NCBI RefSeq assembly: GCF_003544815.1
Contig: NZ_CP032100.1
Location: forward strand, 1,488,001 to 1,552,000
DNA from: Arcobacter suis CECT 7833
GTDB taxonomy: Bacteria > Campylobacterota > Campylobacteria > Campylobacterales > Arcobacteraceae
Length of the DNA: 64,000 nt
Direction of reading: 5' to 3'
The position numbers and the translations under genes are program-made. The notes under the pieces are model-generated. The model worked only from the letters and a program-made list of their open reading frames with translations. It was not told the origin of the DNA and did not search any database. Shown in pieces: positions 1 through 64,000 of this stretch (positions within the stretch are counted from its first letter, which is position 1; each line of letters begins with the position of its first letter).

Positions 1-1010
1 GTGTTTCAAACGATATCCCAAGAGCTGTTTTTACTCCAAGAGAATTAGCAGATATAACAATCAATTTTTACAAAAGAAACTATATTGAGGGACTATTTTT
101 AAGTTCAGGAATTGTAAAAAACGAAGACCATACTATGACTTTGTTATTAAAAACCCTCAAGATTTTAAGATATGAATATAGATTTAATGGTTATATCCAT
201 GTGAAACTAATCCCTGGATGTTCTATGGAATTGGTTGAGCAAATTGTAAAACTAGCAAATAGAGTAAGTTCAAATATTGAACTTCCAAGTGATAAATCCC
301 TAAAACTTCTTGCACCAAATAAAACAAAAGAAAAGGTTTTACAACCACTAAAATTTGCACGAGATTTAAGCCTAGCAAAAGAGCAAAAACCAATAGGAAT
401 GAGTACGCAGTTAATCGTTGGAGCAACGCCTGAAAGTGATAGAGATATTTTAAAACTTAGCTCTGCTTTATACGATAAAGCTTTGTTAAAAAGGGTTTAT
501 TATAGTGCTTATATTCCAGTGAACAATGACAAAAACCTTCCCTCAATCATCACAAAACCACCACTTTTAAGGGAACATAGACTTTATCAAGCAGATTGGT
601 TACTTAGATTTTATGATTTTTCTTGGGATGAAATAGTTACAGAAGATTTTCCAAACCTAGATGAAGATTTAGACCCAAAAACTTTTTGGGCATTAAACAA
701 CTTAAAATATTTTCCAATGGAAATAAACACCACTTCAAAAGAAGAACTTCTTAGAATCCCTGGCATTGGAGCTAGAGGAGTTATGAAGATTTTAAGTGCT
801 AGAAGATTTAAAAGATTGACATTTGATGATTTAAAAAAATTAAAGATTTCTATAAAAAAAGCAAAATATTTTATCACTTGTAACAAAGAGTTTCAAAGAC
901 AAGTTCCATTTTATAGGGAAAACCTCAAACTGGCTCTTATAAAACCAGAACCGAAAAAGCTAATTCAACCCTCGCTTTTTAATTTTAGTTCAGTTTCGGG
1001 GGAATTATGA
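1..1010 (+). CDS. Radical SAM protein linked to DNA modification/repair (5' end missing)
   Basis: The reading frame is open from base 3 of the window, so the start lies outside. The visible 335 codons match the C-terminal part of the putative DNA modification/repair radical SAM family: an early SSGIV segment after a YIEGLF stretch, and a helix-hairpin-helix near the C terminus (LLRIPGIGARG followed by a second helix). The radical SAM cysteine motif is expected upstream and is not visible. It overlaps the next gene by 4 bases (ATGA), and that gene belongs to the family known to partner it. Substrate unknown; a DNA-lesion role is inferred from the family pairing and the HhH motif. Confidence 0.85.
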   Translation, partial: VSNDIPRAVFTPRELADITINFYKRNYIEGLFLSSGIVKNEDHTMTLLLKTLKILRYEYRFNGYIHVKLIPGCSMELVEQIVKLANRVSSNIELPSDKSLKLLAPNKTKEKVLQPLKFARDLSLAKEQKPIGMSTQLIVGATPESDRDILKLSSALYDKALLKRVYYSAYIPVNNDKNLPSIITKPPLLREHRLYQADWLLRFYDFSWDEIVTEDFPNLDEDLDPKTFWALNNLKYFPMEINTTSKEELLRIPGIGARGVMKILSARRFKRLTFDDLKKLKISIKKAKYFITCNKEFQRQVPFYRENLKLALIKPEPKKLIQPSLFNFSSVSGEL

Positions 1011-1747
1011 TTTTAGTTTATGATGGAACTTTTGAGGGCTTTTTATCTTTGGTTTATGAGGTTTATTATAAAAAACTAAAACCTATAAAAATATATAAAA
1101 CTCTTCCAAATGAGATAGTTTTTGAAGAGATAAAAATCATAGAAACTTCTTTAATTAATTCAATAAAAGTTTTAGATGCAATAAAAGCAAAATTTCCAAA
1201 AGAAATTTTAGAAAAGATTTTAAATATTTTTATGTGTGATTCAAAAGAGTTTGAAATGGCTCTTTTAGAATATATAATTATTGGATTCAAAGAAGTAAAA
1301 CAACTTTTTAATATAAATTTAGAAAGTATTTTTTACCTAAATAATCTTGAAAAAGAGTTATTTAAAAATGTTCACAAAATGACAGGATTTGTAAGATTTG
1401 AAGAGTTAGAAAATGGCAGTTTATATGCAAAAGTTGAGTCAAAATTTAATGTACTTTACTTTTTAGGAAAACACTTTTTAAAAAGATTTAACAATCAAAA
1501 TTTCATAATCCACGACCTGAATAGAAAACTAGCTTTTGTAAAAATAGAAAATGATTTTTCAGTTCAAAAAGTTGCTTTTTTTGATGAACCAAATTATTCA
1601 TCAAATGAACAAAAATTTCAAAAACTATGGAAAAGTTTTTTTAGTGGTGTTACTTTAAAAGAAAGAATCAATCCAAAACTTCAAAGACAATTAGTTCCTT
1701 TACTTTATAGAACTTATATGAATGAATTTTTTGATAAAAGAACATAA
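1007..1747 (+). CDS. DUF4130 / TIGR03915-type putative DNA metabolism protein
   Basis: A 246-residue protein that starts inside the stop of the radical SAM gene. The opening MILVYDGTFEGFLSLVYE is the typical start of the DUF4130 family, which is related to uracil-DNA glycosylases and almost always sits next to the radical SAM/HhH protein. The central segment LYFLGKHFLKRFNNQNFIIH and the C-terminal YRTYMNEF fit the family. Translational coupling implies a two-protein repair or modification unit. The biochemical reaction is not established. Confidence 0.8.
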   Translation: MILVYDGTFEGFLSLVYEVYYKKLKPIKIYKTLPNEIVFEEIKIIETSLINSIKVLDAIKAKFPKEILEKILNIFMCDSKEFEMALLEYIIIGFKEVKQLFNINLESIFYLNNLEKELFKNVHKMTGFVRFEELENGSLYAKVESKFNVLYFLGKHFLKRFNNQNFIIHDLNRKLAFVKIENDFSVQKVAFFDEPNYSSNEQKFQKLWKSFFSGVTLKERINPKLQRQLVPLLYRTYMNEFFDKRT

Positions 1748-1803
1748 AAAAGATACAAAAAAAATCTATTTTTAAATATACTAAAACAAAAAGGATTTCT
1801 TTT

Positions 1804-2325
1804 ATGAAAAATATTTTTAAACTTTCAATGCTTATTTTTACTCTATTTTTATTTACAGCTTGTTCTTCAAAAAATCCACCCTTACAAACTGTAGAAAAAG
1901 TTGAACTAGATAAGTATTTAGGAACTTGGTATGAAATAGCAAGGTATGAACACTTTTTTGAAAAAGATTGCAAAAACGTAAGTGCAAACTACTCAATGAT
2001 GAATGAAGAAACAATCAGAGTAATAAATAGATGCACAAAAATACAAACAAATGAAAAAAAAGAGGTAATTGGTCGAGCTTATGCAACTGATGTTACAAAT
2101 AGCAAATTAAAAGTTAGTTTTTTTAGACCATTTTATGGGGATTATTGGGTTTTAATCTTAGATAAAAACTATGATTATGTGGTTGTGGGAACTCCAAATA
2201 GAGAGTATTTATGGATTTTATCAAGAACTTCTAAGCTTGATGAAAAAATCAAAAATGAGATTTTGCAAAAACTTCCAGCTTTAGGTTTTGAAACTTCAAA
2301 ATTAATCTGGACTATTCAGGAATAA
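1804..2325 (+). CDS. blc: Bacterial lipocalin lipoprotein (Blc-like)
   Basis: The N terminus is a lipoprotein signal (hydrophobic stretch then LFTAC, lipobox cysteine near residue 20). The mature part has the lipocalin GxW signature (LGTWYEIARYEHFFEKDC), a VSANYSM strand, the YWVLILD strand and the late LWILSR motif. Length 173 residues is normal for Blc. Family members are outer-membrane-anchored carriers of fatty acids or lysophospholipids. A ribosome-binding AAGGA lies before the ATG. It is followed after 3 bases by a DUF2805 gene, so the two are probably co-transcribed. Confidence 0.9.
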   Translation: MKNIFKLSMLIFTLFLFTACSSKNPPLQTVEKVELDKYLGTWYEIARYEHFFEKDCKNVSANYSMMNEETIRVINRCTKIQTNEKKEVIGRAYATDVTNSKLKVSFFRPFYGDYWVLILDKNYDYVVVGTPNREYLWILSRTSKLDEKIKNEILQKLPALGFETSKLIWTIQE

Positions 2326-2328
2326 ATC

Positions 2329-2637
2329 ATGTATTTTGAGAAAAATGAAAGTTTAAAACTGGATTTTACAAAAAAATCTAAAAAAGAAAAACAGCCTTTA
2401 AGTACCTTTCAAGAAGAGGACTTAAATCGTTTGATTGAAATGGCATGGCAAGATAGAACAACATTTGACACTATTTTTGAACTTTATGGATTAACAGAAA
2501 ATCAAGTAAAAAAGAAAATGCGAACTTTAATGAAAAAAAGCAGTTTTATAATGTGGCGAAAAAGAGTACAAGGGAAAGTCACAAAACATAAAAAGAAAGT
2601 TTTACATAAAGTAGTTAGATTTCAAGGTCCTTGGTGA
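2329..2637 (+). CDS. DUF2805 / TIGR03643 family protein
   Basis: A 102-residue basic protein. The core LIEMAWQDRTTFDTIFELYGLTE is typical of the TIGR03643/DUF2805 family, whose HTH-like fold suggests nucleic-acid binding, followed by a lysine-rich VQGKVTKHKKK tail. It starts 3 bases after the lipocalin stop, with AGGA about 8 bases ahead of the ATG. Function unknown; members often sit near lipocalin and photolyase-type genes in marine bacteria. Confidence 0.7.
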   Translation: MYFEKNESLKLDFTKKSKKEKQPLSTFQEEDLNRLIEMAWQDRTTFDTIFELYGLTENQVKKKMRTLMKKSSFIMWRKRVQGKVTKHKKKVLHKVVRFQGPW

Positions 2638-2703
2638 TTAAAAGACAAAAAAACTATACAAAACAATATTTGAAAAGCATATACTAAACAAAAAGGATAT
2701 TTC

Positions 2704-2967
2704 ATGTTAAAAGAACTTATTTTTACAGGACTTGGTGGGGCTTTGGTTTTAAAAGAAAAAATTGAAGATGAACTAAAAAAACTAGAAGAAAAAGGAAAAC
2801 TTGATACAAAAGATGTAAAAAGTTTTTTAGAATCATTGGAGCAAAAAGGCAAAGAAAGTGATGAGAAGTTTAAGGCTGAACTTAAATCAACTCTAAAAGA
2901 GATAATAGATGAATTAGGACTTGCAACAAAAGAAGATTTACAAAAATTAAAAGAGGATTTAAAATAA
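2704..2967 (+). CDS. Small charged helical (phasin-like) protein
   Basis: 87 residues: a short hydrophobic/glycine start (LIFTGLGGALVLKEKI) followed by a long heptad-rich, lysine/glutamate-rich helix to the end. This resembles small phasin-like or granule-associated coiled-coil proteins, but no diagnostic motif is present. A clear AAGGA precedes the ATG. Its stop TAA shares two bases with the proposed ATA start of the UbiB-like kinase downstream, so the two are probably translationally coupled. Confidence 0.6.
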   Translation: MLKELIFTGLGGALVLKEKIEDELKKLEEKGKLDTKDVKSFLESLEQKGKESDEKFKAELKSTLKEIIDELGLATKEDLQKLKEDLK

Positions 2968-4520
2968 AAACTTTTTTAAAAAACCTAAATCTTTATTCTC
3001 CTAGTAGAGTTTATAGTGTATTTTCATTTTTACTAACTATTTATTTGGTTATAAAAAAGAAACCCAGCTTTCTAATTTTTAAACCTTTAAGCGCAAAAAA
3101 ATTAAAAGAAACAACTATAAACTTAGGAGCTAGTTTTATAAAATTGGCTCAAGTATTGGCAACTAGGGCTGATTTTTTTTCAAAAGAGTATTTAGATGAA
3201 TTAAAAGAGTTACATGACCAACTTCCTTGTATGGATGAAAAAGATTGTAATATTATATTTTATAGAGCTTTTAATAAAAACCCTTTCTCTTCATTTGATA
3301 ATATTCCAATTGCCTCTGCTTCTATTGGGCAAGTTCATGTGGCTTTTTTAAAAAGTGGTGAAAAAGTAGCTGTGAAACTTCGAAGAATGGGAATAAAAGA
3401 GCAAGTAAAAGCAGATATAAAAATCATAAATTTCTTTAACACTATTTTTAAACCCCTATTTTCGCACTATACAAAAAATTCTATTGAAGCTGTAGTTTCA
3501 GAGTTTTCATCTATGATTTTACAAGAAGTTAGTCTTAATCATGAATTAGCAAATTTACAAAAATTTTCCCAAACATATAAAGATAGTGGAATAAAATTTC
3601 CAAAAGCTTTTAGTGAAATTTGTAGTGATGATGCTTTGGTTATGAGTTATGAAGAGGGATTTAGGTTTGATGATAAAGAAAATTTACAAAAAGAGAATAT
3701 AGACTTTAAAGAAATCATTTCTAAACTTGTAGATTTTTATACAATTCAAATGTTAATAAATGGATATTTTCACGCTGATCCTCATCCTGGAAATTTACTT
3801 GTAAACAAACAAGGAGAGCTGATTTTACTTGATTTTGGAATGGTAAAATCAATTCCAAATAATATAAGAGTTGCAATAATTGAGCTTATAAAAGCTGCAA
3901 ATGAAAGGGATTATGAACTTTATATTAGTGCTAGTAAAAGACTTGGAACAATTGCCCATGAAGCACCTGTTCACGAATTAGCTTTATTCACAGATAAAAT
4001 GTTTGATATTTTTTCAAATGAAAATTTATCTAGTGAATCTATGCAAAAACTAGCTTTTGATGTCTTAGAAAGTACAAGAAATTTTCCTTTTAAACTTCCA
4101 AGTGATGCGATTTATATTTTAAGAGTTAGTGCGATTATTGAAGGACTTGGAACAACTTATATAGAAAATTTTAACGGAATAAAAGATATTTTGCCAATTT
4201 TACAGAAAAATATTCCAAAGGCTTTAGGAGCTGGAGATAGTATTATTGAAACTATTATTGATGAAATAAAATCTATTCCTTTTTCAATTAAAGATTTAAA
4301 ATCAGTTATAAAACAAGCAAGTGTTGGTGAGCTAAAAATCGAAATCTCAAACTCTCAACTTGAATATATAAGTAAAGAAATTAAAGATTTTATAAAACCA
4401 ATTATTTTATCATTAGCACTTATTTTTACATCAATATTTACTCTTTTATATGACAAAGACTTAAAAGAGATAGCTTTAATACTTTTTACAATTGGTGTAA
4501 TAAAATTAGTTTATAAATAG
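2964..4520 (+). CDS. ABC1/UbiB family atypical kinase
   Basis: UbiB-type signatures are present: FIKLAQVLATRADFF (KxGQ-like region), an alanine-rich nucleotide loop (ASASIGQVH), VAVKLRR, the catalytic HADPHPGNLLV, and LLDFGMV (metal-binding DFG). Two hydrophobic helices close the C terminus. Family members support ubiquinone or other isoprenoid-lipid biosynthesis at the membrane. The first conventional start is TTG at 3045, which has no ribosome-binding site. The frame stays open upstream, and ATA at 2964 lies 6 bases after GAGGA and overlaps the previous stop as ATAA. The extra 27 residues (FLKNLNLYSPSRVYSVFSF) look like the usual N terminus of the family, so 2964 is preferred. Confidence 0.8.
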   Translation: MKTFLKNLNLYSPSRVYSVFSFLLTIYLVIKKKPSFLIFKPLSAKKLKETTINLGASFIKLAQVLATRADFFSKEYLDELKELHDQLPCMDEKDCNIIFYRAFNKNPFSSFDNIPIASASIGQVHVAFLKSGEKVAVKLRRMGIKEQVKADIKIINFFNTIFKPLFSHYTKNSIEAVVSEFSSMILQEVSLNHELANLQKFSQTYKDSGIKFPKAFSEICSDDALVMSYEEGFRFDDKENLQKENIDFKEIISKLVDFYTIQMLINGYFHADPHPGNLLVNKQGELILLDFGMVKSIPNNIRVAIIELIKAANERDYELYISASKRLGTIAHEAPVHELALFTDKMFDIFSNENLSSESMQKLAFDVLESTRNFPFKLPSDAIYILRVSAIIEGLGTTYIENFNGIKDILPILQKNIPKALGAGDSIIETIIDEIKSIPFSIKDLKSVIKQASVGELKIEISNSQLEYISKEIKDFIKPIILSLALIFTSIFTLLYDKDLKEIALILFTIGVIKLVYK

Positions 4521-4528
4521 AGGTTAAA

Positions 4529-5437
4529 ATGAAAATTGCGATTATTGGAGCTGGTTTTTCTGGCTGTAATTTATATAACAACCTAAAAGAAAAATATGAA
4601 GATATTACTATTTTTGAAAAATCAAGGGGAATTGGTGGACGACTTAGCACTAAATATATTGAAGATAAATTTATAGATCATGGAACTTCAAGTTTAATTC
4701 CAATAACAGATGATTTAAAATTCTTTTGTTTAGATTTGGCAAAAAATGGTATTTTAAAAACTAAGTATGATGAATTTATTCCAAAAAATGGAATAAACTC
4801 TATTTGCAAGTTTTTAATAAATGAAAAAGATTTACAAACAAATACAAAAATAATAAAAGCAAAAAATTCAAATAACAAATGGATTTTAGAAGATGAAAAT
4901 AATGTTATTTATGATGATTTTGATTTACTTTTTATTGCAATTCCAGCTCCACAAATAACACAAATAAAAATAGAACTCCCTAATGATTTTAAAGAAAAAC
5001 TCTCACGTATAAAATATGATTCTATCTTCTCACTTATTTTATATTCAAATGAAAACATTAAACTAAATGAAAATAATATTTATGAAAATATTGATGTAAA
5101 AAGCATCATTAATAATTCAAAAAAATATCTATACAAGGATTTTACTTCTTATGTAATTCATTCATCAAAAGAGTTTGCGAACTGCGTAAATGAAAAGAAT
5201 AAAGAAGAGATTTATGATATATTTTTAGATAATTTTGATGATAAAACAAAAAAAGAAATAAAAGAATTTACATTAATTCCACATCTTTGGAAATATGCTT
5301 TTTCAAAAAATTCTTTAGATATGCCTTATTTTTTAAATGAAAATAAGAATCTAGGGATTTGTGGAGATTATTTTAATTATTCAAATATTGAAGCTAGTCT
5401 TTTAAGTTCAGAACTACTTTCAAAGCGTTTTATTTGA
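4529..5437 (+). CDS. FAD/NAD(P)-dependent oxidoreductase, renalase-like
   Basis: Begins with a Rossmann dinucleotide-binding motif (IAIIGAGFSGCNLYNNL), an acidic strand end (ITIFEKSRGIGGRLST) and a late flavin-contact motif (NLGICGDYF), the layout of renalase/amine-oxidase-like flavoproteins. Length 302 residues matches. GAGGT precedes the ATG and the gene follows the UbiB-like kinase after 8 bases, so it is probably in the same operon. Substrate not predictable. Confidence 0.8.
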   Translation: MKIAIIGAGFSGCNLYNNLKEKYEDITIFEKSRGIGGRLSTKYIEDKFIDHGTSSLIPITDDLKFFCLDLAKNGILKTKYDEFIPKNGINSICKFLINEKDLQTNTKIIKAKNSNNKWILEDENNVIYDDFDLLFIAIPAPQITQIKIELPNDFKEKLSRIKYDSIFSLILYSNENIKLNENNIYENIDVKSIINNSKKYLYKDFTSYVIHSSKEFANCVNEKNKEEIYDIFLDNFDDKTKKEIKEFTLIPHLWKYAFSKNSLDMPYFLNENKNLGICGDYFNYSNIEASLLSSELLSKRFI

Positions 5438-5479
5438 GAAAAAATAATCAAAATAAAAATAAGTTATTTATTTACAAAA

Positions 5480-5498
5480 ATGATACTCATATGATACT
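5480..5498 (+). promoter_or_regulatory. Tandem ATGATACT site upstream of a response regulator
   Basis: Two exact copies of ATGATACT start 11 bases apart (5480-5487 and 5491-5498), 22 bases before the regulator start at 5520. Direct repeats one helical turn apart are the usual target of OmpR-type winged-helix regulators. Related copies lie at 18540-18558 and 20487-20494. An AT-rich TATTAAAT follows and could be the -10 region. Confidence 0.5.
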
Positions 5499-5519
5499 AT
5501 TAAATGGTAAAATTTCAAT

Positions 5520-6239
5520 ATGATAACAATTGAAAATTACAAAAAAAATTTAACAATCTTATATATAGAAGATGATCAAATTACTCAACATAAATTAAAA
5601 AACATTTTAGGAAGATATTTTAATAAAATTATTCTTGCATCAAATGGAGAAGATGCTTTCGAAAAAATAAAGGTTGAACCTAAAATTGATTTAATTATTA
5701 GTGATATAAATATGCCGAAAATGGATGGTTTAGAATTTCTAGAAGAGTTAAGAAAATTTGATTCTAAAATACCATTTATATTTGTAACAGCAAGAGATGA
5801 ACCAGATAAAATGCTAAAAGCAATTCAATTAGATATAGATAATTACATTTTAAAACCAATAAATCTTGAAAATTTATTAACAATTATCGATAAAGTAGTA
5901 AATAAGTTATATAAAGAATATTTAATTTTAGAAAGAAATTCTCATATAAAACTAAATGAAAATCTCTTTTGGAACGAAAATAATAAAACACTAATTTTTA
6001 ATAATGAAGTAGTAAAACTCACAAAAAAAGAGCTTTTATTTATTGAAATATTAACAAGCAATGATAATAAAGTTCATACAATAGAAGATATTATTTCTAT
6101 TCTTTGGGAAGACGAATTTTTAGGAAAAGATTATATTTCAAATCTTAAAAATATCATTTCAAGGCTTAGAAATAAAGTTCCTAGTCTAAAAATTGAAAAC
6201 TTATATGGAATGGGTTATAAAATAAAAAAAACAATCTAA
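5520..6239 (+). CDS. OmpR-type two-component response regulator
   Basis: Receiver domain residues 10-125 with the acidic pair E18/D19, phospho-acceptor D62 (ISDINMPKMDG), T90 and K112 (ILKP), then a winged-helix DNA-binding domain from about 150 (LTKKELLFIEIL, SNLKNIISRLRNK, YGMGYKI). It ends 6 bases from the tail of a convergent paralogue. It has its own promoter region with a tandem ATGATACT repeat. No kinase is adjacent; candidates are the kinases at 18678 and 20496. Confidence 0.92.
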   Translation: MITIENYKKNLTILYIEDDQITQHKLKNILGRYFNKIILASNGEDAFEKIKVEPKIDLIISDINMPKMDGLEFLEELRKFDSKIPFIFVTARDEPDKMLKAIQLDIDNYILKPINLENLLTIIDKVVNKLYKEYLILERNSHIKLNENLFWNENNKTLIFNNEVVKLTKKELLFIEILTSNDNKVHTIEDIISILWEDEFLGKDYISNLKNIISRLRNKVPSLKIENLYGMGYKIKKTI

Positions 6240-6245
6240 ATTTAT

Positions 6246-6992
6246 CTAAATAGTTACCATTTTATAGCCAAATCCATAAATATTTTCTATTGTTAATTCT
6301 GGTATTTTACTTCTTAATCTTGAAATCAAATTTTTAAGATTTGAAATATCAGGGTTTTTATCAAACTCTTCATTCCAGATATAAGAGATAATTTCTTCAT
6401 TTACAAAAATCTTTTCAGGTATTTTAAGAAGTAATTCTATTAATAAAAACTCTTTTTTTGTGAGTCTTAATAATTCATCATTTAAATAGAGTTGTTTTAA
6501 TTCTTTGTTCCAGATTAGATTATTATTTAATTTTAGGAATATCTCTTTTTTATCTGAAACCTTATATTTTTCCATATAAATTTCTTTTGATATTTTAAAT
6601 ATTATTTGAAAAAAATTGTCATAATCCATTGGTTTTAGAATAAATCTATAAATACCTAAATTAACCAATTCCATAAGATATTCTGATTCATTATGAGCTG
6701 ATAAAACTATTATTCTTTGATTTGGATTTTCCTTATAAATATGTTTTATAAGTTCAACACCATCCATATTAGGCATTTGAATATCTGTAATTATCAAATC
6801 TGGATATTCTTTATTTATTTTATAATAATTGTAATACTGCTCTAAAGCTTCTTTTCCATCAAAAGCAACTTTTATTTTAGAAAAGATCTCATGAAGAAGA
6901 AGTTCCATTTTTTTTGAAATTCCCTTGTCATCTTCCACAAATAATATAGATATATCCTTTGCATATTTTTCCAAAGAAACATAATCAATCAT
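6246..6992 (-). CDS. OmpR-type two-component response regulator
   Basis: 248 residues. Receiver domain with E20/D21/D22, acceptor D70 (IITDIQMPNMDG) and lysine in FILKPMD; winged helix with LTKKEFLLIELL and SNLKNLISRLRSK, ending YGFGYKM. It is clearly paralogous to the regulator at 5520-6239 and faces it tail to tail. It starts 9 bases after the stop of a small membrane protein and probably belongs to the minus-strand chemoreceptor operon. Confidence 0.92.
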   Translation of the reverse strand: MIDYVSLEKYAKDISILFVEDDKGISKKMELLLHEIFSKIKVAFDGKEALEQYYNYYKINKEYPDLIITDIQMPNMDGVELIKHIYKENPNQRIIVLSAHNESEYLMELVNLGIYRFILKPMDYDNFFQIIFKISKEIYMEKYKVSDKKEIFLKLNNNLIWNKELKQLYLNDELLRLTKKEFLLIELLLKIPEKIFVNEEIISYIWNEEFDKNPDISNLKNLISRLRSKIPELTIENIYGFGYKMVTI

Positions 6993-7001
6993 TTTGAACC
7001 T

Positions 7002-7337
7002 CTATTCTTTAATATTTTTTTCTCTGATTTCTTTTCTTATCTCTAATTCTTTTCTTATTGCATCACTACTTGTTCTATCTATTAAAGGTCTTTCTATAAC
7101 TTTTATTTTACCTTTTAATTTGGGATTGAGTTTAAAAAAATCATCAAAATCTATCATAAAAACAGCGCCTTTATTATGGAACTCTACTCGATTTGGATAT
7201 TTTAAAATATAACAATTTTTGAAATCTTTTTCAAGAGTTCTTGTATTTGATAATTTTTTTAATACGTCATATTTAAAAATCATATACCCAATTATAAATA
7301 CAACCATACTAAAAAATAATTCTCTAAAATAATCCAT
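7002..7337 (-). CDS. Small membrane-anchored protein of unknown function
   Basis: 111 residues. One N-terminal membrane segment (LFFSMVVFIIGYMIF, about residues 7-22), then a cytoplasmic-looking domain rich in charged residues (NRVEFHNKGAVFMIDFDDFF) and a basic/acidic helical tail. No family recognised. It lies between the haem-type chemoreceptor (19 bases upstream) and a response regulator (9 bases downstream), so it may belong to that signalling unit. Confidence 0.6.
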   Translation of the reverse strand: MDYFRELFFSMVVFIIGYMIFKYDVLKKLSNTRTLEKDFKNCYILKYPNRVEFHNKGAVFMIDFDDFFKLNPKLKGKIKVIERPLIDRTSSDAIRKELEIRKEIREKNIKE

Positions 7338-7356
7338 TTTTTCCTAATAATATTTT

Positions 7357-9555
7357 CTATTTTTTCACAGAAGGTATTTTAACATTATTAAGATTAGTAA
7401 AAATTTTAAAAGTATCTATTTCAACTTCTTTTGCTTTTTTATTCAAAGTTTCATTCGAGTCTTTATTTGAATTTGCATCAACTAAATCTTGTAGATTATT
7501 ATGGAATTTTTTATTTAACATATCTATATTATTTATTATTTCCATATCAACTTTTTTAGTTGAATTAATCTGATTTTCACACCACTGTTTTAAAGTTTGG
7601 TTTTCCTCTATTTTAAATGATTTATAATCACCTAATTTTGCATATACTTTATCTTTTGTATTTAGTACTTCTACTTTTAATAAAGCAGTATCGTAAACTA
7701 AATCTACATCAGCAACTTTATCTAAAGAGTCTTGTAAAAATGAAGCTTTAGCAGCAGCTGTTACTAAAGAGTTTGACATATTAGCAATATTTTCAGCCAT
7801 AGTTGAAATTTGATCTGCAACTTGTGCATTTTTTTGAGTAGCTTGATCTAATAAATTAATAGCATCATTAATTTGAACTATTCCTTTTTCTTGTTCTTTT
7901 GAAGCACCAGCAACTTCATTTATTGTCAAAATTGTATTTGAAATATTCTCATTTAATTCTTTATATCCTTCAATCATATTATCAGATATATTTTTACCTT
8001 CTTTAGCTTTTCTGCTAGCTAATTCAACAATATTTTTAATTTCTCGAGCTGCTTCTGCACTTCTATTTGCTAGGTTTCGCACTTCTGCTGCAACTACTGC
8101 AAATCCTTTTCCAGCTTCACCAGCAGTTGCAGCTTCTACGGCTGCATTTAAAGAAAGAATATTTGTTTGGAATGCAATTTGATCAATTACTTCAATAGCT
8201 TCATTTATTGAGCTTACTTCTTTATTTATTTCATCCATTGATTTAGCAGTTTGATTTGCCAAATCTTGTCCATTTCTAGCAGATACTGTAACATTTTGAG
8301 CAAGTTGTGACATTTTATTTGTTGCTAATGTATTTGCTTGAATTGTTGATGTTATTTCTTCTAATGCTGCTGCTGTCTCTTCTAGTGATGCTGCTTGTTG
8401 ATTTGAAGAAGTTGACAGATTATTTGAAGCACCTGAAAGGGTTTGAGTACTTTCATTTAATGCATTTCCTGTATTCATAACCATTGCTAAAATTTCAGAA
8501 GTATTATTTCCTACAAGTTTAATACCAGCTGTTAATGAACCTAAGTTCCCATAAATTCCATCATCATCTATTTTATAATCAAATTTTGATTCTGAATAAT
8601 ATCTTAATGTTTCATTGATTTTATCTAAAGTATCTTTTGTACTTAAAATCATAGAATTTAATCTATTTTTTAAATCTTCAACATGTGGGTTTGATGCTTT
8701 AGCATTTACTTTATATACAAAAAATCCATTTGCAGTTTTTTCTAAAATATCACTTGCTTCTTCTATTACAATAGCATCTTGTTTTAAACCAGCTCTTACT
8801 TTATCCATGTAAGCATTAAATAAAGTTGCAACTTCACCTATTTCATCTTTTGATTCAACAGCTAAAGATATATTTGTATCATTAGAATGTAATAGATTTT
8901 CAAATCCATGTTTTAATTTTTCAATTGGATTAGTAGCTCTTCTTACTATAAAGAAAATTAAACCAATAGTTATAAAAGCTAATACTACAGATATTATTGA
9001 AATTTCTGTAATTAAAGCTCTTATTTGTATATCAGCTTCATCTAATGAAAAAGTTAAATCCATTACTCCAATTACATCACCTTCATTTTGATTACCATGA
9101 CACATTAAACACTCTTGTGTTGCAATCATAGGTTTTATCATTCTTATATTGTGACCATTTTCATTATGTGTTTGTAAAAGTAAAGGTTGTTTAGAATCAA
9201 ATGTACTTAAAACTTCTTTATCTGTTGTATATGGAATACTAGAAGGATATAACTCCATTAAAGATTTACCTTTTGCAACAGTTAAGTTTTTAACACCTTT
9301 GATATGTCTTGCATCTTCTTCTGCTTTTGCTATTTGTACAGGATCTCCTGTATTCATTGCATTTCTTAGACTTTGAAACATCGCAGCATTTAACATCTCT
9401 AGATTCTCTTTTGTTTTTTCAATAGAATCTTTTGTCACTTTAGATGTTGTAAAATATACAACTGTAATACTACTTAGCGACATTAAAATAAATAGAGCAA
9501 CAATTATCTTATTACTTATTTTTTTTGTTATTAATTCAAGCAAAGAATTAAACAT
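7357..9555 (-). CDS. Methyl-accepting chemotaxis protein with periplasmic c-haem (DUF3365-like) sensor
   Basis: 732 residues. First membrane helix about 16-36; periplasmic domain 37-182 containing a haem-c attachment motif C149-L-M-C152-H153 near its end (DUF3365/Tll0287-like layout); second membrane helix 183-205; HAMP 206-260; signalling domain with the conserved hairpin tip ([34 protein letters not shown]). The C terminus ([26 protein letters not shown]) resembles a CZB zinc domain with altered ligands. Likely senses redox state or a haem ligand. It is followed at once by the CheA-like gene's stop region, so the two are in one operon. Confidence 0.88.
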
Positions 9556-9566
9556 TTATTCTCCAA

Positions 9567-10649
9567 TTAAAAATTTTCAATAATACTTTTAACATCAATA
9601 ATAATACCAATGCTTCCATCACCTCTTACCGTTGCTCCTGCAACACTATCAACTTTTTTAAAGTTGGTTTCTATTGCTTTTAAAACTACTTGTTGCTGTT
9701 GTAAAAATTCATCTATAAAAAAGGCTGCTTTTTGTGTTCCTGATTTTACGATTATTAAAATACCTTGGCTTAAATCTTGTGTTTTTGGAACAATATGTAA
9801 AAATTCATATAATCTTATTATTGGTATAAATTCATCTCTTAACATAAGTAAAGCTGAACTTCCATCACCTACTAGTTTTATCATCTCCTTTGTAGGTTGA
9901 ATTGATTCAACTATTGATGAAGTTGGTAAAATAAAAATATTATCTCCAATTTTTATATTTAAACCATCTAAAATAGAGTGAGTTAAAGGAACTGTTATTG
10001 TAAAAGAAAAACCTTCTTCTAAATCACTTTTTATTTCTATATTTCCATTTAATTTTTCTACATTTTCTTTAATTTTATAAACATTTTTTAGTTGATTATC
10101 TTCTTTGATTTTAGGAAACTCTTCTTCAAAATCCAGTTCATCTTTATCAAATCCTATTCCATCATCTTCTATACAAAATGACATTTGTCCATTTAGTTGT
10201 TGAGCGATTATTTTTATAGTAGCTTCTGGATTTTTATCTTTTGCTGTTCTTTCTTCTTTTGTTTCTATTCCATAAAGAACACTATTTGTAATCAAAGTTT
10301 TAATAGATAAATCTAAATGTTCAACCAAAGATTTATCTACTTTAGTTTCTCCACCAACTATTTGTAATTTAATTGATTTATTTGCTGGTAATATTTCTTG
10401 AATAATATTGTTATAAATTGTGTACATACTTTCAAACTTAATCATTCTTATATCTGTTGCATAATCTTGAAGTTCAACTATATGTCTTTGAAAAAGAGTG
10501 ATTTTTTCAACTAAATTCTTTTTTTCTTCACTAGCTGGTAAATTATCAACACTTTGAGCCATCATTGAGTTTGTTATTACTAAATCTCCAACTTTATTTA
10601 AAAGTTTTTCTAGTTTTTGTAAATCTATTGTTACATTTGAACTAATCAT
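9567..10649 (-). CDS. CheA-like kinase lacking the HPt (P1) domain
   Basis: 360 residues. It opens directly with the CheA dimerisation domain (IDLQKLEKLLNKVGDLVI, residues 8-25), then a GHKL ATPase-like domain (about 80-222; N-box TLITNSVLYGIE with N122, G1 box EDDGIGF at 161-167, end FTITVPLTHS) and a CheW-like P5 domain (224-360). There is no phosphorylatable HPt domain. The usual N-box histidine is tyrosine, and the glycine-rich G2 box is not recognisable. It may act as a scaffold, or phosphorylate a separate HPt. It starts immediately after the stop of the 203-residue gene upstream and lies in a chemoreceptor operon. Confidence 0.82.
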   Translation of the reverse strand: MISSNVTIDLQKLEKLLNKVGDLVITNSMMAQSVDNLPASEEKKNLVEKITLFQRHIVELQDYATDIRMIKFESMYTIYNNIIQEILPANKSIKLQIVGGETKVDKSLVEHLDLSIKTLITNSVLYGIETKEERTAKDKNPEATIKIIAQQLNGQMSFCIEDDGIGFDKDELDFEEEFPKIKEDNQLKNVYKIKENVEKLNGNIEIKSDLEEGFSFTITVPLTHSILDGLNIKIGDNIFILPTSSIVESIQPTKEMIKLVGDGSSALLMLRDEFIPIIRLYEFLHIVPKTQDLSQGILIIVKSGTQKAAFFIDEFLQQQQVVLKAIETNFKKVDSVAGATVRGDGSIGIIIDVKSIIENF

Positions 10650-11261
10650 TTATTTCCTTTTAGTTTTTTTTCTAGTTGTATTTATTTTATATTCTACTTT
10701 TTTTAACTTCTCAATTAACTTTGAAGAGATTTTGTACATACTCATTATAATCTCTTTTTTTTCATTATCTAATTCTTTTTTTGAATTATCGTATCTATTT
10801 ATCAAATCTATATAATCAATATCTTTTAAATATGGATAAAAATAAGCAGTTTTTTCTTCTTCTATTATCCATTCACTTAAAAGTGAAATAACAACCAATT
10901 CAGGTATCCAGAAACTTCCATTTGGAAGACAAACTTCAATGGTTTTTATTAAAGTATCGTAATAAACCATTAAAGGTTCTTCTTTTTTTGCAAGTATTTT
11001 TAAAGTTGCATTTTTATGGGCATTTTCTATCAAACTTCTAAGATATGTTGAATTTATTACTGTATCTTGCAAATTTAATAACAAATCTTTCAAAGTCAAA
11101 TACACAACTTCATTATCCTTTTCATTAGCTAATTGAAAATAATATCCATCACTATCGACTTGATAAAAATATTGTTCCAAGGTTGTTCTAACAAATACTA
11201 AAAGAGCTTCAGTTTTAATATCTCTTAATAATTTTGGTTTTATTCTATTTGGACATGTCAA
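10650..11261 (-). CDS. Unknown protein coupled to the CheA-like gene
   Basis: 203 residues, not recognised. Predicted mostly helical with a lysine-rich end (TTRKKTKRK). It contains an ISLLSEWIIEEEKTAYFYPYLKDIDYIDLI segment, cited here as consecutive short motifs ISLLSEW and YFYPYLKDI. No signal peptide or membrane segment. Its stop abuts the ATG of the CheA-like gene and it starts 10 bases after the soluble chemoreceptor gene. Its position in place of the missing CheA N-terminal domains suggests a partner of the CheA-like protein, but no HPt motif is visible. Confidence 0.6.
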   Translation of the reverse strand: MTCPNRIKPKLLRDIKTEALLVFVRTTLEQYFYQVDSDGYYFQLANEKDNEVVYLTLKDLLLNLQDTVINSTYLRSLIENAHKNATLKILAKKEEPLMVYYDTLIKTIEVCLPNGSFWIPELVVISLLSEWIIEEEKTAYFYPYLKDIDYIDLINRYDNSKKELDNEKKEIIMSMYKISSKLIEKLKKVEYKINTTRKKTKRK

Positions 11262-11271
11262 TGATAAACCT

Positions 11272-12780
11272 TTAACAAGCGTTCTTTTTAACCATATTTA
11301 ATTCATCAAAAATATGCTGTGTTATATTCTCTATTTTAATCGCTAAATCTTTTAAGTTTATATCAGCTGTTTTTTTTACATCTTCATTTATATAAGTTTG
11401 AACAGATTTATGAATATCTTCATGATATCTTTTTAAACTATTCCAACTTTCTGTATTAGTATATTTCTGAATACTTCTCTCTGATTCATCAATCCACTTT
11501 CCTAATGCACAATCATGATGTGATACAACTGACCATGTCTCATTTTTTCCTAATTTCGCAAAATTAGTTTCTTTAAATCTAATATGATCATTTTTTAATT
11601 TAGCTGTTTTAAAAACTAGATCTACATCACAAATGTAATCTCTTGTTTGTTTTGAATATTCTGCAAAGTTCGCTGCTTGTATTAATTTAGTAGAAAGTTC
11701 TGATACTTCTTGTGATAAAGAATTTATTTGATTTGCTCTCATTGCATTTTCTTGAGTAACTCTATCTAATTGATTTACTGCATCATTTATTTGATGAATA
11801 CCTACTTCTTGTTCTTTACTTGCATCTTTAATATTAGATATTAAAGAAATAGTATCATTAATTCTTTTACTTAATTCTTTATATCCATCTATCATATTTC
11901 CTGAAATACTTTTCCCAAAATTAGCTTTTGTAGTTGCATTTTCTACAATTGACTTAATCTCTTTAGCTGCTTCAGCACTACGTGATGCAAGATTTCTTAC
12001 TTCTTGAGCAACTACTGCAAATCCTTTTCCTGCTTCTCCAGCTGTTGCTGCCTCTACTGCTGCATTTAAAGAAAGTATATTTGTTTGAAATGCTATTTGG
12101 TCAATTACTGTAATTGCCTCATTAATAGAATTTACTTGTACATTTATCTCTTCCATTGCGACTGTTGTTTGATTTGCTAATTTTGCTCCATTTTCTGCAG
12201 ATTTATGTACTTCATTTGCTAAGAAATACATATCCTCAATACTTTTAGTATTATTTGAAATTGTTGATGAAATTTCTTCTATTGAAGCAGCTGTTTCTTC
12301 CAAAGATACTGCTTGTCTATTTGCAGAAGCAGATAAAGAAGAAGATGCTTCTGATAAAATAGTTGTATCTAAATCAAGCTTTTCTCCACTAGTTAGAATC
12401 ATTGCCAATAATTCTGAAACATTATTTCCAATTAATCTTGCACTAGATTTTAAACTACCATAAACTCCTATCATATTAATTTTTTCATTAACTCTACTTT
12501 CAAAATGTGAAATTCCAAAATCTAGTAATACATTACTTATGGATGAAATCTTTATTTGAAGATTTTCAGAAAGAAAATTAATTTTATTTTTAATAAATTC
12601 CATTTTTTCATCATCATATCTTGATGAAATTTTATACATTAAAAACCCATTCTCAATATGATCAATCATTTTTTCTAATTCCATATAGAAATTTTCTTTT
12701 TCTTTTTCTTTTTTTTCAAATTCAAAAATTCTAGCTTTTAGCTTTTCAATTTCAATATCTCTTTTCTTATAATTAAACAT
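11272..12780 (-). CDS. Soluble chemoreceptor with C-terminal CZB zinc-binding domain
   Basis: 502 residues with no membrane segment. An N-terminal coiled coil ([19 protein letters not shown]) leads into the MCP signalling domain (about 120-370, with the conserved [16 protein letters not shown] tip). The C-terminal CZB domain is complete: KNDHIRFK (His), HHDCALGKW (Cys), and YHEDIH (two His). CZB receptors bind zinc and respond to zinc or HOCl-type oxidants in other bacteria. Probably a cytosolic receptor heading the CheA-like operon. Confidence 0.88.
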
Positions 12781-12891
12781 TTTAATTTTCCTATTAGATT
12801 TATTATAAACAACTTTTGTTTCTTATTTTATTCCTTTATGTTATGTTCTTTTATATAAAATTTGATTTTGAATTACATAACAAAAAGAGTT

Positions 12892-14742
12892 TTATTTTAC
12901 ATTTATATTTTTAGCTCTAACTTCATTTTTACCTAGAAACTCTTTTGCATTTGCATTTGATACAACTAGTTTTGCTATTTCATCAGTTATTACAGCCACA
13001 TCATTGGTTTGTGATGCAATTGCTGCATTTTGTTGAGTTTGTCTATCTAAACTATTTACAGCATCATTAATTTGCTCAATTCCAGAAAGTTGTTCTTTAC
13101 TTGACATTTCTATATCAGAAATTAAATTAATTGTATTTGTAATATTTTGATTTAACTCTTTGTATCCTTCAATCATATTATTAGCAATTTGTTTCCCATC
13201 ATTTGCTTTTGATGTTGCATTTTCTACTATTGTTTTTATCTCTTTAGCTGCTTCTGCTGATCTATTTGCAAGGTTTCCCACTTCTGCAGCAACTACTGCA
13301 AATCCTTTTCCAGCTTCTCCAGCAGTTGCAGCTTCAACAGCTGCATTTAAACTTAGAATATTTGTTTGGAATGCAATTTGATCAATTATACTAATAGCAT
13401 CAGTGATTAGATTTACTTGAGTATTTATTTCATCCATTGCAACTGTTGTTTGATTTGCTAGTTGTTCTCCATCATGTGCAGATTTTGTCACACTACTTGA
13501 GTAACTAGACATTTTTGCAATTGTTTGAGTATTATTCCTAATATTTGAAGTGATTTGCTCTAAGGCAGCTGCTGTTTCTTCTAAAGATGCTGCTGCTTCA
13601 TTTGAGCTAATATTTAACTTATCAACATTAGCAAGTAAAATATTAGAGCTTTCATCAAGTGTTAATCCATTTGATTTATTCTCTACTAGCATATCGTTTA
13701 TAATGTCAGCTAGTTTATTTAATCCAACTGTCACTTGACTATTACATCCCCCAATTCTATGAGTAAAATCAAGTTTTGCATATTTTTCTAGGGCAAGTGA
13801 AATATCATTTATATTTGTACAAACTTTTAATTGAAGTCCAAGTAACATATCATTAAATGCATTTCTTAACTCTTCAAGACTCTCATTTTGAGTACTTTTT
13901 TCAATTCTTTTATTTAAGTATCCATTTTTTACTTCATTTACTACTTTTTTTACATCATCTATTAATTCATTATCTTGAATTATTAATCTTTCTATTTTTT
14001 CTATATTTTTATTTACTATTTTTGCCATCTCTCCAAATTCATCTTCTGCTTTATCATTTAATAAAAAAACTCTTGATGATTCTCTATTTAAATATGAGAA
14101 AAATGACAATAATCCCTCTTTGAAGTTATTTAGAGATTTAATAATTACATTTGAAATAATCAATGACCCTATTATAAAAATAACAATTGTAATTAATGCT
14201 ATTATTGATAATAAACTATTTAGAAATTCATTAGCTTCATTTTTTAAAGCTATTGCACTAGAATTTATTTTATAAAGTTTTTCTTCTATAGATACGCCAA
14301 TGGGTCCCATTTGAGAAATAATAACTTTCATTTCTGGAGTTTCTTCTTTTATACCATTTTTCAAATCATCTATTCTTTGATTTGAAAAAGAGTCAAAGTA
14401 CTCTAAGTATTTTTTTAAACTTGAAATTATCTCATCACATAAAATTTTATTTTTTTCTACATTTAATGTACTTTTAAACTCTAAAACTTCTTCATTTAAT
14501 AATAAAAACTCTTTTCTAACGTTATATATGTTTTCTTTATTGGGTAACCTTAAAAATTGAAAAGCAGCAATTCTAGATTTTAAAACTTGTTGAACAAGAA
14601 TATCTGATTTAGTTGCAGCACCTTCTCTTAAGCTAGTTACTCCACTCAAATGATAATAAATAACACCTACTACTATAACTATAAATATAAATATAGTTGG
14701 AAATAAAAATAATTTCTTTTTTGTACTAAATCTATCTAACAT
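12892..14742 (-). CDS. Methyl-accepting chemotaxis protein (four-helix-bundle type)
   Basis: 616 residues. Membrane helices at about 10-31 and 176-200 enclose a periplasmic, helix-only ligand domain; then HAMP-like region, a second HAMP-like segment, and a signalling domain with the canonical [16 protein letters not shown] tip (here [11 protein letters not shown], a glycine where paralogues have arginine). It ends shortly after the signalling domain ([22 protein letters not shown]). It is a close paralogue of the adjacent 14783-16774 gene, with nearly identical segments through the signalling region, consistent with tandem duplication. Ligand unknown. Confidence 0.9.
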
Positions 14743-14782
14743 TTTTTTACCTTTTTTGTATACATTAATTATTTATGAAGTT

Positions 14783-16774
14783 CTAAAAGCTTTCCCATTC
14801 TACATCATCTTTTTTATTTGAAATTATTTGTGTATTTGTTTTTTTATGTAGTACTTGATTTGTTCCTATATCGTAAGATGAATTTGATTTTAAATTCATG
14901 GCTTTTGCTTCAACTTCATTTTTCCCTTTAAACTCTTTTGCATCTGCATTGGTAACTACTAGCTTCGCTATTTCATCTGTTATTAATGCAACATCATGTG
15001 TTTGACTTGCTACTGCTGCATTTTGTTGTGTTTGTTGGTCTAATTGATTTACTGCATCATTTATCTGCTCAATTCCCATTAATTGCTCTTTACTTGACAT
15101 CTCTATATCTTGGATTAAGTTAATAGTATTTGTGATATTTTGATTTAACTCTTTATATCCTTCTATCATATTATTAGCTATATCTTTTCCATCATTTGCT
15201 TTTTTTGTAGCATTTTCAACTATAAGTTTTATCTCTTTTGCTGCTTCTGCACTTCTACTCGCTAAATTTCTCACTTCTTGAGCAACTACTGCAAATCCTT
15301 TTCCAGCTTCTCCAGCTGTTGCTGCCTCTACTGCTGCATTTAAAGAAAGAATATTTGTTTGAAATGCTATTTGATCAATTACTGTAATTGCCTCATTAAT
15401 AGAATTTACTTGTACATTTATCTCTTCCATTGCTACTGTTGTTTGATTTGCTAATTGTTCACCATGATTTGAAGATGCTGTTACATTTTTTGAATAATTC
15501 GCCATTTTTGCAATATTTTGCGTATTATTTCTTATATTTGAAGTAATTTGTTCTAAGGCTGCGGCTGTCTCTTCTAAAGATGCTGCTGCTTCATTTGAGC
15601 TTATATTTAATTTATCTACATTTGCAAGTAAAATATTTGAACTTTTATCCAAAGTTAATCCATTAGCTTTATTTTCTACTAACATTCCTGTTATTGAATC
15701 CCCAAGTGTATTTACACCATTTGCTAGTTTTAAAAGATGTTCTTTTATATCTTTTGTTGAAATCTTTTGAAGATAATGATAGTTTGAATACTCTTCTAAG
15801 ATATGAAGTACATTATCAATATTTGATTCTAAATTACTTGCCATATTGTTTAATACATTTTTTAATTCCATTAATGCAGGATTTGAAACACTGATATTTA
15901 ATCTTTGACATAAGTCACCTTGCTCAAATTCTCCTAAAACAGCTATTGTTTCATCAATTAATCTTCTATCTTCTTCAATACTTTTTTGAGTTCTTTCTAT
16001 ATTATCATTTACTACTTTTGCCATTTCTCCGAATTCATCTTTCGAGCTTTCATTTAATAATGAAACTTTTGAAGATTCTCTATTTAAGTATGAAAAAAAT
16101 GATAATAAGCCATCTTTGAAATTGTTTAATTTTCCAGTAATATCTCTAATAACTAAATAAGATAATCCTAAAAGAATAAAAAAAGACATTACAATTATAA
16201 TTATAATTACTGTTTTACTTGTTTGATAAATTTCATAAGCTATTTCCGTTTCATTTTTTGCAACTTGAAGTTGAAGATTTATTAATGCAGAAATTTTTTC
16301 ACCAATTGGATCAATTTTTTGATAAAGTTCTTCAACAGTAATTTGAATTAAAAGATCTCTATTTTTATTTTTACAAGCCTCTTTGATTTTTTTTGCAATT
16401 TCATCACCTTTAACCATAAGATTCTCAACATCTTTTACTAGAACTGCTTCTTCTTTTGTTAAAGTTGTAGAGATATAAGCTTGCCACTGTTTTTTTATTT
16501 TAGATTCTGCTAAATTAATATTATCTATACATTTCTGAAAATCAAAATTTTCATTTCTAGTTTGATGAGTTGTATCAACAATGTTTATTGCATATTCTTC
16601 TGCAATTATTTTCAATTGTTCAAGAGGAATAACTCTATCATTATAAACCGTTTCTAATCCACTATTTACCTTTTTTAATTCTATAACTCCGAATATACCT
16701 ATTACCATTATACTTATTAATGCAATTAATGCAAGTAATGATAATTTAGACTTTGTCCTCATATTTTGTAACAT
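14783..16774 (-). CDS. Methyl-accepting chemotaxis protein (four-helix-bundle type)
   Basis: 663 residues. Membrane helices near 12-32 and 187-210, periplasmic 4HB-like domain, HAMP and signalling domain ([35 protein letters not shown]). The C-terminal tail extends about 45 residues beyond the paralogue at 12892 and ends DVEWESF, a possible tether for adaptation enzymes. The same tail signature appears in the degraded copy at 16893-17300. Lies 40 bases upstream of its paralogue on the same strand. Confidence 0.9.
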
Positions 16775-16892
16775 TTGCTCCCTTTTTTTTTATTACTACT
16801 ATCTACTAATTATTCTTTTACTAATTTCAAACTAACAACATTTTTTACTCCTACCTAAATTTATTTGTAGTTTTATAAAATTATTTTTTATT

Positions 16893-17300
16893 TTAAGTTA
16901 AAGGGAAACTTTTAAAAGTTTCCCAATTATCAACTTCTTGAGTTTTTGCTACTATTGTTTTTTCCACTTTTTTATTAAATACAATAGATGTTTTTTTACT
17001 AACAGCAACATTTAAATTGTAATTAAAACTTGATATAATCAAATTTCTACCTTTTACGCTATTTTTACCATCAAACTCTTTTGAATTTGCAATTTCATCA
17101 GTAATTTTTGCAACATCTTGTTTTTGTGTTGATATTGCTGTATTTTGTTGAATTGATTTACAGCTGAATTTATTTGTTTTGTCATATCTAAATAGCATTT
17201 AAAGCATTTTCTTTTGCAGTATTTTCATCTATTTTAGCCTCGAGAAAAGCTTTATATTCCGACTCAATATTTTCTTCAATACATTTAAATTACTAATCAT
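16893..17300 (-). pseudogene. Degenerate chemoreceptor remnant
   Basis: The frame 16893-17198 retains only an MCP C terminus: IQQNTAISTQKQDVAKITDEIA and KEFDGKN match the paralogue's [21 protein letters not shown] and KEFKGKN, and it ends NWETF like the paralogue's VEWESF. Upstream, another frame encodes an acidic helix (IEENIESEYKAFLEAKIDEN) then a stop, followed by MTKQINSAVNQF in a third frame. An intact ribosome-binding site (AAGGAAAAAG) and ATG remain at 17298-17300. The membrane, HAMP and signalling parts are deleted. Probably the dead third copy of the tandem receptor array. Confidence 0.75.
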
Positions 17301-17455
17301 CTTTTTCCTTTAAATTCTTTTTGTTTTTTTATTTTATGTAAATAAATATTTCATAATTAAAAAATTAAATAATTTTTTGTATTGGAATAGAAAATAGTAT
17401 TATTTTCTATTCCAATAATAATAAATAATAAAAAAGAGTGTTGATTTATTTTTAT

Positions 17456-17644
17456 TTAGCAAAATCTAAAATTATCTTCATCCAATAATTTTAATATTTC
17501 TTCTTCACCATATTTATCTGTAATAAAATAATATGCTTCATAAGGAGTTAATCCCTCTTTTATTAGATACTCAAAAATATTAATTAAATCATCTTCGTTT
17601 CTAATATTTTTAGAAATACTCTCTAAACAAAATCCACTTAACAT
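17456..17644 (-). CDS. Small hypothetical protein
   Basis: 62 residues, acidic and helical (DDLINIFEYLIKEGLTPYEA, EEEILKLLDED). No family recognised. Starts 10 bases after the HDOD gene stop on the same strand, so it is probably co-transcribed with it. Coding is supported by that spacing and by the normal composition of the protein. Confidence 0.55.
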   Translation of the reverse strand: MLSGFCLESISKNIRNEDDLINIFEYLIKEGLTPYEAYYFITDKYGEEEILKLLDEDNFRFC

Positions 17645-17654
17645 ATGTATTATC

Positions 17655-18473
17655 CTAATGTTCTAATAATCTATTTTGTAAAGTTTCTATTGCTTTATTT
17701 AAAAAGTCTGTTTCTAAATTATATGAAATAGCTTTTTTTAGAGCTTTTTTAGTACTGCTATCACTAAGTAAAGAGTATGGATTACAAGCTGTTTTTATAA
17801 CATCTAAAACTTGAGCTCGTTGTTTATATTCCGCACTACAGATGTTCGTATTATCAACAAATTGAATCATATTTACTAATTTATCATCAAAACCCCAATA
17901 TTTAAATATCTCTGCTGTAACTTGAGATGTTGTAAATCCTATTAATTCTTTTTCAACATCTACTGTATCAATACCTTCTTCTATTTTTTTACTGAATTGT
18001 TCAGATAATCCCCTACTAACAATTAATTCAGATAAAATGAATTTACCTATTTCTTGTAAAATTGAAGCTAATAAAATTTCTTCTTTTAAATTATTATCAA
18101 CGTCTCCTAACCATAAATTTACCAAATTATAAGAAGCACTTGAAGCTTTAGTAAAATCTTCTGTATTTATGCAATAAGGAGATAAATCAGTTGTTAAAAT
18201 ATTGTTAAAAGTTTCACTAATAGCCACATAAATAGTAAAATTAATTCCTAATAAACTAATAACTCTTCCTACCGTTTCAACTTTTGATCGAAAACCAAAT
18301 AATGCTGAATTAGAAATTTTAAGAAGTGTTGTTATAACTAAAGCATCTTTTTCTATAATTTTTACCAACTCATCAATTTCTTTGTCTTTTTTCTTTCTAA
18401 AATTTTCTATTTCTTCTATTGTTTGTGGTAAAGGAGGTAAAGATTCTATTTTCTCTAAAATATTTTCAAGCAC
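17655..18473 (-). CDS. HDOD domain signalling protein
   Basis: 272 residues. The start IESLPPLPQTIEEIE and the ALVITTLLKISNSALFGF segment are HDOD hallmarks, followed by VGRVISLLGINFTIYVAISE and an EEILLASILQEIGKFILSE helix. HDOD proteins lack the HD catalytic residues and act as output or scaffold modules in signal transduction. Transcribed away from the kinase at 18678; the shared upstream region holds copies of the ATGATACT motif in this gene's orientation. Confidence 0.88.
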   Translation of the reverse strand: MLENILEKIESLPPLPQTIEEIENFRKKKDKEIDELVKIIEKDALVITTLLKISNSALFGFRSKVETVGRVISLLGINFTIYVAISETFNNILTTDLSPYCINTEDFTKASSASYNLVNLWLGDVDNNLKEEILLASILQEIGKFILSELIVSRGLSEQFSKKIEEGIDTVDVEKELIGFTTSQVTAEIFKYWGFDDKLVNMIQFVDNTNICSAEYKQRAQVLDVIKTACNPYSLLSDSSTKKALKKAISYNLETDFLNKAIETLQNRLLEH

Positions 18474-18539
18474 TTGTTTTCCTATTTACTTAGATAAATA
18501 TCTAATTATTATTTATTAATAATTATTTTATCAGAACAT

Positions 18540-18558
18540 AGTATCATACTAGTAACAT
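18540..18558 (-). promoter_or_regulatory. Tandem ATGATACT-like site in the HDOD/kinase intergenic region
   Basis: On the plus strand AGTATCAT (18540-18547) is followed 11 bases later by AGTAACAT (18551-18558, one mismatch); these are the complement of ATGATACT. The region TAGTATCATACTA (18539-18551) is also a perfect inverted repeat around C18545. It lies 67 bases upstream of the HDOD start and matches the site before the regulator at 5520. Confidence 0.45.
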
Positions 18559-18677
18559 TTATTATTTTCTTTAAAATAACAAATAATTAAAGTATTATTG
18601 GATTTTTCTTTTAATAAGATGTTTCATACAAAATTTTGTTAGAATGTTGAGTATGAAATTTAAAATATGAGAAAAAG

Positions 18678-19733
18678 ATGCAAGATACGAATAATATTTT
18701 TATGGATTTGAATGAAATAATAAATAATTCCATAGAAGGTATTTTAATAATTCAAAATGGTTTCATACAAAATATGAATCAATCACTTCTTGATATTTTA
18801 GGATATGAAAAGAAAAGTGATTTAATAGGAAATCTTGCAACAGGAATTTTAATTCCAACTTCAAAAGAAAAATTTATAAAATACAATAGTAAATTCTTTC
18901 AAGAAATTTCATTAATGACTAAAAATGGGGATGTTATTCCCGTTATTATAAAAATAAAAGATATATCTTTTTCAAATAAAGATTATAAAATGGTTTCTAT
19001 TTTAGATTTAAGTGAATTAAAAGAGAAAGAAAAAATGGTACTTCACCAATCAAAACATTCTGCCATGGGTGAAATGATTTCTATGATTGCCCATCAATGG
19101 AGACAACCTTTATCTTGCGTTTCAAGTATGCTAAGTAGAATAAAACTAAAAAATAATATGAATAATGTAGATAAAGAGTTTTTAAATAATGTTTTAGATG
19201 AAATGAATGAATATATTCAATATATGTCAAATACTATTGATGATTTTAGAAATTTTTTTAGTGTTGATACAAAAAAAGAACTTGCTACTTTAAATGAAAT
19301 AGTTCTTATTGTATTTAATATGCTTGATAAATCTTTTAGTTCTCAAAACATCAAAATTGAAATCCAAAATTCTGAATTGTCAAAAATAAGATTATTTAAA
19401 AGTGAATTAATTCAGATTTTACTAAATATATTAAATAATGCAAGAGATGCATTTTTAGAACGAAACATCCAAAATTCAACTATTAAAATTTCATTTTTTG
19501 AAGATAATGATTGTCAGAAGATTTTTATCGAAGATAATGCAAAAGGTATTGATGAGAAAATAATAATGAATGTTTTTGATCCATATTTTTCAACTAAAGC
19601 TATAAAAAATGGTTCTGGATTAGGTTTATATATTTGTAAAACTATCCTTGAAAAGGATAGTTTAGGGACAATAAAGGTAGAGAATAAAAATGCCGGAGCT
19701 TTTTTTACAGTTATTGTAAATAAAAAAAACTAA
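18678..19733 (+). CDS. PAS-domain sensor histidine kinase (soluble)
   Basis: 351 residues without membrane segments. PAS domain about 10-112; dimerisation/phosphotransfer helix with H139 (SMIAHQWRQPL); ATPase domain with N-box (LLNILNNARDAF), G1 box in modified form (EDNAKGID rather than DNGxGI) and G2 box (GSGLGLYICK). It ends one base before the convergent response regulator gene, a likely partner. Probably a cytosolic redox or ligand sensor. Confidence 0.9.
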   Translation: MQDTNNIFMDLNEIINNSIEGILIIQNGFIQNMNQSLLDILGYEKKSDLIGNLATGILIPTSKEKFIKYNSKFFQEISLMTKNGDVIPVIIKIKDISFSNKDYKMVSILDLSELKEKEKMVLHQSKHSAMGEMISMIAHQWRQPLSCVSSMLSRIKLKNNMNNVDKEFLNNVLDEMNEYIQYMSNTIDDFRNFFSVDTKKELATLNEIVLIVFNMLDKSFSSQNIKIEIQNSELSKIRLFKSELIQILLNILNNARDAFLERNIQNSTIKISFFEDNDCQKIFIEDNAKGIDEKIIMNVFDPYFSTKAIKNGSGLGLYICKTILEKDSLGTIKVENKNAGAFFTVIVNKKN

Positions 19734-20426
19734 TTAAATAGTATTTATTACATAACCTCTATTTGATGAATTTTTAATAAATGATTCATCTGTTTTTTCT
19801 CTAATGTGTTTAATAACATTTCTTAATGAATAAATAGAAAACTCTTTTCCTCTCCAAACTGTGCTAGAAATATCTTCGTAAGTAACTAAAACATTTGGAT
19901 TTAAAGCTAATAGATTTACTAGCTTTCTTTCTGTTTTTGTAAGTTTAATGATTTTTTTACCTTGAAATAAAATTTCTCTACTTATATCAAAATAAAATCC
20001 ATTTTCGAATTGAACTTTTTTGTTTGTATATAAAAAACTTAAACTTATTTCTATATTATTTAATAAAAAACTTTCATCAGAACTTTTATTAAAAATCACA
20101 TAAGTATTACAGTATTTATGCAAAGAAAACTCTTGTGGAGTTTCATCTTCTAATACAATCATTGGAATATTAAAAGTATAAGATTTTGTTTGTTTAAAAA
20201 CATCAATAAACTTCCCTAAAGAATTTTTACTATTATCAAAAACAATTAAATCAAAGGCATTAATTTCACCATTTAACAAAGCAAATTTATCATTATTGAA
20301 AAATGAAATATTATGTTTGTCACCTGAAATTTTTTTTAACTTATCTAAAAATTTCATATCTTCACTTATAACTAAAACTGAATTAACATTTTTATTATTT
20401 GTAGTATAAAGAAAAATACTGTTCAT
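19734..20426 (-). CDS. Response regulator with winged-helix output
   Basis: 230 residues. A diverged receiver domain (acceptor probably D64 in IVFDNSKN; conserved lysine in IFNKSSD) is followed by an OmpR-type winged helix (KLTKTERKLVNLLAL, IYSLRNVIKHIREK, NRGYVI). It is convergent with the PAS kinase at 18678 and downstream of the hybrid kinase at 20496. An ATGATACT copy lies 61-68 bases before its start. The receiver lacks the usual acidic cluster at its start, so phosphorylation is uncertain. Confidence 0.82.
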   Translation of the reverse strand: MNSIFLYTTNNKNVNSVLVISEDMKFLDKLKKISGDKHNISFFNNDKFALLNGEINAFDLIVFDNSKNSLGKFIDVFKQTKSYTFNIPMIVLEDETPQEFSLHKYCNTYVIFNKSSDESFLLNNIEISLSFLYTNKKVQFENGFYFDISREILFQGKKIIKLTKTERKLVNLLALNPNVLVTYEDISSTVWRGKEFSIYSLRNVIKHIREKTDESFIKNSSNRGYVINTI

Positions 20427-20486
20427 TATAAAATCTCCTAAAAAATATATTTACAAAGGAATTTTATAATTAAATGGTATTGCAAT

Positions 20487-20494
20487 AGTATCAT
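20487..20494 (-). promoter_or_regulatory. ATGATACT motif upstream of a response regulator
   Basis: One exact minus-strand copy of the motif seen doubled at 5480-5498; a possible second half 11 bases away (20476-20483) matches at only 4 of 8 positions. The site lies between this regulator and the stop of the hybrid kinase gene. Confidence 0.35.
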
Positions 20495-20495
20495 T

Positions 20496-21608
20496 TTAAT
20501 AATTTTCTAAAAAAATTATAAAACTTAGTCCTTTTTGAGTATTTAAAACTTTTAATTCACCATCAAAACTGTTTTTGATTATCAGTTTTACCATATGTAG
20601 ACCAATACCAGTGCCACTATCTTTTGTTGTGAAATAAGGTTCTAATATCTTTTCTAATTGGTTATTTTCAACACCTAAAGCATTGTCTTCAATTATTAAA
20701 ATATTTTTATTATCTTTTTTAAATAATTTAATAAAAATTTCTGGTTTTTTAATATTTTTTTCTTTAAATGCATCTAAAGAGTTATTTATTATGTTTATTA
20801 AAACCTGAGTTAGTTCAACTTCAACACCAAATAATTCTAATTCTTCATCAATATTTAGATGAAAAACCACTTCTAGTTTATCGATTTTACTTTTTAATAT
20901 TTCTTTTGATTGATAAATTGAATTTTTAATTAAAAAGTTTTCTTTTTTCTTATTAGGATTAAAAAAATCTAAAAAACCATTTATTGTTTTATTCATATAT
21001 TCAATTTGCTTTTTAGTACTTTTATAAAAATCTTCCATATAAATATCATTTAATTCTTTAAATTCGTAAGACAAATTTATATCTTCAACACATAAAGATA
21101 AAACATTTAAAGGCTGTTTTAGTTGATGAGAAATCAAACCTATCATTTCTCCCATACTTGCCATTTTAGCACTATGAATTAGTAAATCTTCGGCTTTAGT
21201 GAGTCTATCATTAGAAGTTTTTATGGTATTAAAAATATTTATGTAAATTTTGAGTTTTGAGATTAGAAGTTTGTTATCAATAGGTTTTGTAATATATTCT
21301 ATTCCACCTATATTGTAACCTCTATTTTTGTATTCATCTTTTTCGTAAATTCCTGTTATAAAAATAACAGGAATATCTTTTGTAGATTCAATATCTTTTA
21401 GATATTGAGCAAATTGGAAACCATCAATATCAGGCATTTGAACATCGGTTAAAATCAAATCAATAGGATTATTCATCACTATTTCTATTGCTTCTTGAGC
21501 TTTAAATGCTGTAAAAATGTTTATATCGAAGTTTTCTTCAATTAACAGTTTTAAAGAATAAATATTTTCAGGAATATCATCAAGTAACAATATACTAAAT
21601 TTATTCAT
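20496..21608 (-). CDS. Hybrid response regulator - histidine kinase
   Basis: 370 residues. N-terminal receiver (DD at 10-11, acceptor D55 in LTDVQMPDIDG, K108 in ITKPID), a linker helix, then a kinase with H161 (LISHQLKQPLNVL), N-box (VLINIINNSLDAF), G1 (EDNALGV) and G2 (GTGIGLHMVKLI). Receiver-first architecture is typical of kinases controlled by another kinase. Ribosome site AAGGAAAAAA precedes the ATG. It is directly upstream of the response regulator at 19734-20426. Confidence 0.9.
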   Translation of the reverse strand: MNKFSILLLDDIPENIYSLKLLIEENFDINIFTAFKAQEAIEIVMNNPIDLILTDVQMPDIDGFQFAQYLKDIESTKDIPVIFITGIYEKDEYKNRGYNIGGIEYITKPIDNKLLISKLKIYINIFNTIKTSNDRLTKAEDLLIHSAKMASMGEMIGLISHQLKQPLNVLSLCVEDINLSYEFKELNDIYMEDFYKSTKKQIEYMNKTINGFLDFFNPNKKKENFLIKNSIYQSKEILKSKIDKLEVVFHLNIDEELELFGVEVELTQVLINIINNSLDAFKEKNIKKPEIFIKLFKKDNKNILIIEDNALGVENNQLEKILEPYFTTKDSGTGIGLHMVKLIIKNSFDGELKVLNTQKGLSFIIFLENY

Positions 21609-21616
21609 TTTTTTCC

Positions 21617-22246
21617 TTATTTTATATATTCAACCACATTTTCCAAAGGTTCTCTTAGTTGTGATGATTGAGGATTTATTCTATATCCAAAAGGAATTAT
21701 AGTTGATAATTGATATTTTGTAGTATCAAGTTTTAAAATTTCTTCAACTTTTTCTTTTTCAAATCCTTCAATCGGGCAAGAATCTATTCCTTTAATTGCT
21801 GCTGCCATCATCATATTTTCAATAGCGAAAACTGTTTGTTTAGTAGTCCAAGCATAAATATTTTCATCACTTGAAAGGGTTTGTTTTAAATGATTTGCAT
21901 ATAAATTCAAATACATATCAAGTTTTTCTTGAGGCATTTCTCTTCTTTTGAATTTTCGCTCAACAATACCAGATTCAGGTCTTACAGCATCTATTGCAGC
22001 TAATACAATCACTAAATGTGAACAAGTAGTGATTTGAGCTTGATCCCAACAAACAGGTTTTAATTTCTCTTGTAACTCTTTATTTGTAATAACAAGAAAT
22101 TTCCAAGGTTCCATTCCAAAAGAAGATGGTGCTTTTCTTCCAGCTTCTAAAATATAAGTTAATTCTTCATCACTAATCTTTTTTGTTTCATCAAAAATTT
22201 TACAAGCATGTCTAAATTCTAGAGCTTCTAAAAATGTTTTTTCCAT
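21617..22246 (-). CDS. Nitroreductase family NAD(P)H-dependent oxidoreductase
   Basis: 209 residues with the family's opening (EFRHACKIFDETKKISDE), the flavin-contact RKAPSSFGMEPWKF motif, and the AIENMMMAAAIKGIDSCPIEGF segment. Uses FMN to reduce nitroaromatics, quinones or enones. Last gene of a five-gene minus-strand run (25125 to 21617) of flavoenzymes and a transporter, all with short gaps, under the control region next to an HxlR regulator. Confidence 0.9.
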   Translation of the reverse strand: MEKTFLEALEFRHACKIFDETKKISDEELTYILEAGRKAPSSFGMEPWKFLVITNKELQEKLKPVCWDQAQITTCSHLVIVLAAIDAVRPESGIVERKFKRREMPQEKLDMYLNLYANHLKQTLSSDENIYAWTTKQTVFAIENMMMAAAIKGIDSCPIEGFEKEKVEEILKLDTTKYQLSTIIPFGYRINPQSSQLREPLENVVEYIK

Positions 22247-22270
22247 ATTTTTTCCTTTATATTAATTTTA

Positions 22271-23176
22271 TTAAACACTTAATATTTTACTTTTTTCTGT
22301 TTTACTTTTCATATTAAACAATAAAACAGCAACAAAAGACAACAAACAACCCAAAACCGTAGATAAAACTATTTTTTCATTATATGCGAAATAACTTGAA
22401 ATAATAGCACCAACGGGAACAATAAACATAAAAACTCCCGTACGATGAGCCCCTATTTTACTAGCTGACATAAAAAATAAAGTCATTGCAAAGGTTCCTG
22501 AAAAAACTCCAATAAAAATTATATTTATCCAAAATACCAAATCTAATGCAGAAAAATCAAAAGGATGACTAGGCAGTGCAAAAAGCATATTTATAAATCC
22601 AGTTACTCCAAAAACCACTAAAGTATAAAACATAGGATCAGCTCTTTTTGAGGCTTTTTGAGAAAATATTGTAATCATTGCCCAAACAATCGCACAAGCT
22701 AAAAAATATGAACTATTTATATTTAAAAATGCAAAGCCTTCAAATGGAACTCGAAGAAGAATCAATGAACCTAAAATTCCAATACCAAGTGCAAAAATCT
22801 GTTTTTTTGTTACAACTATTCCAAAAATCATGATAGATAATAAATATGTAATAATTGGAGCAATTGAAGTAACCATAGTTCCTCCATATCCAGCTTGTCC
22901 ATGAGAAAGTCCAGCAAAAAACAAATAGTTGAAAACAGCACTTAAAATTCCTGCTCCTAACATATATAAAAAACCTATTGTATTTGTTTTTAGTCTAGTT
23001 TTCATATACCAAATAACTGGTAAAATACTTAAAAAAGAGATAGCATATCTCCAGAATGCCGCAATTTCAGGAGTTGAATGCTCAACTGCTGCTTTTCCAG
23101 AAGTCCATGCAACTCCCCAAATTAACATAGCTACAACCATACCAATAAAATATTTGGTATTATTTTTATTATCCAT
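22271..23176 (-). CDS. EamA/DMT-family transporter
   Basis: 301 residues, about ten hydrophobic helices in two EamA repeats (WGVAWTSGKAAVEHSTPEIAAFWR opening; cited motif WGVAWTSGKAA). Likely a metabolite or drug exporter in the inner membrane. Located inside the flavoenzyme operon, 20 bases after the OYE-family gene, so its substrate may be the electrophile or its reduced product. Confidence 0.88.
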   Translation of the reverse strand: MDNKNNTKYFIGMVVAMLIWGVAWTSGKAAVEHSTPEIAAFWRYAISFLSILPVIWYMKTRLKTNTIGFLYMLGAGILSAVFNYLFFAGLSHGQAGYGGTMVTSIAPIITYLLSIMIFGIVVTKKQIFALGIGILGSLILLRVPFEGFAFLNINSSYFLACAIVWAMITIFSQKASKRADPMFYTLVVFGVTGFINMLFALPSHPFDFSALDLVFWINIIFIGVFSGTFAMTLFFMSASKIGAHRTGVFMFIVPVGAIISSYFAYNEKIVLSTVLGCLLSFVAVLLFNMKSKTEKSKILSV

Positions 23177-23196
23177 TTTATCTACTTTTTGATTTA

Positions 23197-24225
23197 TTAA
23201 AACGCTCGTTGATAAGATGAATTAATCTTATCTTTTTCTTTAAATTCACTTGCCGCATAAAAAGCAAAATTTGGACTTCGTAATAATTCTCTTCCATAAG
23301 CCACAAAATCACAATATTTTTCTTCTAAAAGTTTCTCACCTTCAATTGCTGTTGTAACTAATCCAACTGCAATAACTGGAATACTAATCTCTTTTTTTAT
23401 CTCTTTAGCCCAATTACTTTGGTATAAAGGTTCAATTTTTGGTGTTTTATCTGTTTTTTCTTGATTTCCACCTGAAGATACATGAATAGCATCAATTCCT
23501 AGCTTCTCAAGCTCTTTTGATAAATAGATTGAATCATTTATATTCCATCCATCTTTCATCCACTCATCTGCGCTAATTCGTACGATTAAAGGTAAATCAA
23601 CTTTTTGTTTAATCTCTTTTGCTATTTCTAAAACTAATCTACATCTATTTTCTAAACTTCCACCATAAATATCTTCTCTTGTATTACTCAAAGGTGATAA
23701 AAATTCACATAATAAATAACCATGTGCAGCATGAAGTTCAATTGCATCATAATTGGCACTTTTTGCTCTGATTGCAGTTTTTACGAATAATTCTTTAATA
23801 TTTTTTATATCTTCTAAACTTGCACTAATTGGTGTTTTAAATGGTTCTTCATCACTAAAAGCTATTACACTTGGAGCAATAGGAGTTGTATCTTTAACAG
23901 TAGATTTTCTACCTGCATGGGCAATTTGAATAGCTGTTTTTGCTCCAAAAAAATGAATATCTTCATTTAATTCTTTATGTTGAATTATTTGTGAATCTTC
24001 CCATAAACCTAAATCTGCATCTGAAATTCTTCCTTTTGGCTCAACAGCAGTTGCTTCAACTATAATAAATCCAACACCACCTATTGCCCTTGCTAAATAA
24101 TGGGTTTTATGAAAAGTTTTTAACTCTCCACTATCATCACTTTTATACATACACATAGGAGGCATAACTATTCTATTTTTTAGCTCAAGTGTCCCTATTT
24201 CTCCTTTTTTAAACAATAAACTCAT
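23197..24225 (-). CDS. namA: Old Yellow Enzyme family NADPH dehydrogenase (YqjM/NamA-like)
   Basis: 342 residues. MSLLFKKGEIGTLELKNRIVM opening with MPPMCMY (the cysteine typical of YqjM-class enzymes), the substrate-contact HAAHGYL and FLSPLSNTREDIYGGS motifs, RISADEW and the late VAYGRELLRSPN phosphate-binding motif. Reduces activated C=C bonds of electrophiles with FMN and NADPH. Part of the five-gene detoxification operon. Confidence 0.92.
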   Translation of the reverse strand: MSLLFKKGEIGTLELKNRIVMPPMCMYKSDDSGELKTFHKTHYLARAIGGVGFIIVEATAVEPKGRISDADLGLWEDSQIIQHKELNEDIHFFGAKTAIQIAHAGRKSTVKDTTPIAPSVIAFSDEEPFKTPISASLEDIKNIKELFVKTAIRAKSANYDAIELHAAHGYLLCEFLSPLSNTREDIYGGSLENRCRLVLEIAKEIKQKVDLPLIVRISADEWMKDGWNINDSIYLSKELEKLGIDAIHVSSGGNQEKTDKTPKIEPLYQSNWAKEIKKEISIPVIAVGLVTTAIEGEKLLEEKYCDFVAYGRELLRSPNFAFYAASEFKEKDKINSSYQRAF

Positions 24226-24237
24226 AACTATTCCTTT

Positions 24238-24534
24238 TTAAATATCTAATTTTTCCAATTTACTAATTGATAAATTTTCTATTTTATTTTCTATTTTTGC
24301 AACAAAAGTTTTAAAATGTTCTTTTTGTTCATGTAAAGCTAAAAACTCAGAATTTTCCCAAGTTTCAACAAAAGTAAAACTATTTTTGTCACTTAAATCT
24401 TTGTGTAATTCATATTGAATACAACCTTCATCGTATTTATGTGTTGCTTCATAAAGTTTTACAAGTTCAGAATAAACTTCATCTGTAAACTCTTCTTTTA
24501 CTTTTATATTTGCAACTATTACTATGTTTTTCAA
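24238..24534 (-). CDS. Antibiotic biosynthesis monooxygenase-fold protein (YgiN-like)
   Basis: 98 residues of the ABM dimeric alpha/beta-barrel family: VVANIKVKEEFTDEVYSEL, YDEGCIQYELHKDL, FVETWENSEFLALHEQKEHF. Related proteins act on quinols. It sits between the MdaB-like quinone reductase and the OYE gene, mirroring the mdaB-ygiN quinone redox arrangement known from Escherichia coli. Confidence 0.88.
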   Translation of the reverse strand: MKNIVIVANIKVKEEFTDEVYSELVKLYEATHKYDEGCIQYELHKDLSDKNSFTFVETWENSEFLALHEQKEHFKTFVAKIENKIENLSISKLEKLDI

Positions 24535-24543
24535 GTTATTTCC

Positions 24544-25125
24544 TTATAAAAAGTTTTTAGTTAAAACTTTTTCAAATTTTTCTAGTTCAATATCTAAATT
24601 CAAATCACCTTTAAAAATATCATGAACTGAATAAGTTTCCAATGGTTCTAATCCACAAAATTGGAAAGTTTTGTGAACAGCAACATGAGCTTGGTCTAAA
24701 GACATTCCATCAAATAAACTATTTTTGTTATCAAAAGCAGATGCTGGGCAATTATAAGTTAAAGATAACATATATTTTTTACCTTGTAATAATCCACCAC
24801 TTCCGTAAAGTTTTGAAGCATCAGTTCGGCTTCTTCCATCACTTGAATAATGTCGCCCTTGTGTAAATGTTTCATCAAAATATTTTTTTGCAATCCAAGG
24901 AACACTCATCCAATAAACTGGATATTGAAATAAAACATAATCTGCCCATTCAAACTTTTCACACTCTTCTTCTACGTTATAACCTTTTTCAATGTTTGTA
25001 TGTTTTATTTCAAAACCATTTTTAACAAAAAAATCGTTTGCTTTATCTATGTAATGTTGAGTTAATTCACCCTTTGCTACAACATCGTAATATTGATGAC
25101 CATTTAAAATTAAAACTTTTTTCAT
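24544..25125 (-). CDS. mdaB: NAD(P)H quinone reductase, MdaB-like
   Basis: 193 residues with a flavodoxin-like fold. LILNGHQYYDVVAKGELTQ, VLFQYPVYWMSVPWI, the RHYSSDGRSR loop and LSLTYNCPASAFDN match MdaB (modulator of drug activity B), which reduces quinones by two electrons using FAD. First gene of the five-gene operon, divergent from the HxlR-type regulator at 25257. Confidence 0.9.
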   Translation of the reverse strand: MKKVLILNGHQYYDVVAKGELTQHYIDKANDFFVKNGFEIKHTNIEKGYNVEEECEKFEWADYVLFQYPVYWMSVPWIAKKYFDETFTQGRHYSSDGRSRTDASKLYGSGGLLQGKKYMLSLTYNCPASAFDNKNSLFDGMSLDQAHVAVHKTFQFCGLEPLETYSVHDIFKGDLNLDIELEKFEKVLTKNFL

Positions 25126-25151
25126 ATTTTACTCCTTAAAATTATTTGAAA

Positions 25152-25230
25152 ATTATATACACTATAAACTTAATTTACTCTTACTTTACTTTAGGTAAGT
25201 AATAGAGTTTAATTTACTTTATGTTATAAT
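25152..25230. promoter_or_regulatory. Divergent mdaB / HxlR control region
   Basis: The plus strand has TATAAT at 25225-25230 for the regulator; the minus strand has a TATATAAT-like -10 near 25152-25158 for mdaB. Between them TTAATTTACT (25170-25179) is repeated as TTAATTTACTT (25209-25219), with an inverted TTACTTTA...TAAGTAA element between. These repeats are good candidates for the HxlR operators. Confidence 0.5.
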
Positions 25231-25256
25231 GATTTTGAAAATTTAAGGAATTTAAT

Positions 25257-25628
25257 ATGTATTATATAAACGATAAAGAATATAGATGTTCAGTTGCTGT
25301 AACACTTGATATTTTTAATGATAGATGGAAGTTAGCAATAATTTGGCATTTACTTGATGGAGATAAAAGATTTAAAGATTTACATGAAATTATAAATGAA
25401 ATTACTCAAAAAACTTTAACAGTAAAACTAAAAGAACTTGAAGAAAAAAATATTATAAATAGAGAAGTTTATGCTGAAGTTCCACCAAAAGTAGTTTATA
25501 GTCTAACCCAAGCTGGGAAAAATCTAAAACCTGTTTTAGAAGAGATGCATAAATGGGGAATAGACTATGTCCAAGAGTTTGGAAAAATAACTCCTGAAAA
25601 TCTTTGTAAAGCAAATATTTGTAATTAA
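25257..25628 (+). CDS. HxlR-family transcriptional regulator
   Basis: 123 residues: winged HTH of the HxlR type (VTLDIFNDRWKLAIIWHL, GDKRFKDLHEII, QKTLTVKLKELEE, AEVPPKVVYSLT). A cysteine at residue 11 lies just before the first helix, the position used for thiol sensing of quinones and aldehydes by YodB/HypR-class members. Two more cysteines are at the C terminus (NLCKANIC). Divergent from the mdaB operon, which it probably controls, and followed after 3 bases by a transporter gene. Confidence 0.9.
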   Translation: MYYINDKEYRCSVAVTLDIFNDRWKLAIIWHLLDGDKRFKDLHEIINEITQKTLTVKLKELEEKNIINREVYAEVPPKVVYSLTQAGKNLKPVLEEMHKWGIDYVQEFGKITPENLCKANICN

Positions 25629-25631
25629 GTC

Positions 25632-26531
25632 ATGGAAAATTTTGTATTAATTTTATTAGCTATTGCTATTGGTTATGGAATAAATAGGTTAAATATATTT
25701 TCAAAAGATGCTCCAACAATTTTAAATCAATTTGTAATATATATTTCACTTCCAGCAATGATACTTTTACAAATTCCTAAACTTAGCTTTTCAATGGATA
25801 CTTTGATTCCAATTATAATTGCTTGGATTGTTATGTTTTTTAGTGCAATTTTAGTTTTATTGTTAGCAAAATTTTTCTCTTTTTCAAAAGAGATTACAGG
25901 TTCGCTAATGTTAGTAGCAATTTTGGGAAATACTTCATTTATGGGAATTCCAATCGTAAACGCTTACATGGGTGAAAGTGCAATGCCTTATGTTTTAGTT
26001 TATGACCAATTAGGAACTTTTATTGCCTTGGCAGTTTATGGAACTTTTATAGCTTCTTATTATTCAAGTAAAAGCCAAATTACTTTTAAAATAATTACTT
26101 TTAAAGTTCTTACTTTCCCACCTTTTATATCTTTAGTCGCAGCTTTATTTTTAATTGGAGTTGAATTTAATCCAATTATTTCAAAAGTTTTAGCTACATT
26201 TTCAAGTACAATAGTTCCAATGGCTCTTGTGGCAGTTGGTTTACAGCTACAATTTAAACTACCCCGTGAAGATATAAAACCTTTTACACTTGCTCTTCTT
26301 ATAAAACTTCTTATTGCTCCAATTATTGCAATAATTATTTGTAAAATATTTTCTTGGAATAATGATGTTTCAATAGTTTCAATCATGGAAGCAGGAATGG
26401 CTCCAATGATAACAGCAGGTGCAATTGCATCAATGGCTGGACTTGCTCCAAGGCTTAGTTCTGCTATTGTTGGATACGGAATACTGATATCATTTATTAC
26501 AACAGCAATTTTATTTAAAATGATAAATTAA
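25632..26531 (+). CDS. AEC-family auxin efflux carrier-like transporter
   Basis: 299 residues, about ten membrane helices. GYGINRLNIFSKDAPTILNQ, the LGNTSFMGIPIV break motif, and the MEAGMAPMITAGAIA repeat fit the AEC family, whose bacterial members export organic acids or malonate-like compounds. Four bases separate it from the HxlR regulator, so the two share an operon. Confidence 0.88.
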   Translation: MENFVLILLAIAIGYGINRLNIFSKDAPTILNQFVIYISLPAMILLQIPKLSFSMDTLIPIIIAWIVMFFSAILVLLLAKFFSFSKEITGSLMLVAILGNTSFMGIPIVNAYMGESAMPYVLVYDQLGTFIALAVYGTFIASYYSSKSQITFKIITFKVLTFPPFISLVAALFLIGVEFNPIISKVLATFSSTIVPMALVAVGLQLQFKLPREDIKPFTLALLIKLLIAPIIAIIICKIFSWNNDVSIVSIMEAGMAPMITAGAIASMAGLAPRLSSAIVGYGILISFITTAILFKMIN

Positions 26532-26614
26532 TATTATAATTTTCTTTAAATAATACACGCATTCTTAATATAAAATAGATACAATACGCAAAAAAATTTA
26601 TATTAGGATTTGTA

Positions 26615-27349
26615 ATGTTTGATTTTACAAAAAAAGTGATAATCAGTTCTTTAGTTCTAGCAGGTAGTTTGAGTGCTGACTATAAAGAAGTATCAAAGGT
26701 TGAGATAGCTCAAATGGAGCAACTTGAATTATTTAAAAGAGCTCAAATAAAAATAAATAAAGCTTATGATACTGGAAGTTTGTATATTTTAAATATCAGT
26801 GTTCAAGGAAATCCTGATGAGATTTATTTAACAAAAGATAAAAAACTTGTTCTTGCAGGGGATGTAATTGATGCTTCAAATGGAATGAAAATAACTTCTC
26901 CAGCTGATGTAGCTCCAATTAGAGGAAAAGAAGCTTTTGTTTATGGAACAGGAACTGAAGAATACTTTTTATTTACAGATCCTGAATGTAAATACTGTAA
27001 AATGTTAGAATCTTATCTTCCAAAAATTCAAGATAAAGTAAAAATCAGAGTGTTTTATTACCCACTTGATTCTCACACAAATGCAAAAGATTTATCTTTA
27101 TACATAATGAGTCAAAAAACAACAGATAAAAAAGTAACTGCTATGTTTGATTCAACTGCAAGTATAGAAAAAGCTAAAAGTATGAAATATACTCAAGCAG
27201 AACTTGAAAAATTAGAAAAACAATTAGATGAACAAATCCAAATTGGAATGAAATTAAATGTTCAAGGAACTCCAACTCTTTTTGATAAAGATGGAAAAAA
27301 TATTATTTGGGTAAATTTACTAGAAAAATTCGGTATTGAAGTAAAATAA
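26615..27349 (+). CDS. DsbC-like periplasmic thiol-disulfide protein
   Basis: 244 residues. Cleavable signal about residues 1-20 (ending SLSA), N-terminal region, then a thioredoxin-fold domain with active-site C125-K-Y-C128 (FTDPECKYCKM) and the cis-proline loop TPTL. DsbC/DsbG-type isomerases correct periplasmic disulfides. Single gene with its own AGGA site, ending at a bidirectional terminator. Confidence 0.85.
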   Translation: MFDFTKKVIISSLVLAGSLSADYKEVSKVEIAQMEQLELFKRAQIKINKAYDTGSLYILNISVQGNPDEIYLTKDKKLVLAGDVIDASNGMKITSPADVAPIRGKEAFVYGTGTEEYFLFTDPECKYCKMLESYLPKIQDKVKIRVFYYPLDSHTNAKDLSLYIMSQKTTDKKVTAMFDSTASIEKAKSMKYTQAELEKLEKQLDEQIQIGMKLNVQGTPTLFDKDGKNIIWVNLLEKFGIEVK

Positions 27350-27372
27350 GTATCTTTAAGATACTTATTTTA
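27346..27372. terminator. Bidirectional terminator between dsbC-like and yeiH-like genes
   Basis: A perfect palindrome covers 27346-27368 (arms ATAAGTATCTT and its complement around T27357), followed by a T run on the plus strand and preceded by A-rich sequence that reads as U on the minus strand. It serves both convergent genes. Confidence 0.7.
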
Positions 27373-28392
27373 AAAGAAAAACTTAACTAAAAAATATCCT
27401 ACAACCATTAACCAAATAAATAAAATCAAAGACAAATAAAAAGGTTTCATTCCTACGTTTTTAAACTTATCAAAACTTGTTTCCATTCCTAAAGCTGTCA
27501 TTGCCATTGTTAGAGAAAAAGTATCTATAAAGTTTATACTTTTAATTATATTTTCAGATAAAAATCCAAAAGAGTTAAAACCTGCAACTAATATAAACAT
27601 CACGGCAAACCAAGGAATAATAAGCTTTGTTTTCTCATTTTTATTATGAAATCCAGTTTTAATCAACCAAAAAGATAATAAAATTAAAAAAGGCACTAAA
27701 AATATAACTCTTATCATTTTTACAATAATTGCATCTTTTGATACAGCTTCACCCAAAGATGTTGAAGCTCCAACAACATGAGCTACCTCATGTAAAGTTG
27801 AGCCAATATAAACTCCCATTTCAGATGCACTTAAATCAAAAATTCCTAATTTATATAAAAATGGATATAAAAACATAGTAATAGTTCCAAAAATTACCAC
27901 AAAAGAGACAGCAATTGCACTTTTATAGGCTTCATTTTTCAAAACACTTTGAGTTGCTAATACAGCAGCAGCTCCACAAATAGAACTTCCAGCACTACAT
28001 AAAATAGTAATTTCTCTATCTAGTTTTAAAACCTTCGTTCCTATTATATATCCAAAGATAAAAGTAAAAGCAACTATGCAAAAAGCTATAAAAACTCCAC
28101 TAAACCCTACTTCTTGAAGATTTTGAAAAGTAAGTCTAAATCCATATAAAATAATCCCAAATCTTAAAATATATTTTGTAGAAAATATAATTCCACTTTG
28201 CCAAGTAGCTGGAAGTTTATGTTTTAAAGTATTGGCATAAAAAATTCCTAAAACTATTCCAATAATAAGTGGGCTAATTGCTAAATTTCTAAAAAAATCT
28301 GCTTCTGCTACAATTGTTGCAATTAATGCAAAAATACCTACAAATAAAACTCCATAAAAAGTATTTTTAATATTTAATTTATTAGTTTTCAT
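27370..28392 (-). CDS. YeiH/UPF0324 family putative sulfate or sulfonate exporter
   Basis: 340 residues, about nine to ten membrane helices. Motifs ILRFGIILYGFRLTFQ, LCSAGSSICGAAAVLA and GSTLHEVAHVVGA are characteristic of YeiH-type transporters. Family members are typically divergent from a LysR regulator, as here (28494). Transport of sulfur anions is suggested for some members but is not shown by this sequence. Confidence 0.9.
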   Translation of the reverse strand: MKTNKLNIKNTFYGVLFVGIFALIATIVAEADFFRNLAISPLIIGIVLGIFYANTLKHKLPATWQSGIIFSTKYILRFGIILYGFRLTFQNLQEVGFSGVFIAFCIVAFTFIFGYIIGTKVLKLDREITILCSAGSSICGAAAVLATQSVLKNEAYKSAIAVSFVVIFGTITMFLYPFLYKLGIFDLSASEMGVYIGSTLHEVAHVVGASTSLGEAVSKDAIIVKMIRVIFLVPFLILLSFWLIKTGFHNKNEKTKLIIPWFAVMFILVAGFNSFGFLSENIIKSINFIDTFSLTMAMTALGMETSFDKFKNVGMKPFYLSLILFIWLMVVGYFLVKFFF

Positions 28393-28425
28393 AATATTAT
28401 TCCTTTGATTTTTGAAGTATAACTG

Positions 28426-28450
28426 ATATATTTTAATTTGTAAAATATAT
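28426..28450. promoter_or_regulatory. Palindrome in the yeiH/LysR intergenic region
   Basis: A 10-bp perfect inverted repeat (ATATATTTTA, 5-base spacer, TAAAATATAT) lies midway between the two divergent genes. LysR regulators bind AT-rich dyads in such positions, so this is the probable operator. Confidence 0.5.
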
Positions 28451-28493
28451 TATTTTTAATATAATGATTAATATTTCTAATAAGGACTTATAA

Positions 28494-29363
28494 ATGACAC
28501 TAAAAGAGTTGCACTTTTTTTATAAACTTTGTGAAAATCCACAAGTAACTCAAGTAGCACTTGAATTAAATATAAGTCAATCGGCAATTTCCCTGGCTAT
28601 TAAATCTTTGGAAAATTCTTTAAATGAACAGCTTTTTGATAGAATTGGAAAAAAACTGATTTTAAATGAAAAAGGGAAATATTTTAAGGAAAAAACTCTT
28701 TTACACTACTTGGCACTTATTGATGCACAAAATATTTTTCAAGAGAATAAACTTGCAGGAAATATAAGAATAGCTACAAGTAAAACTATTTCAAACTATA
28801 TAATGCCAAATATCTATTATGATTTTTTAACAAAATATAAAGATGTAAAACTAGATATTTTAACCATAAATTCAAGCAAAATTATAGATAAAATTCTAAA
28901 ATCTCAACTTGATATTGGACTTATTGAAGTTGATATACAAAATTCAAGTTTAATAAAAGAAAAACTATGTGATGATGAACTAATAGTTGTTACAAGTGAC
29001 AAAAATCACCATAAAGAAGCTTTTATTGATAGCATAAAAAAAAGATGGATTTTAAGAGAAACTGGCTCAGGAACACGAGAAATATTTATAAATCATCTTG
29101 GAGAAATAGCAAAAGATTTAGATATTTTTATGCAATTACAAGATTTTGAAGAGATTAAAACTATAATTTTAAATAATCCAAATACAGTAACAGCTATCTC
29201 AAAAGTTATTGTACAAAAAGAGCTAAAAGAGAAAAAACTATTTCAAATCAAACTAAAAAATCTAGAATTAAAAAGAGAGTTTTATTTAGTTTATCATAAA
29301 GAAAAATCAAAAAACCTACTTTTTGAAACCCTAATAGAGTTTCTAAAAAGCAGATTTATATAA
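28494..29363 (+). CDS. LysR-family regulator
   Basis: 289 residues: N-terminal HTH (LKELHFFYKLCENPQVTQVA, ISQSAISLAIKSLENSL, LFDRIGKKLILNEKG), then the periplasmic-binding-like effector domain (LAGNIRIATSKTISNYIMP). AAGGA ribosome site. Most similar in layout to the CysB/YeiE-type partners of YeiH transporters, so it probably activates the divergent gene at 27370-28392. Its stop is one base from a convergent gene. Confidence 0.9.
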   Translation: MTLKELHFFYKLCENPQVTQVALELNISQSAISLAIKSLENSLNEQLFDRIGKKLILNEKGKYFKEKTLLHYLALIDAQNIFQENKLAGNIRIATSKTISNYIMPNIYYDFLTKYKDVKLDILTINSSKIIDKILKSQLDIGLIEVDIQNSSLIKEKLCDDELIVVTSDKNHHKEAFIDSIKKRWILRETGSGTREIFINHLGEIAKDLDIFMQLQDFEEIKTIILNNPNTVTAISKVIVQKELKEKKLFQIKLKNLELKREFYLVYHKEKSKNLLFETLIEFLKSRFI

Positions 29364-29364
29364 T

Positions 29365-29889
29365 TTATCTTCCGTAATATGAAATCAAAGAAGCTTTTGC
29401 CAAAGAGTGAGAGTTTAAATAAAATCCAACTAATGCAGCATTTGCATTTTTATCTAATCCTAAAGTTTCAACATCAAGGGCATGAACCGTAAAAATATAT
29501 TTATGAGCTTTATCTCCTTGGGGAGGACAAGCACCACCAAATCCACTTTTTCCATAATCAGTTATACTTTGAATAGCATCTTTTGATTCACTATTTCCAA
29601 AACCACTTGGAAGTGTAAATTTATCTTTTGAAATATCAAAAACAACCCAATGCCACCATCCTGAGCCAGTTGGTGCATCTGGATCATAAACAGTAACTGC
29701 AAAAGATTTTGTTCCCTTTGGAGCGTCTTTCCAAGAAAGTTGTGGTGAAATATTTTCACCAGTACATCCAAAACCATTGAAAACTTGTTTGTTTGTAAGT
29801 TGTCCTTGTAAATCAGTACTACTTAATGTAAAATTTTGTGCAAAAATAATACTTGCACTAAAAACTATTAATAATGCTATTTTTTTCAT
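29365..29889 (-). CDS. YbhB/YbcL-type Raf-kinase-inhibitor-like (PEBP) protein
   Basis: 174 residues with a signal peptide (KKIALLIVFSASIIFA) and PEBP motifs: FGCTGENISPQLSWKDAP, VTVYDPDAPTGSGWWHW, and GKSGFGGACPPQGDKAHKY. Probably periplasmic; the bacterial role is unclear, with phospholipid or phosphate ligand binding inferred from the fold. Confidence 0.92.
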   Translation of the reverse strand: MKKIALLIVFSASIIFAQNFTLSSTDLQGQLTNKQVFNGFGCTGENISPQLSWKDAPKGTKSFAVTVYDPDAPTGSGWWHWVVFDISKDKFTLPSGFGNSESKDAIQSITDYGKSGFGGACPPQGDKAHKYIFTVHALDVETLGLDKNANAALVGFYLNSHSLAKASLISYYGR

Positions 29890-29954
29890 AATCTTTCTCC
29901 TTTAATTTAAAAATATTATATAAAAAATGAATCTTTAATTCTATTAGAAAAAAT

Positions 29955-30800
29955 TCAATTTTTGTTGTTTTTTATCTGTTTTGGAGTAATTTTATACTCT
30001 TTTTTAAAAGCTTGAATAAACCAAGAAATATTATCAAATCCACTTTGTTGACATACTTCAGTAACATTATAGTCTGTTGTTTCAAGTAATAATTTTGCTT
30101 TTTCAAGTTTTTTAATAATTTGCCATTTTTTAGGAGTTATTCCAAAATTATCTTTAAATTTATTTCTAAAAGCTAAATCAGTAATATTAAACTCTTTTGC
30201 AAATAAAAGCACATTTTTATCGACTTCAAACTCTTTTTCTATTTTTGTTTTAAAAGAATTATTTGTATAAATTGAAGATAAAAATGCTTCAAAACTCTTT
30301 TTTGAATTGGATTCCAATATATTTAAAAAGGCTTCTTCTAATTTAAGTTTAATTATAAATTCTTGGTTTGATGTTACAGTTTTCAAATATGATAAAACAG
30401 AAGATTGGAAAATTTCAAATTTTGTTGTTTTTTCAATTTTTAAAATATTATTCTCAAATAATCTTTTTTCATCAAAATGTAAATCATATTTTTTTATAAA
30501 ATCCAAAAGAAGATTATCATCATACATAAATAATATTGCTTCATAATAGTTATCTAAAATTTCACTCATTACATAATTTCCACTTTTTAAAAAAAGTACA
30601 TCTTGTGAGTTTGCGACTATTCTTTCATCTTTAAAATGAAGTATTTTAGAACCTTTTATTACAAATATAAGCATATTTGTAGAGATAAAAACTTCATTTT
30701 TATGTTGTTCTTCATATTGAATATATTTGCATATTGAAAGATTTTCTAACTTATTTAAAGTATGATTTTTTTCCAAAAAATCAGGTAGTACAAATTTCAT
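29955..30800 (-). CDS. AraC-family transcriptional regulator
   Basis: 281 residues. A diverged N-terminal cupin-like sensor (FVIKGSKILHFKDERIVA) and a C-terminal double HTH (FNITDLAFRNKFKDNFG, VTEVCQQSGFDNISWFIQAF, KITPKQI). It starts 9 bases after the stop of the sensor cyclase gene at 30810 on the same strand, so the two probably form an operon. The inducer is unknown. Confidence 0.88.
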   Translation of the reverse strand: MKFVLPDFLEKNHTLNKLENLSICKYIQYEEQHKNEVFISTNMLIFVIKGSKILHFKDERIVANSQDVLFLKSGNYVMSEILDNYYEAILFMYDDNLLLDFIKKYDLHFDEKRLFENNILKIEKTTKFEIFQSSVLSYLKTVTSNQEFIIKLKLEEAFLNILESNSKKSFEAFLSSIYTNNSFKTKIEKEFEVDKNVLLFAKEFNITDLAFRNKFKDNFGITPKKWQIIKKLEKAKLLLETTDYNVTEVCQQSGFDNISWFIQAFKKEYKITPKQIKNNKN

Positions 30801-30809
30801 TAAAATATC

Positions 30810-33479
30810 CTATTCATTTACTACTTTATTTCTTCCTGATTCTTTTGCCATATAAAGCAATTTATCTGCTTTTTTATATATATCATCTATATCCATAATA
30901 TTGCTTGCATAATCGCTAATTAACCCCATAGATACAGTAATATGTTCACTTACATTACTACTTTTATGTTCTATTTTTAAATTTTGTATATTTTTTAAAA
31001 TTTTATTTGCAAATTCAAAAGCTTTTTCTTTATTTTGGCATTTAAACAATATACCAAACTCTTCTCCACCTAATCTAAAACAATAATCATTTGCTCTTGT
31101 AGTAGATTCTGTTAAGGTATTTGCTACTTTTTTTAAAGCATTATCCCCCATTTGATGACCATATGTATCATTGTATTGTTTAAAATAATCAACATCCATA
31201 ATCAAAAATGAGATAAATTGATTTTCTCTTTTTGCACTATTTATAAATTTTGTAGAAAAATCATTAAAATAACGTTGATTATAAATATTTGTTAAACCAT
31301 CTGTTATAGATATTTGTTCAATAATTTTTTTATCAGTTATATCTTGTTTTATTGAAATGTAGCCTATTTTGTTATTAAACTCATCAAATTTTGGGCTTAT
31401 TGTTATGTGTATCCAATAATCTACTCCATCTTTTGCTCTATCTTTAATATCTCCCTTCCAAATCTTATTTGCACTAATTGTATTCCACAAATCTTTATAA
31501 ATTTCACTAGAAATATCAGGATGTCTTACAATATTATGATTTTGACCAATAAGTTCTTCCCTTGAATACTTACTAATACGACAAAAAGCACTTGAAACAT
31601 CTGTGATAAATCCTTTTAAATCTGTTGAAGAAGAAATTATATGTTCATCAATTAATTTATTAAAACTTTTTAATCTCGTTTCTATTTTTTTTCTTTTTTT
31701 AATTTCTATTTTTAATTTTAAATTTGCATTTATAAATATAAAAAGAATAATTCCAAATAAAAATATTGTTCCAAAAACCCAAAGTGCAATTACTTTATAA
31801 TTTGTTGATTCTCCAATATTTATAGGAATCCATTTATTAAAAATTATTTGTTTATCTTCAAAAGTCAAAGTACCAATTGCTTTATTAAAAATATCATTTA
31901 ATAAAGGTTCATCAACTCTTGTTCCAATACTTAAATCCCAATTTTCATCTATTTTTCCACTAATCTTTAATTGGGCAATAAATTTATTTTGTATAGCATA
32001 AGAAACGGTGGTTAAAGTATCAATAAATCCGAATAATTCTTTATTTTTAACTTTATTTAAACCATCTTCAATATTTTCAACTTCAGAAATATTTATATTA
32101 GGATATTTCTTTTTTAAAACTTCAACATATGCATAATCTTTTACTATACCTATTTTCTTATTTTCAATATCAGAAATATTTGGGATAAAAAGTTCATCAA
32201 TTCTTGTTACTATAATCAAAGGAGATTGAATATATGTTTTTGTAAAATTTAAAAATTCTTTTCGTTTTTGAGTTGATATAAGAAGAGAAATAATATCGCA
32301 TTTTTTATTCTCTACAAAAGTTAAAGATTCTTTCCAACTTGAAGTTGGAACAAGTTTTAAAGGAATACCTAATTTTTGTTCAAAAATTTTAAAATAATCT
32401 GCTGTGATACCCACATGTTTTGAATCAATAATTTTTTCAAAAGGCATCCAATTTGGATCAATACAATAAGTCATCTCTTTTTTATTTTTTATATAATTTA
32501 ACTCTTCTTTAGTCAAATTTAAATTATTTTTGAAATCTCCAAAAATAAAATCTTTTATATTTAAACTATTTTCTGATAAACCATAATCTTTATATAATTC
32601 TGAAATATATTGAAAACGTCCCTTATCTGAACTTCCTAAAGTAGCATCTTTTATATCTATCATCTCTTCAATTACATTTGCTTCAAATCTTAAATGCTCA
32701 ATAGATTTTTTATTATTATATTTATTATGAATTAATTGAACTATTTCTTCTTTATGCTTTAAAGCATAGTCCCAACCTTTTAGTGTTGCTTTTTTAAATT
32801 TTTCGACACGATCTGGATGATTTATTGCTTCATTTTTATTTGTAAATAACATATCTCCATATAAATCAAATCCATAATTTATTGGATTAATAACATTAAC
32901 ATCTATATTTTTTTCTTTAAAATAAAAAGGTTCATTACTCAAATAAGCAGAAGATAAATCTATCTCTTTGTTAAGCAATTTTAAGTAGTCATTAGCTTCT
33001 CTTTTTGCTACAAAATTTGGTTTAATATCCATCTTTTTTAACATTGCTAATATTGCAAAACTATCAATATCATTTCCATAAAATGAAATGTTTTTATTAT
33101 TTAAAGCATAAGGAGAATCTATTCCACTACTTTTTAAAGAAATTAAAACATTTGGAGAATGCTGAAATATAGGAGCTACAATAACAACTGGTTCATTTCT
33201 CATTTTATACAACAATAAAGCTGAATCAGCTACTCCGTAGTGTGCTTCTTCATCTATTACTTGTTGAATATTATTAAATCTTAAATCTCTTTGTTTTATA
33301 TCAACATCTAATCCAACTTCATCGTAAAAACCTTTTTCTTTTGCAACATAGTATCCTGCAAATTGAAATTGATGAAACCATTTTAATTGAAGAGTTACTT
33401 TTTCTTTAGAATATGCAAATGTAAATAATAAAATTATTAATATTATTTTAGATTTGAAGAGAATTTCAATTATTCTCAT
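30810..33479 (-). CDS. Sensor diguanylate cyclase: THI5-like + SBP_bac_3 + PAS + GGDEF
   Basis: 889 residues. Signal/anchor 1-23; NMT1/THI5-like binding domain about 25-320 (VTLQLKWFHQFQFAGYYVA); a bacterial extracellular solute-binding type 3 domain about 330-590 (YCIDPNWMPFEKI); membrane helix about 600-625 (ALWVFGTIFLFGIILFI); PAS 650-750 (EELIGQNHNIVRHPD); GGDEF domain 760-889 with an active GGEEF site and an RxxD inhibitory site (RAND) five residues before it. Makes c-di-GMP in response to periplasmic ligands, possibly a pyrimidine-like or amino-acid compound. No EAL domain. Confidence 0.9.
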   Translation of the reverse strand: MRIIEILFKSKIILIILLFTFAYSKEKVTLQLKWFHQFQFAGYYVAKEKGFYDEVGLDVDIKQRDLRFNNIQQVIDEEAHYGVADSALLLYKMRNEPVVIVAPIFQHSPNVLISLKSSGIDSPYALNNKNISFYGNDIDSFAILAMLKKMDIKPNFVAKREANDYLKLLNKEIDLSSAYLSNEPFYFKEKNIDVNVINPINYGFDLYGDMLFTNKNEAINHPDRVEKFKKATLKGWDYALKHKEEIVQLIHNKYNNKKSIEHLRFEANVIEEMIDIKDATLGSSDKGRFQYISELYKDYGLSENSLNIKDFIFGDFKNNLNLTKEELNYIKNKKEMTYCIDPNWMPFEKIIDSKHVGITADYFKIFEQKLGIPLKLVPTSSWKESLTFVENKKCDIISLLISTQKRKEFLNFTKTYIQSPLIIVTRIDELFIPNISDIENKKIGIVKDYAYVEVLKKKYPNINISEVENIEDGLNKVKNKELFGFIDTLTTVSYAIQNKFIAQLKISGKIDENWDLSIGTRVDEPLLNDIFNKAIGTLTFEDKQIIFNKWIPINIGESTNYKVIALWVFGTIFLFGIILFIFINANLKLKIEIKKRKKIETRLKSFNKLIDEHIISSSTDLKGFITDVSSAFCRISKYSREELIGQNHNIVRHPDISSEIYKDLWNTISANKIWKGDIKDRAKDGVDYWIHITISPKFDEFNNKIGYISIKQDITDKKIIEQISITDGLTNIYNQRYFNDFSTKFINSAKRENQFISFLIMDVDYFKQYNDTYGHQMGDNALKKVANTLTESTTRANDYCFRLGGEEFGILFKCQNKEKAFEFANKILKNIQNLKIEHKSSNVSEHITVSMGLISDYASNIMDIDDIYKKADKLLYMAKESGRNKVVNE

Positions 33480-33557
33480 AAATTAAACCTTTTTCTTAAA
33501 AATTACCTAAATTTTTAAAATTATTATACTAAAAATATCAGATAATAAATCGAGGTA

Positions 33558-34370
33558 TTAGTTTAAAAAACTGGAAATTTGTTTAATTTCTTCATTTGTA
33601 AGTTCAAAACCACTAATTTTCAAATCTTCAATCATATGTTTTGTTGAAGTTGTGCCATTTAGCGGAACAATATCTATATGATTTAAAAATCTATAAAAGA
33701 TTTCAGCTACACCTTTTTTATATTTGAGTGCTAGATTTTGTAAAACTTCATGTGAAAGAATATTTGGATTTGCAGTTAGTGACCAAAAACTCTCATAAGT
33801 GATGTTATGCTGTTTACAAAAAGCTCTTAAATCTTTGTCATAACCTGATTGAGCATAAAATCTGTTTTGGACAATAGTTGGTTTTACTTTTGCGTTATTG
33901 TATAAATATTTTAAAACATCTAAATCATAACAATTACTAATTCCCAAAGCCCCTACTTCTTTTTTGTCATAAAACTCTTCCATTTTTTGCCAAACTTTTT
34001 GAAGTTTACTTCCTGGATATACGGGTGAATGTAAAATATAAGCGTTTATAAAGTCAGTTTTTAGATTTTTTTTAGATTTTTCAAAGGATTTTTCTACTTG
34101 TACTTCTATTTCATCACTTTCTAAATATGGCATATTAGTTTGGTCTTGTCCATCAATTGGAGTAAATTTTGTTTGTAAAAATAAATCTTCTCTTTTTATT
34201 CCTATTTCATACGCTTTTTGTAAACCAAGACCAACTAAATCTTCTCTGTAATGTTTTGGTTGACATGCGGTATCAATGCCTTTAAAACCTTGTTTTAAAG
34301 CTTCAAAAACTAAATTTGTTGTATTTTCTTTTTTCCAAGCTGTTCCATAAATCATATTTGGTATTTTCAT
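33558..34370 (-). CDS. Aldo/keto reductase
   Basis: 270 residues. The family elements are present: GIDTACQPKHYREDLVG (D and Y of the catalytic tetrad), LQTKF (K), AYILHSP (H), GISNCYDLDVL and VQNRFYAQ. NADPH-dependent reduction of aldehydes or ketones in the cytoplasm is expected. Ten bases upstream lies a DMT transporter on the same strand. Confidence 0.88.
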   Translation of the reverse strand: MKIPNMIYGTAWKKENTTNLVFEALKQGFKGIDTACQPKHYREDLVGLGLQKAYEIGIKREDLFLQTKFTPIDGQDQTNMPYLESDEIEVQVEKSFEKSKKNLKTDFINAYILHSPVYPGSKLQKVWQKMEEFYDKKEVGALGISNCYDLDVLKYLYNNAKVKPTIVQNRFYAQSGYDKDLRAFCKQHNITYESFWSLTANPNILSHEVLQNLALKYKKGVAEIFYRFLNHIDIVPLNGTTSTKHMIEDLKISGFELTNEEIKQISSFLN

Positions 34371-34380
34371 AATAATTCTC

Positions 34381-35262
34381 TTATTTTTGTTTTAATAGAA
34401 CTATTGTAGCAAATGTTGAGATTATAATTCCCACTAAAATCCAAGATGTTATAAGTTTTCTTTCAAATATATACATCAATACAGCAACCGCTGCTGGATT
34501 TAAATATATATATGCCATAAGTTTTTTAGGACCTAATATAATTGAAGATTTTTGATATAAATACACAGTTGTTAAAGTCGCCCCAATTACTAAATAAGCC
34601 ATATAAAAAATCAAATCTCCTTCTATTTTTTCCCACTCTAAAGGTATATTAAAAATTTCTAAAGCTAAAAACATCCAAATGCAACCACCAAGTAAAGTTG
34701 TAAAAACTAATACAAAAAGTTCATCATCTTTTTTATGAAGAAATTTTAATGAAATAGAATACAAAGCCATAAAAACCGTTGCAAACAAGAAAATAAAATC
34801 TCCATAATTCAAAGAAAAACTCAAGAATAATTCTAAATTTCCTTTAAAAACAACAATACAAGTACCAATTATTCCAATAAAATATAAAATCATCTGATAA
34901 AAACTAATTTTATCTTTAAATATAAAAACACAAAAAACTGCAGTTATTAAAGGAACTAAAGTATATAAAGTTCCAGCATTTAAAGCAGTTGTTGTCTCTA
35001 AAGCTTTGAAAAATGAGATAAAATATAAAGAGTAAAATAGACTAATAATCATGGCACGAGGCATTGTAGAAATAATTTTTTCTCTAAGTTTTTTGTTTAA
35101 AAGAACCACTGGTGATAAAAACAAAGAAGCTAAAAAAAATCTAAACAAAGTAAGTGAAATAGAATCAATCACTCCTGAAAGTTTAGAAGAAGCAATAAAA
35201 GAACCAGCTACTAAAAAAGTAGCAAAAAGTACTAAAAAATGAGCTTTAAGTGTTTGAGTCAA
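34381..35262 (-). CDS. EamA/DMT-family transporter
   Basis: 293 residues with ten predicted helices in two EamA halves (FLVLFATFLVAGSFIASSKL, TTALNAGTLYTLVPLITAVF, LGPKKLMAYIYLNPAAVAV). Inner-membrane export of an unknown small molecule. Divergent from the guanidine exporter region. Confidence 0.88.
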   Translation of the reverse strand: MTQTLKAHFLVLFATFLVAGSFIASSKLSGVIDSISLTLFRFFLASLFLSPVVLLNKKLREKIISTMPRAMIISLFYSLYFISFFKALETTTALNAGTLYTLVPLITAVFCVFIFKDKISFYQMILYFIGIIGTCIVVFKGNLELFLSFSLNYGDFIFLFATVFMALYSISLKFLHKKDDELFVLVFTTLLGGCIWMFLALEIFNIPLEWEKIEGDLIFYMAYLVIGATLTTVYLYQKSSIILGPKKLMAYIYLNPAAVAVLMYIFERKLITSWILVGIIISTFATIVLLKQK

Positions 35263-35368
35263 AAAAATCCTTTGATAAATAATAGATGTAATCTTAGTGA
35301 AATAACATTATAATTTCATTTACATATGTTGATTAAACTATAATTTATCACTTTTTTAAGAAATTTTG

Positions 35369-35376
35369 TATAAAAT
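35369..35376 (+). promoter_or_regulatory. Probable -10 element of the guanidine riboswitch transcript
   Basis: TATAAAAT, 13 bases before the first riboswitch hairpin, fits the AT-rich extended -10 style of Campylobacterota promoters. The -35 region is not distinct. Confidence 0.4.
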
Positions 35377-35388
35377 TTATACAAGTAA

Positions 35389-35432
35389 GTAAGGACGACC
35401 TTACCTCTACATTTAATTTAGAGGACGACCTC
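35389..35432 (+). ncRNA. Guanidine-II riboswitch (mini-ykkC)
   Basis: Two hairpins with identical ACGA loops: 35389-35404 (stem GTAAGG/CCTTAC) and 35421-35432 (stem GAGG/CCTC), separated by 16 bases, ending about 10 bases before the AAAGG ribosome site. The paired GG-ACGR-CC loops are the signature of the guanidine-II class, which in known cases exposes the ribosome site when guanidinium links the loops. The downstream gene is a Gdx/SugE exporter, the classic target. Confidence 0.92.
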
Positions 35433-35450
35433 ATTTTTAAAGGAAAATGT

Positions 35451-35774
35451 ATGAGTACAAATTGGGTTATTCTTATAATTGCTGGATTATTTGAAATATT
35501 CTGGGCAATAGGTCTTAAATATACGGATGGTTTTAGCAAACTAATACCTAGCATTTTAACTATACTTTCAATGCTTATAAGTGTTTGGTTACTAAGTATT
35601 TCACTAAAAACTCTTCCTCTTGGAACTGCTTACGCTGTTTGGGTTGGAATTGGAACAGTTGGTACAGTAATAGCTGGTATAATTCTTTTTAATGATTCTG
35701 TTAATTTACTTAGAATTATAAGTATTCTTTTTATTATTCTTGGTATTATTGGATTAAAAATCACTACTTCTTAA
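35451..35774 (+). CDS. gdx: Guanidinium exporter of the SMR family (Gdx/SugE)
   Basis: 107 residues, four membrane helices. Opening matches SugE/Gdx closely (IAGLFEIFWAIGLKYTDGF, essential E15), with LPLGTAYAVWVGIGTVGTVI and a typical IIGLKI end. Works as a dual-topology dimer exchanging guanidinium for protons. Directly controlled by the guanidine-II riboswitch upstream. The gene 16 bases downstream probably shares its transcript. Confidence 0.93.
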   Translation: MSTNWVILIIAGLFEIFWAIGLKYTDGFSKLIPSILTILSMLISVWLLSISLKTLPLGTAYAVWVGIGTVGTVIAGIILFNDSVNLLRIISILFIILGIIGLKITTS

Positions 35775-35790
35775 AATAAAAAGGCTTTTT

Positions 35791-37146
35791 TTGATTAAAA
35801 ATATTCTATTCTTTCTTATTCCTTTAGTCATTTATATTAGTTTATCAAACTTCATTGTAGATGAAAAAAATGTGATTTTAGTAACTTTACTTATAACAGT
35901 TATTATTTTTTGGGCAACTTCAATAATACCTGATTATCAAACTTCGCTAATTTTTTTATTTACAAGTTTAATATTTTCTTTAAGTAGCAAAGATATTATT
36001 TTTTCAGGATTTTCATCTTCTGCATTTTGGCTTGTATTTGCTGGAATGTTAATAGCAAGTGCTATAAAAAATGTAAAATTAAGTGAGAGATTTTCAACTT
36101 TTTTTACCAATATAAAAAATCCAAGTTATTTAAGTATTTTGATTTATATAAATATTTTTTCTTTATTATTTAGTTTTATTATGCCTTCAAGCTTAGGAAG
36201 AATTGTACTTTTAATTCCAATTGCAGCTATTATTGCCAAAAACTTTGGATTTAAAGAACATGATAATGGTTATGTTGGAATCATGTTAGCTTTTATTTTT
36301 TCAACAGTAATTCCTGCTTTTGCAATTTTACCTGCAAATGTACCAAACATGATATTAAGTGGATTAACCCATGAAATCTATGGTTTTGAGCTTTTATATT
36401 CGCACTATTTAGTTGCAAACTTTTTTGTTTTAGGTTTTATAAAAAATATAATTATTGTTGCTATGATTTATTTTATGTATCACGATACAGTAAAACCTTC
36501 TATTTTAAAAAGTGAAAAAAATCTTTTATCAAAAGATGAAAAAATAGTTATTGGTACAACGCTTATGATGCTACTTTTTTGGACTACAGATTTTATTCAT
36601 GGTATTTCTGCAAGTGTAATTGCTATTGTTGGTGTTTTATTTTTAGCAAATCCAGCTATAAATATCATAAAAAACAAAGATTTAAATAGCATAAATTTTG
36701 CTTCTTTACTTTTAGTTGCTTCGATTATTAGCCTTGGAAATATAGTTGCAAATAATGATTACATAAAAGAGATTCTAAATACAACTATTAATCATTTTGA
36801 ACCAACAAGTTATGAGATACTAAATCAAATAATTATTAGTTTATTTATGGCTATTAGTGGTATATTTATAACTCAACCATCAATTCCAGCAATTTTTACA
36901 CCAATGGCAGAACATATAAGTTTAATAAGTAATTTTAGTTTAAATGAAGTAATTATGATGGAAGTAACAGCATTTTCAACTATATTTTTACCATTTCAAT
37001 CACCACCAATAATAATTGGTTTAGCTTTAGCAAATATCAAACAAACTAAAGGGGTTAAGTTTTTATTGATACTTGCTGTTATTACTATAATTTTTTTATT
37101 TCCATTACAATATTTCTGGATGCAACTTGTAAAAAATATAATTTAG
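35791..37146 (+). CDS. SLC13/DASS-like anion permease
   Basis: 451 residues, eleven or more hydrophobic segments. Segments such as FWATSIIPDYQTSLIFLF, FWLVFAGMLIASAI, FIMPSSLGRIVLLIPIAAI and the second-half FITQPSIPAIFTPM/LPFQSPPIIIGLAL pseudo-repeat fit the DASS/CitMHS-like group. It starts at TTG 16 bases after the guanidine exporter stop, with AAAGGC ahead, so it is likely in the riboswitch-controlled operon. Substrate unknown. Confidence 0.8.
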   Translation: MIKNILFFLIPLVIYISLSNFIVDEKNVILVTLLITVIIFWATSIIPDYQTSLIFLFTSLIFSLSSKDIIFSGFSSSAFWLVFAGMLIASAIKNVKLSERFSTFFTNIKNPSYLSILIYINIFSLLFSFIMPSSLGRIVLLIPIAAIIAKNFGFKEHDNGYVGIMLAFIFSTVIPAFAILPANVPNMILSGLTHEIYGFELLYSHYLVANFFVLGFIKNIIIVAMIYFMYHDTVKPSILKSEKNLLSKDEKIVIGTTLMMLLFWTTDFIHGISASVIAIVGVLFLANPAINIIKNKDLNSINFASLLLVASIISLGNIVANNDYIKEILNTTINHFEPTSYEILNQIIISLFMAISGIFITQPSIPAIFTPMAEHISLISNFSLNEVIMMEVTAFSTIFLPFQSPPIIIGLALANIKQTKGVKFLLILAVITIIFLFPLQYFWMQLVKNII

Positions 37147-37179
37147 ACATTTCAAAATTTTATTTTGAAATGTTTTTTA
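37147..37179. terminator. Terminator between the permease and the convergent oxidoreductase
   Basis: Stem ACATTTCAAAA (37147-37157) pairs perfectly with 37163-37173, with a 5-base loop, followed by TTTTTT. It begins right at the permease stop and lies partly within the 3' end of the convergent gene. Confidence 0.75.
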
Positions 37180-37687
37180 TATATTCCACATAATTTTTTG
37201 CAGATTCTTCAAGTTGTTCATCACTTATAACAAATGTTTCATAAGTAACAAAAGGATTTTGATAATCCATTTTTATATAATTTGCAGTTCCAACAAATGG
37301 AGTTAAAAACTCTTCAACTGAATGTTTATTACTTCCTGTTGAGCTGTATTGTGCTATTCCACTTCCTGTACTTACAGCAATAACAAACTTTTTACCTTCA
37401 AGTTTATAGTTTTCTCCATAAGCAAAATTATAAGTAAAAACTACATCTAACCACTCTTTTAAAAGTGCTGGAGAACTTAACCAATACATTGGAAATTGGA
37501 AAATAATTACATCATTTTGTAAAAGTAATTCTTGTTCTTTTTCTACATCTATTTTAAAATCTGGATATTTTGCATATAAATTATTTACTGTTACATTCTC
37601 TTCTTTTTGAGCTGTTTGACTTAAAAATTTATTTACTCTTGACTCATCTATATTTGGATGAACTAGGTTGATTAATACTTTCTTCAT
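37160..37687 (-). CDS. Flavodoxin-fold NAD(P)H-dependent oxidoreductase (KefF/YwrO-like)
   Basis: 175 residues: INLVHPNIDESRVNKFL, DVIIFQFPMYWLSSPALLKEW, VFTYNFAYGENYKLEGKKF and AVSTGSG. FMN-dependent quinone reduction is the usual activity. Divergent from an HxlR regulator at 37810, the same arrangement as mdaB/HxlR at 25 kb. Confidence 0.9.
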   Translation of the reverse strand: MKKVLINLVHPNIDESRVNKFLSQTAQKEENVTVNNLYAKYPDFKIDVEKEQELLLQNDVIIFQFPMYWLSSPALLKEWLDVVFTYNFAYGENYKLEGKKFVIAVSTGSGIAQYSSTGSNKHSVEEFLTPFVGTANYIKMDYQNPFVTYETFVISDEQLEESAKNYVEYIKNISK

Positions 37688-37727
37688 TTTTTATCCTTTT
37701 ATATATTTTCAAAATCTTATCCATTTA

Positions 37728-37759
37728 TGACATTTTTGTCAAGTAGTGATAAATATGTC
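37728..37759. promoter_or_regulatory. Inverted TGACA/TGTCA sites between oxidoreductase and HxlR regulator
   Basis: TGACATTTTTGTCA (37728-37741) is a perfect inverted repeat apart from its T-run centre; a further TATGTCATA element follows at about 37755-37763. It is a good candidate operator for the adjacent HxlR regulator, which has its start at 37810. Confidence 0.5.
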
Positions 37760-37809
37760 ATAATTGATATTTTAGTCATTATTAGATAAAATACGTCAAA
37801 GGATAAATA

Positions 37810-38151
37810 ATGATAAAACTAAATGGAAAACAATACGAATGTCCAAGTAAAATACCTATGGATTTAGTTGATGATAAATGGAAATTTTTAATACTTTGGA
37901 ATTTATCTACAAAACCATTACGAATTAGTGAATTATCAGAAAAAATTTCCGACACTTCACAAAGAACTTTAAGCAGAAAACTAAAAGCTTTAGAAGAAGT
38001 ATCTCTGGTACAAAGAGTTGTTTTTCCAGAAGTTCCACCAAAAGTTGAATATTCACTAACAATTCATGGGGAAAGACTTCTTGAAATATTTACAATAATG
38101 GCTAAATGGGGAGAACAATATGCTAAAGATATGGATGCGATAATAGAATAA
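37810..38151 (+). CDS. HxlR-family transcriptional regulator
   Basis: 113 residues with the HxlR winged HTH (MDLVDDKWKFLILWNL, KPLRISELSEKI, SQRTLSRKLKALEE, PEVPPKVEYSLT). As in the regulator at 25257, a lone cysteine sits at residue 11 (KQYECPSK). Its position next to a quinone-reductase-like gene suggests a thiol-based electrophile sensor. AAAGGA precedes the ATG. Convergent with a Crp/Fnr gene. Confidence 0.9.
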   Translation: MIKLNGKQYECPSKIPMDLVDDKWKFLILWNLSTKPLRISELSEKISDTSQRTLSRKLKALEEVSLVQRVVFPEVPPKVEYSLTIHGERLLEIFTIMAKWGEQYAKDMDAIIE

Positions 38152-38153
38152 CT

Positions 38154-38765
38154 TTATTTATTTAACTTTTTTCTAATTCGGCTTAATTGAGTTGGAGTTA
38201 TGCCTAAATGATTTGCGATATGGTGCTTGGCTATTCTATTTTCGATATTTGGATTATTTTTTATAAAATTCTCATATCTTATTGTTGCATCATCAAGAAT
38301 TAGAGAAATCTCATTTTTTTCTTTTATTATTACCCAGTTTTTTTCTAAATAATTTATATAAAAAGTTTTAAATTCATTGTATTTATCTATCAACTCTTTA
38401 TATTTTTCAAAATCTATAAAAATAAGCGTACAATCTTCCAAAGCTTCTATATTTAGATATGAATCTTCTTTTGTAAGAAGTGAAACCTTTGAAGCTGAAA
38501 AATAATTCTCACTAAAAAGATTTTTAGTATAAATCTCACCATTCTCACCTAAATAATAAGTTCGTAAAATCCCTTTACAAATAAAATAGATATATTTTGC
38601 TTTTGAATAATTATCAAGTAAAATTTCACCTTTTTTTACCTCTTTTAAAAAAGTGATATTTTTGAGTCTTTCAAAATTCTCATTATTAAAATCATAATAT
38701 TGTTTACATATATTTCTAAACTGCTCATAATACAACTCTTTCATAAAATCAATCTTCCATACCAA
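38154..38765 (-). CDS. Crp/Fnr-family regulator
   Basis: 203 residues: N-terminal cyclic-nucleotide-binding fold (LKEVKKGEILLDNYSKAKYI, FICKGILRTYYLGENGE) and a C-terminal HTH (IAKHHIANHLGITPTQLSRIRKKL). No iron-sulfur cysteine cluster of the Fnr type is evident. It overlaps the upstream gene by 17 bases, so the two are translated together with the TetR gene further upstream. Confidence 0.88.
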   Translation of the reverse strand: MVWKIDFMKELYYEQFRNICKQYYDFNNENFERLKNITFLKEVKKGEILLDNYSKAKYIYFICKGILRTYYLGENGEIYTKNLFSENYFSASKVSLLTKEDSYLNIEALEDCTLIFIDFEKYKELIDKYNEFKTFYINYLEKNWVIIKEKNEISLILDDATIRYENFIKNNPNIENRIAKHHIANHLGITPTQLSRIRKKLNK

Positions 38766-39369
38766 TTCTTAAAAATCCAGTAAATGCTGCATTATCAAAA
38801 CTCAAAGTTTTATCTACATTTTTTTTCATCTCATTGAGTATTTTTTTGTAAGAATCATAAAATTCAAAACTAGGAGTTGGTTTGTAAACTAAATCTTTTA
38901 TTTCAAAATATTTGATTACATTTTTTGTGGTTGTAGGTTTTATAAAATACTCTTTTTGTCTATTGTTATAATACAAAATTACAGAAATTATCGTCCATTT
39001 TGCAAGACTATATTGAGCTAAAAACTCTACTATTCCCTCAAAACCATTTTTTTGATTTCCATGTAGAAGTTCATATAATTCAATACTTAACATATCTTTT
39101 TCATAGGAAGTTAAACCAGCTAACATATCACGAAATTTTAGTTTATCAAACAACGAAACCAAAACAGATTTTTGAATGATTTTGAAAAAAGCATCCACAA
39201 CCAAGTTTGGATTAGAAAAATTCTCTTTTTTTAGATTTTCTTTTGTGAACTCTTCAAGTTTTGAGGGGTTAAACTTTTTCATTGTTGGGAAAAACTTCGC
39301 ATCTTCAAAACCCTTTGGATATTGAAATAAAAACTCTGCTTCCATATCTTTTAATTTTTCTAAATTCAT
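38749..39369 (-). CDS. Conserved hypothetical protein between TetR and Crp genes
   Basis: 206 residues, no recognised domain. Helical and mixed charge, without signal peptide or clear membrane helix (FEGIVEFLAQYSLAKWTIISVILYY is mildly hydrophobic; key words LAQYSLAKWTIISVI). It follows the TetR stop after 1 base and overlaps the Crp gene start, so it is the middle cistron of a three-gene operon. Confidence 0.6.
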   Translation of the reverse strand: MNLEKLKDMEAEFLFQYPKGFEDAKFFPTMKKFNPSKLEEFTKENLKKENFSNPNLVVDAFFKIIQKSVLVSLFDKLKFRDMLAGLTSYEKDMLSIELYELLHGNQKNGFEGIVEFLAQYSLAKWTIISVILYYNNRQKEYFIKPTTTKNVIKYFEIKDLVYKPTPSFEFYDSYKKILNEMKKNVDKTLSFDNAAFTGFLRIGMED

Positions 39370-39370
39370 C

Positions 39371-39946
39371 TTAACTCTTTTTAAATGACATTATATATGA
39401 AGATAAAATATCAACAACATCTACATAATCTTGGATATTTCCAGTAGCTTTTGCAGATAATATTGCACCTTCTAAAGTTGAAGCTATATAAAGCGCAAGT
39501 TTTGTTGTATCACACGCTTTCATCTCATTTTTTTGTATTGAAATATCTAAAATATCTTTTATATTTTTTCTAAATGATTGATAAATCTCTTCCATTAAAA
39601 CTTTGAAATCTTCATCAATATTTGACATCTCTTGCACAATATTTGCAATAGGACAACCTTTGTTAAAATCCCTTTGGCTTGTATCTTTTAAGCCATTTAT
39701 AAAAGCTTCTAAATAGCCTGATTCTAAGGCTAAAATCAAAGAATATCTTTGTACAAATCGTTCGTAGATTTTCTCTTTTATACAAACCAATGCCATATCT
39801 TTTTTATTTTCAAAAAAATGGTACATTGAACCTTTATGTACCTTTGCATTTTTTAATATTGTAGTTAATGATGCACCTTGATAGCCATTTGAATAAATCT
39901 CACTAAAGGCTGAATCTATTAAATTTTTTCTTGTATTATTTTCCAT
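39371..39946 (-). CDS. TetR-family transcriptional regulator
   Basis: 191 residues. N-terminal HTH (LIDSAFSEIYSNGYQGASL, TILKNAKVHKGSMYHFFENK), then a TetR ligand domain with CPIANIVQEMSNI. Divergent from the carboxymuconolactone decarboxylase-like gene at 40038; two inverted-repeat operators lie in the 91-base gap, so it very probably represses both directions. Confidence 0.92.
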   Translation of the reverse strand: MENNTRKNLIDSAFSEIYSNGYQGASLTTILKNAKVHKGSMYHFFENKKDMALVCIKEKIYERFVQRYSLILALESGYLEAFINGLKDTSQRDFNKGCPIANIVQEMSNIDEDFKVLMEEIYQSFRKNIKDILDISIQKNEMKACDTTKLALYIASTLEGAILSAKATGNIQDYVDVVDILSSYIMSFKKS

Positions 39947-39964
39947 TTTGAATTATAACATTTT

Positions 39965-40019
39965 AAACTTGACAAATTGGTCAAGTTTTATTAAAATTAG
40001 ACTTGACCAATTTGTTAAC
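39965..40019. promoter_or_regulatory. Two TetR operators overlapping a promoter
   Basis: The 24-bp dyad 39965-39988 (arms AAACTTGAC and GTCAAGTTT) has one mismatched pair around its centre; a second dyad of the same core (ACTTGACCAATTTGTTAA) lies at 40001-40018. A TTGACA (39969-39974) and TATTAAAAT about 17 bases later form a plus-strand promoter overlapped by both, as expected for TetR repression. Confidence 0.75.
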
Positions 40020-40037
40020 AATAAAAAAGGATAAACA

Positions 40038-40574
40038 ATGCCAATTATAAAAACATACGAAACAAATGAAGTAAGTGGTGAATTACTTGAAATTTATAAT
40101 GAAATTATCAAAGTAAGAGGAAGTGTTGGAAACAATGCAAAACTATTTAGTTCAAGTCCTGAACTTTTAAAACAGCAATTAGATTTTATAAAATATTACT
40201 CAACTCACCCTACTTTATCAATGGCACTACTTGCAAGTATTAGAATTTGTGTATCAAGTAAAGAAGAGTGTAATTTTTGTATCGATTTTAATACAGCAAT
40301 GTTAGTAAACCATGCAAAATGGAGTATTGAAGAAGTACAATCAATGAAAAAAGATTTAGATAGCTCAAAATTAACGCAAAAAGAGAATGCCCTTTTGAAA
40401 TTTGTAATCAACTCTATGAAAGATCCTCACAAAGTAAATGAAAATGATATGGATGAACTAAGAAAGTTGGATTGGCAAGACAAAGATATAATAGATGCAC
40501 TAAATCATGGAGCTAGAATGTTAGCAACTGATATATTATTTAACGCATTTAAAATTGAAGATTATAAGGCTTGA
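40038..40574 (+). CDS. Carboxymuconolactone decarboxylase-like (AhpD-fold) protein
   Basis: 178 residues; AhpD-fold signature KEECNFCIDFNTAML with the CxxC redox pair and a following histidine-bearing helix (LNHGARMLATDILFNAF). Members act as thiol peroxidase or alkylhydroperoxidase-like proteins. Divergent from, and probably repressed by, the TetR protein. Ends at a hairpin terminator. Confidence 0.88.
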   Translation: MPIIKTYETNEVSGELLEIYNEIIKVRGSVGNNAKLFSSSPELLKQQLDFIKYYSTHPTLSMALLASIRICVSSKEECNFCIDFNTAMLVNHAKWSIEEVQSMKKDLDSSKLTQKENALLKFVINSMKDPHKVNENDMDELRKLDWQDKDIIDALNHGARMLATDILFNAFKIEDYKA

Positions 40575-40580
40575 GATTTT

Positions 40581-40612
40581 AAGAAGTTTTGAAATTCAAA
40601 ACTTCTTATTTA
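40581..40612. terminator. Bidirectional hairpin terminator
   Basis: AAGAAGTTTTGAA (40581-40593) pairs with 40595-40607, followed by TATTT; between the AhpD-fold gene and the convergent yjdM-like gene. Confidence 0.7.
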
Positions 40613-40618
40613 ATTAAA

Positions 40619-40963
40619 TTAAGATTTTTTAACAAACTCTTGTTTCAATTTAATAGCTCCAACACCTGTAACTTTACAGTCGATGTTATGACCATCATTT
40701 CCTTCAACAAGTCTAATACCTTTTATTTTAGTACCAACTTTAATTCCAGATGAACTTCCTTTAACTTTTAAATCTTTAATAACAGTTACATCATCTCCAT
40801 CTTGTAAAATAGTACCATTTGCATCTTTTACTACTAATGTATCACTACTTTGCTCAGCTGCATCCTGTGACCATTCATTAGCACACTCAGGACAGATATA
40901 TAAATTCCCATCTTCGTAAGTGTATTCACTTCCGCATTTTGGGCAGTTTGGTAATTGACTCAT
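40619..40963 (-). CDS. yjdM: YjdM (PhnA-type) zinc-ribbon protein
   Basis: 114 residues from the preferred ATG at 40963, which has AAAAGGAAAATA ahead; the longer frame to 41038 lacks this support. N-terminal zinc ribbon ([21 protein letters not shown]), [21 protein letters not shown] and [16 protein letters not shown] match YjdM, formerly misnamed PhnA. Role unknown; not a phosphonatase. Confidence 0.9.
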
Positions 40964-41012
40964 TATTTTCCTTTTGACATTAAATGCCCGATTATACAAT
41001 AATAATGCTTTC

Positions 41013-41255
41013 TTATGATTTAGGGTGATTTTTTGCAAAATCTATTGCATTTTGAACAGCTTTTTTTGCTTGAGGAGAATTTTTCCAACAAGAACTTCCT
41101 AAAATATCTGAAACGATATCTGTAATCTCTTCCACATTACTTTTTGCCAAATCTTCTAAAGAATTAATACCGATTTGTTCAAATCGTTTAACAACTGTTT
41201 CGCCTACATATTTAACTTTTAAGAGTTCTTCTTTTTGCTCTTTTTGAAATGCCAT
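41013..41255 (-). CDS. Helix-hairpin-helix protein (Cdd1/pathogenicity-locus family)
   Basis: 80 residues: [20 protein letters not shown] and [20 protein letters not shown] form a helix-hairpin-helix, followed by the [18 protein letters not shown] helix typical of the Cdd1 family. Likely nucleic-acid binding. Located 16 bases after the GyrI-like gene start region on the same strand. Confidence 0.8.
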
Positions 41256-41271
41256 ATTTTTTGCCTAAATG

Positions 41272-41718
41272 TTATTTTATAGAAATATATATTTCTATTT
41301 CATCATCTTTTGAATATTTTTCAAAATCAAAATTGTATGCTCTTTCATACTCACACTCTTTTGAAGCGAAATAGTCCCAAACTTCATGCCAAGTTTCTAT
41401 TACAACTTTTGGAAATTCACCTTTTTTTGAAAATACCAAATATCTATCTTTTTCTATAGTAATTGCATTTTTAAATTTTGTAACTTCAACACCAATTGTA
41501 TAATCATAATCAGAATTTACATCTTTTTCATATTTATTGTAAACTCCAAACATAGCCAAATTTCTTGACTTGTTGAATGTTTTACTTTCAATATTTTCAT
41601 CTACATATCTTTGCCAAAGTTGTGGTATCTGTGCTGTTGTTTCATCTAATTCTATTTTGTTGTTTGTTCTTGTTGTGATTCCCGCAACATAAAATTTTTC
41701 TAAATATTTTACTTTCAT
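41272..41718 (-). CDS. GyrI-like effector-binding domain protein
   Basis: 148 residues, a stand-alone GyrI/AraC-type small-molecule-binding domain: LWQRYVDENIESKTF, MFGVYNKYEKD, YTIGVEVTK, YLVFSKKGEFPKVV, and YERAYNFDFEKY. About half the residues are identical to the second copy at 48470-48913. Such domains bind hydrophobic cations or inhibit gyrase in Escherichia coli; the ligand here is unknown. Confidence 0.85.
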   Translation of the reverse strand: MKVKYLEKFYVAGITTRTNNKIELDETTAQIPQLWQRYVDENIESKTFNKSRNLAMFGVYNKYEKDVNSDYDYTIGVEVTKFKNAITIEKDRYLVFSKKGEFPKVVIETWHEVWDYFASKECEYERAYNFDFEKYSKDDEIEIYISIK

Positions 41719-41778
41719 CTTTTCACTTTATTAGTTAATTTTGGAACGTATAGTACTATAATATTTTTTCATAGAGAT

Positions 41779-42534
41779 TTAGAAAAATCTTTTTATATAT
41801 GAAACAACTATCTCTTTTTCTTCTTTATATACTTCATGTTCAGCAAAAGGGATATTTAAAATTGAGCACTCACTTAATTTGCTTTGAAGAACTTCAAAAC
41901 TATTTAATGAAGTTAAAAAATCATTATCTCCTCTTATTAAAAGTGTTTTTGCGCTAATATTTTTTACATTTTCATTTGGATAGCCACTACTTGACTCATC
42001 TATCCACATTTTAATCAATCCTTTTGATAATAATTCAAAATTTGCTTCTGAGTTTAGTTTTTGATATAAATCATACTCTTTAGAAAAAATATTTTTCATT
42101 TCTTCAGCTGTTAATGATTTATATATATCTTTTTGTTGTTCATCAAGATTCCATGAAGAAGCAATTGAAACGAGTTTCTCAACTTTTATTTTATTTGAAG
42201 AAGCCATTCTTAAACCAACAATGCCACCATCACTAAAACCTATAATCGAAACTTTTTTTATATTTAAATAATCTAAAATAGCATATATATCATTTTCTAT
42301 AAGTTCATACGATAATTTATTTTTTCCTAATGTAGAAGCTCCATGTCCTCTACTGTCAATGCCAATAATTCTATAATCGTTTATAAAATCTTTTGCTATT
42401 TCACCTAAATCTTCAATAGTTCCTAATCCACCATGTAAAAATAGAAGAACATCTTTACTTTTATCACCTAACTCTTCATAGTAAATTTTTGCTGTATCAA
42501 TTTGTAAATAAGTATTATTTTTATGAGTAAACAT
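41779..42534 (-). CDS. Alpha/beta hydrolase
   Basis: 251 residues: oxyanion loop LFLHGGLGT, nucleophile elbow GFSDGG (serine about residue 104), RGDNDFLT with the acid, and the late histidine in FAEHEVY. Cytoplasmic; carboxyl-ester or related hydrolysis expected, substrate unknown. AAAGGATA-type site upstream. Confidence 0.9.
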   Translation of the reverse strand: MFTHKNNTYLQIDTAKIYYEELGDKSKDVLLFLHGGLGTIEDLGEIAKDFINDYRIIGIDSRGHGASTLGKNKLSYELIENDIYAILDYLNIKKVSIIGFSDGGIVGLRMASSNKIKVEKLVSIASSWNLDEQQKDIYKSLTAEEMKNIFSKEYDLYQKLNSEANFELLSKGLIKMWIDESSSGYPNENVKNISAKTLLIRGDNDFLTSLNSFEVLQSKLSECSILNIPFAEHEVYKEEKEIVVSYIKRFF

Positions 42535-42613
42535 AACTGTATCCTTTTTTTAAAAATGTTATCATAGAAAAATAAAAAACAAAATAATTATTACAAATTG
42601 TAATGTTTTTATA

Positions 42614-42753
42614 TTATTTTTTCAAATCAATTTCCATACTAAAATTTTTCAACTCAACATTTTCTCTTTTTACAAGATTTTCTTTAACTTGTATAAATCC
42701 AAACTTCACAAAAAATGGCTTTGCAGTGATACTTGCATCACTTTGATTTTATC
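42614..42753 (-). pseudogene. GNAT acetyltransferase C-terminal remnant
   Basis: About 140 bases matching the 3' end of the intact transglutaminase-GNAT gene at 47142 with roughly 85% identity by eye. In frame it reads SDASITAKPFFVKFGFIQV and then NLVKRENVELKNFSMEIDL, against KADASITAKPFFEKFGFKQI in the intact copy. A one-base deletion at about 42740 and an in-frame stop upstream kill it. No start remains. Confidence 0.8.
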
Positions 42754-42770
42754 CTTGAACTTTCGAGAAT

Positions 42771-43184
42771 TCAAGTTTTTTTACTTGCAAATCCTAAAAT
42801 ATAACCATTGATATCTTTGATATAAAACTCTCTTTGTCCATACCAAGTAGTATCAATTTCTTTGTAAATGCTTACTTTATCTTTTATTTTTAAATACAAT
42901 TCATCAACATTTTCAACATCAATATACAAAGTTAAAGAAGCTCCTATATTGTCAAAAAAGACTCCAACATCTTCTTTTAAACTTTCAACGCTTTGAAGCA
43001 TAATTGAAATATTGTCTTTATGTATCATTGCCCAAATATAATTTAATTCTTTTTTGATTTCTGTATCAAAAATAGTTTTTGACTCATCTACTAGCATTTG
43101 TAATTCAAAATCAAAATTTTCTTGATAGTATTTTATTGTTGAAGCTATATCATTAACAGCTAAATTCAAAGTTATTGATTTCAT
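42771..43184 (-). CDS. VOC-family (glyoxalase/bleomycin-resistance fold) protein
   Basis: 137 residues: LAVNDIASTIKYYQENFDFEL, AMIHKDNISIMLQ, LYIDVENVDELYLKI, DTTWYGQREFYIKDINGYILGF. A single pair of beta-alpha-beta-beta-beta modules forming a metal-binding or ligand-binding dimer. Specific substrate not predictable. Lies next to the GNAT remnant. Confidence 0.85.
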   Translation of the reverse strand: MKSITLNLAVNDIASTIKYYQENFDFELQMLVDESKTIFDTEIKKELNYIWAMIHKDNISIMLQSVESLKEDVGVFFDNIGASLTLYIDVENVDELYLKIKDKVSIYKEIDTTWYGQREFYIKDINGYILGFASKKT

Positions 43185-43245
43185 TATAAAAGTCCTTATG
43201 TTTTTAGAAATATATTATTTTTTGGTTTAAAGTGCGTATTATCAA

Positions 43246-43410
43246 TTAAGATTTTAATATTTTTAAATAATAATTTGCTTTTGGTTGAAACTCAAAATCT
43301 ACTTTTTTTAAATCAAAAAAAGAACTATATTCTTCAAAAGTTCTTCCCGTTATTGCTATGTTTTCTAGCTTTAGGGCATTTTGTTTTTCCTTTATGATTT
43401 TATATTTCAT
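43246..43410 (-). pseudogene. Short ORF, probable gene fragment
   Basis: A 54-codon open frame begins ATG at 43410, overlapping the end of the 943-residue gene by 11 bases. It reads KLENIAITGRTFEEYSSFFD and ends FQPKANYYLKILKS. The ITGRTFEEY stretch resembles the start of a methyltransferase-type protein, but the rest is missing. Could be a translated small protein or the stub of a gene cut by the neighbouring insertion. Confidence 0.35.
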
Positions 43411-46231
43411 CTATGAAATACCATTTTGGAAAATTAATTTTTCTTATTAGATATTGTTCAATTTCATTTTTCTTAATAATCTTATCTTCAACTAATTTTT
43501 CTAATACATTAATTTTTAATACTTGATTCAAAGAATCTAAAAATGAATTATTAAAGCAATTTTGAAATTTTGTAGAATAAGGAAACCCATTTTGTAAAAC
43601 TCCAAAAAAGTGATTTTCTTTATCATCCCATTCAAAATTATTCAAAACAACTTTATGACTATTAAAAGCAACTTTTGCAAAATTATTAGTTATTGAATTT
43701 TTAAATGCTTTTACATAAATTTTTTTATCATTTTTATCTAATAATTCACATAAAAAATTATTTTTATTAAATGATACAAAATTTAAATTATAATGATTAT
43801 TTGAAACTATTACAAAAATATTACTATCTATTTCATCATCTGCACTAGTCCAAGTATAATTATCATTAAAATTTTCAATTTTTAAATCAACTTTTTTATC
43901 CACAAGAATCGAATTATAGGTAAATCCTTTAATATTATCAGGACTTGAAACTTTATTATATTTTGAAAATGGTTTTATAAATTGATAAAAGTAGTGAATA
44001 TTTTGAAAATTTTCAATAATTACAAAATCATAATTATTTTCTGTTAAATATCCTAAAATTAGTTTTTGATTATTATCTTGAATAAATACATTTTTTATAA
44101 TTGCAATTTTATATGTTTTATCATCACTAAAACTATTTATTATGTCAATGAAACTTGAATATTGATAATTATATTGATTTGTTAGGACTATAATTTTTTT
44201 TAAGACTTGAAACATTTTTATATTAAAAATAAAATCTAATTCATTTTGAAAATTCAATATTTTTCCTCTTCCATCATTTAAGAAACTTAATAATTTGTTA
44301 TAGTCATAATTTTTTTCTATTAAATAATTTATAACTTCAGTAGATATAACCTCTTTTAATTTTTTCAATTCATCATCTTCATGTATTTGATTTCTTGATA
44401 CTTTTAATTTTAATTTATATTTTGAAGAAATATCAATTTCATATTTAATATTTTTAGAAAAATTTGGAATAATATTTATCCCTCCAATAACGAAATTTTG
44501 TTGAGAAAGTCTTGTATTTTTTAAATAATGCTGTCCATAACCATGTAATATTATATAACCGTTCAAATCTTCATTTTCATTGATATCAATTATCTCAATA
44601 TCGTTAATTAATTTATAATCATCAGGTACATCAATATTGCTTTTATCAAAAGAATAAGTTTTATCTTTCTTAATATCTTTTAAGACAATTGGAATAGAAA
44701 ATCTTGTCATATTGTTTTCTATAATTTCATTTATAGAAGAACTTTCTATTTTATCAAAAAAATCATCATGTAATTTTAATTTAATACTCGTCCCATTTTG
44801 TTTTTTTGTTGTAGGTAATTGCTCTATATATTTATCTTTTACATTCATGATAAAATGTATTGGATTGTATCCTTCTTTAAATGATTCAATTTCTATTGTA
44901 TCTGAAATCATAAAACAAGAAATAATTCCTATTCCAAAGTTACTTATTGGAGTAAAACTCATTCCCTCTTTTGTAAAATATTTACTTGTATAAAAACTTT
45001 TTCCTATTTTTATTACATAATTTTCAAAAGTTTCTACATCAATTCCTATACCATTATCAATTACTTCTAATGTCTTATTATCTGAATCATATTTGATAAA
45101 AACTTTTGGATTATAACTAGTAAATTCATCATCTTTTTTATCAAATATTTCTTTATAATATTTACAAGCATCATAAGAATTTTGAATTAACTCTCTAAGA
45201 AATATATCTGGCTTATCATATAATTCAGTCCCCATTAAGATATTAAGAACTTTTTCATAATCAAGATTTATTTCTAGCTTCGTATAAATATAACCATCTT
45301 CAATAATCTCATGTTTTACTGGTTCTTTTAATTCTAAATAATATTCATTTGAATTATTTTTGTTTAATAATTCCATACTGTCTTTTCGCTCAATTTCAAT
45401 CCATTCAATAAATTCTTCAACTTTTCTATGAATTTGAATTGATTTTGGCTTAGCATGATATTCTATAAAACTAGTAGAAAAATTACGTCCAGTTATTGAT
45501 TGATGCTTTAACCATTCTCCTTGACTAATAATATTCTTAATACCTATATGATGAAATAAATAAGGAGGTGTTCTAAAAATATCAAAATCTAAGATATCTC
45601 CAAGTCTTAATAAAATAGCTAAATATTGGACATTTACATATTTATCAACTATTAACAATTTTTGAGGAAACTTTTTTTCATCTTCTAAAAATTTAACAGG
45701 TTTCTCATGACTTAAAATTATATTTTTTATATAATCTGATAAATCAATCCCTTTAAATTCAAATTCAATTTTATATTCTGCAAAATGATTTTTAAAAACA
45801 TCTACATAATTACAACTTCTTTGTACATGTGTTCTTCTAATTAATTCTGTTAAGATTTCTTCATCTGAAACACTTGAATCAAATTCTCTTGTAAGTTTTA
45901 TAAATTCATCACTTTTTAATAACTCTTCTTTTTCTGCATTATTTATTACCATACCTATATCATGTAATAAAACTACATAAATTAATATTTGAATTTCAAC
46001 TATATTTAGATTTACATTTTGAGGAAGAATTTTACTAATAATATTTAATATTTCATAAGAGTGTTTTATATCATGATTAGTGTATTCGGGCATATTAGAT
46101 GGTATTCTATTTAATAAATCTGTTACAACTGGAACTAAATGACTTAGTATATTTGTGCTTATTATATTATTATTTTCTCCAAATTGTTCGACTTCTAACA
46201 ATTTTAATCTGTCCAAAAAATATTTTTCCAT
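43400..46231 (-). CDS. HD-domain + Hsp90-like ATPase protein (conflict/defence-like)
   Basis: 943 residues. N-terminal HD-type domain about 40-290: H57 (HDIKHS), H90-D91 (VLLHDIGMV), H175 (LSHEK) and a DILDFD motif at 212-217, resembling the HD domain found with caspases and in conflict systems. Then a GHKL/Hsp90-type ATPase about 320-520: N-box LRELIQNSYDAC (N350), G1 box VIDNGIGID (D391) and G2 box SNFGIGIISCF (431-439). About 420 C-terminal residues are not recognised. No membrane segment. Related HD/Hsp90-like proteins are associated with anti-phage conflict systems; that role is inferred here. Confidence 0.8.
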   Translation of the reverse strand: MEKYFLDRLKLLEVEQFGENNNIISTNILSHLVPVVTDLLNRIPSNMPEYTNHDIKHSYEILNIISKILPQNVNLNIVEIQILIYVVLLHDIGMVINNAEKEELLKSDEFIKLTREFDSSVSDEEILTELIRRTHVQRSCNYVDVFKNHFAEYKIEFEFKGIDLSDYIKNIILSHEKPVKFLEDEKKFPQKLLIVDKYVNVQYLAILLRLGDILDFDIFRTPPYLFHHIGIKNIISQGEWLKHQSITGRNFSTSFIEYHAKPKSIQIHRKVEEFIEWIEIERKDSMELLNKNNSNEYYLELKEPVKHEIIEDGYIYTKLEINLDYEKVLNILMGTELYDKPDIFLRELIQNSYDACKYYKEIFDKKDDEFTSYNPKVFIKYDSDNKTLEVIDNGIGIDVETFENYVIKIGKSFYTSKYFTKEGMSFTPISNFGIGIISCFMISDTIEIESFKEGYNPIHFIMNVKDKYIEQLPTTKKQNGTSIKLKLHDDFFDKIESSSINEIIENNMTRFSIPIVLKDIKKDKTYSFDKSNIDVPDDYKLINDIEIIDINENEDLNGYIILHGYGQHYLKNTRLSQQNFVIGGINIIPNFSKNIKYEIDISSKYKLKLKVSRNQIHEDDELKKLKEVISTEVINYLIEKNYDYNKLLSFLNDGRGKILNFQNELDFIFNIKMFQVLKKIIVLTNQYNYQYSSFIDIINSFSDDKTYKIAIIKNVFIQDNNQKLILGYLTENNYDFVIIENFQNIHYFYQFIKPFSKYNKVSSPDNIKGFTYNSILVDKKVDLKIENFNDNYTWTSADDEIDSNIFVIVSNNHYNLNFVSFNKNNFLCELLDKNDKKIYVKAFKNSITNNFAKVAFNSHKVVLNNFEWDDKENHFFGVLQNGFPYSTKFQNCFNNSFLDSLNQVLKINVLEKLVEDKIIKKNEIEQYLIRKINFPKWYFIDEI

Positions 46232-46491
46232 ATATAAAATCCTAATTTGTATTTTCTGATATTACTATTAAAGTAAACATTTTACCAAAAATAGAATTTA
46301 GTATCTATTTTTAATTATTTTCACTCCCAAAAATCCATGACTCTATTTTATGTATTTTTACTATCTTCAAGAATTTGAAAGATTATTTTAAAAGCTATTT
46401 TTATGTATTCAGTCTTTTGGATAGTTATTCATTATCTTAAAATATTTTTTTTAAGGTCGAATTTTTGACTTTTAAATTTCAAACTTTCCTA
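46232..46491. other. AT-rich intergenic stretch
   Basis: Nothing recognisable apart from upstream signals for the 943-residue gene; no open frame above 50 codons and no clear hairpin. Confidence 0.6.
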
Positions 46492-46776
46492 TTATAAGTT
46501 AAAATAAAATTCTTCAAAATCATTAATATCAGTTTGTTCTAATTTCAAATATTTCTCAATATATTCTTTAAAAATTCCACTTCTTAAAAAGTAATTAAAT
46601 ATTTCTTTATCTATATATTCTTTTTCAACTATTGTATGAAACAATCTTAGAATATCACTCAATTTTTCCGAATTATTAGATGAAATTAATATTTCAAAAA
46701 TCATTAAATATTCTTCTATTTTAAAAGATTTGCTTGTTTTATCAATAAAATATTCTGATTTAATTCTTAATTTCAT
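46492..46776 (-). CDS. Unknown 94-residue protein
   Basis: Acidic, helical protein (IEEYLMIFEILISSNNSEKLS, cited as EEYLMIFEIL; KLEQTDINDFEEFYF). No family recognised. It precedes the HD/Hsp90-like gene on the same strand by 260 bases and is divergent from an XRE regulator, so it may be part of the same accessory unit. Confidence 0.55.
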   Translation of the reverse strand: MKLRIKSEYFIDKTSKSFKIEEYLMIFEILISSNNSEKLSDILRLFHTIVEKEYIDKEIFNYFLRSGIFKEYIEKYLKLEQTDINDFEEFYFNL

Positions 46777-46792
46777 TTTTCTTATTCTTTAA

Positions 46793-46864
46793 TGATATAT
46801 GTATCGTTGAACAAATCATATCAAAGAGTATATTATCAACAACTTAAATATATATATCGTTGGG
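46793..46864. promoter_or_regulatory. Direct repeats before the XRE regulator
   Basis: TATGTATCGTTG (46798-46809) and TATATATCGTTG (46851-46862) differ by one base and lie 53 bases apart in the divergent gap between the 94-residue gene and the XRE gene. Probable autoregulatory sites covering both promoters. Confidence 0.45.
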
Positions 46865-46873
46865 AAATATAAA

Positions 46874-47119
46874 ATGAATGATTTAGAACTTGAAAATTAT
46901 GGTGAAAATATTTTGGATATTGTTTCTGCTAATGTAAAAAAATATAGAGAACAAAAAGGTTTAACACAAATGCAGTTGGCTTTAGAGATTGGATTAAGTG
47001 GTGGAGCATATCTTGGTCGAGCGGAAATCAGAAAAAATAATCACCATTTTAATATAAAACAACTTGCAAAAATTTCTAAGATTTTGGATGTTGATATTAA
47101 AAAGTTTTTTGAAGAATAA
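46874..47119 (+). CDS. XRE-family HTH regulator
   Basis: 81 residues: NVKKYREQKGLTQMQLALEI HTH, an unusual GLSGGAYLGRAEIRK recognition region and LAKISKILDVDIKKFF, typical of short Cro/C1-type proteins. Ends at a hairpin. Divergent from the 94-residue protein and probably the control gene of the HD/Hsp90-like accessory unit. Confidence 0.85.
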   Translation: MNDLELENYGENILDIVSANVKKYREQKGLTQMQLALEIGLSGGAYLGRAEIRKNNHHFNIKQLAKISKILDVDIKKFFEE

Positions 47120-47150
47120 TTTGAAGTCGAAATTTTCGACCTCAAATTTT
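47120..47150. terminator. Bidirectional hairpin terminator
   Basis: TTTGAAGTCGAAA (47120-47132) pairs with TTTCGACCTCAAA (47134-47146) with one mismatch, followed by TTTT; it serves the XRE gene and, on the minus strand, the transglutaminase-GNAT gene. Confidence 0.65.
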
Positions 47151-48173
47151 CAAATTCATTTCCATACTAAAATTTACCAACTCAATATTTTCTCTTTTAA
47201 CTAAATTTTCTTTGATTTGTTTAAATCCAAACTTCTCAAAAAAAGGTTTTGCAGTAATGCTTGCATCTGCTTTGATTTTATCTATATTTTTGTTTTTTGC
47301 AAGTTCTAGAATATGATTTAAAAGTAGTTTTCCTATTCCACAATTTTGATATTTAAAATGAATATAAAAACAATCAATATACCCATCATAATATTCACAA
47401 AATCCTACAATTTTATCTTCAATCATACATAGATATGGTTTTGATTTTTCAAATCTTTTTTCCCAAATCTCTAAATCATAATTTGGATTTGCCCAAGCGT
47501 TTAGTTGCTCTTTTGAGTAGTCTTTTTTATTAATATTATGAACTGTATCTATAAAAAGTTCAACTATTTGTTTTAAATATTTTTTATCATAATTAACTAT
47601 AAAAAATGAAACATCAGGAAAAATATTTATCATTTCATCATAAGTTTTATTTTTAGTCAAACTTTCAACTACAACATCCAAAGGTTTTGAGTAAATTTCT
47701 GTTAAATCAAACTCATCTTTTTCTAATTTGAAAGCTAGTTCTTCAAAAGGTGGATTAAACTGTGCATTTACACCTTTTTTATTTCCTCTTGCATCTATTT
47801 TATACCAACCATAATTTTTCAAATAAATTGCATTTAAACCATGTAAACAATAAATATCTTTTTTATATTCACTACAAGATAATCTTTGATAACAAAACCC
47901 AGCAGGAATGCCATTTGCTCTTAAAAGTGCAGCTAAAAGATGTGATTTTGCATAACACCAACCCGTCTTATATTTTAAAACATCACTAGATATACAAGTT
48001 GTAATTTCATCTTTAAAATCTCCACTATGGTGGATATTATCTCTTACATAAATAAAACAGTTTTTTGCTATTTCTTCATCTGTTATACAATCTTTTGATA
48101 ACTCATGTGCAAGGTTTTGAATATCAGGATTTGTAAAATCTATAACTTGTGTCTCTTCTAAATACTTTTTCAT
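47142..48173 (-). CDS. Transglutaminase-like domain fused to GNAT acetyltransferase
   Basis: 343 residues. Residues 1-185: transglutaminase-like cysteine-protease fold with catalytic C73 (TGWCYAKSHLLAALLRANG, cited as GWCYAKS), H111 (CLHGLNAIY) and D127 (YKIDARGNK). Residues 190-343: GNAT domain with the acetyl-CoA loop YQNCGIGKLLLNH and SITAKPFFEKFGF. The fusion suggests a two-step modification, but substrates are unknown. Overlaps the chorismate-mutase-like gene by 4 bases. Confidence 0.85.
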   Translation of the reverse strand: MKKYLEETQVIDFTNPDIQNLAHELSKDCITDEEIAKNCFIYVRDNIHHSGDFKDEITTCISSDVLKYKTGWCYAKSHLLAALLRANGIPAGFCYQRLSCSEYKKDIYCLHGLNAIYLKNYGWYKIDARGNKKGVNAQFNPPFEELAFKLEKDEFDLTEIYSKPLDVVVESLTKNKTYDEMINIFPDVSFFIVNYDKKYLKQIVELFIDTVHNINKKDYSKEQLNAWANPNYDLEIWEKRFEKSKPYLCMIEDKIVGFCEYYDGYIDCFYIHFKYQNCGIGKLLLNHILELAKNKNIDKIKADASITAKPFFEKFGFKQIKENLVKRENIELVNFSMEMNLKI

Positions 48174-48457
48174 TTCAACTTTTCAAACTCTTTCATCTCA
48201 AGCTTTATAAAACTATTTATCATACTTCTATAAACATTTTCAATAACTTCTTCATTTGCACCAGTTGATTTTGCTAAATCTTTTACTTTATTGATAACTT
48301 CTTCCACTCTTGTTGGTGCTTTTACATCATCGCTATCTTTTTTGAACTTTGCTGCTTGATTTACAAAATAACCTCGTAAAGCTATTAGTTTTACTATTTG
48401 TTCATCAATATTGTTTATGTTATTTCTAACTTCATCTATTGAATTGCATTTAATCAT
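48170..48457 (-). CDS. Chorismate mutase / PchB-like (AroQ fold) protein
   Basis: 95 residues: IDEVRNNINNIDEQIVKLIALR, the VNQAAKFK lysine region, and APTRVEEVINKVKDLAKSTG match the AroQ helical family and most resemble isochorismate-pyruvate lyase PchB. No other salicylate or siderophore genes are adjacent. Translationally coupled to the transglutaminase-GNAT gene and 12 bases after the GyrI-like gene. Confidence 0.82.
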   Translation of the reverse strand: MIKCNSIDEVRNNINNIDEQIVKLIALRGYFVNQAAKFKKDSDDVKAPTRVEEVINKVKDLAKSTGANEEVIENVYRSMINSFIKLEMKEFEKLK

Positions 48458-48469
48458 TTTAGATAATCC

Positions 48470-48913
48470 TTATTTTATAGAAACATAAATCTCTATTTCA
48501 TCTTCTTTTGCATATTTTTCAAAATCTATTTCAAAAGCTCTTTCATATTCACTGTTTTTTTCAAAATAAGCCCAAATTTCTTCCCATAACTCTACTACAA
48601 CCATTGGAAGTTCCCCTTGTTTTGTAAAAACTAAATATTTTTTATCTTCAATTACAATAGCATTTTTGGGTTTTGTAACTTCAACACCAACTGTTACTTT
48701 GTAGTTACCACTTGCGTCTGATTCGTAGTTGCTATAAACTCCATACATAAAATCACTATTTGCTTTGTCAAAAGTTTTTTTATAAACGTCTTTATCAAAA
48801 TATTCTTCCCAAAGAGCTGCTATTTTGCCATTTTCTTCACTCATTTCAAATTCATTATTTGTAACTACACTAATACCTGAAATCATTAATTTTTTTACTC
48901 TTGTAACTTTCAT
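48470..48913 (-). CDS. GyrI-like effector-binding domain protein (second copy)
   Basis: 147 residues, paralogue of 41272-41718: LWEEYFDKDVYKKTFD, MYGVYSNYESD, VTVGVEVTKPKNAI, YLVFTKQGELPMVV, YERAFEIDFEKYAKEDEIEI. First gene of a three-gene minus-strand operon with the AroQ-like and transglutaminase-GNAT genes. Stand-alone ligand-binding domain. Confidence 0.85.
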   Translation of the reverse strand: MKVTRVKKLMISGISVVTNNEFEMSEENGKIAALWEEYFDKDVYKKTFDKANSDFMYGVYSNYESDASGNYKVTVGVEVTKPKNAIVIEDKKYLVFTKQGELPMVVVELWEEIWAYFEKNSEYERAFEIDFEKYAKEDEIEIYVSIK

Positions 48914-49015
48914 TTTTACTCTTTATTTTTTATTATTTAAGGATTATATTAAATATTACCTCTAATTTACTTTTTTATCTAAGTAAATTTTCGTTACTAT
49001 TTTGCAAATTTATTT

Positions 49016-49192
49016 TCTCAGGGCAAGGTGAAACTCCTTACTGGTGGTAACTATTTTATAGAAGTCCACGAGCGCCTTATTTTATAAGGGTCAAGCAGAT
49101 TTGGTGAAAATCCAAAACCAACAGTTATAGTCTGGATGAAAGAGAAAATTAAACTATATTATTGTTTATATATTAGGTTTATTGCCCTGATT
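49016..49192 (+). ncRNA. FMN riboswitch (RFN element)
   Basis: Conserved blocks in order: TCTCAGGGCAAGGTGAAACT, TACTGGTGGTAA, CACGAGCG, GTCAAGCAGA-TTTGGTGAAAATCCAAAACC, ACAGTTATAGTCTGGATG, and the closing TTGCCCTGATTCG pairing with the first block (P1). Located 30 bases upstream of ribB, its usual target; senses FMN to repress riboflavin synthesis. The 309-base gap 48914-49222 holds this element and little else. Confidence 0.97.
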
Positions 49193-49222
49193 CGATAAGT
49201 TTACTTTATAAAAAGGAAAACT

Positions 49223-49840
49223 ATGAATCAACAAAAAAATATTGAGAATGCTATAAAAGCACTTCAAGATGGAAATGGTATTATCATCACAGATGATAAA
49301 AATAGAGAAGACGAAGCTGATATTATTTTTCATGCAAATACAATTACAACTTCACAAATGGCGCTACTTATAAGAGAATGCAGTGGAATTGTGTGTTTAT
49401 GTTTAACTTCCAAAAAAGTAAAAGAGTTAAATCTATCTATGATGGTTCAATCAAATAATTCAAAATTTCAAACACCATTTACAATTTCAATTGAAGCAAA
49501 AGAAGATATAACAACTGGTGTTAGTGCAAAAGATAGAGTAACAACTATAAAATCAGCATTAAAAGAAGATGGAATAAATCATATAATTTCTCCAGGACAT
49601 ATTTTCCCATTATGTGCAAAAGATGGTGGAGTTTTAGAAAGAAATGGACATACTGAAGCTAGTATTGATATAATGAAAATAGCAAATTTGGAACCAAATG
49701 CAGTTTTGTGTGAAATTACAAATGAAGATGGTTCTATGGCAAAAGGTGAAGAAATCATAAATTTTGCAAAAAAATATTCAATGCCAATTATTAGTATTGA
49801 AGATATTATTGAATATAGATTAAAAAAGGAAATTCTATGA
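49223..49840 (+). CDS. ribB: 3,4-dihydroxy-2-butanone-4-phosphate synthase
   Basis: 205 residues. Metal/substrate loop DDKNREDEADIIFHA, TGVSAKDRVTTI, SPGHIFPLCAKDGGVLERNGH and TEASIDIMKIANLEP are RibB signatures. Converts ribulose 5-phosphate to the four-carbon precursor of riboflavin. Stand-alone, without the GTP cyclohydrolase II domain of RibBA. FMN riboswitch immediately upstream; overlaps the next gene by 4 bases. Confidence 0.95.
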   Translation: MNQQKNIENAIKALQDGNGIIITDDKNREDEADIIFHANTITTSQMALLIRECSGIVCLCLTSKKVKELNLSMMVQSNNSKFQTPFTISIEAKEDITTGVSAKDRVTTIKSALKEDGINHIISPGHIFPLCAKDGGVLERNGHTEASIDIMKIANLEPNAVLCEITNEDGSMAKGEEIINFAKKYSMPIISIEDIIEYRLKKEIL

Positions 49841-50625
49841 ATATTATCGATTTTGAAAATATAAATGTAGGATATGATGAAAAAATTATATTAAAAGATT
49901 TAACTCTAAAAATAAAAGAAAAAGAACATTGGGCAATTCTGGGAGCAAATGGAAGTGGGAAATCAACTTTGATGAAACTAATCCAATCTGAAATCCATCC
50001 AAGAAAAACAAATGTTTACAAAAAAGAGATTTTAGGAAAAGCAACCTACTCTATTTTTGAACTAAAAAAACAATTAGGAATCATTACAAATGATTTACAC
50101 AACTATTTTGCAACTCATGGAACTTTTTTAACTGGTTACATAACAGTTTTAAGTGGTCATTACAGTTCAATAGGAGTTTTTAAACATCAAAACTTCACGA
50201 TAGAGCAACATGAAAAAGCGAAGAAAACTATGGAGTTTTTAGAAATAGAACATCTTGCAGATAAATATATTGCAGAGATGTCAACAGGAGAACTAAGAAA
50301 ATGTATAGTTGCAAGGGCGTTGATTCACGACCCAAAAGCATTTATTCTTGATGAACCAACAGTTGGACTGGATATAAAAGCGCAAATAAATTTTATAAAA
50401 ATGCTAAAAAAACTATCAAATCAAGCTTCGATTATTTTGGTAACTCACCATTTAGAAGAGATTTTTGAGGAAATAGAAAATGTAGCTTTGATTTATAATA
50501 ACACCATTTATAAAAGCGGAAAAAAAGAAGAAATTTTAACAAGTGAAAATCTATCGGAGATTTTTGAAACAAATGTACATATCAATGAAAAAAATAGTAG
50601 GTATTTTGTGGAAGAGATTTTTTAA
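49837..50625 (+). CDS. ABC-type ATP-binding protein
   Basis: 262 residues: Walker A GANGSGKST, Q-loop region, signature MSTGELRKC, Walker B AFILDEPTVGLD, switch histidine in LVTHHLEEI. Resembles ModF/YlmA-type cytosolic ABC ATPases without a permease partner nearby. The ATGA overlap with ribB places it under FMN riboswitch control, which suggests a role linked to flavin supply. Confidence 0.9.
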   Translation: MNIIDFENINVGYDEKIILKDLTLKIKEKEHWAILGANGSGKSTLMKLIQSEIHPRKTNVYKKEILGKATYSIFELKKQLGIITNDLHNYFATHGTFLTGYITVLSGHYSSIGVFKHQNFTIEQHEKAKKTMEFLEIEHLADKYIAEMSTGELRKCIVARALIHDPKAFILDEPTVGLDIKAQINFIKMLKKLSNQASIILVTHHLEEIFEEIENVALIYNNTIYKSGKKEEILTSENLSEIFETNVHINEKNSRYFVEEIF

Positions 50626-50634
50626 CTTTTTACG

Positions 50635-50679
50635 CTCAAGATTCCTTAAAATAAAACTTTAAAGGAATCTTGAGTTTTT
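50635..50679. terminator. Strong bidirectional terminator
   Basis: CTCAAGATTCCTT (50635-50647) pairs perfectly with 50662-50674, 14-base loop, then TTTTT. It ends the ribB operon; the convergent cation-efflux gene ends 5 bases beyond. Confidence 0.85.
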
Positions 50680-50683
50680 GAAT

Positions 50684-51571
50684 CTAAAACTCAAAAACAT
50701 CAATATAAATATGAAGTTTATGTTGGTTAAAAGTTTTTTGAATTTTATTTTTTAATTCTTTTATATCTTGTTCTATTTCATAACCTGTCTTATCATCTTT
50801 AACGTTTATTGAAATTACCAATAAAACTTCATCCGAACCTATAAACATACTTCTAACTGAATTTAAATGAACTAATACGTGAGATTCTTCTTTAATTAAA
50901 TTTTTAATTTGTTTTATAGTTTCTCTATCCAAACTTTCACCAACAATCAATTTTTTTAATTCAACAAATAAAATTGTAGATAAAGATAAAAGTAATAATC
51001 CAATCATAAGTGCAGCTATTCCATCAAAAATAGGATGAACAAATAAAGAAAGTCCTAGTCCAATTCCTAATATAAAAAGCCCTAATAAAGCCCCTGAATC
51101 TTCTATTAAAACTACTAAAATATGAGATGAAGAACTTTTTTCTATTGTTTTAAATATATCTTTTAATTTAGAATTACTCTCTTTTAAAGCAACTCTTAAA
51201 GCTCCACCTTCTAAAATAATAGCAAAAATAATAATTCCAACTATAAGCCAAGGATATTGAATTTCTTGAGGATCCATTATTTTATGAATACCTTCATAAA
51301 TAGAAAATAATCCTCCCAATAAAAATAAAACCACAGCAACAACAAAAGACCAGAAAAAGTTGGCTTTTCCTTGACCAAAAGCGTGAGCTTCTGATTTTCC
51401 TCGTCTTGCTTGACTTTGTCCAACTAATACAAGAACTTGATTTCCGCAATCTGCTGTACTGTGAATTGCTTCTGCCATCATAGAAGCAGATCCTGTGAAA
51501 AATGCTGCAATACCTTTTGCACAAGCAATAAGACCATTTGCGACTAATGCAGCTTTAACGCTTTTTGACAT
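50684..51571 (-). CDS. Cation diffusion facilitator family transporter
   Basis: 295 residues, six membrane helices. GSASMMAEAIHSTADCGNQVL carries the HxxxD metal-site motif of helix II, and LFVHPIFDGIAALMIG the paired helix V aspartate; the C-terminal ferredoxin-like domain (IKNLIKEESHVLVHLNSV) is complete. Exports divalent metal (zinc, cobalt, manganese or iron) by proton antiport. Confidence 0.92.
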   Translation of the reverse strand: MSKSVKAALVANGLIACAKGIAAFFTGSASMMAEAIHSTADCGNQVLVLVGQSQARRGKSEAHAFGQGKANFFWSFVVAVVLFLLGGLFSIYEGIHKIMDPQEIQYPWLIVGIIIFAIILEGGALRVALKESNSKLKDIFKTIEKSSSSHILVVLIEDSGALLGLFILGIGLGLSLFVHPIFDGIAALMIGLLLLSLSTILFVELKKLIVGESLDRETIKQIKNLIKEESHVLVHLNSVRSMFIGSDEVLLVISINVKDDKTGYEIEQDIKELKNKIQKTFNQHKLHIYIDVFEF

Positions 51572-51645
51572 TTATGTAACCTTTATAATTTAAAAAATTT
51601 GTAAATTCGATATATAAAAACTTGATAAGTTTAATCTTGTAAAAA

Positions 51646-52020
51646 TTAAGAAAAAAAAGGAGGTGCACGAGGATTAAATAAATATAATAAATTCTTTTTT
51701 AGATAAATATTAATAGCAATATTTATTTTATTCTGGGATAATGGAATAAAAACAACCAAAGTAGAAATTGTACCAACAAAATCTTTATCAAATATTTTTC
51801 TTTTTTGTAAATCAAAACTTGTATCTACTTCAAGATTATCTGAATAATTTATTTGTTCATAAGAAGTATAATTACTATTTATATCAATCTGATATTTATT
51901 ATAACTTTGTTCAGTTAGATAAATAGATGAACTTGTCCATTGGATTAAAAAAAATATTAAAATTAAGAAAGATGCGTTTATATAGTTAAACCTATTTATA
52001 CGGGAGTTCATTATCACCAC
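51646..52020 (-). CDS. Small signal-anchored protein of unknown function
   Basis: 124 residues. One N-terminal hydrophobic segment (ASFLILIFFLIQWTSSSIYL), a polar periplasmic middle and an end FNPRAPPFFS. The RAPP-like C terminus resembles the DUF2946 pattern, only weakly. Either ATG near 52020 or 52011 could start it. Abuts the left end of the integrated element. Confidence 0.45.
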   Translation of the reverse strand: MVIMNSRINRFNYINASFLILIFFLIQWTSSSIYLTEQSYNKYQIDINSNYTSYEQINYSDNLEVDTSFDLQKRKIFDKDFVGTISTLVVFIPLSQNKINIAINIYLKKNLLYLFNPRAPPFFS

Positions 52021-52137
52021 TATTAGATTTTAAACTGTAAATACAGTAGATAAGAGAATAGTATAAGTAATATTATTAAAACCTACTTATAAAAAGAATA
52101 AACTTACAAAAGAGTTTAGTATAAAAAGATAAATTAG

Positions 52138-52188
52138 ATCAATGGCGACCCCAGCATGATTCGAACATGCGTGTTCTGGAGGAAATCC
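52138..52188. repeat. Left attachment repeat (attL), tRNA-Glu 3' end fragment
   Basis: Fifty-one bases identical to 62868-62918. It contains the 3' 46 bases of tRNA-Glu (minus strand, from the CCA at 52143 to the anticodon-loop side) and then diverges. It is the displaced original end of the tRNA gene and marks one junction of the integrated element. Confidence 0.95.
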
Positions 52189-52265
52189 TAAACTATAAAT
52201 ATTTCCAATAATCCTTAAATATTAAAATACTCAATAAATAGCCTATTTATAGGCTTCTTGCAAAC

Positions 52266-52294
52266 TTGACAAATTCAAATAATCTCTATAAAAT
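52266..52294 (+). promoter_or_regulatory. Integrase promoter
   Basis: TTGACA (52266-52271), 17-base spacer, TAAAAT (52289-52294); 30 bases before the integrase GTG. A hairpin AGCCTA-TTTA-TAGGCT lies just upstream at about 52239-52254. Confidence 0.6.
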
Positions 52295-52311
52295 TCAATA
52301 TTATTATTCTA

Positions 52312-52332
52312 AGGTGGGAAATAAGTGGGAAA
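52312..52332 (+). repeat. 21-bp element-end repeat, left copy
   Basis: Contains GTGGGAAATAAGTGGGAAA, an internal tandem of GTGGGAAA, and overlaps the integrase start. An identical 21-bp copy lies at 62802-62822 near the right end, same orientation. Possible integrase or excisionase arm-binding site. Confidence 0.7.
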
Positions 52333-53455
52333 TATTGAAGCAAAAACAATCAATTATTCTAAAAGATTTAATACCAAATTTAATGGTGTTTTTTATAGAG
52401 AATCTATAACAAATGATAAGCTAGATAAAACATATTATATCAGATACAAAGATAAAGACAATAAAGATAAAGAGATAAAAATAGGCAAATATTCTGAGGG
52501 ATTTAGAGAAAATTATTGCAATCAATTAAGAAATGAAATTATAACAAAACAAAGAATTGGAGAAGAACCTCCAGCTGCAGCAAGAAATAAAAAGAGAACA
52601 ATTTTATCAATTGAAACTATTTCAGAAAACTATTTTTCTGAAAGAAAAGAGGGACAAAATAAAGGGACAGATAAATCAAATTATAAAAACTATATATTAC
52701 CCTACTTTAAAACTCTTGATTTTGAAAACATATCTAAAGATGATATACAAGTATTTACAAATCAATTAAAGAAAACAAAATCATTAATAAAAAAAGACCT
52801 TATTTCAGATAAAACTATAAACAATATTTTAAACTTTTTAAAAGCTCTGATTAAATACGCATTTAGAAATGACTATATCAAAAATGACTTTTCAAAATAT
52901 ATTCAATTATTAGAGATAGATAATGCTCGAGAAAGATTTTTAACTAAAGATGAGATAAAACTATTGTTTGAATATTCAAAAGATGATGAGACCCTTTATT
53001 TGCTTTTTAAACTAGCATTAAATACTGGAGGAAGATTAGCAACACTATTAAATATTCATAAAAAAGATATTGATTTTACACATGATTTAATAACACTAAA
53101 AGATTTTAAAAATAATAGTACATATAAAGCTTTTTTAACAGATGATTTAAAAGAGCTTCTTGAGAAAAGAGTAAATTCTTTAAAACCAAATGATATGCTT
53201 TTTACATCAAATCCAGAAAGAAGATTAAGAGCTAAGTTAGACGAACTATTTAACAAAGACATTGATGATAATGATAGAAAGAATAAAATTGTATTTCACT
53301 CTTTAAGACATACTTTTGCAAGTCATTTAGCTATCAATGGAACACCTATCTTCACAATTCAAAAGCTTATGAACCATAGAGATATAAGAATGACTTTGAG
53401 ATATGCTAAATTAAGTCCTGATAGTGGGAGAGAAGCTGTTCTGAATTTATATTAA
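52325..53455 (+). CDS. int: Tyrosine-type site-specific integrase
   Basis: 376 residues. N-terminal arm-binding part (YYIRYKDKDNKDKEIKIGKY), SAM-like core-binding domain about 95-195 and catalytic domain with R237 (LNTGGRLATL), H325-x-x-R328 (FHSLRHTFASH), H351 (LMNHRDI) and nucleophile Y360 (MTLRYAKLS). GTG start, with AGGTG about 9 bases ahead. It integrates and excises the element at tRNA-Glu and lies 136 bases inside attL. Confidence 0.93.
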   Translation: MGNIEAKTINYSKRFNTKFNGVFYRESITNDKLDKTYYIRYKDKDNKDKEIKIGKYSEGFRENYCNQLRNEIITKQRIGEEPPAAARNKKRTILSIETISENYFSERKEGQNKGTDKSNYKNYILPYFKTLDFENISKDDIQVFTNQLKKTKSLIKKDLISDKTINNILNFLKALIKYAFRNDYIKNDFSKYIQLLEIDNARERFLTKDEIKLLFEYSKDDETLYLLFKLALNTGGRLATLLNIHKKDIDFTHDLITLKDFKNNSTYKAFLTDDLKELLEKRVNSLKPNDMLFTSNPERRLRAKLDELFNKDIDDNDRKNKIVFHSLRHTFASHLAINGTPIFTIQKLMNHRDIRMTLRYAKLSPDSGREAVLNLY

Positions 53456-53542
53456 TAATAAAGAATTAACTGGTAATACATTTACTTCAATTAATTCAAT
53501 GGAAGAATAAAAAAATATTGTATAAATTTTATTGAAAAAAAA

Positions 53543-53585
53543 TAACTATTAAGTGATGGAAGTCTTACTTCATCACAAATAGTTA
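53543..53585. other. Large imperfect hairpin downstream of the integrase
   Basis: Outer stem TAACTATT/AATAGTTA and inner stem GTGATGGAAG/CTTCATCAC with one bulged G. No T run follows, so it is not a clean intrinsic terminator; it could be an RNA-stability or att-associated structure. Confidence 0.4.
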
Positions 53586-53624
53586 CAACTAGACACTATT
53601 TTAGATTTTGTTGTTTTGATTTAT

Positions 53625-54476
53625 TTAAGACAGATTTTGCTTAAAAATTTGTTGAGATAATTTAAGCATTATTGCCTCTCGATAATCTTCTATATAATAT
53701 TTTTCATTATCTAAAATCATTTTATTAAAATAAAATTCTGCTCTTAGAATATTATCATTAAATTTAAATGCTTTTATATCATTAGTAATTTTATATTTTA
53801 TTTCACTATTTAACATAAAACCTATAGCATTACTATGATTCCCATTTGAAATAATTAAAGTATTAATATCTTTATAATACCTTCCACAATGGTTTTTAAA
53901 ATCTTGATTAAATCCTCTATTTGTAATTAAACTATATGTTTCTATACCCCTCTTTTTAGTCAATCTATCAATAGACCAAGGACAACTAATAATATGTGGA
54001 TTTAAAATTTCTTGGATAGAGTCATCAGGTTCAGAAATTAAACTATACATAAAGAATTTTACATTTTTTAATTCTTTTTCTATAGTATCTTTAGGTATAT
54101 ATGTTTTTAAAATATTTCCAATTTGAATATATTTCAAAAAATTTGAAAATAATATTTGATTATATTCATTATTTTCCGTTAAAAAATGATTTGTAATTTG
54201 ATTAAATATAATTTCTTTGTCTTTTTTTTCAAATATTTCTTTATCTTTATCAAAAAAATACCTAATTTCATCTATATTATGAGAATATTCTTTTTTAAAT
54301 ATTTCATCATCTATTAAAAAATCAAATTTTCTTGATAAAGTCCTTATACTATTTTCTTTTAAATTAATATCTTTTACATATACTAATTTAAAATCATTTT
54401 CCCAAAGAACTTTAACAAATTTTTTAATAAAATTTAATTTTAAAGTTTTTATCTTTTTATCAATATAGTCAATCAT
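53625..54476 (-). CDS. DUF6710-like protein
   Basis: 283 residues. The segment NPHIISCPWSIDRL followed by LIISNGNHSNAIGFML resembles the NPW...R and GNHS..G pattern of DUF6710, found in mobile elements and defence neighbourhoods. The N-terminal half is a charged helical region without matches. No signal or membrane segment. Cargo of the element, placed between integrase and the toxin/antitoxin pair. Confidence 0.55.
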   Translation of the reverse strand: MIDYIDKKIKTLKLNFIKKFVKVLWENDFKLVYVKDINLKENSIRTLSRKFDFLIDDEIFKKEYSHNIDEIRYFFDKDKEIFEKKDKEIIFNQITNHFLTENNEYNQILFSNFLKYIQIGNILKTYIPKDTIEKELKNVKFFMYSLISEPDDSIQEILNPHIISCPWSIDRLTKKRGIETYSLITNRGFNQDFKNHCGRYYKDINTLIISNGNHSNAIGFMLNSEIKYKITNDIKAFKFNDNILRAEFYFNKMILDNEKYYIEDYREAIMLKLSQQIFKQNLS

Positions 54477-54583
54477 TAATTATTCCTTTTTTTTAATTAA
54501 AGAATAATAACCAGATAACTTTTTTTTGCTATTAAAAATTTAAATAATTATGATTCATTAATAAATAAACAACTAATAATTTT

Positions 54584-54606
54584 AAATTTATATCACTAAA
54601 ATACTT
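54584..54606. repeat. 23-bp direct repeat, left of the toxin/antitoxin pair
   Basis: Begins AAATTTATATCACTAAAATA and is identical over 23 bases to 56160-56182. The two copies bracket exactly the AbiEii-like toxin and its antitoxin plus their promoter region. Confidence 0.8.
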
Positions 54607-54684
54607 ACATACTATAAAAGTTTTAACATAAGATTTCAATACAGTACATCTAGTTAACTTTGTTCAATAATTAAATACTGTTTT

Positions 54685-55395
54685 CTAATCATATGAATAA
54701 AGTTTCTCTAATAATACTTCATAAATATATTTTTCTATTTCAGCTCTATACCATTCATAAGATTTTGGATTTTTTACTAAAGTATTAATACCTTCATCAT
54801 TTGGTCTTTTATAAAATTGAGTTGTAGCTTGTATTTTTTTATATAGATTATCAATGCTATAAGTAATATTATTTTCTAAATAATTATTTATAAAATCATT
54901 TGCATTAATATGCTTATTTGATAATATGAAATGAATATCAAATAAATCTCTATATTTTTTTCTATTCCAAAATGCCATAGTTTTCATGTAAATTATAGTA
55001 TCAAGTGATGCTATTTTTAAAGTTGAGTTTTCATAGTAGCTATATTTATCTTTTTCCCAAATTGATATTTCAGATAAATTAAAAGGTGGTGTAAAAAATT
55101 CTACTTTCACACCATTTAACATAAATTTCATATAACTATCATTTATATCTTCTCCATCATTGGTTACATAATCTTCTATTGTTGGGTCATGTTCTAACTT
55201 TACAGCATTATATTTATTCATCATATCTTCAATTTCTTTACGAGGTAGTTCAAGTGATGCAAAATCTAAATCTTCTGACAATCTATGATTTATAATATGG
55301 CTTAATGCTGTTCCTCCAACAAATTTAAAATCATTTTTTATAAAAAATTCATCATTCATTATCAATTCTAAAGTATCTTTTGTTTTTTTTAGCAT
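54685..55395 (-). CDS. AbiEii-type nucleotidyltransferase toxin
   Basis: 236 residues. Nucleotidyltransferase signature FVGGTALSHIINHRLSEDLDF (GG..L, then D-x-D at about 42-44), followed by FFTPPFNLSEISIW, a conserved LDTIIYMKTMAFWNRKKYRDLFDI region. AbiEii enzymes add nucleotides to tRNA or other targets and cause abortive infection or growth arrest. It starts on the last base of the antitoxin stop. Confidence 0.88.
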   Translation of the reverse strand: MLKKTKDTLELIMNDEFFIKNDFKFVGGTALSHIINHRLSEDLDFASLELPRKEIEDMMNKYNAVKLEHDPTIEDYVTNDGEDINDSYMKFMLNGVKVEFFTPPFNLSEISIWEKDKYSYYENSTLKIASLDTIIYMKTMAFWNRKKYRDLFDIHFILSNKHINANDFINNYLENNITYSIDNLYKKIQATTQFYKRPNDEGINTLVKNPKSYEWYRAEIEKYIYEVLLEKLYSYD

Positions 55396-55958
55396 TATCT
55401 TTTCCTTGTAATATATTTAGCATGTTGATTAAAAGATTTTAATAATTTTATATCTTTTTGTTTTAGTATATATGGTTTAAGTCTATCAATACCAAAATAT
55501 TTAATAAGTAACATTAATCTTTTTTCATCCCAATTAAAAAGTACAATACTGATAAAATTTGGAATTTCATAAACATGACCATTTTCTACACTATAAAATA
55601 GTTCATTACCAAATACCTCTTTATCTAAAATTATTTGTTTTTGTTCTGCTTGTATAATTGGTTTTAAATATATATTCTCATTATTAGCATTTTTATTACT
55701 TGAAGTTCTTTCTTTTTGTTCATTAAATTCAAATCCATCTAAAAATCCTAAAAATTGTTCTTCCTTTTTTAATTTTATTAAAATTTGAACAAAATTCTCA
55801 AATGAAATTTTTCCTGTTTGTTCAAAACTTTTATAAGTAGCATATTTAATTTCTATAAAATCTGAGAACTCTTCTTGCGTTAAATCTAAAGCAATTCGTT
55901 CTGCTCGTATTTTCTTACTTGCTAATTTTAAAATTTTAAGTGTAATATTTAAAATCAT
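55395..55958 (-). CDS. XRE-type antitoxin of the AbiEii-like toxin
   Basis: 187 residues. HTH SKKIRAERIALDLTQEEFSD and FIEIKYATYKSFEQTG in the first 60 residues, then a linker and a C-terminal domain (FGNELFYSVENGHVYEIPNF, cited as ENGHVYEIPNF). Upstream of, and overlapping, the toxin gene in the usual antitoxin-toxin order. Twin 25-bp repeats in the promoter are probable operators. Confidence 0.82.
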   Translation of the reverse strand: MILNITLKILKLASKKIRAERIALDLTQEEFSDFIEIKYATYKSFEQTGKISFENFVQILIKLKKEEQFLGFLDGFEFNEQKERTSSNKNANNENIYLKPIIQAEQKQIILDKEVFGNELFYSVENGHVYEIPNFISIVLFNWDEKRLMLLIKYFGIDRLKPYILKQKDIKLLKSFNQHAKYITRKR

Positions 55959-55983
55959 ATTTGAAACCTTATTTTTTTATTAT

Positions 55984-56059
55984 AATTGCTATTATTTTAT
56001 CAATTATATATTAAATATATTATTTTTTCAATTTAATTGCTATTATTTTATCAATTATA
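55984..56059. promoter_or_regulatory. Twin 25-bp repeats before the antitoxin gene
   Basis: Positions 55984-56008 and 56035-56059 are identical (AATTGCTATTATTTTATCAA plus ATTATA... five more bases), 51 bases apart, i.e. about five helical turns. Each carries inverted arms AATTG/CAATT. Probable antitoxin operators, 26-101 bases upstream of the start. Confidence 0.65.
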
Positions 56060-56122
56060 ATTTAATTATAAGTTAAATATTTTATTTTCATTAATAATAT
56101 GTATATATTTAAGAATTATCAT

Positions 56123-56156
56123 TTTAGTGAGTCCTTATTAATCCTAACTCACTAAA
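56123..56156. other. Hairpin in the toxin/antitoxin-LprI gap
   Basis: TTTAGTGAGT (56123-56132) pairs perfectly with ACTCACTAAA (56147-56156), 14-base loop, no T run. Part of the 488-base non-coding gap 55959-56446, which otherwise holds the twin repeats, the 23-bp repeat and a small palindrome. Confidence 0.4.
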
Positions 56157-56159
56157 GTG

Positions 56160-56182
56160 AAATTTATATCACTAAAATACTT
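56160..56182. repeat. 23-bp direct repeat, right of the toxin/antitoxin pair
   Basis: Identical to 54584-54606. It suggests that the 1.55-kb toxin/antitoxin segment was inserted or duplicated as a unit. Confidence 0.8.
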
Positions 56183-56280
56183 TTATTCAATTTCTTTTAT
56201 ACATAAACAATAAAATTCTTTATAAAAATCTATAGTTCTTTACTTTATACGTTATTATTTTTTCTTTTATATTGTTTTAG

Positions 56281-56298
56281 AATTTCGCTGGCGAAATT
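56281..56298. repeat. AATTTCGC-tg-GCGAAATT palindrome
   Basis: Perfect 8-bp arms with a 2-base centre. A second, 9-bp-arm version is at 57609-57628, inside the relaxase 3' end. Confidence 0.6.
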
Positions 56299-56446
56299 TA
56301 ATAATTATAGTTTTTGTCATATTCATTAAAATTTTGGAATGTAATTTTTACATAAAATATATAATAAAAGTATGTAATATAATTATTTTAATATTTATAT
56401 ATACATTAAAAAGATATTATTCTTTTTACAAAATAAAGGATAAAGA

Positions 56447-56926
56447 ATGAAAAAAATTGTTTTTACATTGGGAATGTTGATTTCACTTAATTTGTTTGCA
56501 TTTGAAAATAAAGATATAGATACTTTCTTAAAATTAGAATCTTTTGAAACAGTTGAAAAGTTTGAATCATATATTAATAAATATACTCAAGAGTGTTTAG
56601 ATAATGGATTTGGAGGAACGGGTTCAATACCATGTTTTGTGTCTTATGAACTTTGGGATAAAGAATTAAATATTTATTATAGAAAACTTATGAGTAAATT
56701 AACAGCTAAGGAAAAAGAGTTATTAAAAGAATCTCAGAAGAAATGGCTAGAATCTAGAGATAAGACTATTGAATTTAATTCTCTAATGTTAGATAAAAAT
56801 TATGATCAGGAAGGAACAATGTTTTTGTTAGACAGAGCAAATGTTGCAGATTCAGATATATCTGAAATTATTAAAAATAGAGCTTTATATTTAAAAAATT
56901 GGTATGATAAATTAAATAATAGGTAG
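56447..56926 (+). CDS. LprI-like (DUF1311) secreted protein
   Basis: 159 residues. Signal peptide KKIVFTLGMLISLNLFA, two cysteines (TQECLDNGFGGTGSIPCF), then the LprI-type helix (WDKELNIYYRKLMSKL, KELLKESQKKWLESRD). Family members inhibit lysozyme in the periplasm. AAGGATAAAG precedes the ATG. As cargo of a mobilizable element it might protect the cell wall during transfer or phage attack; this is inference. Confidence 0.82.
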   Translation: MKKIVFTLGMLISLNLFAFENKDIDTFLKLESFETVEKFESYINKYTQECLDNGFGGTGSIPCFVSYELWDKELNIYYRKLMSKLTAKEKELLKESQKKWLESRDKTIEFNSLMLDKNYDQEGTMFLLDRANVADSDISEIIKNRALYLKNWYDKLNNR

Positions 56927-57007
56927 TGTAAAATGCATAGATAAGTATTTTCTGGATTATTATTGACCATAAATTCCGGAATAATACTTTTCTTCTTTGT
57001 CATATTT

Positions 57008-57559
57008 TTAATATTTTGATACTTTTAACACATTTCCCTTCAAACTATTTACTTTATTAAACAAATCATTTTTTGATAAAACTAAATTATAAAAATCTAT
57101 AACTTGAGTTTTAGTTAATGATTTATCTTTGTACAAAGAGCTTATATCATCAAATAAAGAAGAATTTATACCTATCCTTGACAATAGTAATTTTTCAACA
57201 TTGTCTATTTCAATCAAAATCTTTTTATCATTTTCACTTGTACAATTAAATAATGCTGCTAATTCTAAATACTTACTAATAAACTCTTCTTGCGATAAAT
57301 ACTCATCTTTAGAGAACTGTTTATGCTCATTTGATGATATACTAAATTCAATAGTTTCTTCATCTATCACTTTTAATACTTGAGCTAAAAATAAAAATGA
57401 AAAAGTACCTTTATTTATTTTTTTCGATAAGTTCTTTTGATTTTCATTTATGCCTTGTTCTTTTAATCTTTTTTCTAGTTCAATATAATTTATATTTTTG
57501 CCTTCTAAAATACTTGTTAAATATTTTGTGATTTTATTTTTTAATACTTCTTCATTCAT
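57008..57559 (-). CDS. DUF6471 domain protein
   Basis: 183 residues from ATG at 57559, which has AAAGGGATTAAA directly ahead; the longer frame would overlap the relaxase gene end. N-terminal HTH-like DUF6471 domain: YIELEKRLKEQGINENQKNL then INKGTFSFLFLAQVLKVI. The rest is helical and unrecognised. Starts one base after the relaxase stop, so it is coupled to mobilization, perhaps as a regulator. Confidence 0.72.
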   Translation of the reverse strand: MNEEVLKNKITKYLTSILEGKNINYIELEKRLKEQGINENQKNLSKKINKGTFSFLFLAQVLKVIDEETIEFSISSNEHKQFSKDEYLSQEEFISKYLELAALFNCTSENDKKILIEIDNVEKLLLSRIGINSSLFDDISSLYKDKSLTKTQVIDFYNLVLSKNDLFNKVNSLKGNVLKVSKY

Positions 57560-57560
57560 T

Positions 57561-59042
57561 TTAATCCCTTTCAAATCCTCTATCTTTTTCAATAGATTTA
57601 TTCTTATCAAATTTCGCGGGCGAAATTTCTTTAATAAATTCTTTTACAGTTTCAATATCTGATGTATTCAAATACTTCTTTATAAACATTTTAAAGTTAT
57701 CTAACTGATTACTCTTTTCTTTTAAAATACCTCGTTCTTTAGTCAAAGATTCAATATCTTTAGTTAATTGTTCTTCTTTGATTGAAGCTTTGGTAATAAA
57801 ATTCTCTACGGCTTCTGTTTTATACACATAAACCTCTTTTGATGTTAATAGTCCGTCTTTAATTTTAATGCGTTCTTTTGGAATTTTATTTCCAATATAT
57901 AGCTCTTGATTTCGTTCTCTTTCTTTGTAACTATCTAGCTTGCCATTTATATAATCAATTGTTTTTAATTTTTCATTTAATGTTGTTTGTAAATCTTTGA
58001 GGTTAAGCTCTTTGAATTGAATCATGTTTTTTAGGTCTTTGTTGATTTGTTCAAGTTGTGCGAAATCTTCCCTTTTAGCTGTTCCATGAGTTTTGAGTTC
58101 TTCTCGCAAAACTCTCATTTCATTTTGTAAGTCTTTTTGTTTTGCTAACTCACTTTGATTCGATAACTTTAACTCTCGTTTTGCATCAATAGACCTTTTA
58201 AGTTGCCAATGATTCATACGTTTATTTTTAGAAAACTCTGTTCCTCTTTGCATACCTAAACTATCAGCGACAATAGTTTGAAGTTCTCTCATATCATTTC
58301 TATCTAAACGAGCAGTTTTACCAGTATCTTTGTTGAAATTACTATATAAAACATGAGCATGATAATTTATCTTTTGTTGAAACTTTGATACATCAGCTTT
58401 GTTCTCATACTGTTTGTCAAAGTACCAACTCTTATCAGCTTGATTATAAAATATATTTCTATTTGGTGCATAATCAATTACTTCATTTGTAACATCTTTG
58501 TCCAATTTAATATTTTTCCATGATAAATTATAAGCGGTATATTCTAAATCTTTTAAATCATATTTTGTATCAATAAAAACACCCTCGTCACGATGAATGC
58601 TCGTTGCAAGTATGTAGTGTCCTGTAAATCTTTTATTTAGGTTTTTAAATGTCTTTTCAATATCTTCAATTGTTGTATTTGGCTTTGTATTTAATACAGC
58701 TTCTTTTATTAAATTTTCTTTGGCTTTTGGTTGTATTTTTTGACCGATTTTTTCTTTATAAATTTTCTCGGCTTGTTCTTTAAATTGTTCAATATTTTCA
58801 TACGATTTATTTTCATTTACTTTTGAATCATGGACTAATAAATAAGTTACCTTACTTTTTCGATTCATGTGTTCAAGTGAATGTTTTGTTCCCGTTTGAG
58901 AATGAAAAGAGGACTTATAAAAAGCCCCTTTTTCTATTTTATTAGTTTTGTCGGCTAACTGCCCACTTTTATAAAACCTCATGCTCTGCTCGGGCTTAGG
59001 TGTACCTTTGTTACGTTTTAGTTCTTCTTCTAATTCATCCAT
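57561..59042 (-). CDS. Relaxase / mobilization protein
   Basis: 493 residues. Motif with H150 (ATSIHRDEGVF) and the metal-binding pair H228/H230 (INYHAHVLYSNFNKDTGK) fit MobQ/MobV-type relaxases of mobilizable plasmids; catalytic Tyr not assigned. A long coiled coil (about 290-480) follows. Strong ribosome site GGGAGGAGAT before the ATG. It would nick oriT, probably in the 194-base gap upstream. Confidence 0.85.
   Translation of the reverse strand: MDELEEELKRNKGTPKPEQSMRFYKSGQLADKTNKIEKGAFYKSSFHSQTGTKHSLEHMNRKSKVTYLLVHDSKVNENKSYENIEQFKEQAEKIYKEKIGQKIQPKAKENLIKEAVLNTKPNTTIEDIEKTFKNLNKRFTGHYILATSIHRDEGVFIDTKYDLKDLEYTAYNLSWKNIKLDKDVTNEVIDYAPNRNIFYNQADKSWYFDKQYENKADVSKFQQKINYHAHVLYSNFNKDTGKTARLDRNDMRELQTIVADSLGMQRGTEFSKNKRMNHWQLKRSIDAKRELKLSNQSELAKQKDLQNEMRVLREELKTHGTAKREDFAQLEQINKDLKNMIQFKELNLKDLQTTLNEKLKTIDYINGKLDSYKERERNQELYIGNKIPKERIKIKDGLLTSKEVYVYKTEAVENFITKASIKEEQLTKDIESLTKERGILKEKSNQLDNFKMFIKKYLNTSDIETVKEFIKEISPAKFDKNKSIEKDRGFERD
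57609..57628. repeat. AAATTTCGC-gg-GCGAAATTT palindrome
   Basis: Nine-bp perfect arms; same core as 56281-56298. Here it is translated as part of the relaxase C terminus (EISPAKF). Confidence 0.6.
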
Positions 59043-59236
59043 ATCTCCTCCCTTTTTTATTAAATTAATGAAGCCCCCTTGAGGGCAAATTTATTCTTAT
59101 TTATCCCAAAGGGTGCTAGTATGCAAACTAATACCCTAAAGGTGTATCTCTTTGAAATCAAACCATAAAGGTATTGATTTAGAATCTAAAAGGGAGAAAT
59201 CAATCTCCCAATTTTTGCTTCACACATTTAATTCTC
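59043..59236. other. Candidate oriT region
   Basis: Non-coding gap before the relaxase gene with two clear dyads: GCCCCCTTGAGGGC (59073-59086) and GGGAGA-AATCAA-TCTCCC (59192-59209), overlapped by ATTGATTT (59173-59180)/AAATCAAT (59197-59204). Dyads next to a relaxase gene are typical of transfer origins; the nick site cannot be told by eye. Confidence 0.5.
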
Positions 59237-59488
59237 TCATGCTCTGCTCTGCGTTTGATGTTTTAAATTGTTTTCAATCGTTTCTGTAAGTAGTTCAATT
59301 TCATCTTCATCTAAACCTACTGCTTTTCTAGCCAATTCGGCCATGTCAGCTAAAGCGCTACTCAAATATAAGTTTTGATCGAATAATTTTGAATTTTCAG
59401 CTTTCAGAATCCTATTTTCTACTTTCAAAATCTCATTTCTTGATATTTCATTTTTTTTAATTAACTCTTCTATTGTATAATTCATCAT
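59237..59488 (-). CDS. Small coiled-coil protein
   Basis: 83 residues: ELIKKNEISRNEILKVENRI heptads, then LSSALADMAELARKAVGLDEDEIELL. No family recognised. Lies between the VirB6-like operon genes and the oriT-like gap; may be a mobilization accessory protein. Confidence 0.55.
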   Translation of the reverse strand: MMNYTIEELIKKNEISRNEILKVENRILKAENSKLFDQNLYLSSALADMAELARKAVGLDEDEIELLTETIENNLKHQTQSRA

Positions 59489-59502
59489 TCATGTTTTCCT
59501 TT

Positions 59503-59832
59503 TTATATTTCTAAAAGCTTTGCACTTTGAATGTTTAGATAGCCTTTATTTGTTCTTGAGATTAGTAGCTCCACCGCTCTATCAATCAGCTCTAAATTCT
59601 TAAAGGTAAGACTTTTATCTCTTGCAGAGTAATCTTCATTAAAGAACACCGAAATTTTAAATTTGATGTCATCTATTCTAAAAAACACAAATAGATTAGA
59701 ACTCTTACCCCAACATAACAAATCAATTTTTGCAACTAATGGTTTTGATAAATCAAACTCTTTCAGATGATTATTATAAGCGCTTAAAATCGACTTTATT
59801 TCATCGTAATTGAATATTCTATTAGCTTTCAT
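59503..59832 (-). CDS. Hypothetical protein of the element
   Basis: 109 residues, not recognised (LVAKIDLLCWGKSSNLFVFF, RIDDIKFKISVFF). No signal peptide. Good AGGAG site; starts 11 bases after the VirB6-like stop, so it is in the transfer-gene operon. Confidence 0.6.
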   Translation of the reverse strand: MKANRIFNYDEIKSILSAYNNHLKEFDLSKPLVAKIDLLCWGKSSNLFVFFRIDDIKFKISVFFNEDYSARDKSLTFKNLELIDRAVELLISRTNKGYLNIQSAKLLEI

Positions 59833-59843
59833 GCTCTGCTCTC

Positions 59844-60857
59844 CTATCTAATTTGCACTTTATTTGCAAGTGTGTCTTTTAGCCCACTTACTATTGCTCC
59901 ACCTGCATTTTTTGCTGTTTTATTAATCGCTTGTCCAGCAAATTTCAATCCAGTATATTTTGAAAATGAGCTTACCATAGCCCCACCCGCTGACAATGTA
60001 CCTACACCACTTGTTAAACTACTTCCCTCATTTGAGCTACCTATCAACTGATTAATAATATTAGGTATTTTAAACACTCCAATAATTACTAAACCTTGCG
60101 CTAATATTAGAACTAAAATAAATTGGATATTTTGTTCAAAACTTGTATCTATTGCCTTAGCTGTTACCATAGTTAAATCAACTACTTTTATTGATACTAA
60201 GCCGAAAAGTATTGTAAACGGAGCATACAGAGAAATAGATATATAAAGCTTTACCCATGAAAAAAATACATACTCTGTTTTTTTCCAAATTAGTGTAGGT
60301 AGAATAAGAGGTAATAAAGCTAAAACAATCTCACTTAAAAAGATTGAAAAAACAGTATTTAAGATAATTACCAACATTAATAAAGACCCCGAAAACCAAA
60401 CGATAATTCCATAAATAAAAGGAGCAATATTTGAAATTCCCCCTTTATCAAAGATACTCTTAGTAATTAATGTTTGAGCGCTATACAATGAATTGATTAT
60501 ATTTTCAACATCAGCTGAATTATTAGCTTTTCTAACTAAACTGTGTATCGCAGTTGTAAAAACATCTCGTGGTAGATTGAAAATATCAATCAAATTCTGG
60601 AATACAGAGTGATTCATTAATAACATTTTTACCGTTGAAAAAACAAAAATAGACCATATTGATTTGTATGCAATTTCTTCACTTCCAAATTTTTTAAAGG
60701 CTATCATAAATCCAATATAAACTATTGCAAAAGCAAAAGCAATATTGAAAAATCCATTATCAAAAATTATTCTTGAACTTTGATAAATTCCATTATTTAT
60801 ATCTACTGTTACATTCTTGAATATGCCTATTAAAGTTTTAAATATATTTTGTTCCAT
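59844..60857 (-). CDS. VirB6/TrbL-like inner-membrane protein
   Basis: 337 residues, about six to seven membrane helices (FNIAFAFAIVYIGFMIAF, FIYGIIVWFSGSLLMLVIIL, FLSEIVLALLPLILPTLIW, FILVLILAQGLVIIGVF), with a small-residue-rich cytoplasmic tail (SSLTSGVGTLSAGGAMVSSF). This is the VirB6/TrbL layout of type IV secretion channels. No other secretion gene is present in the element, so it probably joins a helper apparatus. Confidence 0.82.
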   Translation of the reverse strand: MEQNIFKTLIGIFKNVTVDINNGIYQSSRIIFDNGFFNIAFAFAIVYIGFMIAFKKFGSEEIAYKSIWSIFVFSTVKMLLMNHSVFQNLIDIFNLPRDVFTTAIHSLVRKANNSADVENIINSLYSAQTLITKSIFDKGGISNIAPFIYGIIVWFSGSLLMLVIILNTVFSIFLSEIVLALLPLILPTLIWKKTEYVFFSWVKLYISISLYAPFTILFGLVSIKVVDLTMVTAKAIDTSFEQNIQFILVLILAQGLVIIGVFKIPNIINQLIGSSNEGSSLTSGVGTLSAGGAMVSSFSKYTGLKFAGQAINKTAKNAGGAIVSGLKDTLANKVQIR

Positions 60858-61147
60858 CAGAATTTTTCCTTTCCATTAGTAGAGTTTTCTTTCTCCTCCA
60901 ATTCTCTTAATTCTGCTTTTATTTTTTCCATTTCTTCTTTTACATTAAAAGGTGTTATATCACTACTTAGAAGATTTGAAATTTCATCTTCTAGTAATGC
61001 TTTACTACTTAATAACTCAATAATGTATGCAGATGAATCTCTGATTAAGCTATCTGCTGTTAAGTATAATTTTATTAGGTTATTACGTTCTAATTCTGTC
61101 TCTAAAAGCTTTTTTATAACTTGATTTTTACTTAATTTTTGATACAC
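60857..61147 (-). CDS. Small helical protein of the element
   Basis: 96 residues, largely helical with a charged coiled-coil end (EEMEKIKAELRELEEKENST). No family match. Overlaps both neighbours (16 bases with the replication-type gene, 1 base with the VirB6-like gene), so it is tightly coupled in the operon. Confidence 0.6.
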   Translation of the reverse strand: MYQKLSKNQVIKKLLETELERNNLIKLYLTADSLIRDSSAYIIELLSSKALLEDEISNLLSSDITPFNVKEEMEKIKAELRELEEKENSTNGKEKF

Positions 61148-61764
61148 AGTATTTCCTTTAATAAATAATCTTGGTGATTCTCTGCGTGATTAACAACATC
61201 AGATAATGAATGTTTTTTTAGGTAATTAATAGTAATTTGGCTGACATCTAATTTTCCAATATCCACGTTTGCCATTTCATTTGCAGTCAAAGAAGAATAC
61301 AATGAAAGTTTTTTGATATCCTCTTGTATATCTCCTCTTCTCTTCTCTATCTCTATCTCTTTTCTCTTGTCGGACATTGAGAGGACATTGTCTTTTTTTT
61401 GTCTTTCTCTATATTCTCTTTTTTTCTTTGCAAAGTCTGTTTCAATACCAGTGAGTTCTGCCACTAAAGGAATATAAAAAGTTTTTTCATCTTTCTTTTG
61501 TAGGATATTAGTTTGAGTTAAAAAACCTAGAGTTACAATTAAATTATCTTCATCTTCATCTAGTATTAATGCTAACTCTTTTTGTAAGTTTTGTTCTATA
61601 TTTTGGAACTTAATAAGCCCATTATCTTTTAGGCTTAGAAGCATAATTTTCTGGAAAATTATAGTATATGTATCTCCACCAGCCATTTTTCTCAATTTTT
61701 TTATTCTCAAATCTGAAAAAAATGTTTCTTTTAATTTCAACCAATAGTATTTCTTTGTTGACAT
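61132..61764 (-). CDS. Replication-initiation-like protein (phage replisome organizer N-terminal domain)
   Basis: 210 residues: KKYYWLKLKETFFSDLRIKK, MAGGDTYTIIFQKIMLLSLK, DNGLIKF, and FYIPLVAELTGIETDFAKKKR match the N-terminal winged-helix domain of phage replisome organizers and RepA-like initiators. May support autonomous replication of the excised circle. Starts 118 bases downstream of an AlpA-like gene, after a dyad-rich segment. Confidence 0.78.
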   Translation of the reverse strand: MSTKKYYWLKLKETFFSDLRIKKLRKMAGGDTYTIIFQKIMLLSLKDNGLIKFQNIEQNLQKELALILDEDEDNLIVTLGFLTQTNILQKKDEKTFYIPLVAELTGIETDFAKKKREYRERQKKDNVLSMSDKRKEIEIEKRRGDIQEDIKKLSLYSSLTANEMANVDIGKLDVSQITINYLKKHSLSDVVNHAENHQDYLLKEILCIKN

Positions 61765-61820
61765 ACTTTCCCTTCTTACTTTTCAATAGCAAATAAGGAC
61801 ATACTGACTATAATGCAGTT

Positions 61821-61880
61821 GTCCAACACATTGGATATAAGTCCACTTTTAGCGTTCGGCAAAACTTTTTAAAAGTGGAC
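61821..61880. other. Dyad-rich segment upstream of the replication gene
   Basis: Two inverted repeats: TCCAACACATTGGA (61822-61835) and GTCCACTTTT (61841-61850)/AAAAGTGGAC (61871-61880). May be the terminator of the AlpA-like gene or a replication origin; no T run clearly favours one. Confidence 0.4.
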
Positions 61881-61882
61881 GG

Positions 61883-62113
61883 TTATGCTGTTTTTACAGT
61901 ATTTGATAACCATTCAATAATGGCATTCTTAGGGTATAAAACTCTTCCTTTTTTTCCACTATCGATTTTTTTAAAAGCAGGACCCAGTCCTATCTTTCTC
62001 CAGTTATCTAATGTACTAGAACTTACGCCAATAATTTCCGCAGTTTGTTTTTGATTTAGACAAATACAACCTTTTAGTTCAGGTCTTGCATTGTTTAATT
62101 CTTCTAATGTCAT
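61883..62113 (-). CDS. AlpA/MerR-like HTH regulator or excisionase
   Basis: 76 residues from ATG at 62113, which has AAAGGAGAAAGA ahead; the longer frame to 62143 lacks a site. HTH_17-type fold: CLNQKQTAEIIGVSSSTLDN, WRKIGLGPAFKKI, GRVLYPKNAIIEWL. Such proteins regulate integrase genes or act as recombination directionality factors. Divergent from the CI-like repressor. Confidence 0.83.
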   Translation of the reverse strand: MTLEELNNARPELKGCICLNQKQTAEIIGVSSSTLDNWRKIGLGPAFKKIDSGKKGRVLYPKNAIIEWLSNTVKTA

Positions 62114-62135
62114 TCTTTCTCCTTTATTTAAGATA

Positions 62136-62231
62136 TTCAACATTTTTGTTGAATTATGTTGAATATTTGAATATTGACATTATTAAACTTAATATTATAT
62201 AAATTGTTGTATTATGTTGAAAAATGTTGAA
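62136..62231. promoter_or_regulatory. Operator/promoter region of the CI-like switch
   Basis: Repeated TGTTGAA half-sites: dyad TTCAACATTTTTGTTGAA (62136-62153), ATGTTGAA (62156-62163) and a pair at 62214-62231. A promoter TTGACA (62174-62179) with TATATAA about 16-17 bases later drives the repressor. The pattern resembles a phage-style repressor switch. Confidence 0.7.
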
Positions 62232-62243
62232 GAGGGAATTTTT

Positions 62244-62798
62244 ATGGATAATGTAATTGAAATTTTAGAACGATTATTTAATTTTTATAAAGTTACGAAT
62301 GTTGCTGAGTTGTCACAAAAAATAGAAACATCACAAGCAACAATATCAAGTTGGAAAGTTAGAAACTCAATTAATGCAGTAAAAAAGAAATGTAGAGAAT
62401 TAAATATCTATGATGAAATATTTACTGATAAAGTTTTAATAAATGAAAATATATTTGAAGATGAGCTCAATACTATTTATGATATTTTAATTGATAATGC
62501 AAAATACACATTAAAAGATAAAATAAATAAATTATTTGACAAAAATATTTTAAATAAGATGGATACTTACTTAACAAAAAAAATATTAATTAGAGTTCTA
62601 AATAAACTAAAAGAAGAAAATAAAAGATATCCCATTAATATATCAAAAAAATATCTTTTAAAAGAAATATCTGATACTAAAATCAATTTTACTGAACCAT
62701 TTAAAAGAAAAGAGTTAATTTCAATAATCGAAAAAAATTTTTCTAATCTTGAATGTTATGTTTTAATAAACTATTATGAAGAGCTACTAGAAAAATAA
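62244..62798 (+). CDS. CI-like HTH repressor
   Basis: 184 residues from ATG at 62244 (GAGGGAATTTTT ahead) rather than the upstream in-frame TTG/ATG. N-terminal bacteriophage CI-type HTH (VIEILERLFNFYKVTNVAEL, KIETSQATISSWKVRNSI), then an unrecognised helical C-terminal domain (no visible S24 peptidase motif). Probably keeps the element quiescent and binds the TGTTGAA sites. Confidence 0.8.
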   Translation: MDNVIEILERLFNFYKVTNVAELSQKIETSQATISSWKVRNSINAVKKKCRELNIYDEIFTDKVLINENIFEDELNTIYDILIDNAKYTLKDKINKLFDKNILNKMDTYLTKKILIRVLNKLKEENKRYPINISKKYLLKEISDTKINFTEPFKRKELISIIEKNFSNLECYVLINYYEELLEK

Positions 62799-62801
62799 AA
62801 G

Positions 62802-62822
62802 AGGTGGGAAATAAGTGGGAAA
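62802..62822 (+). repeat. 21-bp element-end repeat, right copy
   Basis: Identical to 52312-52332, same orientation, 46 bases inside attR and directly after the CI-like gene. Confidence 0.7.
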
Positions 62823-62867
62823 GAGTAAATTTTAATAAAACTTAAAAAGCTTATAAAAGCCCTTTAA

Positions 62868-62918
62868 ATCAATGGCGACCCCAGCATGATTCGAACATGC
62901 GTGTTCTGGAGGAAATCC
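62868..62918. repeat. Right attachment repeat (attR)
   Basis: Identical over 51 bases to 52138-52188; lies at the 3' half of the intact tRNA-Glu and restores its sequence. Confidence 0.95.
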
Positions 62919-62948
62919 AGACGTCCTTGGCCACTAGACGACAGGGTC
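62873..62948 (-). tRNA. tRNA-Glu (anticodon TTC)
   Basis: 76 bases including encoded CCA. On the minus strand it starts GACCCTGTCGTCTAGTGG and ends GGTCGCCA, with acceptor stem pairing, D-loop, anticodon stem TCTGG/CCAGA around loop ATTTCCT (TTC at 34-36) and a T-arm with GTTCGAATC. It hosts the integrated element at its 3' end. Confidence 0.95.
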
Positions 62949-63010
62949 AAAAAAGAAGAGTGAAATTATATTTTAGTTTGAGTTTGTTCTTGCTTAAAAA
63001 TGCTAGTTTA

Positions 63011-63454
63011 TTATCTTAATCTCTTTAAAGAAGCTTTTGAAAGTTTTATTATAGATGAGGCTTTTGTTTCAAAAAAACCTTTTTTATTTTCTACTATTAC
63101 ATCAGCACCATTTACTGCAAAATTTTTATCAAAACTTTCAGTTGTTTTATTTGCAGAAGTTGAATATAAAATACTAAATTTATGGATAAAATCATAAAAA
63201 TCTGAATTTTTATCTACTACTCTAAATGATTTTGTATTTGGATAAATAAAAGTAGTTTTTTTACTATTTCTTACTTTTTTTCTAAACTTTTTGGGAACTC
63301 TTGTATGTTCATTTAATGTTTTAAAAGAATCTACTGTATGAAGTATTTTTTTAGAAGTTGGTCTTTGTTTGATGGTTGAAAGTTTCTCATCATTTAAAGA
63401 TGAGAAACCAACTGTTGTATCTGTTTGAACCAGATAAACTAAAGAAGAATCCAT
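63011..63454 (-). CDS. Sua5/YciO/YrdC-like protein
   Basis: 147 residues: VYLVQTDTTVGFSSLNDEKL, KQRPTSKKILHTVDSFKTL, and a late FSILYSTSANKTTESFD resemble a short YrdC-domain protein (threonylcarbamoyl-AMP synthase fold). The P-T-D-T-x-G/KxR core is present as QTDTTVG and KQRP. Shorter than Sua5/TsaC, so the catalytic role is uncertain. Follows carB by 6 bases. Confidence 0.75.
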   Translation of the reverse strand: MDSSLVYLVQTDTTVGFSSLNDEKLSTIKQRPTSKKILHTVDSFKTLNEHTRVPKKFRKKVRNSKKTTFIYPNTKSFRVVDKNSDFYDFIHKFSILYSTSANKTTESFDKNFAVNGADVIVENKKGFFETKASSIIKLSKASLKRLR

Positions 63455-63460
63455 AAACTC

Positions 63461-64000
63461 TTAATCGTTTAAGAATTCTTGGATTGATTTTGGAGTTGAA
63501 ACATCATTTGTTTTTAAAACTCTGATTGCTTCAACAGCAGCATTTGCAGCAGCAACTGTTGTAAAATATGGAACATTCATTCTTAAAACAGCTCTTCTAA
63601 TATCTTTTCCATCATCTTTTGATGACTCTTTTGCTTCACTTGTATTAATTGCCATTGCAATATCACCATTTGTAAGTAAATCTGTGATATTTGGTCTTCC
63701 TTCACTAACTTTTAATACTTTTTCGCACTCAACACCAGCTTCATTTATAATATTATAAGTTCCACCAGTTGCCACGATTGTAAAGCCATTTTCAGTTAAA
63801 CCTTTTGCAATAGTTGGAGCAAACTCTTTATCTAAATCGCATAATGAAATAAATACTTTTCCAGCTTTTGGAAGATCATTTTTTGCTGCACTTTGAGACT
63901 TAGCAAATGCCATACCAAAGTTATCTGAAATACCCATAACTTCACCAGTTGATTTCATTTCAGGACTTAAAAGTAAATCTGCACCAGTTAATTTATTAAA
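63461..64000 (-). CDS. carB: Carbamoyl-phosphate synthase large subunit, C-terminal part (runs off the window)
   Basis: The frame is open to base 64000, so at least 179 codons are visible. LLLSPEMKSTGEVMGI precedes the allosteric MGS-like domain (VFISLCDLDKEFAPTIAKGL, GFTIVATGGTYNIINEAG, DIRRAVLRMNVPYFTTVAAA). The MKSTGEVMG motif is diagnostic of CarB. Synthesises carbamoyl phosphate for pyrimidine and arginine pathways. Confidence 0.95.
   Translation of the reverse strand, partial: FNKLTGADLLLSPEMKSTGEVMGISDNFGMAFAKSQSAAKNDLPKAGKVFISLCDLDKEFAPTIAKGLTENGFTIVATGGTYNIINEAGVECEKVLKVSEGRPNITDLLTNGDIAMAINTSEAKESSKDDGKDIRRAVLRMNVPYFTTVAAANAAVEAIRVLKTNDVSTPKSIQEFLND

Follow-up and report, generated by a model that had tools for sequence, protein, structure and literature searches.

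VcSduA, a GHKL-ATPase variant of Shedu, couples a GHKL ATPase to a nuclease within a single gene of proven phage defence (PMC12137116), and this defence is lost in ATPase mutants as well as in nuclease mutants (PMC12137116). The other known proteins with which the one described here can be compared are the Hsp90 chaperones (HtpG, TRAP1, Hsc82), the HD domains of class I cyclic-nucleotide phosphodiesterases and of PPX/GppA, and the Pfam family HD-CE (PF24391), whose entry names the domain only and on which our literature search returned no paper. Searching the literature on HD-CE, on Hsp90 with an HD domain and phage defence, and on GHKL ATPases gave no paper on a defence protein combining HD and Hsp90 parts, nor did we find an experiment on any member of such a family; PMC9519451 mentions neither Hsp90 nor an HD domain.

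The HD-Hsp90 gene lies in a stretch of 64,000 nucleotides from Arcobacter suis CECT 7833, which is analysed here as a whole and referred to as the window. Everything that the earlier note had picked out from the letters is there: a 943-aa protein that combines an HD domain with an Hsp90-type ATPase, a second protein of 94 residues, a regulator of the XRE family, direct-repeat operators and duplicated gene ends. The gene for the 943-aa protein is the actual accessory gene of the locus, and its parts are as follows.

43400..46231, minus strand: HD-CE/Hsp90-like ATPase protein, 943 aa
45293..46231, minus strand: HD phosphohydrolase domain (HD-CE, PF24391), residues 1-313, from a Pfam match and invariant residues
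44657..45280, minus strand: Hsp90-type N-terminal ATPase, residues 318-525, from profile matches and motifs
43403..44656, minus strand: Hsp90 middle-domain fold and then a variable, partly Hsp90 C-domain-like tail, residues 526-943, from a structure match

HD-CE was matched by residues 47-281 (E 2.6e-45; 155.6 bits vs a cut-off of 27), and the metal ligands of the HD domain (H57, H90, D91, H135, H175, D212) are invariant in 48 of 48 aligned relatives, as are H53, R132 and R209. The closest matches to the structure model of the domain (pLDDT 95) were cyclic-nucleotide phosphodiesterases, with PDE1B among them (Z 12-13.2, about 230 residues aligned, rmsd 4-5), and PPX/GppA HD domains reached Z 12-13; a weak profile match to phosphodiesterases (E 7e-4) falls around the first His and the HD motifs (HNxxH...HD stretch), and a viral structure library gave nothing below E 0.001. 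The HD part is hence predicted to be a metal-dependent phosphohydrolase with a modelled fold nearest to cyclic-nucleotide phosphodiesterases, a moderate likeness from which no particular substrate follows.

The adjoining segment has the N-box E/N/D, G1 DxGxG, G2 GxG and T motifs of the Hsp90 superfamily, and residues E347, N351, D354, D392-N-G394-x-G396, G433-x-G435 and T481 are invariant in all 48 relatives. Pfam HATPase_c_3 was found on residues 345-478 (E 1.2e-7) and the NCBIfam HtpG model on residues 318-521 (E 1.2e-29), the latter at 103 bits vs a cut-off of 371, so that the HtpG equivalog cut-off is not reached; a separate profile match of the 943-aa protein to HtpG gave E 3.7e-34. Elsewhere in the genome there is another Hsp90-like ORF of 640 aa, which is presumably HtpG.

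For the earlier note, residues 520-943 were a large uncharacterised C terminus that might be the effector or sensor. Our structure and profile checks instead show that most of these 420 residues form a scaffold resembling the Hsp90 middle and C-terminal domains (Z 22-25 in the structure match). In the full-length model (pLDDT 85), residues 322 to about 774 match TRAP1, Hsc82 and HtpG (Z 21.8-24.6, 318-421 residues aligned, rmsd mostly 3.6-6), Foldseek comparison with Hsp90 structures gave E values down to 4e-19, and the likeness to the Hsp90 fold goes on beyond 774, in part to residue 914. In the middle domain (about 530-774), Arg613 stands where Hsp90 has its catalytic Arg and may have the same role; this Arg is found in 37 of 48 relatives, and seven of the others are alignment gaps. 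The N-terminal HD domain is the part that probably acts as catalytic effector, and the variable last 290 or so residues (about 650-943) could be a sensor.

That the gene is accessory, as the earlier note had supposed, was borne out by comparison of genomes: it is missing from all 30 other species of the genus, and HD-CE occurs in only eight of 397 genomes of the class. In one relative within the class, HD-CE stands by itself, and its neighbours are a DNA methyltransferase-like gene, an ORC-CDC6-like ATPase and a CARF-like protein. One conservative scan of about 85,000 species genomes found at least 372 HD-Hsp90 relatives. The family is patchily distributed and crosses phyla, archaea included, and its members occur on plasmids, next to integrases and in viral contigs. 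In our tree the window protein falls into a clade of five with members in Campylobacterota, Bacteroidota and Elusimicrobiota (support 100/99), which indicates horizontal transfer of the gene.

Gene neighbourhoods tie the family to mobile elements and defence-type genes. A copy on an A. butzleri plasmid lies close to a Shedu nuclease and to a restriction S subunit, plasmid copies lie near a pair of AAA ATPase and UvrD, HsdR/HsdS, AbiEii and integrases, a Sulfuricurvum copy is near an integrase, and in the closest relative a YhcG PDDEXK nuclease (a PADLOC candidate) follows 22 bp after the gene. Among the genes adjacent to about 90 relatives, AAA_21 (10/114), SMC_N (9/114), AAA_23 (8/114), AAA_13 (5/114) and AAA_15 (4/114) recur, whereas no family exceeds 2/80 in distant control genes. 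In the adjacent genes 293 PADLOC models were matched, vs 36 in the distant ones. The control genes are on average shorter, and this inflates the contrast. Several relatives have ordinary neighbours, e.g. a Chryseobacterium copy beside GroEL, and a Pseudoalteromonas copy has no known defence gene nearby; no defence gene adjoins the window copy, the nearest being an AbiEii-type gene about 8.5 kb off and beyond a separate integrase. Neither is the gene core, then, nor is its family without links to defence genes. The connection to conflict and defence drawn in the earlier note thus stands for an accessory gene of a family with such company, while the three-part unit and the C-terminal effector it had attached to it do not.

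As the family is widespread, uncharacterised and found alongside anti-virus genes, the window protein probably serves in bacterial defence. That it acts, more specifically, as a single-gene, ATP-gated HD effector of phage or plasmid defence is a reading to which we give even chances. The protein would dimerise via its Hsp90 middle/C-terminal part, and an infection signal might be bound by the variable C-terminal segment (about 650-943) or by the surface of the clamp. ATP-dependent closure of the Hsp90-type clamp would then place the HD domains so that they become active, and the HD site may cleave a nucleotide or phosphodiester substrate with the result that phage or plasmid propagation is stopped. 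PADLOC-DB 2.0.0 held no family matching the 943-aa protein at E <= 1, and PHROGs gave nothing useful for it; the window member is missed by current defence annotation. A lead to Tiamat gave nothing and was dropped; PADLOC includes a TmtA model, which did not match.

An alternative that we consider unlikely, albeit the strongest of the rivals, sees the HD-Hsp90 protein as a regulator or antitoxin-like half of a multi-gene system, whose task would be to fold, license or hold back another protein as the effector (a nuclease, an SMC-type ATPase or a predicted ADP-ribosyltransferase), with the window copy being an orphan that has lost its partner or works with one elsewhere. Consistent with this, a gene for a predicted ADP-ribosyltransferase of about 195 aa adjoins the HD-Hsp90 gene in three relatives (L013, L016, L019), and about a dozen relatives of some 810 aa have an ATPase gene directly upstream at operon distance. 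The ART-like gene occurs only twice in the 397 genomes of the class, each time beside HD-CE-Hsp90, and on one plasmid only, there too in this company; none was found in viral contigs. Its product has invariant R76, S115-x-S117 and E164-x-E166 (L016 numbering), an R-S-E ADP-ribosyltransferase signature, but the assignment stays under Pfam cut-offs, both the ART/ADPrib_exo_Tox profiles (E 0.005-0.07) and the Vis ART (E 1) being matched weakly. Moreover, the ART-like gene is missing from the window genome and from those clade mates that were looked at, whose neighbours vary, and the fully conserved HD site fits an enzyme rather than a pure chaperone.

It is less probable still, and to our minds quite improbable, that the protein is a specialised Hsp90 chaperone for stress or housekeeping, equipped with a nucleotide-degrading domain and carried along with mobile DNA by chance. 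The Hsp90-type ATPase itself and the GroEL/GroES or Clp-type genes adjoining some relatives would agree with such a non-defence role. Against it speak the very patchy presence (8/397 in the class, 1/31 in the genus), horizontal spread over phyla with plasmid, integrase and viral-contig sites, the ATPase and restriction-type neighbours of relatives and the second Hsp90-like ORF (640 aa, presumably HtpG) in the genome.

The surroundings of the gene in the window bear on whether it acts by itself.

42628..47599, no strand: hotspot interval, from comparison with relatives
42619..42739, plus strand: left copy of a 121-bp direct repeat, a remnant of the 3' end of a GNAT gene
43246..43410, minus strand: 54-aa ORF, an internally deleted relic of a methyltransferase-like gene of about 228 aa, with N- and C-terminal ends fused
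46305..46426, minus strand: 3'-end relic of an ORF6N-domain gene, the intact form of which occupies the same site in the relative G004
46492..46776, minus strand: 94-aa protein resembling the C-terminal tail of HD-GYP-type proteins; a resident gene, also in relatives without HD-Hsp90
46796..46862, plus strand: pair of operator-like direct repeats in the gap between the 94-aa gene and the XRE gene, from repeat search and relatives
46874..47119, plus strand: XRE-family regulator, 81 aa, HTH_3 above the Pfam cut-off; a resident gene
47147..47267, plus strand: right copy of this 121-bp repeat, formed by the 3' end of an intact transglutaminase-GNAT gene

The block does sit between duplicated gene ends, these being GNAT 3'-end copies of 121 nt that are 87% identical. 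The hotspot measures 4.97 kb here vs about 0.45 kb in G029, where it is near-empty between flanks 98% (left) and 91% (right) identical, and other relatives have other contents. The HD-Hsp90 gene is a lone, horizontally acquired cargo of this variable hotspot and lies between two gene relics. The 54-aa ORF was rejected as its functional partner, being such a relic, and for the 94-aa protein a TrpR-like regulator had sub-threshold matches only, so that a fragment like an HD-GYP tail is preferred. The operator-like repeat TATATRTATCGTTG at 46796-46809 and 46849-46862 is expected 0.03 times by chance in the whole window, and two copies arose in none of 100 shuffles; a promoter scan gave no more hits than in shuffles. 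A single three-gene system under XRE control from 43246 to 47119, as the earlier note had proposed, draws on the 94-aa and HD-Hsp90 genes being on the same strand, 260 bp apart and with no predicted terminator between them, so that read-through from a promoter on the XRE side is possible, but it is largely refuted and hardly tenable because an ORF6N relic separates the two genes and the 94-aa/XRE pair with its operators is kept in G004, G006 and G001 without HD-Hsp90 (the regulator being 97.5% identical in G004 and 91% in G006), with other genes downstream in G004.

Returning to the single-gene effector of defence, a wider scenario is conceivable, which we doubt rather than favour: the family may represent a distinct and widespread prokaryotic immune class, in which a complete Hsp90-type clamp is both the infection sensor and the ATP-driven switch of a phosphodiesterase-like HD enzyme, in some cases linked to an ADP-ribosyltransferase of its own. 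Such a class would be the prokaryotic equivalent of chaperone-gated immunity. Were this so, bacteria and archaea would use Hsp90-type ATPases directly as switches of immunity. Both the HD domain and its ART-like partner offer clear, testable active sites, and the hotspot is a place to seek further unknown defence genes in the genus.

Compared with known systems, the window protein shares the N-terminal ATPase motifs and the middle-domain fold with Hsp90 chaperones (HtpG, TRAP1, Hsc82), but differs from them in being fused to an HD enzyme, in its variable last 290 or so residues and in being accessory rather than core. Its N-terminal domain belongs to the HD-CE proteins, with all ligands kept, and has its nearest solved folds (Z 12-13) in class I cyclic-nucleotide phosphodiesterases and PPX/GppA HD domains, whose identity of 10-15% permits no conclusion on the substrate. 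With VcSduA it has in common that a GHKL ATPase and a clamp-like middle region are joined to a catalytic domain in a single gene. The catalytic part of VcSduA, however, is a C-terminal PD-(D/E)xK nuclease of the SduA (Shedu) kind, for which the 943-aa protein gave no match at E <= 1, whereas that of the HD-Hsp90 protein is predicted to be an HD phosphohydrolase at the N-terminus.

The sequence description in the earlier note - a 943-residue HD/ATPase ORF, a 94-residue ORF, an XRE regulator, two copies of TATATRTATCGTTG and duplicated GNAT gene ends - is borne out by our analysis of this 2.64 Mb genome. The ORF is:

43400-46231, minus strand, HD + Hsp90/GHKL ATPase protein (HD-Hsp90), 943 aa

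Its HD domain is Pfam HD-CE (residues 47-281, E 2.6e-45) and its ATPase spans residues 345-478 by Pfam or 318-521 by the HtpG model (E 1.2e-29). TATATRTATCGTTG occurs twice between the 94-residue ORF and the XRE gene (chance expectation 0.03), and the GNAT gene end is repeated directly over 121 bp (87% identical). What did not hold is the claim that 43246-47119 forms a single functional unit, since the 94-residue and XRE genes are present at the same locus in relatives without the HD-Hsp90 gene. They are neighbours there in three related species (G004, G006, G001), with 97.5% (XRE) and 77% (94-residue) identity in G004, and all three keep the operator repeats, G004 most exactly. The HD-Hsp90 gene is absent from all 30 other species of the genus, which is of Arcobacteraceae type by its gene content, and HD-CE occurs in 8/397 genomes of the class. 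Downstream of it, a 54-residue ORF is a 228-residue methyltransferase-like gene (so named from sequence motifs alone) with an internal deletion, its first and last parts resembling the start and end of a single ORF in the related genome G011; upstream, an ORF6N gene that G004 retains intact has left its decayed 3' end at 46305-46426. HD-Hsp90 is therefore flanked by two relics, and the accessory item here is one gene, not a multi-gene unit. The divergent pair (46492-47119) with its direct-repeat operators recurs with differing downstream genes (L136, L137, L138), its 94-residue member is similar to the final ~70 residues of the genus's HD-GYP-type proteins, and the pair is possibly a resident regulator of the insertion site.

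In the earlier note the C-terminal 420 residues were uncharacterised. AlphaFold models were built of the full-length protein (pLDDT 85, pTM 0.69) and of the HD part (pLDDT 95). From residue 322 to about 774 (about 914 for some entries) the full-length model superposes on full-length Hsp90s, including TRAP1 (4z1i; Z 24.6, 318 aligned, rmsd 3.6) and Hsc82 (6xld; Z 23.6, 412 aligned, rmsd 5.5), with Foldseek E as low as 4e-19, and a sequence profile of 48 relatives likewise extends along full-length Hsp90 chains. Hence the 420 residues are predicted to be mostly Hsp90 middle region, followed by a variable, partly C-domain-like tail; conservation drops sharply past about residue 650. No HD ligand or ATPase motif residue varies among the 48 relatives, and 37/48 keep Arg613, which stands where Hsp90s carry the catalytic Arg of the middle domain. 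The nearest folds to the HD model are cyclic-nucleotide phosphodiesterases (PDE1B: Z 13.2, 233 aligned, rmsd 4.6), with PPX/GppA HD domains at Z 12-13. Since helical folds readily yield middling Z and phosphodiesterases abound in the PDB, the model supports an HD phosphohydrolase and does not settle its substrate.

Among the 372 relatives found by a single scan across 84,980 species genomes, the best 80 span many bacterial phyla and archaea. The protein's own clade (support 100/99) unites Campylobacterales (58% over the core), Sulfuricurvum, Hymenobacter and one Endomicrobiaceae genome, a grouping that suggests horizontal movement of the gene between three phyla. Family members are found on plasmids, next to integrases and on viral contigs; the A. 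butzleri plasmid copy is broken into two ORFs (404 and 520 aa). An element common to Campylobacterota (L022:14530-17212, Sulfuricurvum; L019:13335-15992) pairs an unknown 437/446-residue gene with a tyrosine integrase and carries HD-CE-Hsp90 with variable partners; in L019 tRNA-Leu adjoins it.

The A. butzleri plasmid copy has a Shedu nuclease gene no more than about 6 kb away, and in 4/5 plasmid loci inspected a restriction, Shedu, AbiEii or Gabija-like gene (the last an AAA ATPase + UvrD pair, as read from annotation) is <=9 kb away; the Pseudoalteromonas plasmid locus has none of these within 9 kb. Genes adjoining about 90 relatives are enriched for AAA_21/SMC_N/AAA_13/AAA_15, OLD-like and restriction families over genes >6.5 kb away, an indicative comparison carrying no statistic because the control set is smaller and not size-matched. 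At L020:6497-11134 a stand-alone HD-CE protein shares an operon-like array with DNA methyltransferase-like, ORC-CDC6-like ATPase and CARF-like genes. In three relatives HD-CE-Hsp90 adjoins a ~195-residue protein in which the R, S-x-S and E-x-E positions typical of ADP-ribosyltransferases do not vary, and whose matches to profiles of that family fall below cut-off:

L013:14744-15319, predicted ADP-ribosyltransferase
L016:11709-12296, predicted ADP-ribosyltransferase
L019:8260-8865, predicted ADP-ribosyltransferase

This gene, found in 2/397 genomes of the class and one plasmid, each time and only beside HD-CE-Hsp90 (complete linkage), was not found in the window genome.

The site itself (42628-47599) is a genus-wide hotspot for variable cargo. 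It is near-empty in G029 (about 0.45 kb vs 4.97 kb), which is 98% identical up to 42627 and 91% from 47600, and it holds 488- and 542-residue genes of unknown kind plus the ORF6N gene (a match to PADLOC candidate PDC-S05) in G004, and a 1110-residue gene of unknown kind in G006. These large genes are candidates for defence as well. The site is bordered by a 148-aa/hydrolase gene pair and a transglutaminase-GNAT gene (also L136, L137, L138, L145), and homologous exchange could be helped by the duplicated GNAT ends. At 52325-55958, behind an integrase-like gene, come an AbiEii-type toxin gene and then one of XRE/AbiEi type; the three probably mark the beginning of a separate integrative element, some 5-9 kb away from HD-Hsp90.

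As to function, we put at roughly even chances that HD-Hsp90 is a defence protein whose Hsp90-type clamp gates its HD enzyme: the clamp would close upon ATP and a bound trigger and, once closed, would turn on the enzyme towards its putative substrate. What the computations establish is the domain architecture, the intact catalytic sites, the mobility and the association with defence-type genes; the gating, its trigger, the substrate and the defence role are inferred. The main rival, in which HD-Hsp90 chaperones or regulates some separate effector, seems to us rather unlikely. HD-CE as a named Pfam domain and GHKL-ATPase-coupled defence are already known. The protein that joins an HD domain to a complete Hsp90 scaffold matches none of the PADLOC models, and our literature search (covering few subscription journals) turned up no paper on it. 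For GHKL coupling, a validated analogue among phage defences is VcSduA, whose ATPase and nuclease mutants both lose activity (PMC12137116).
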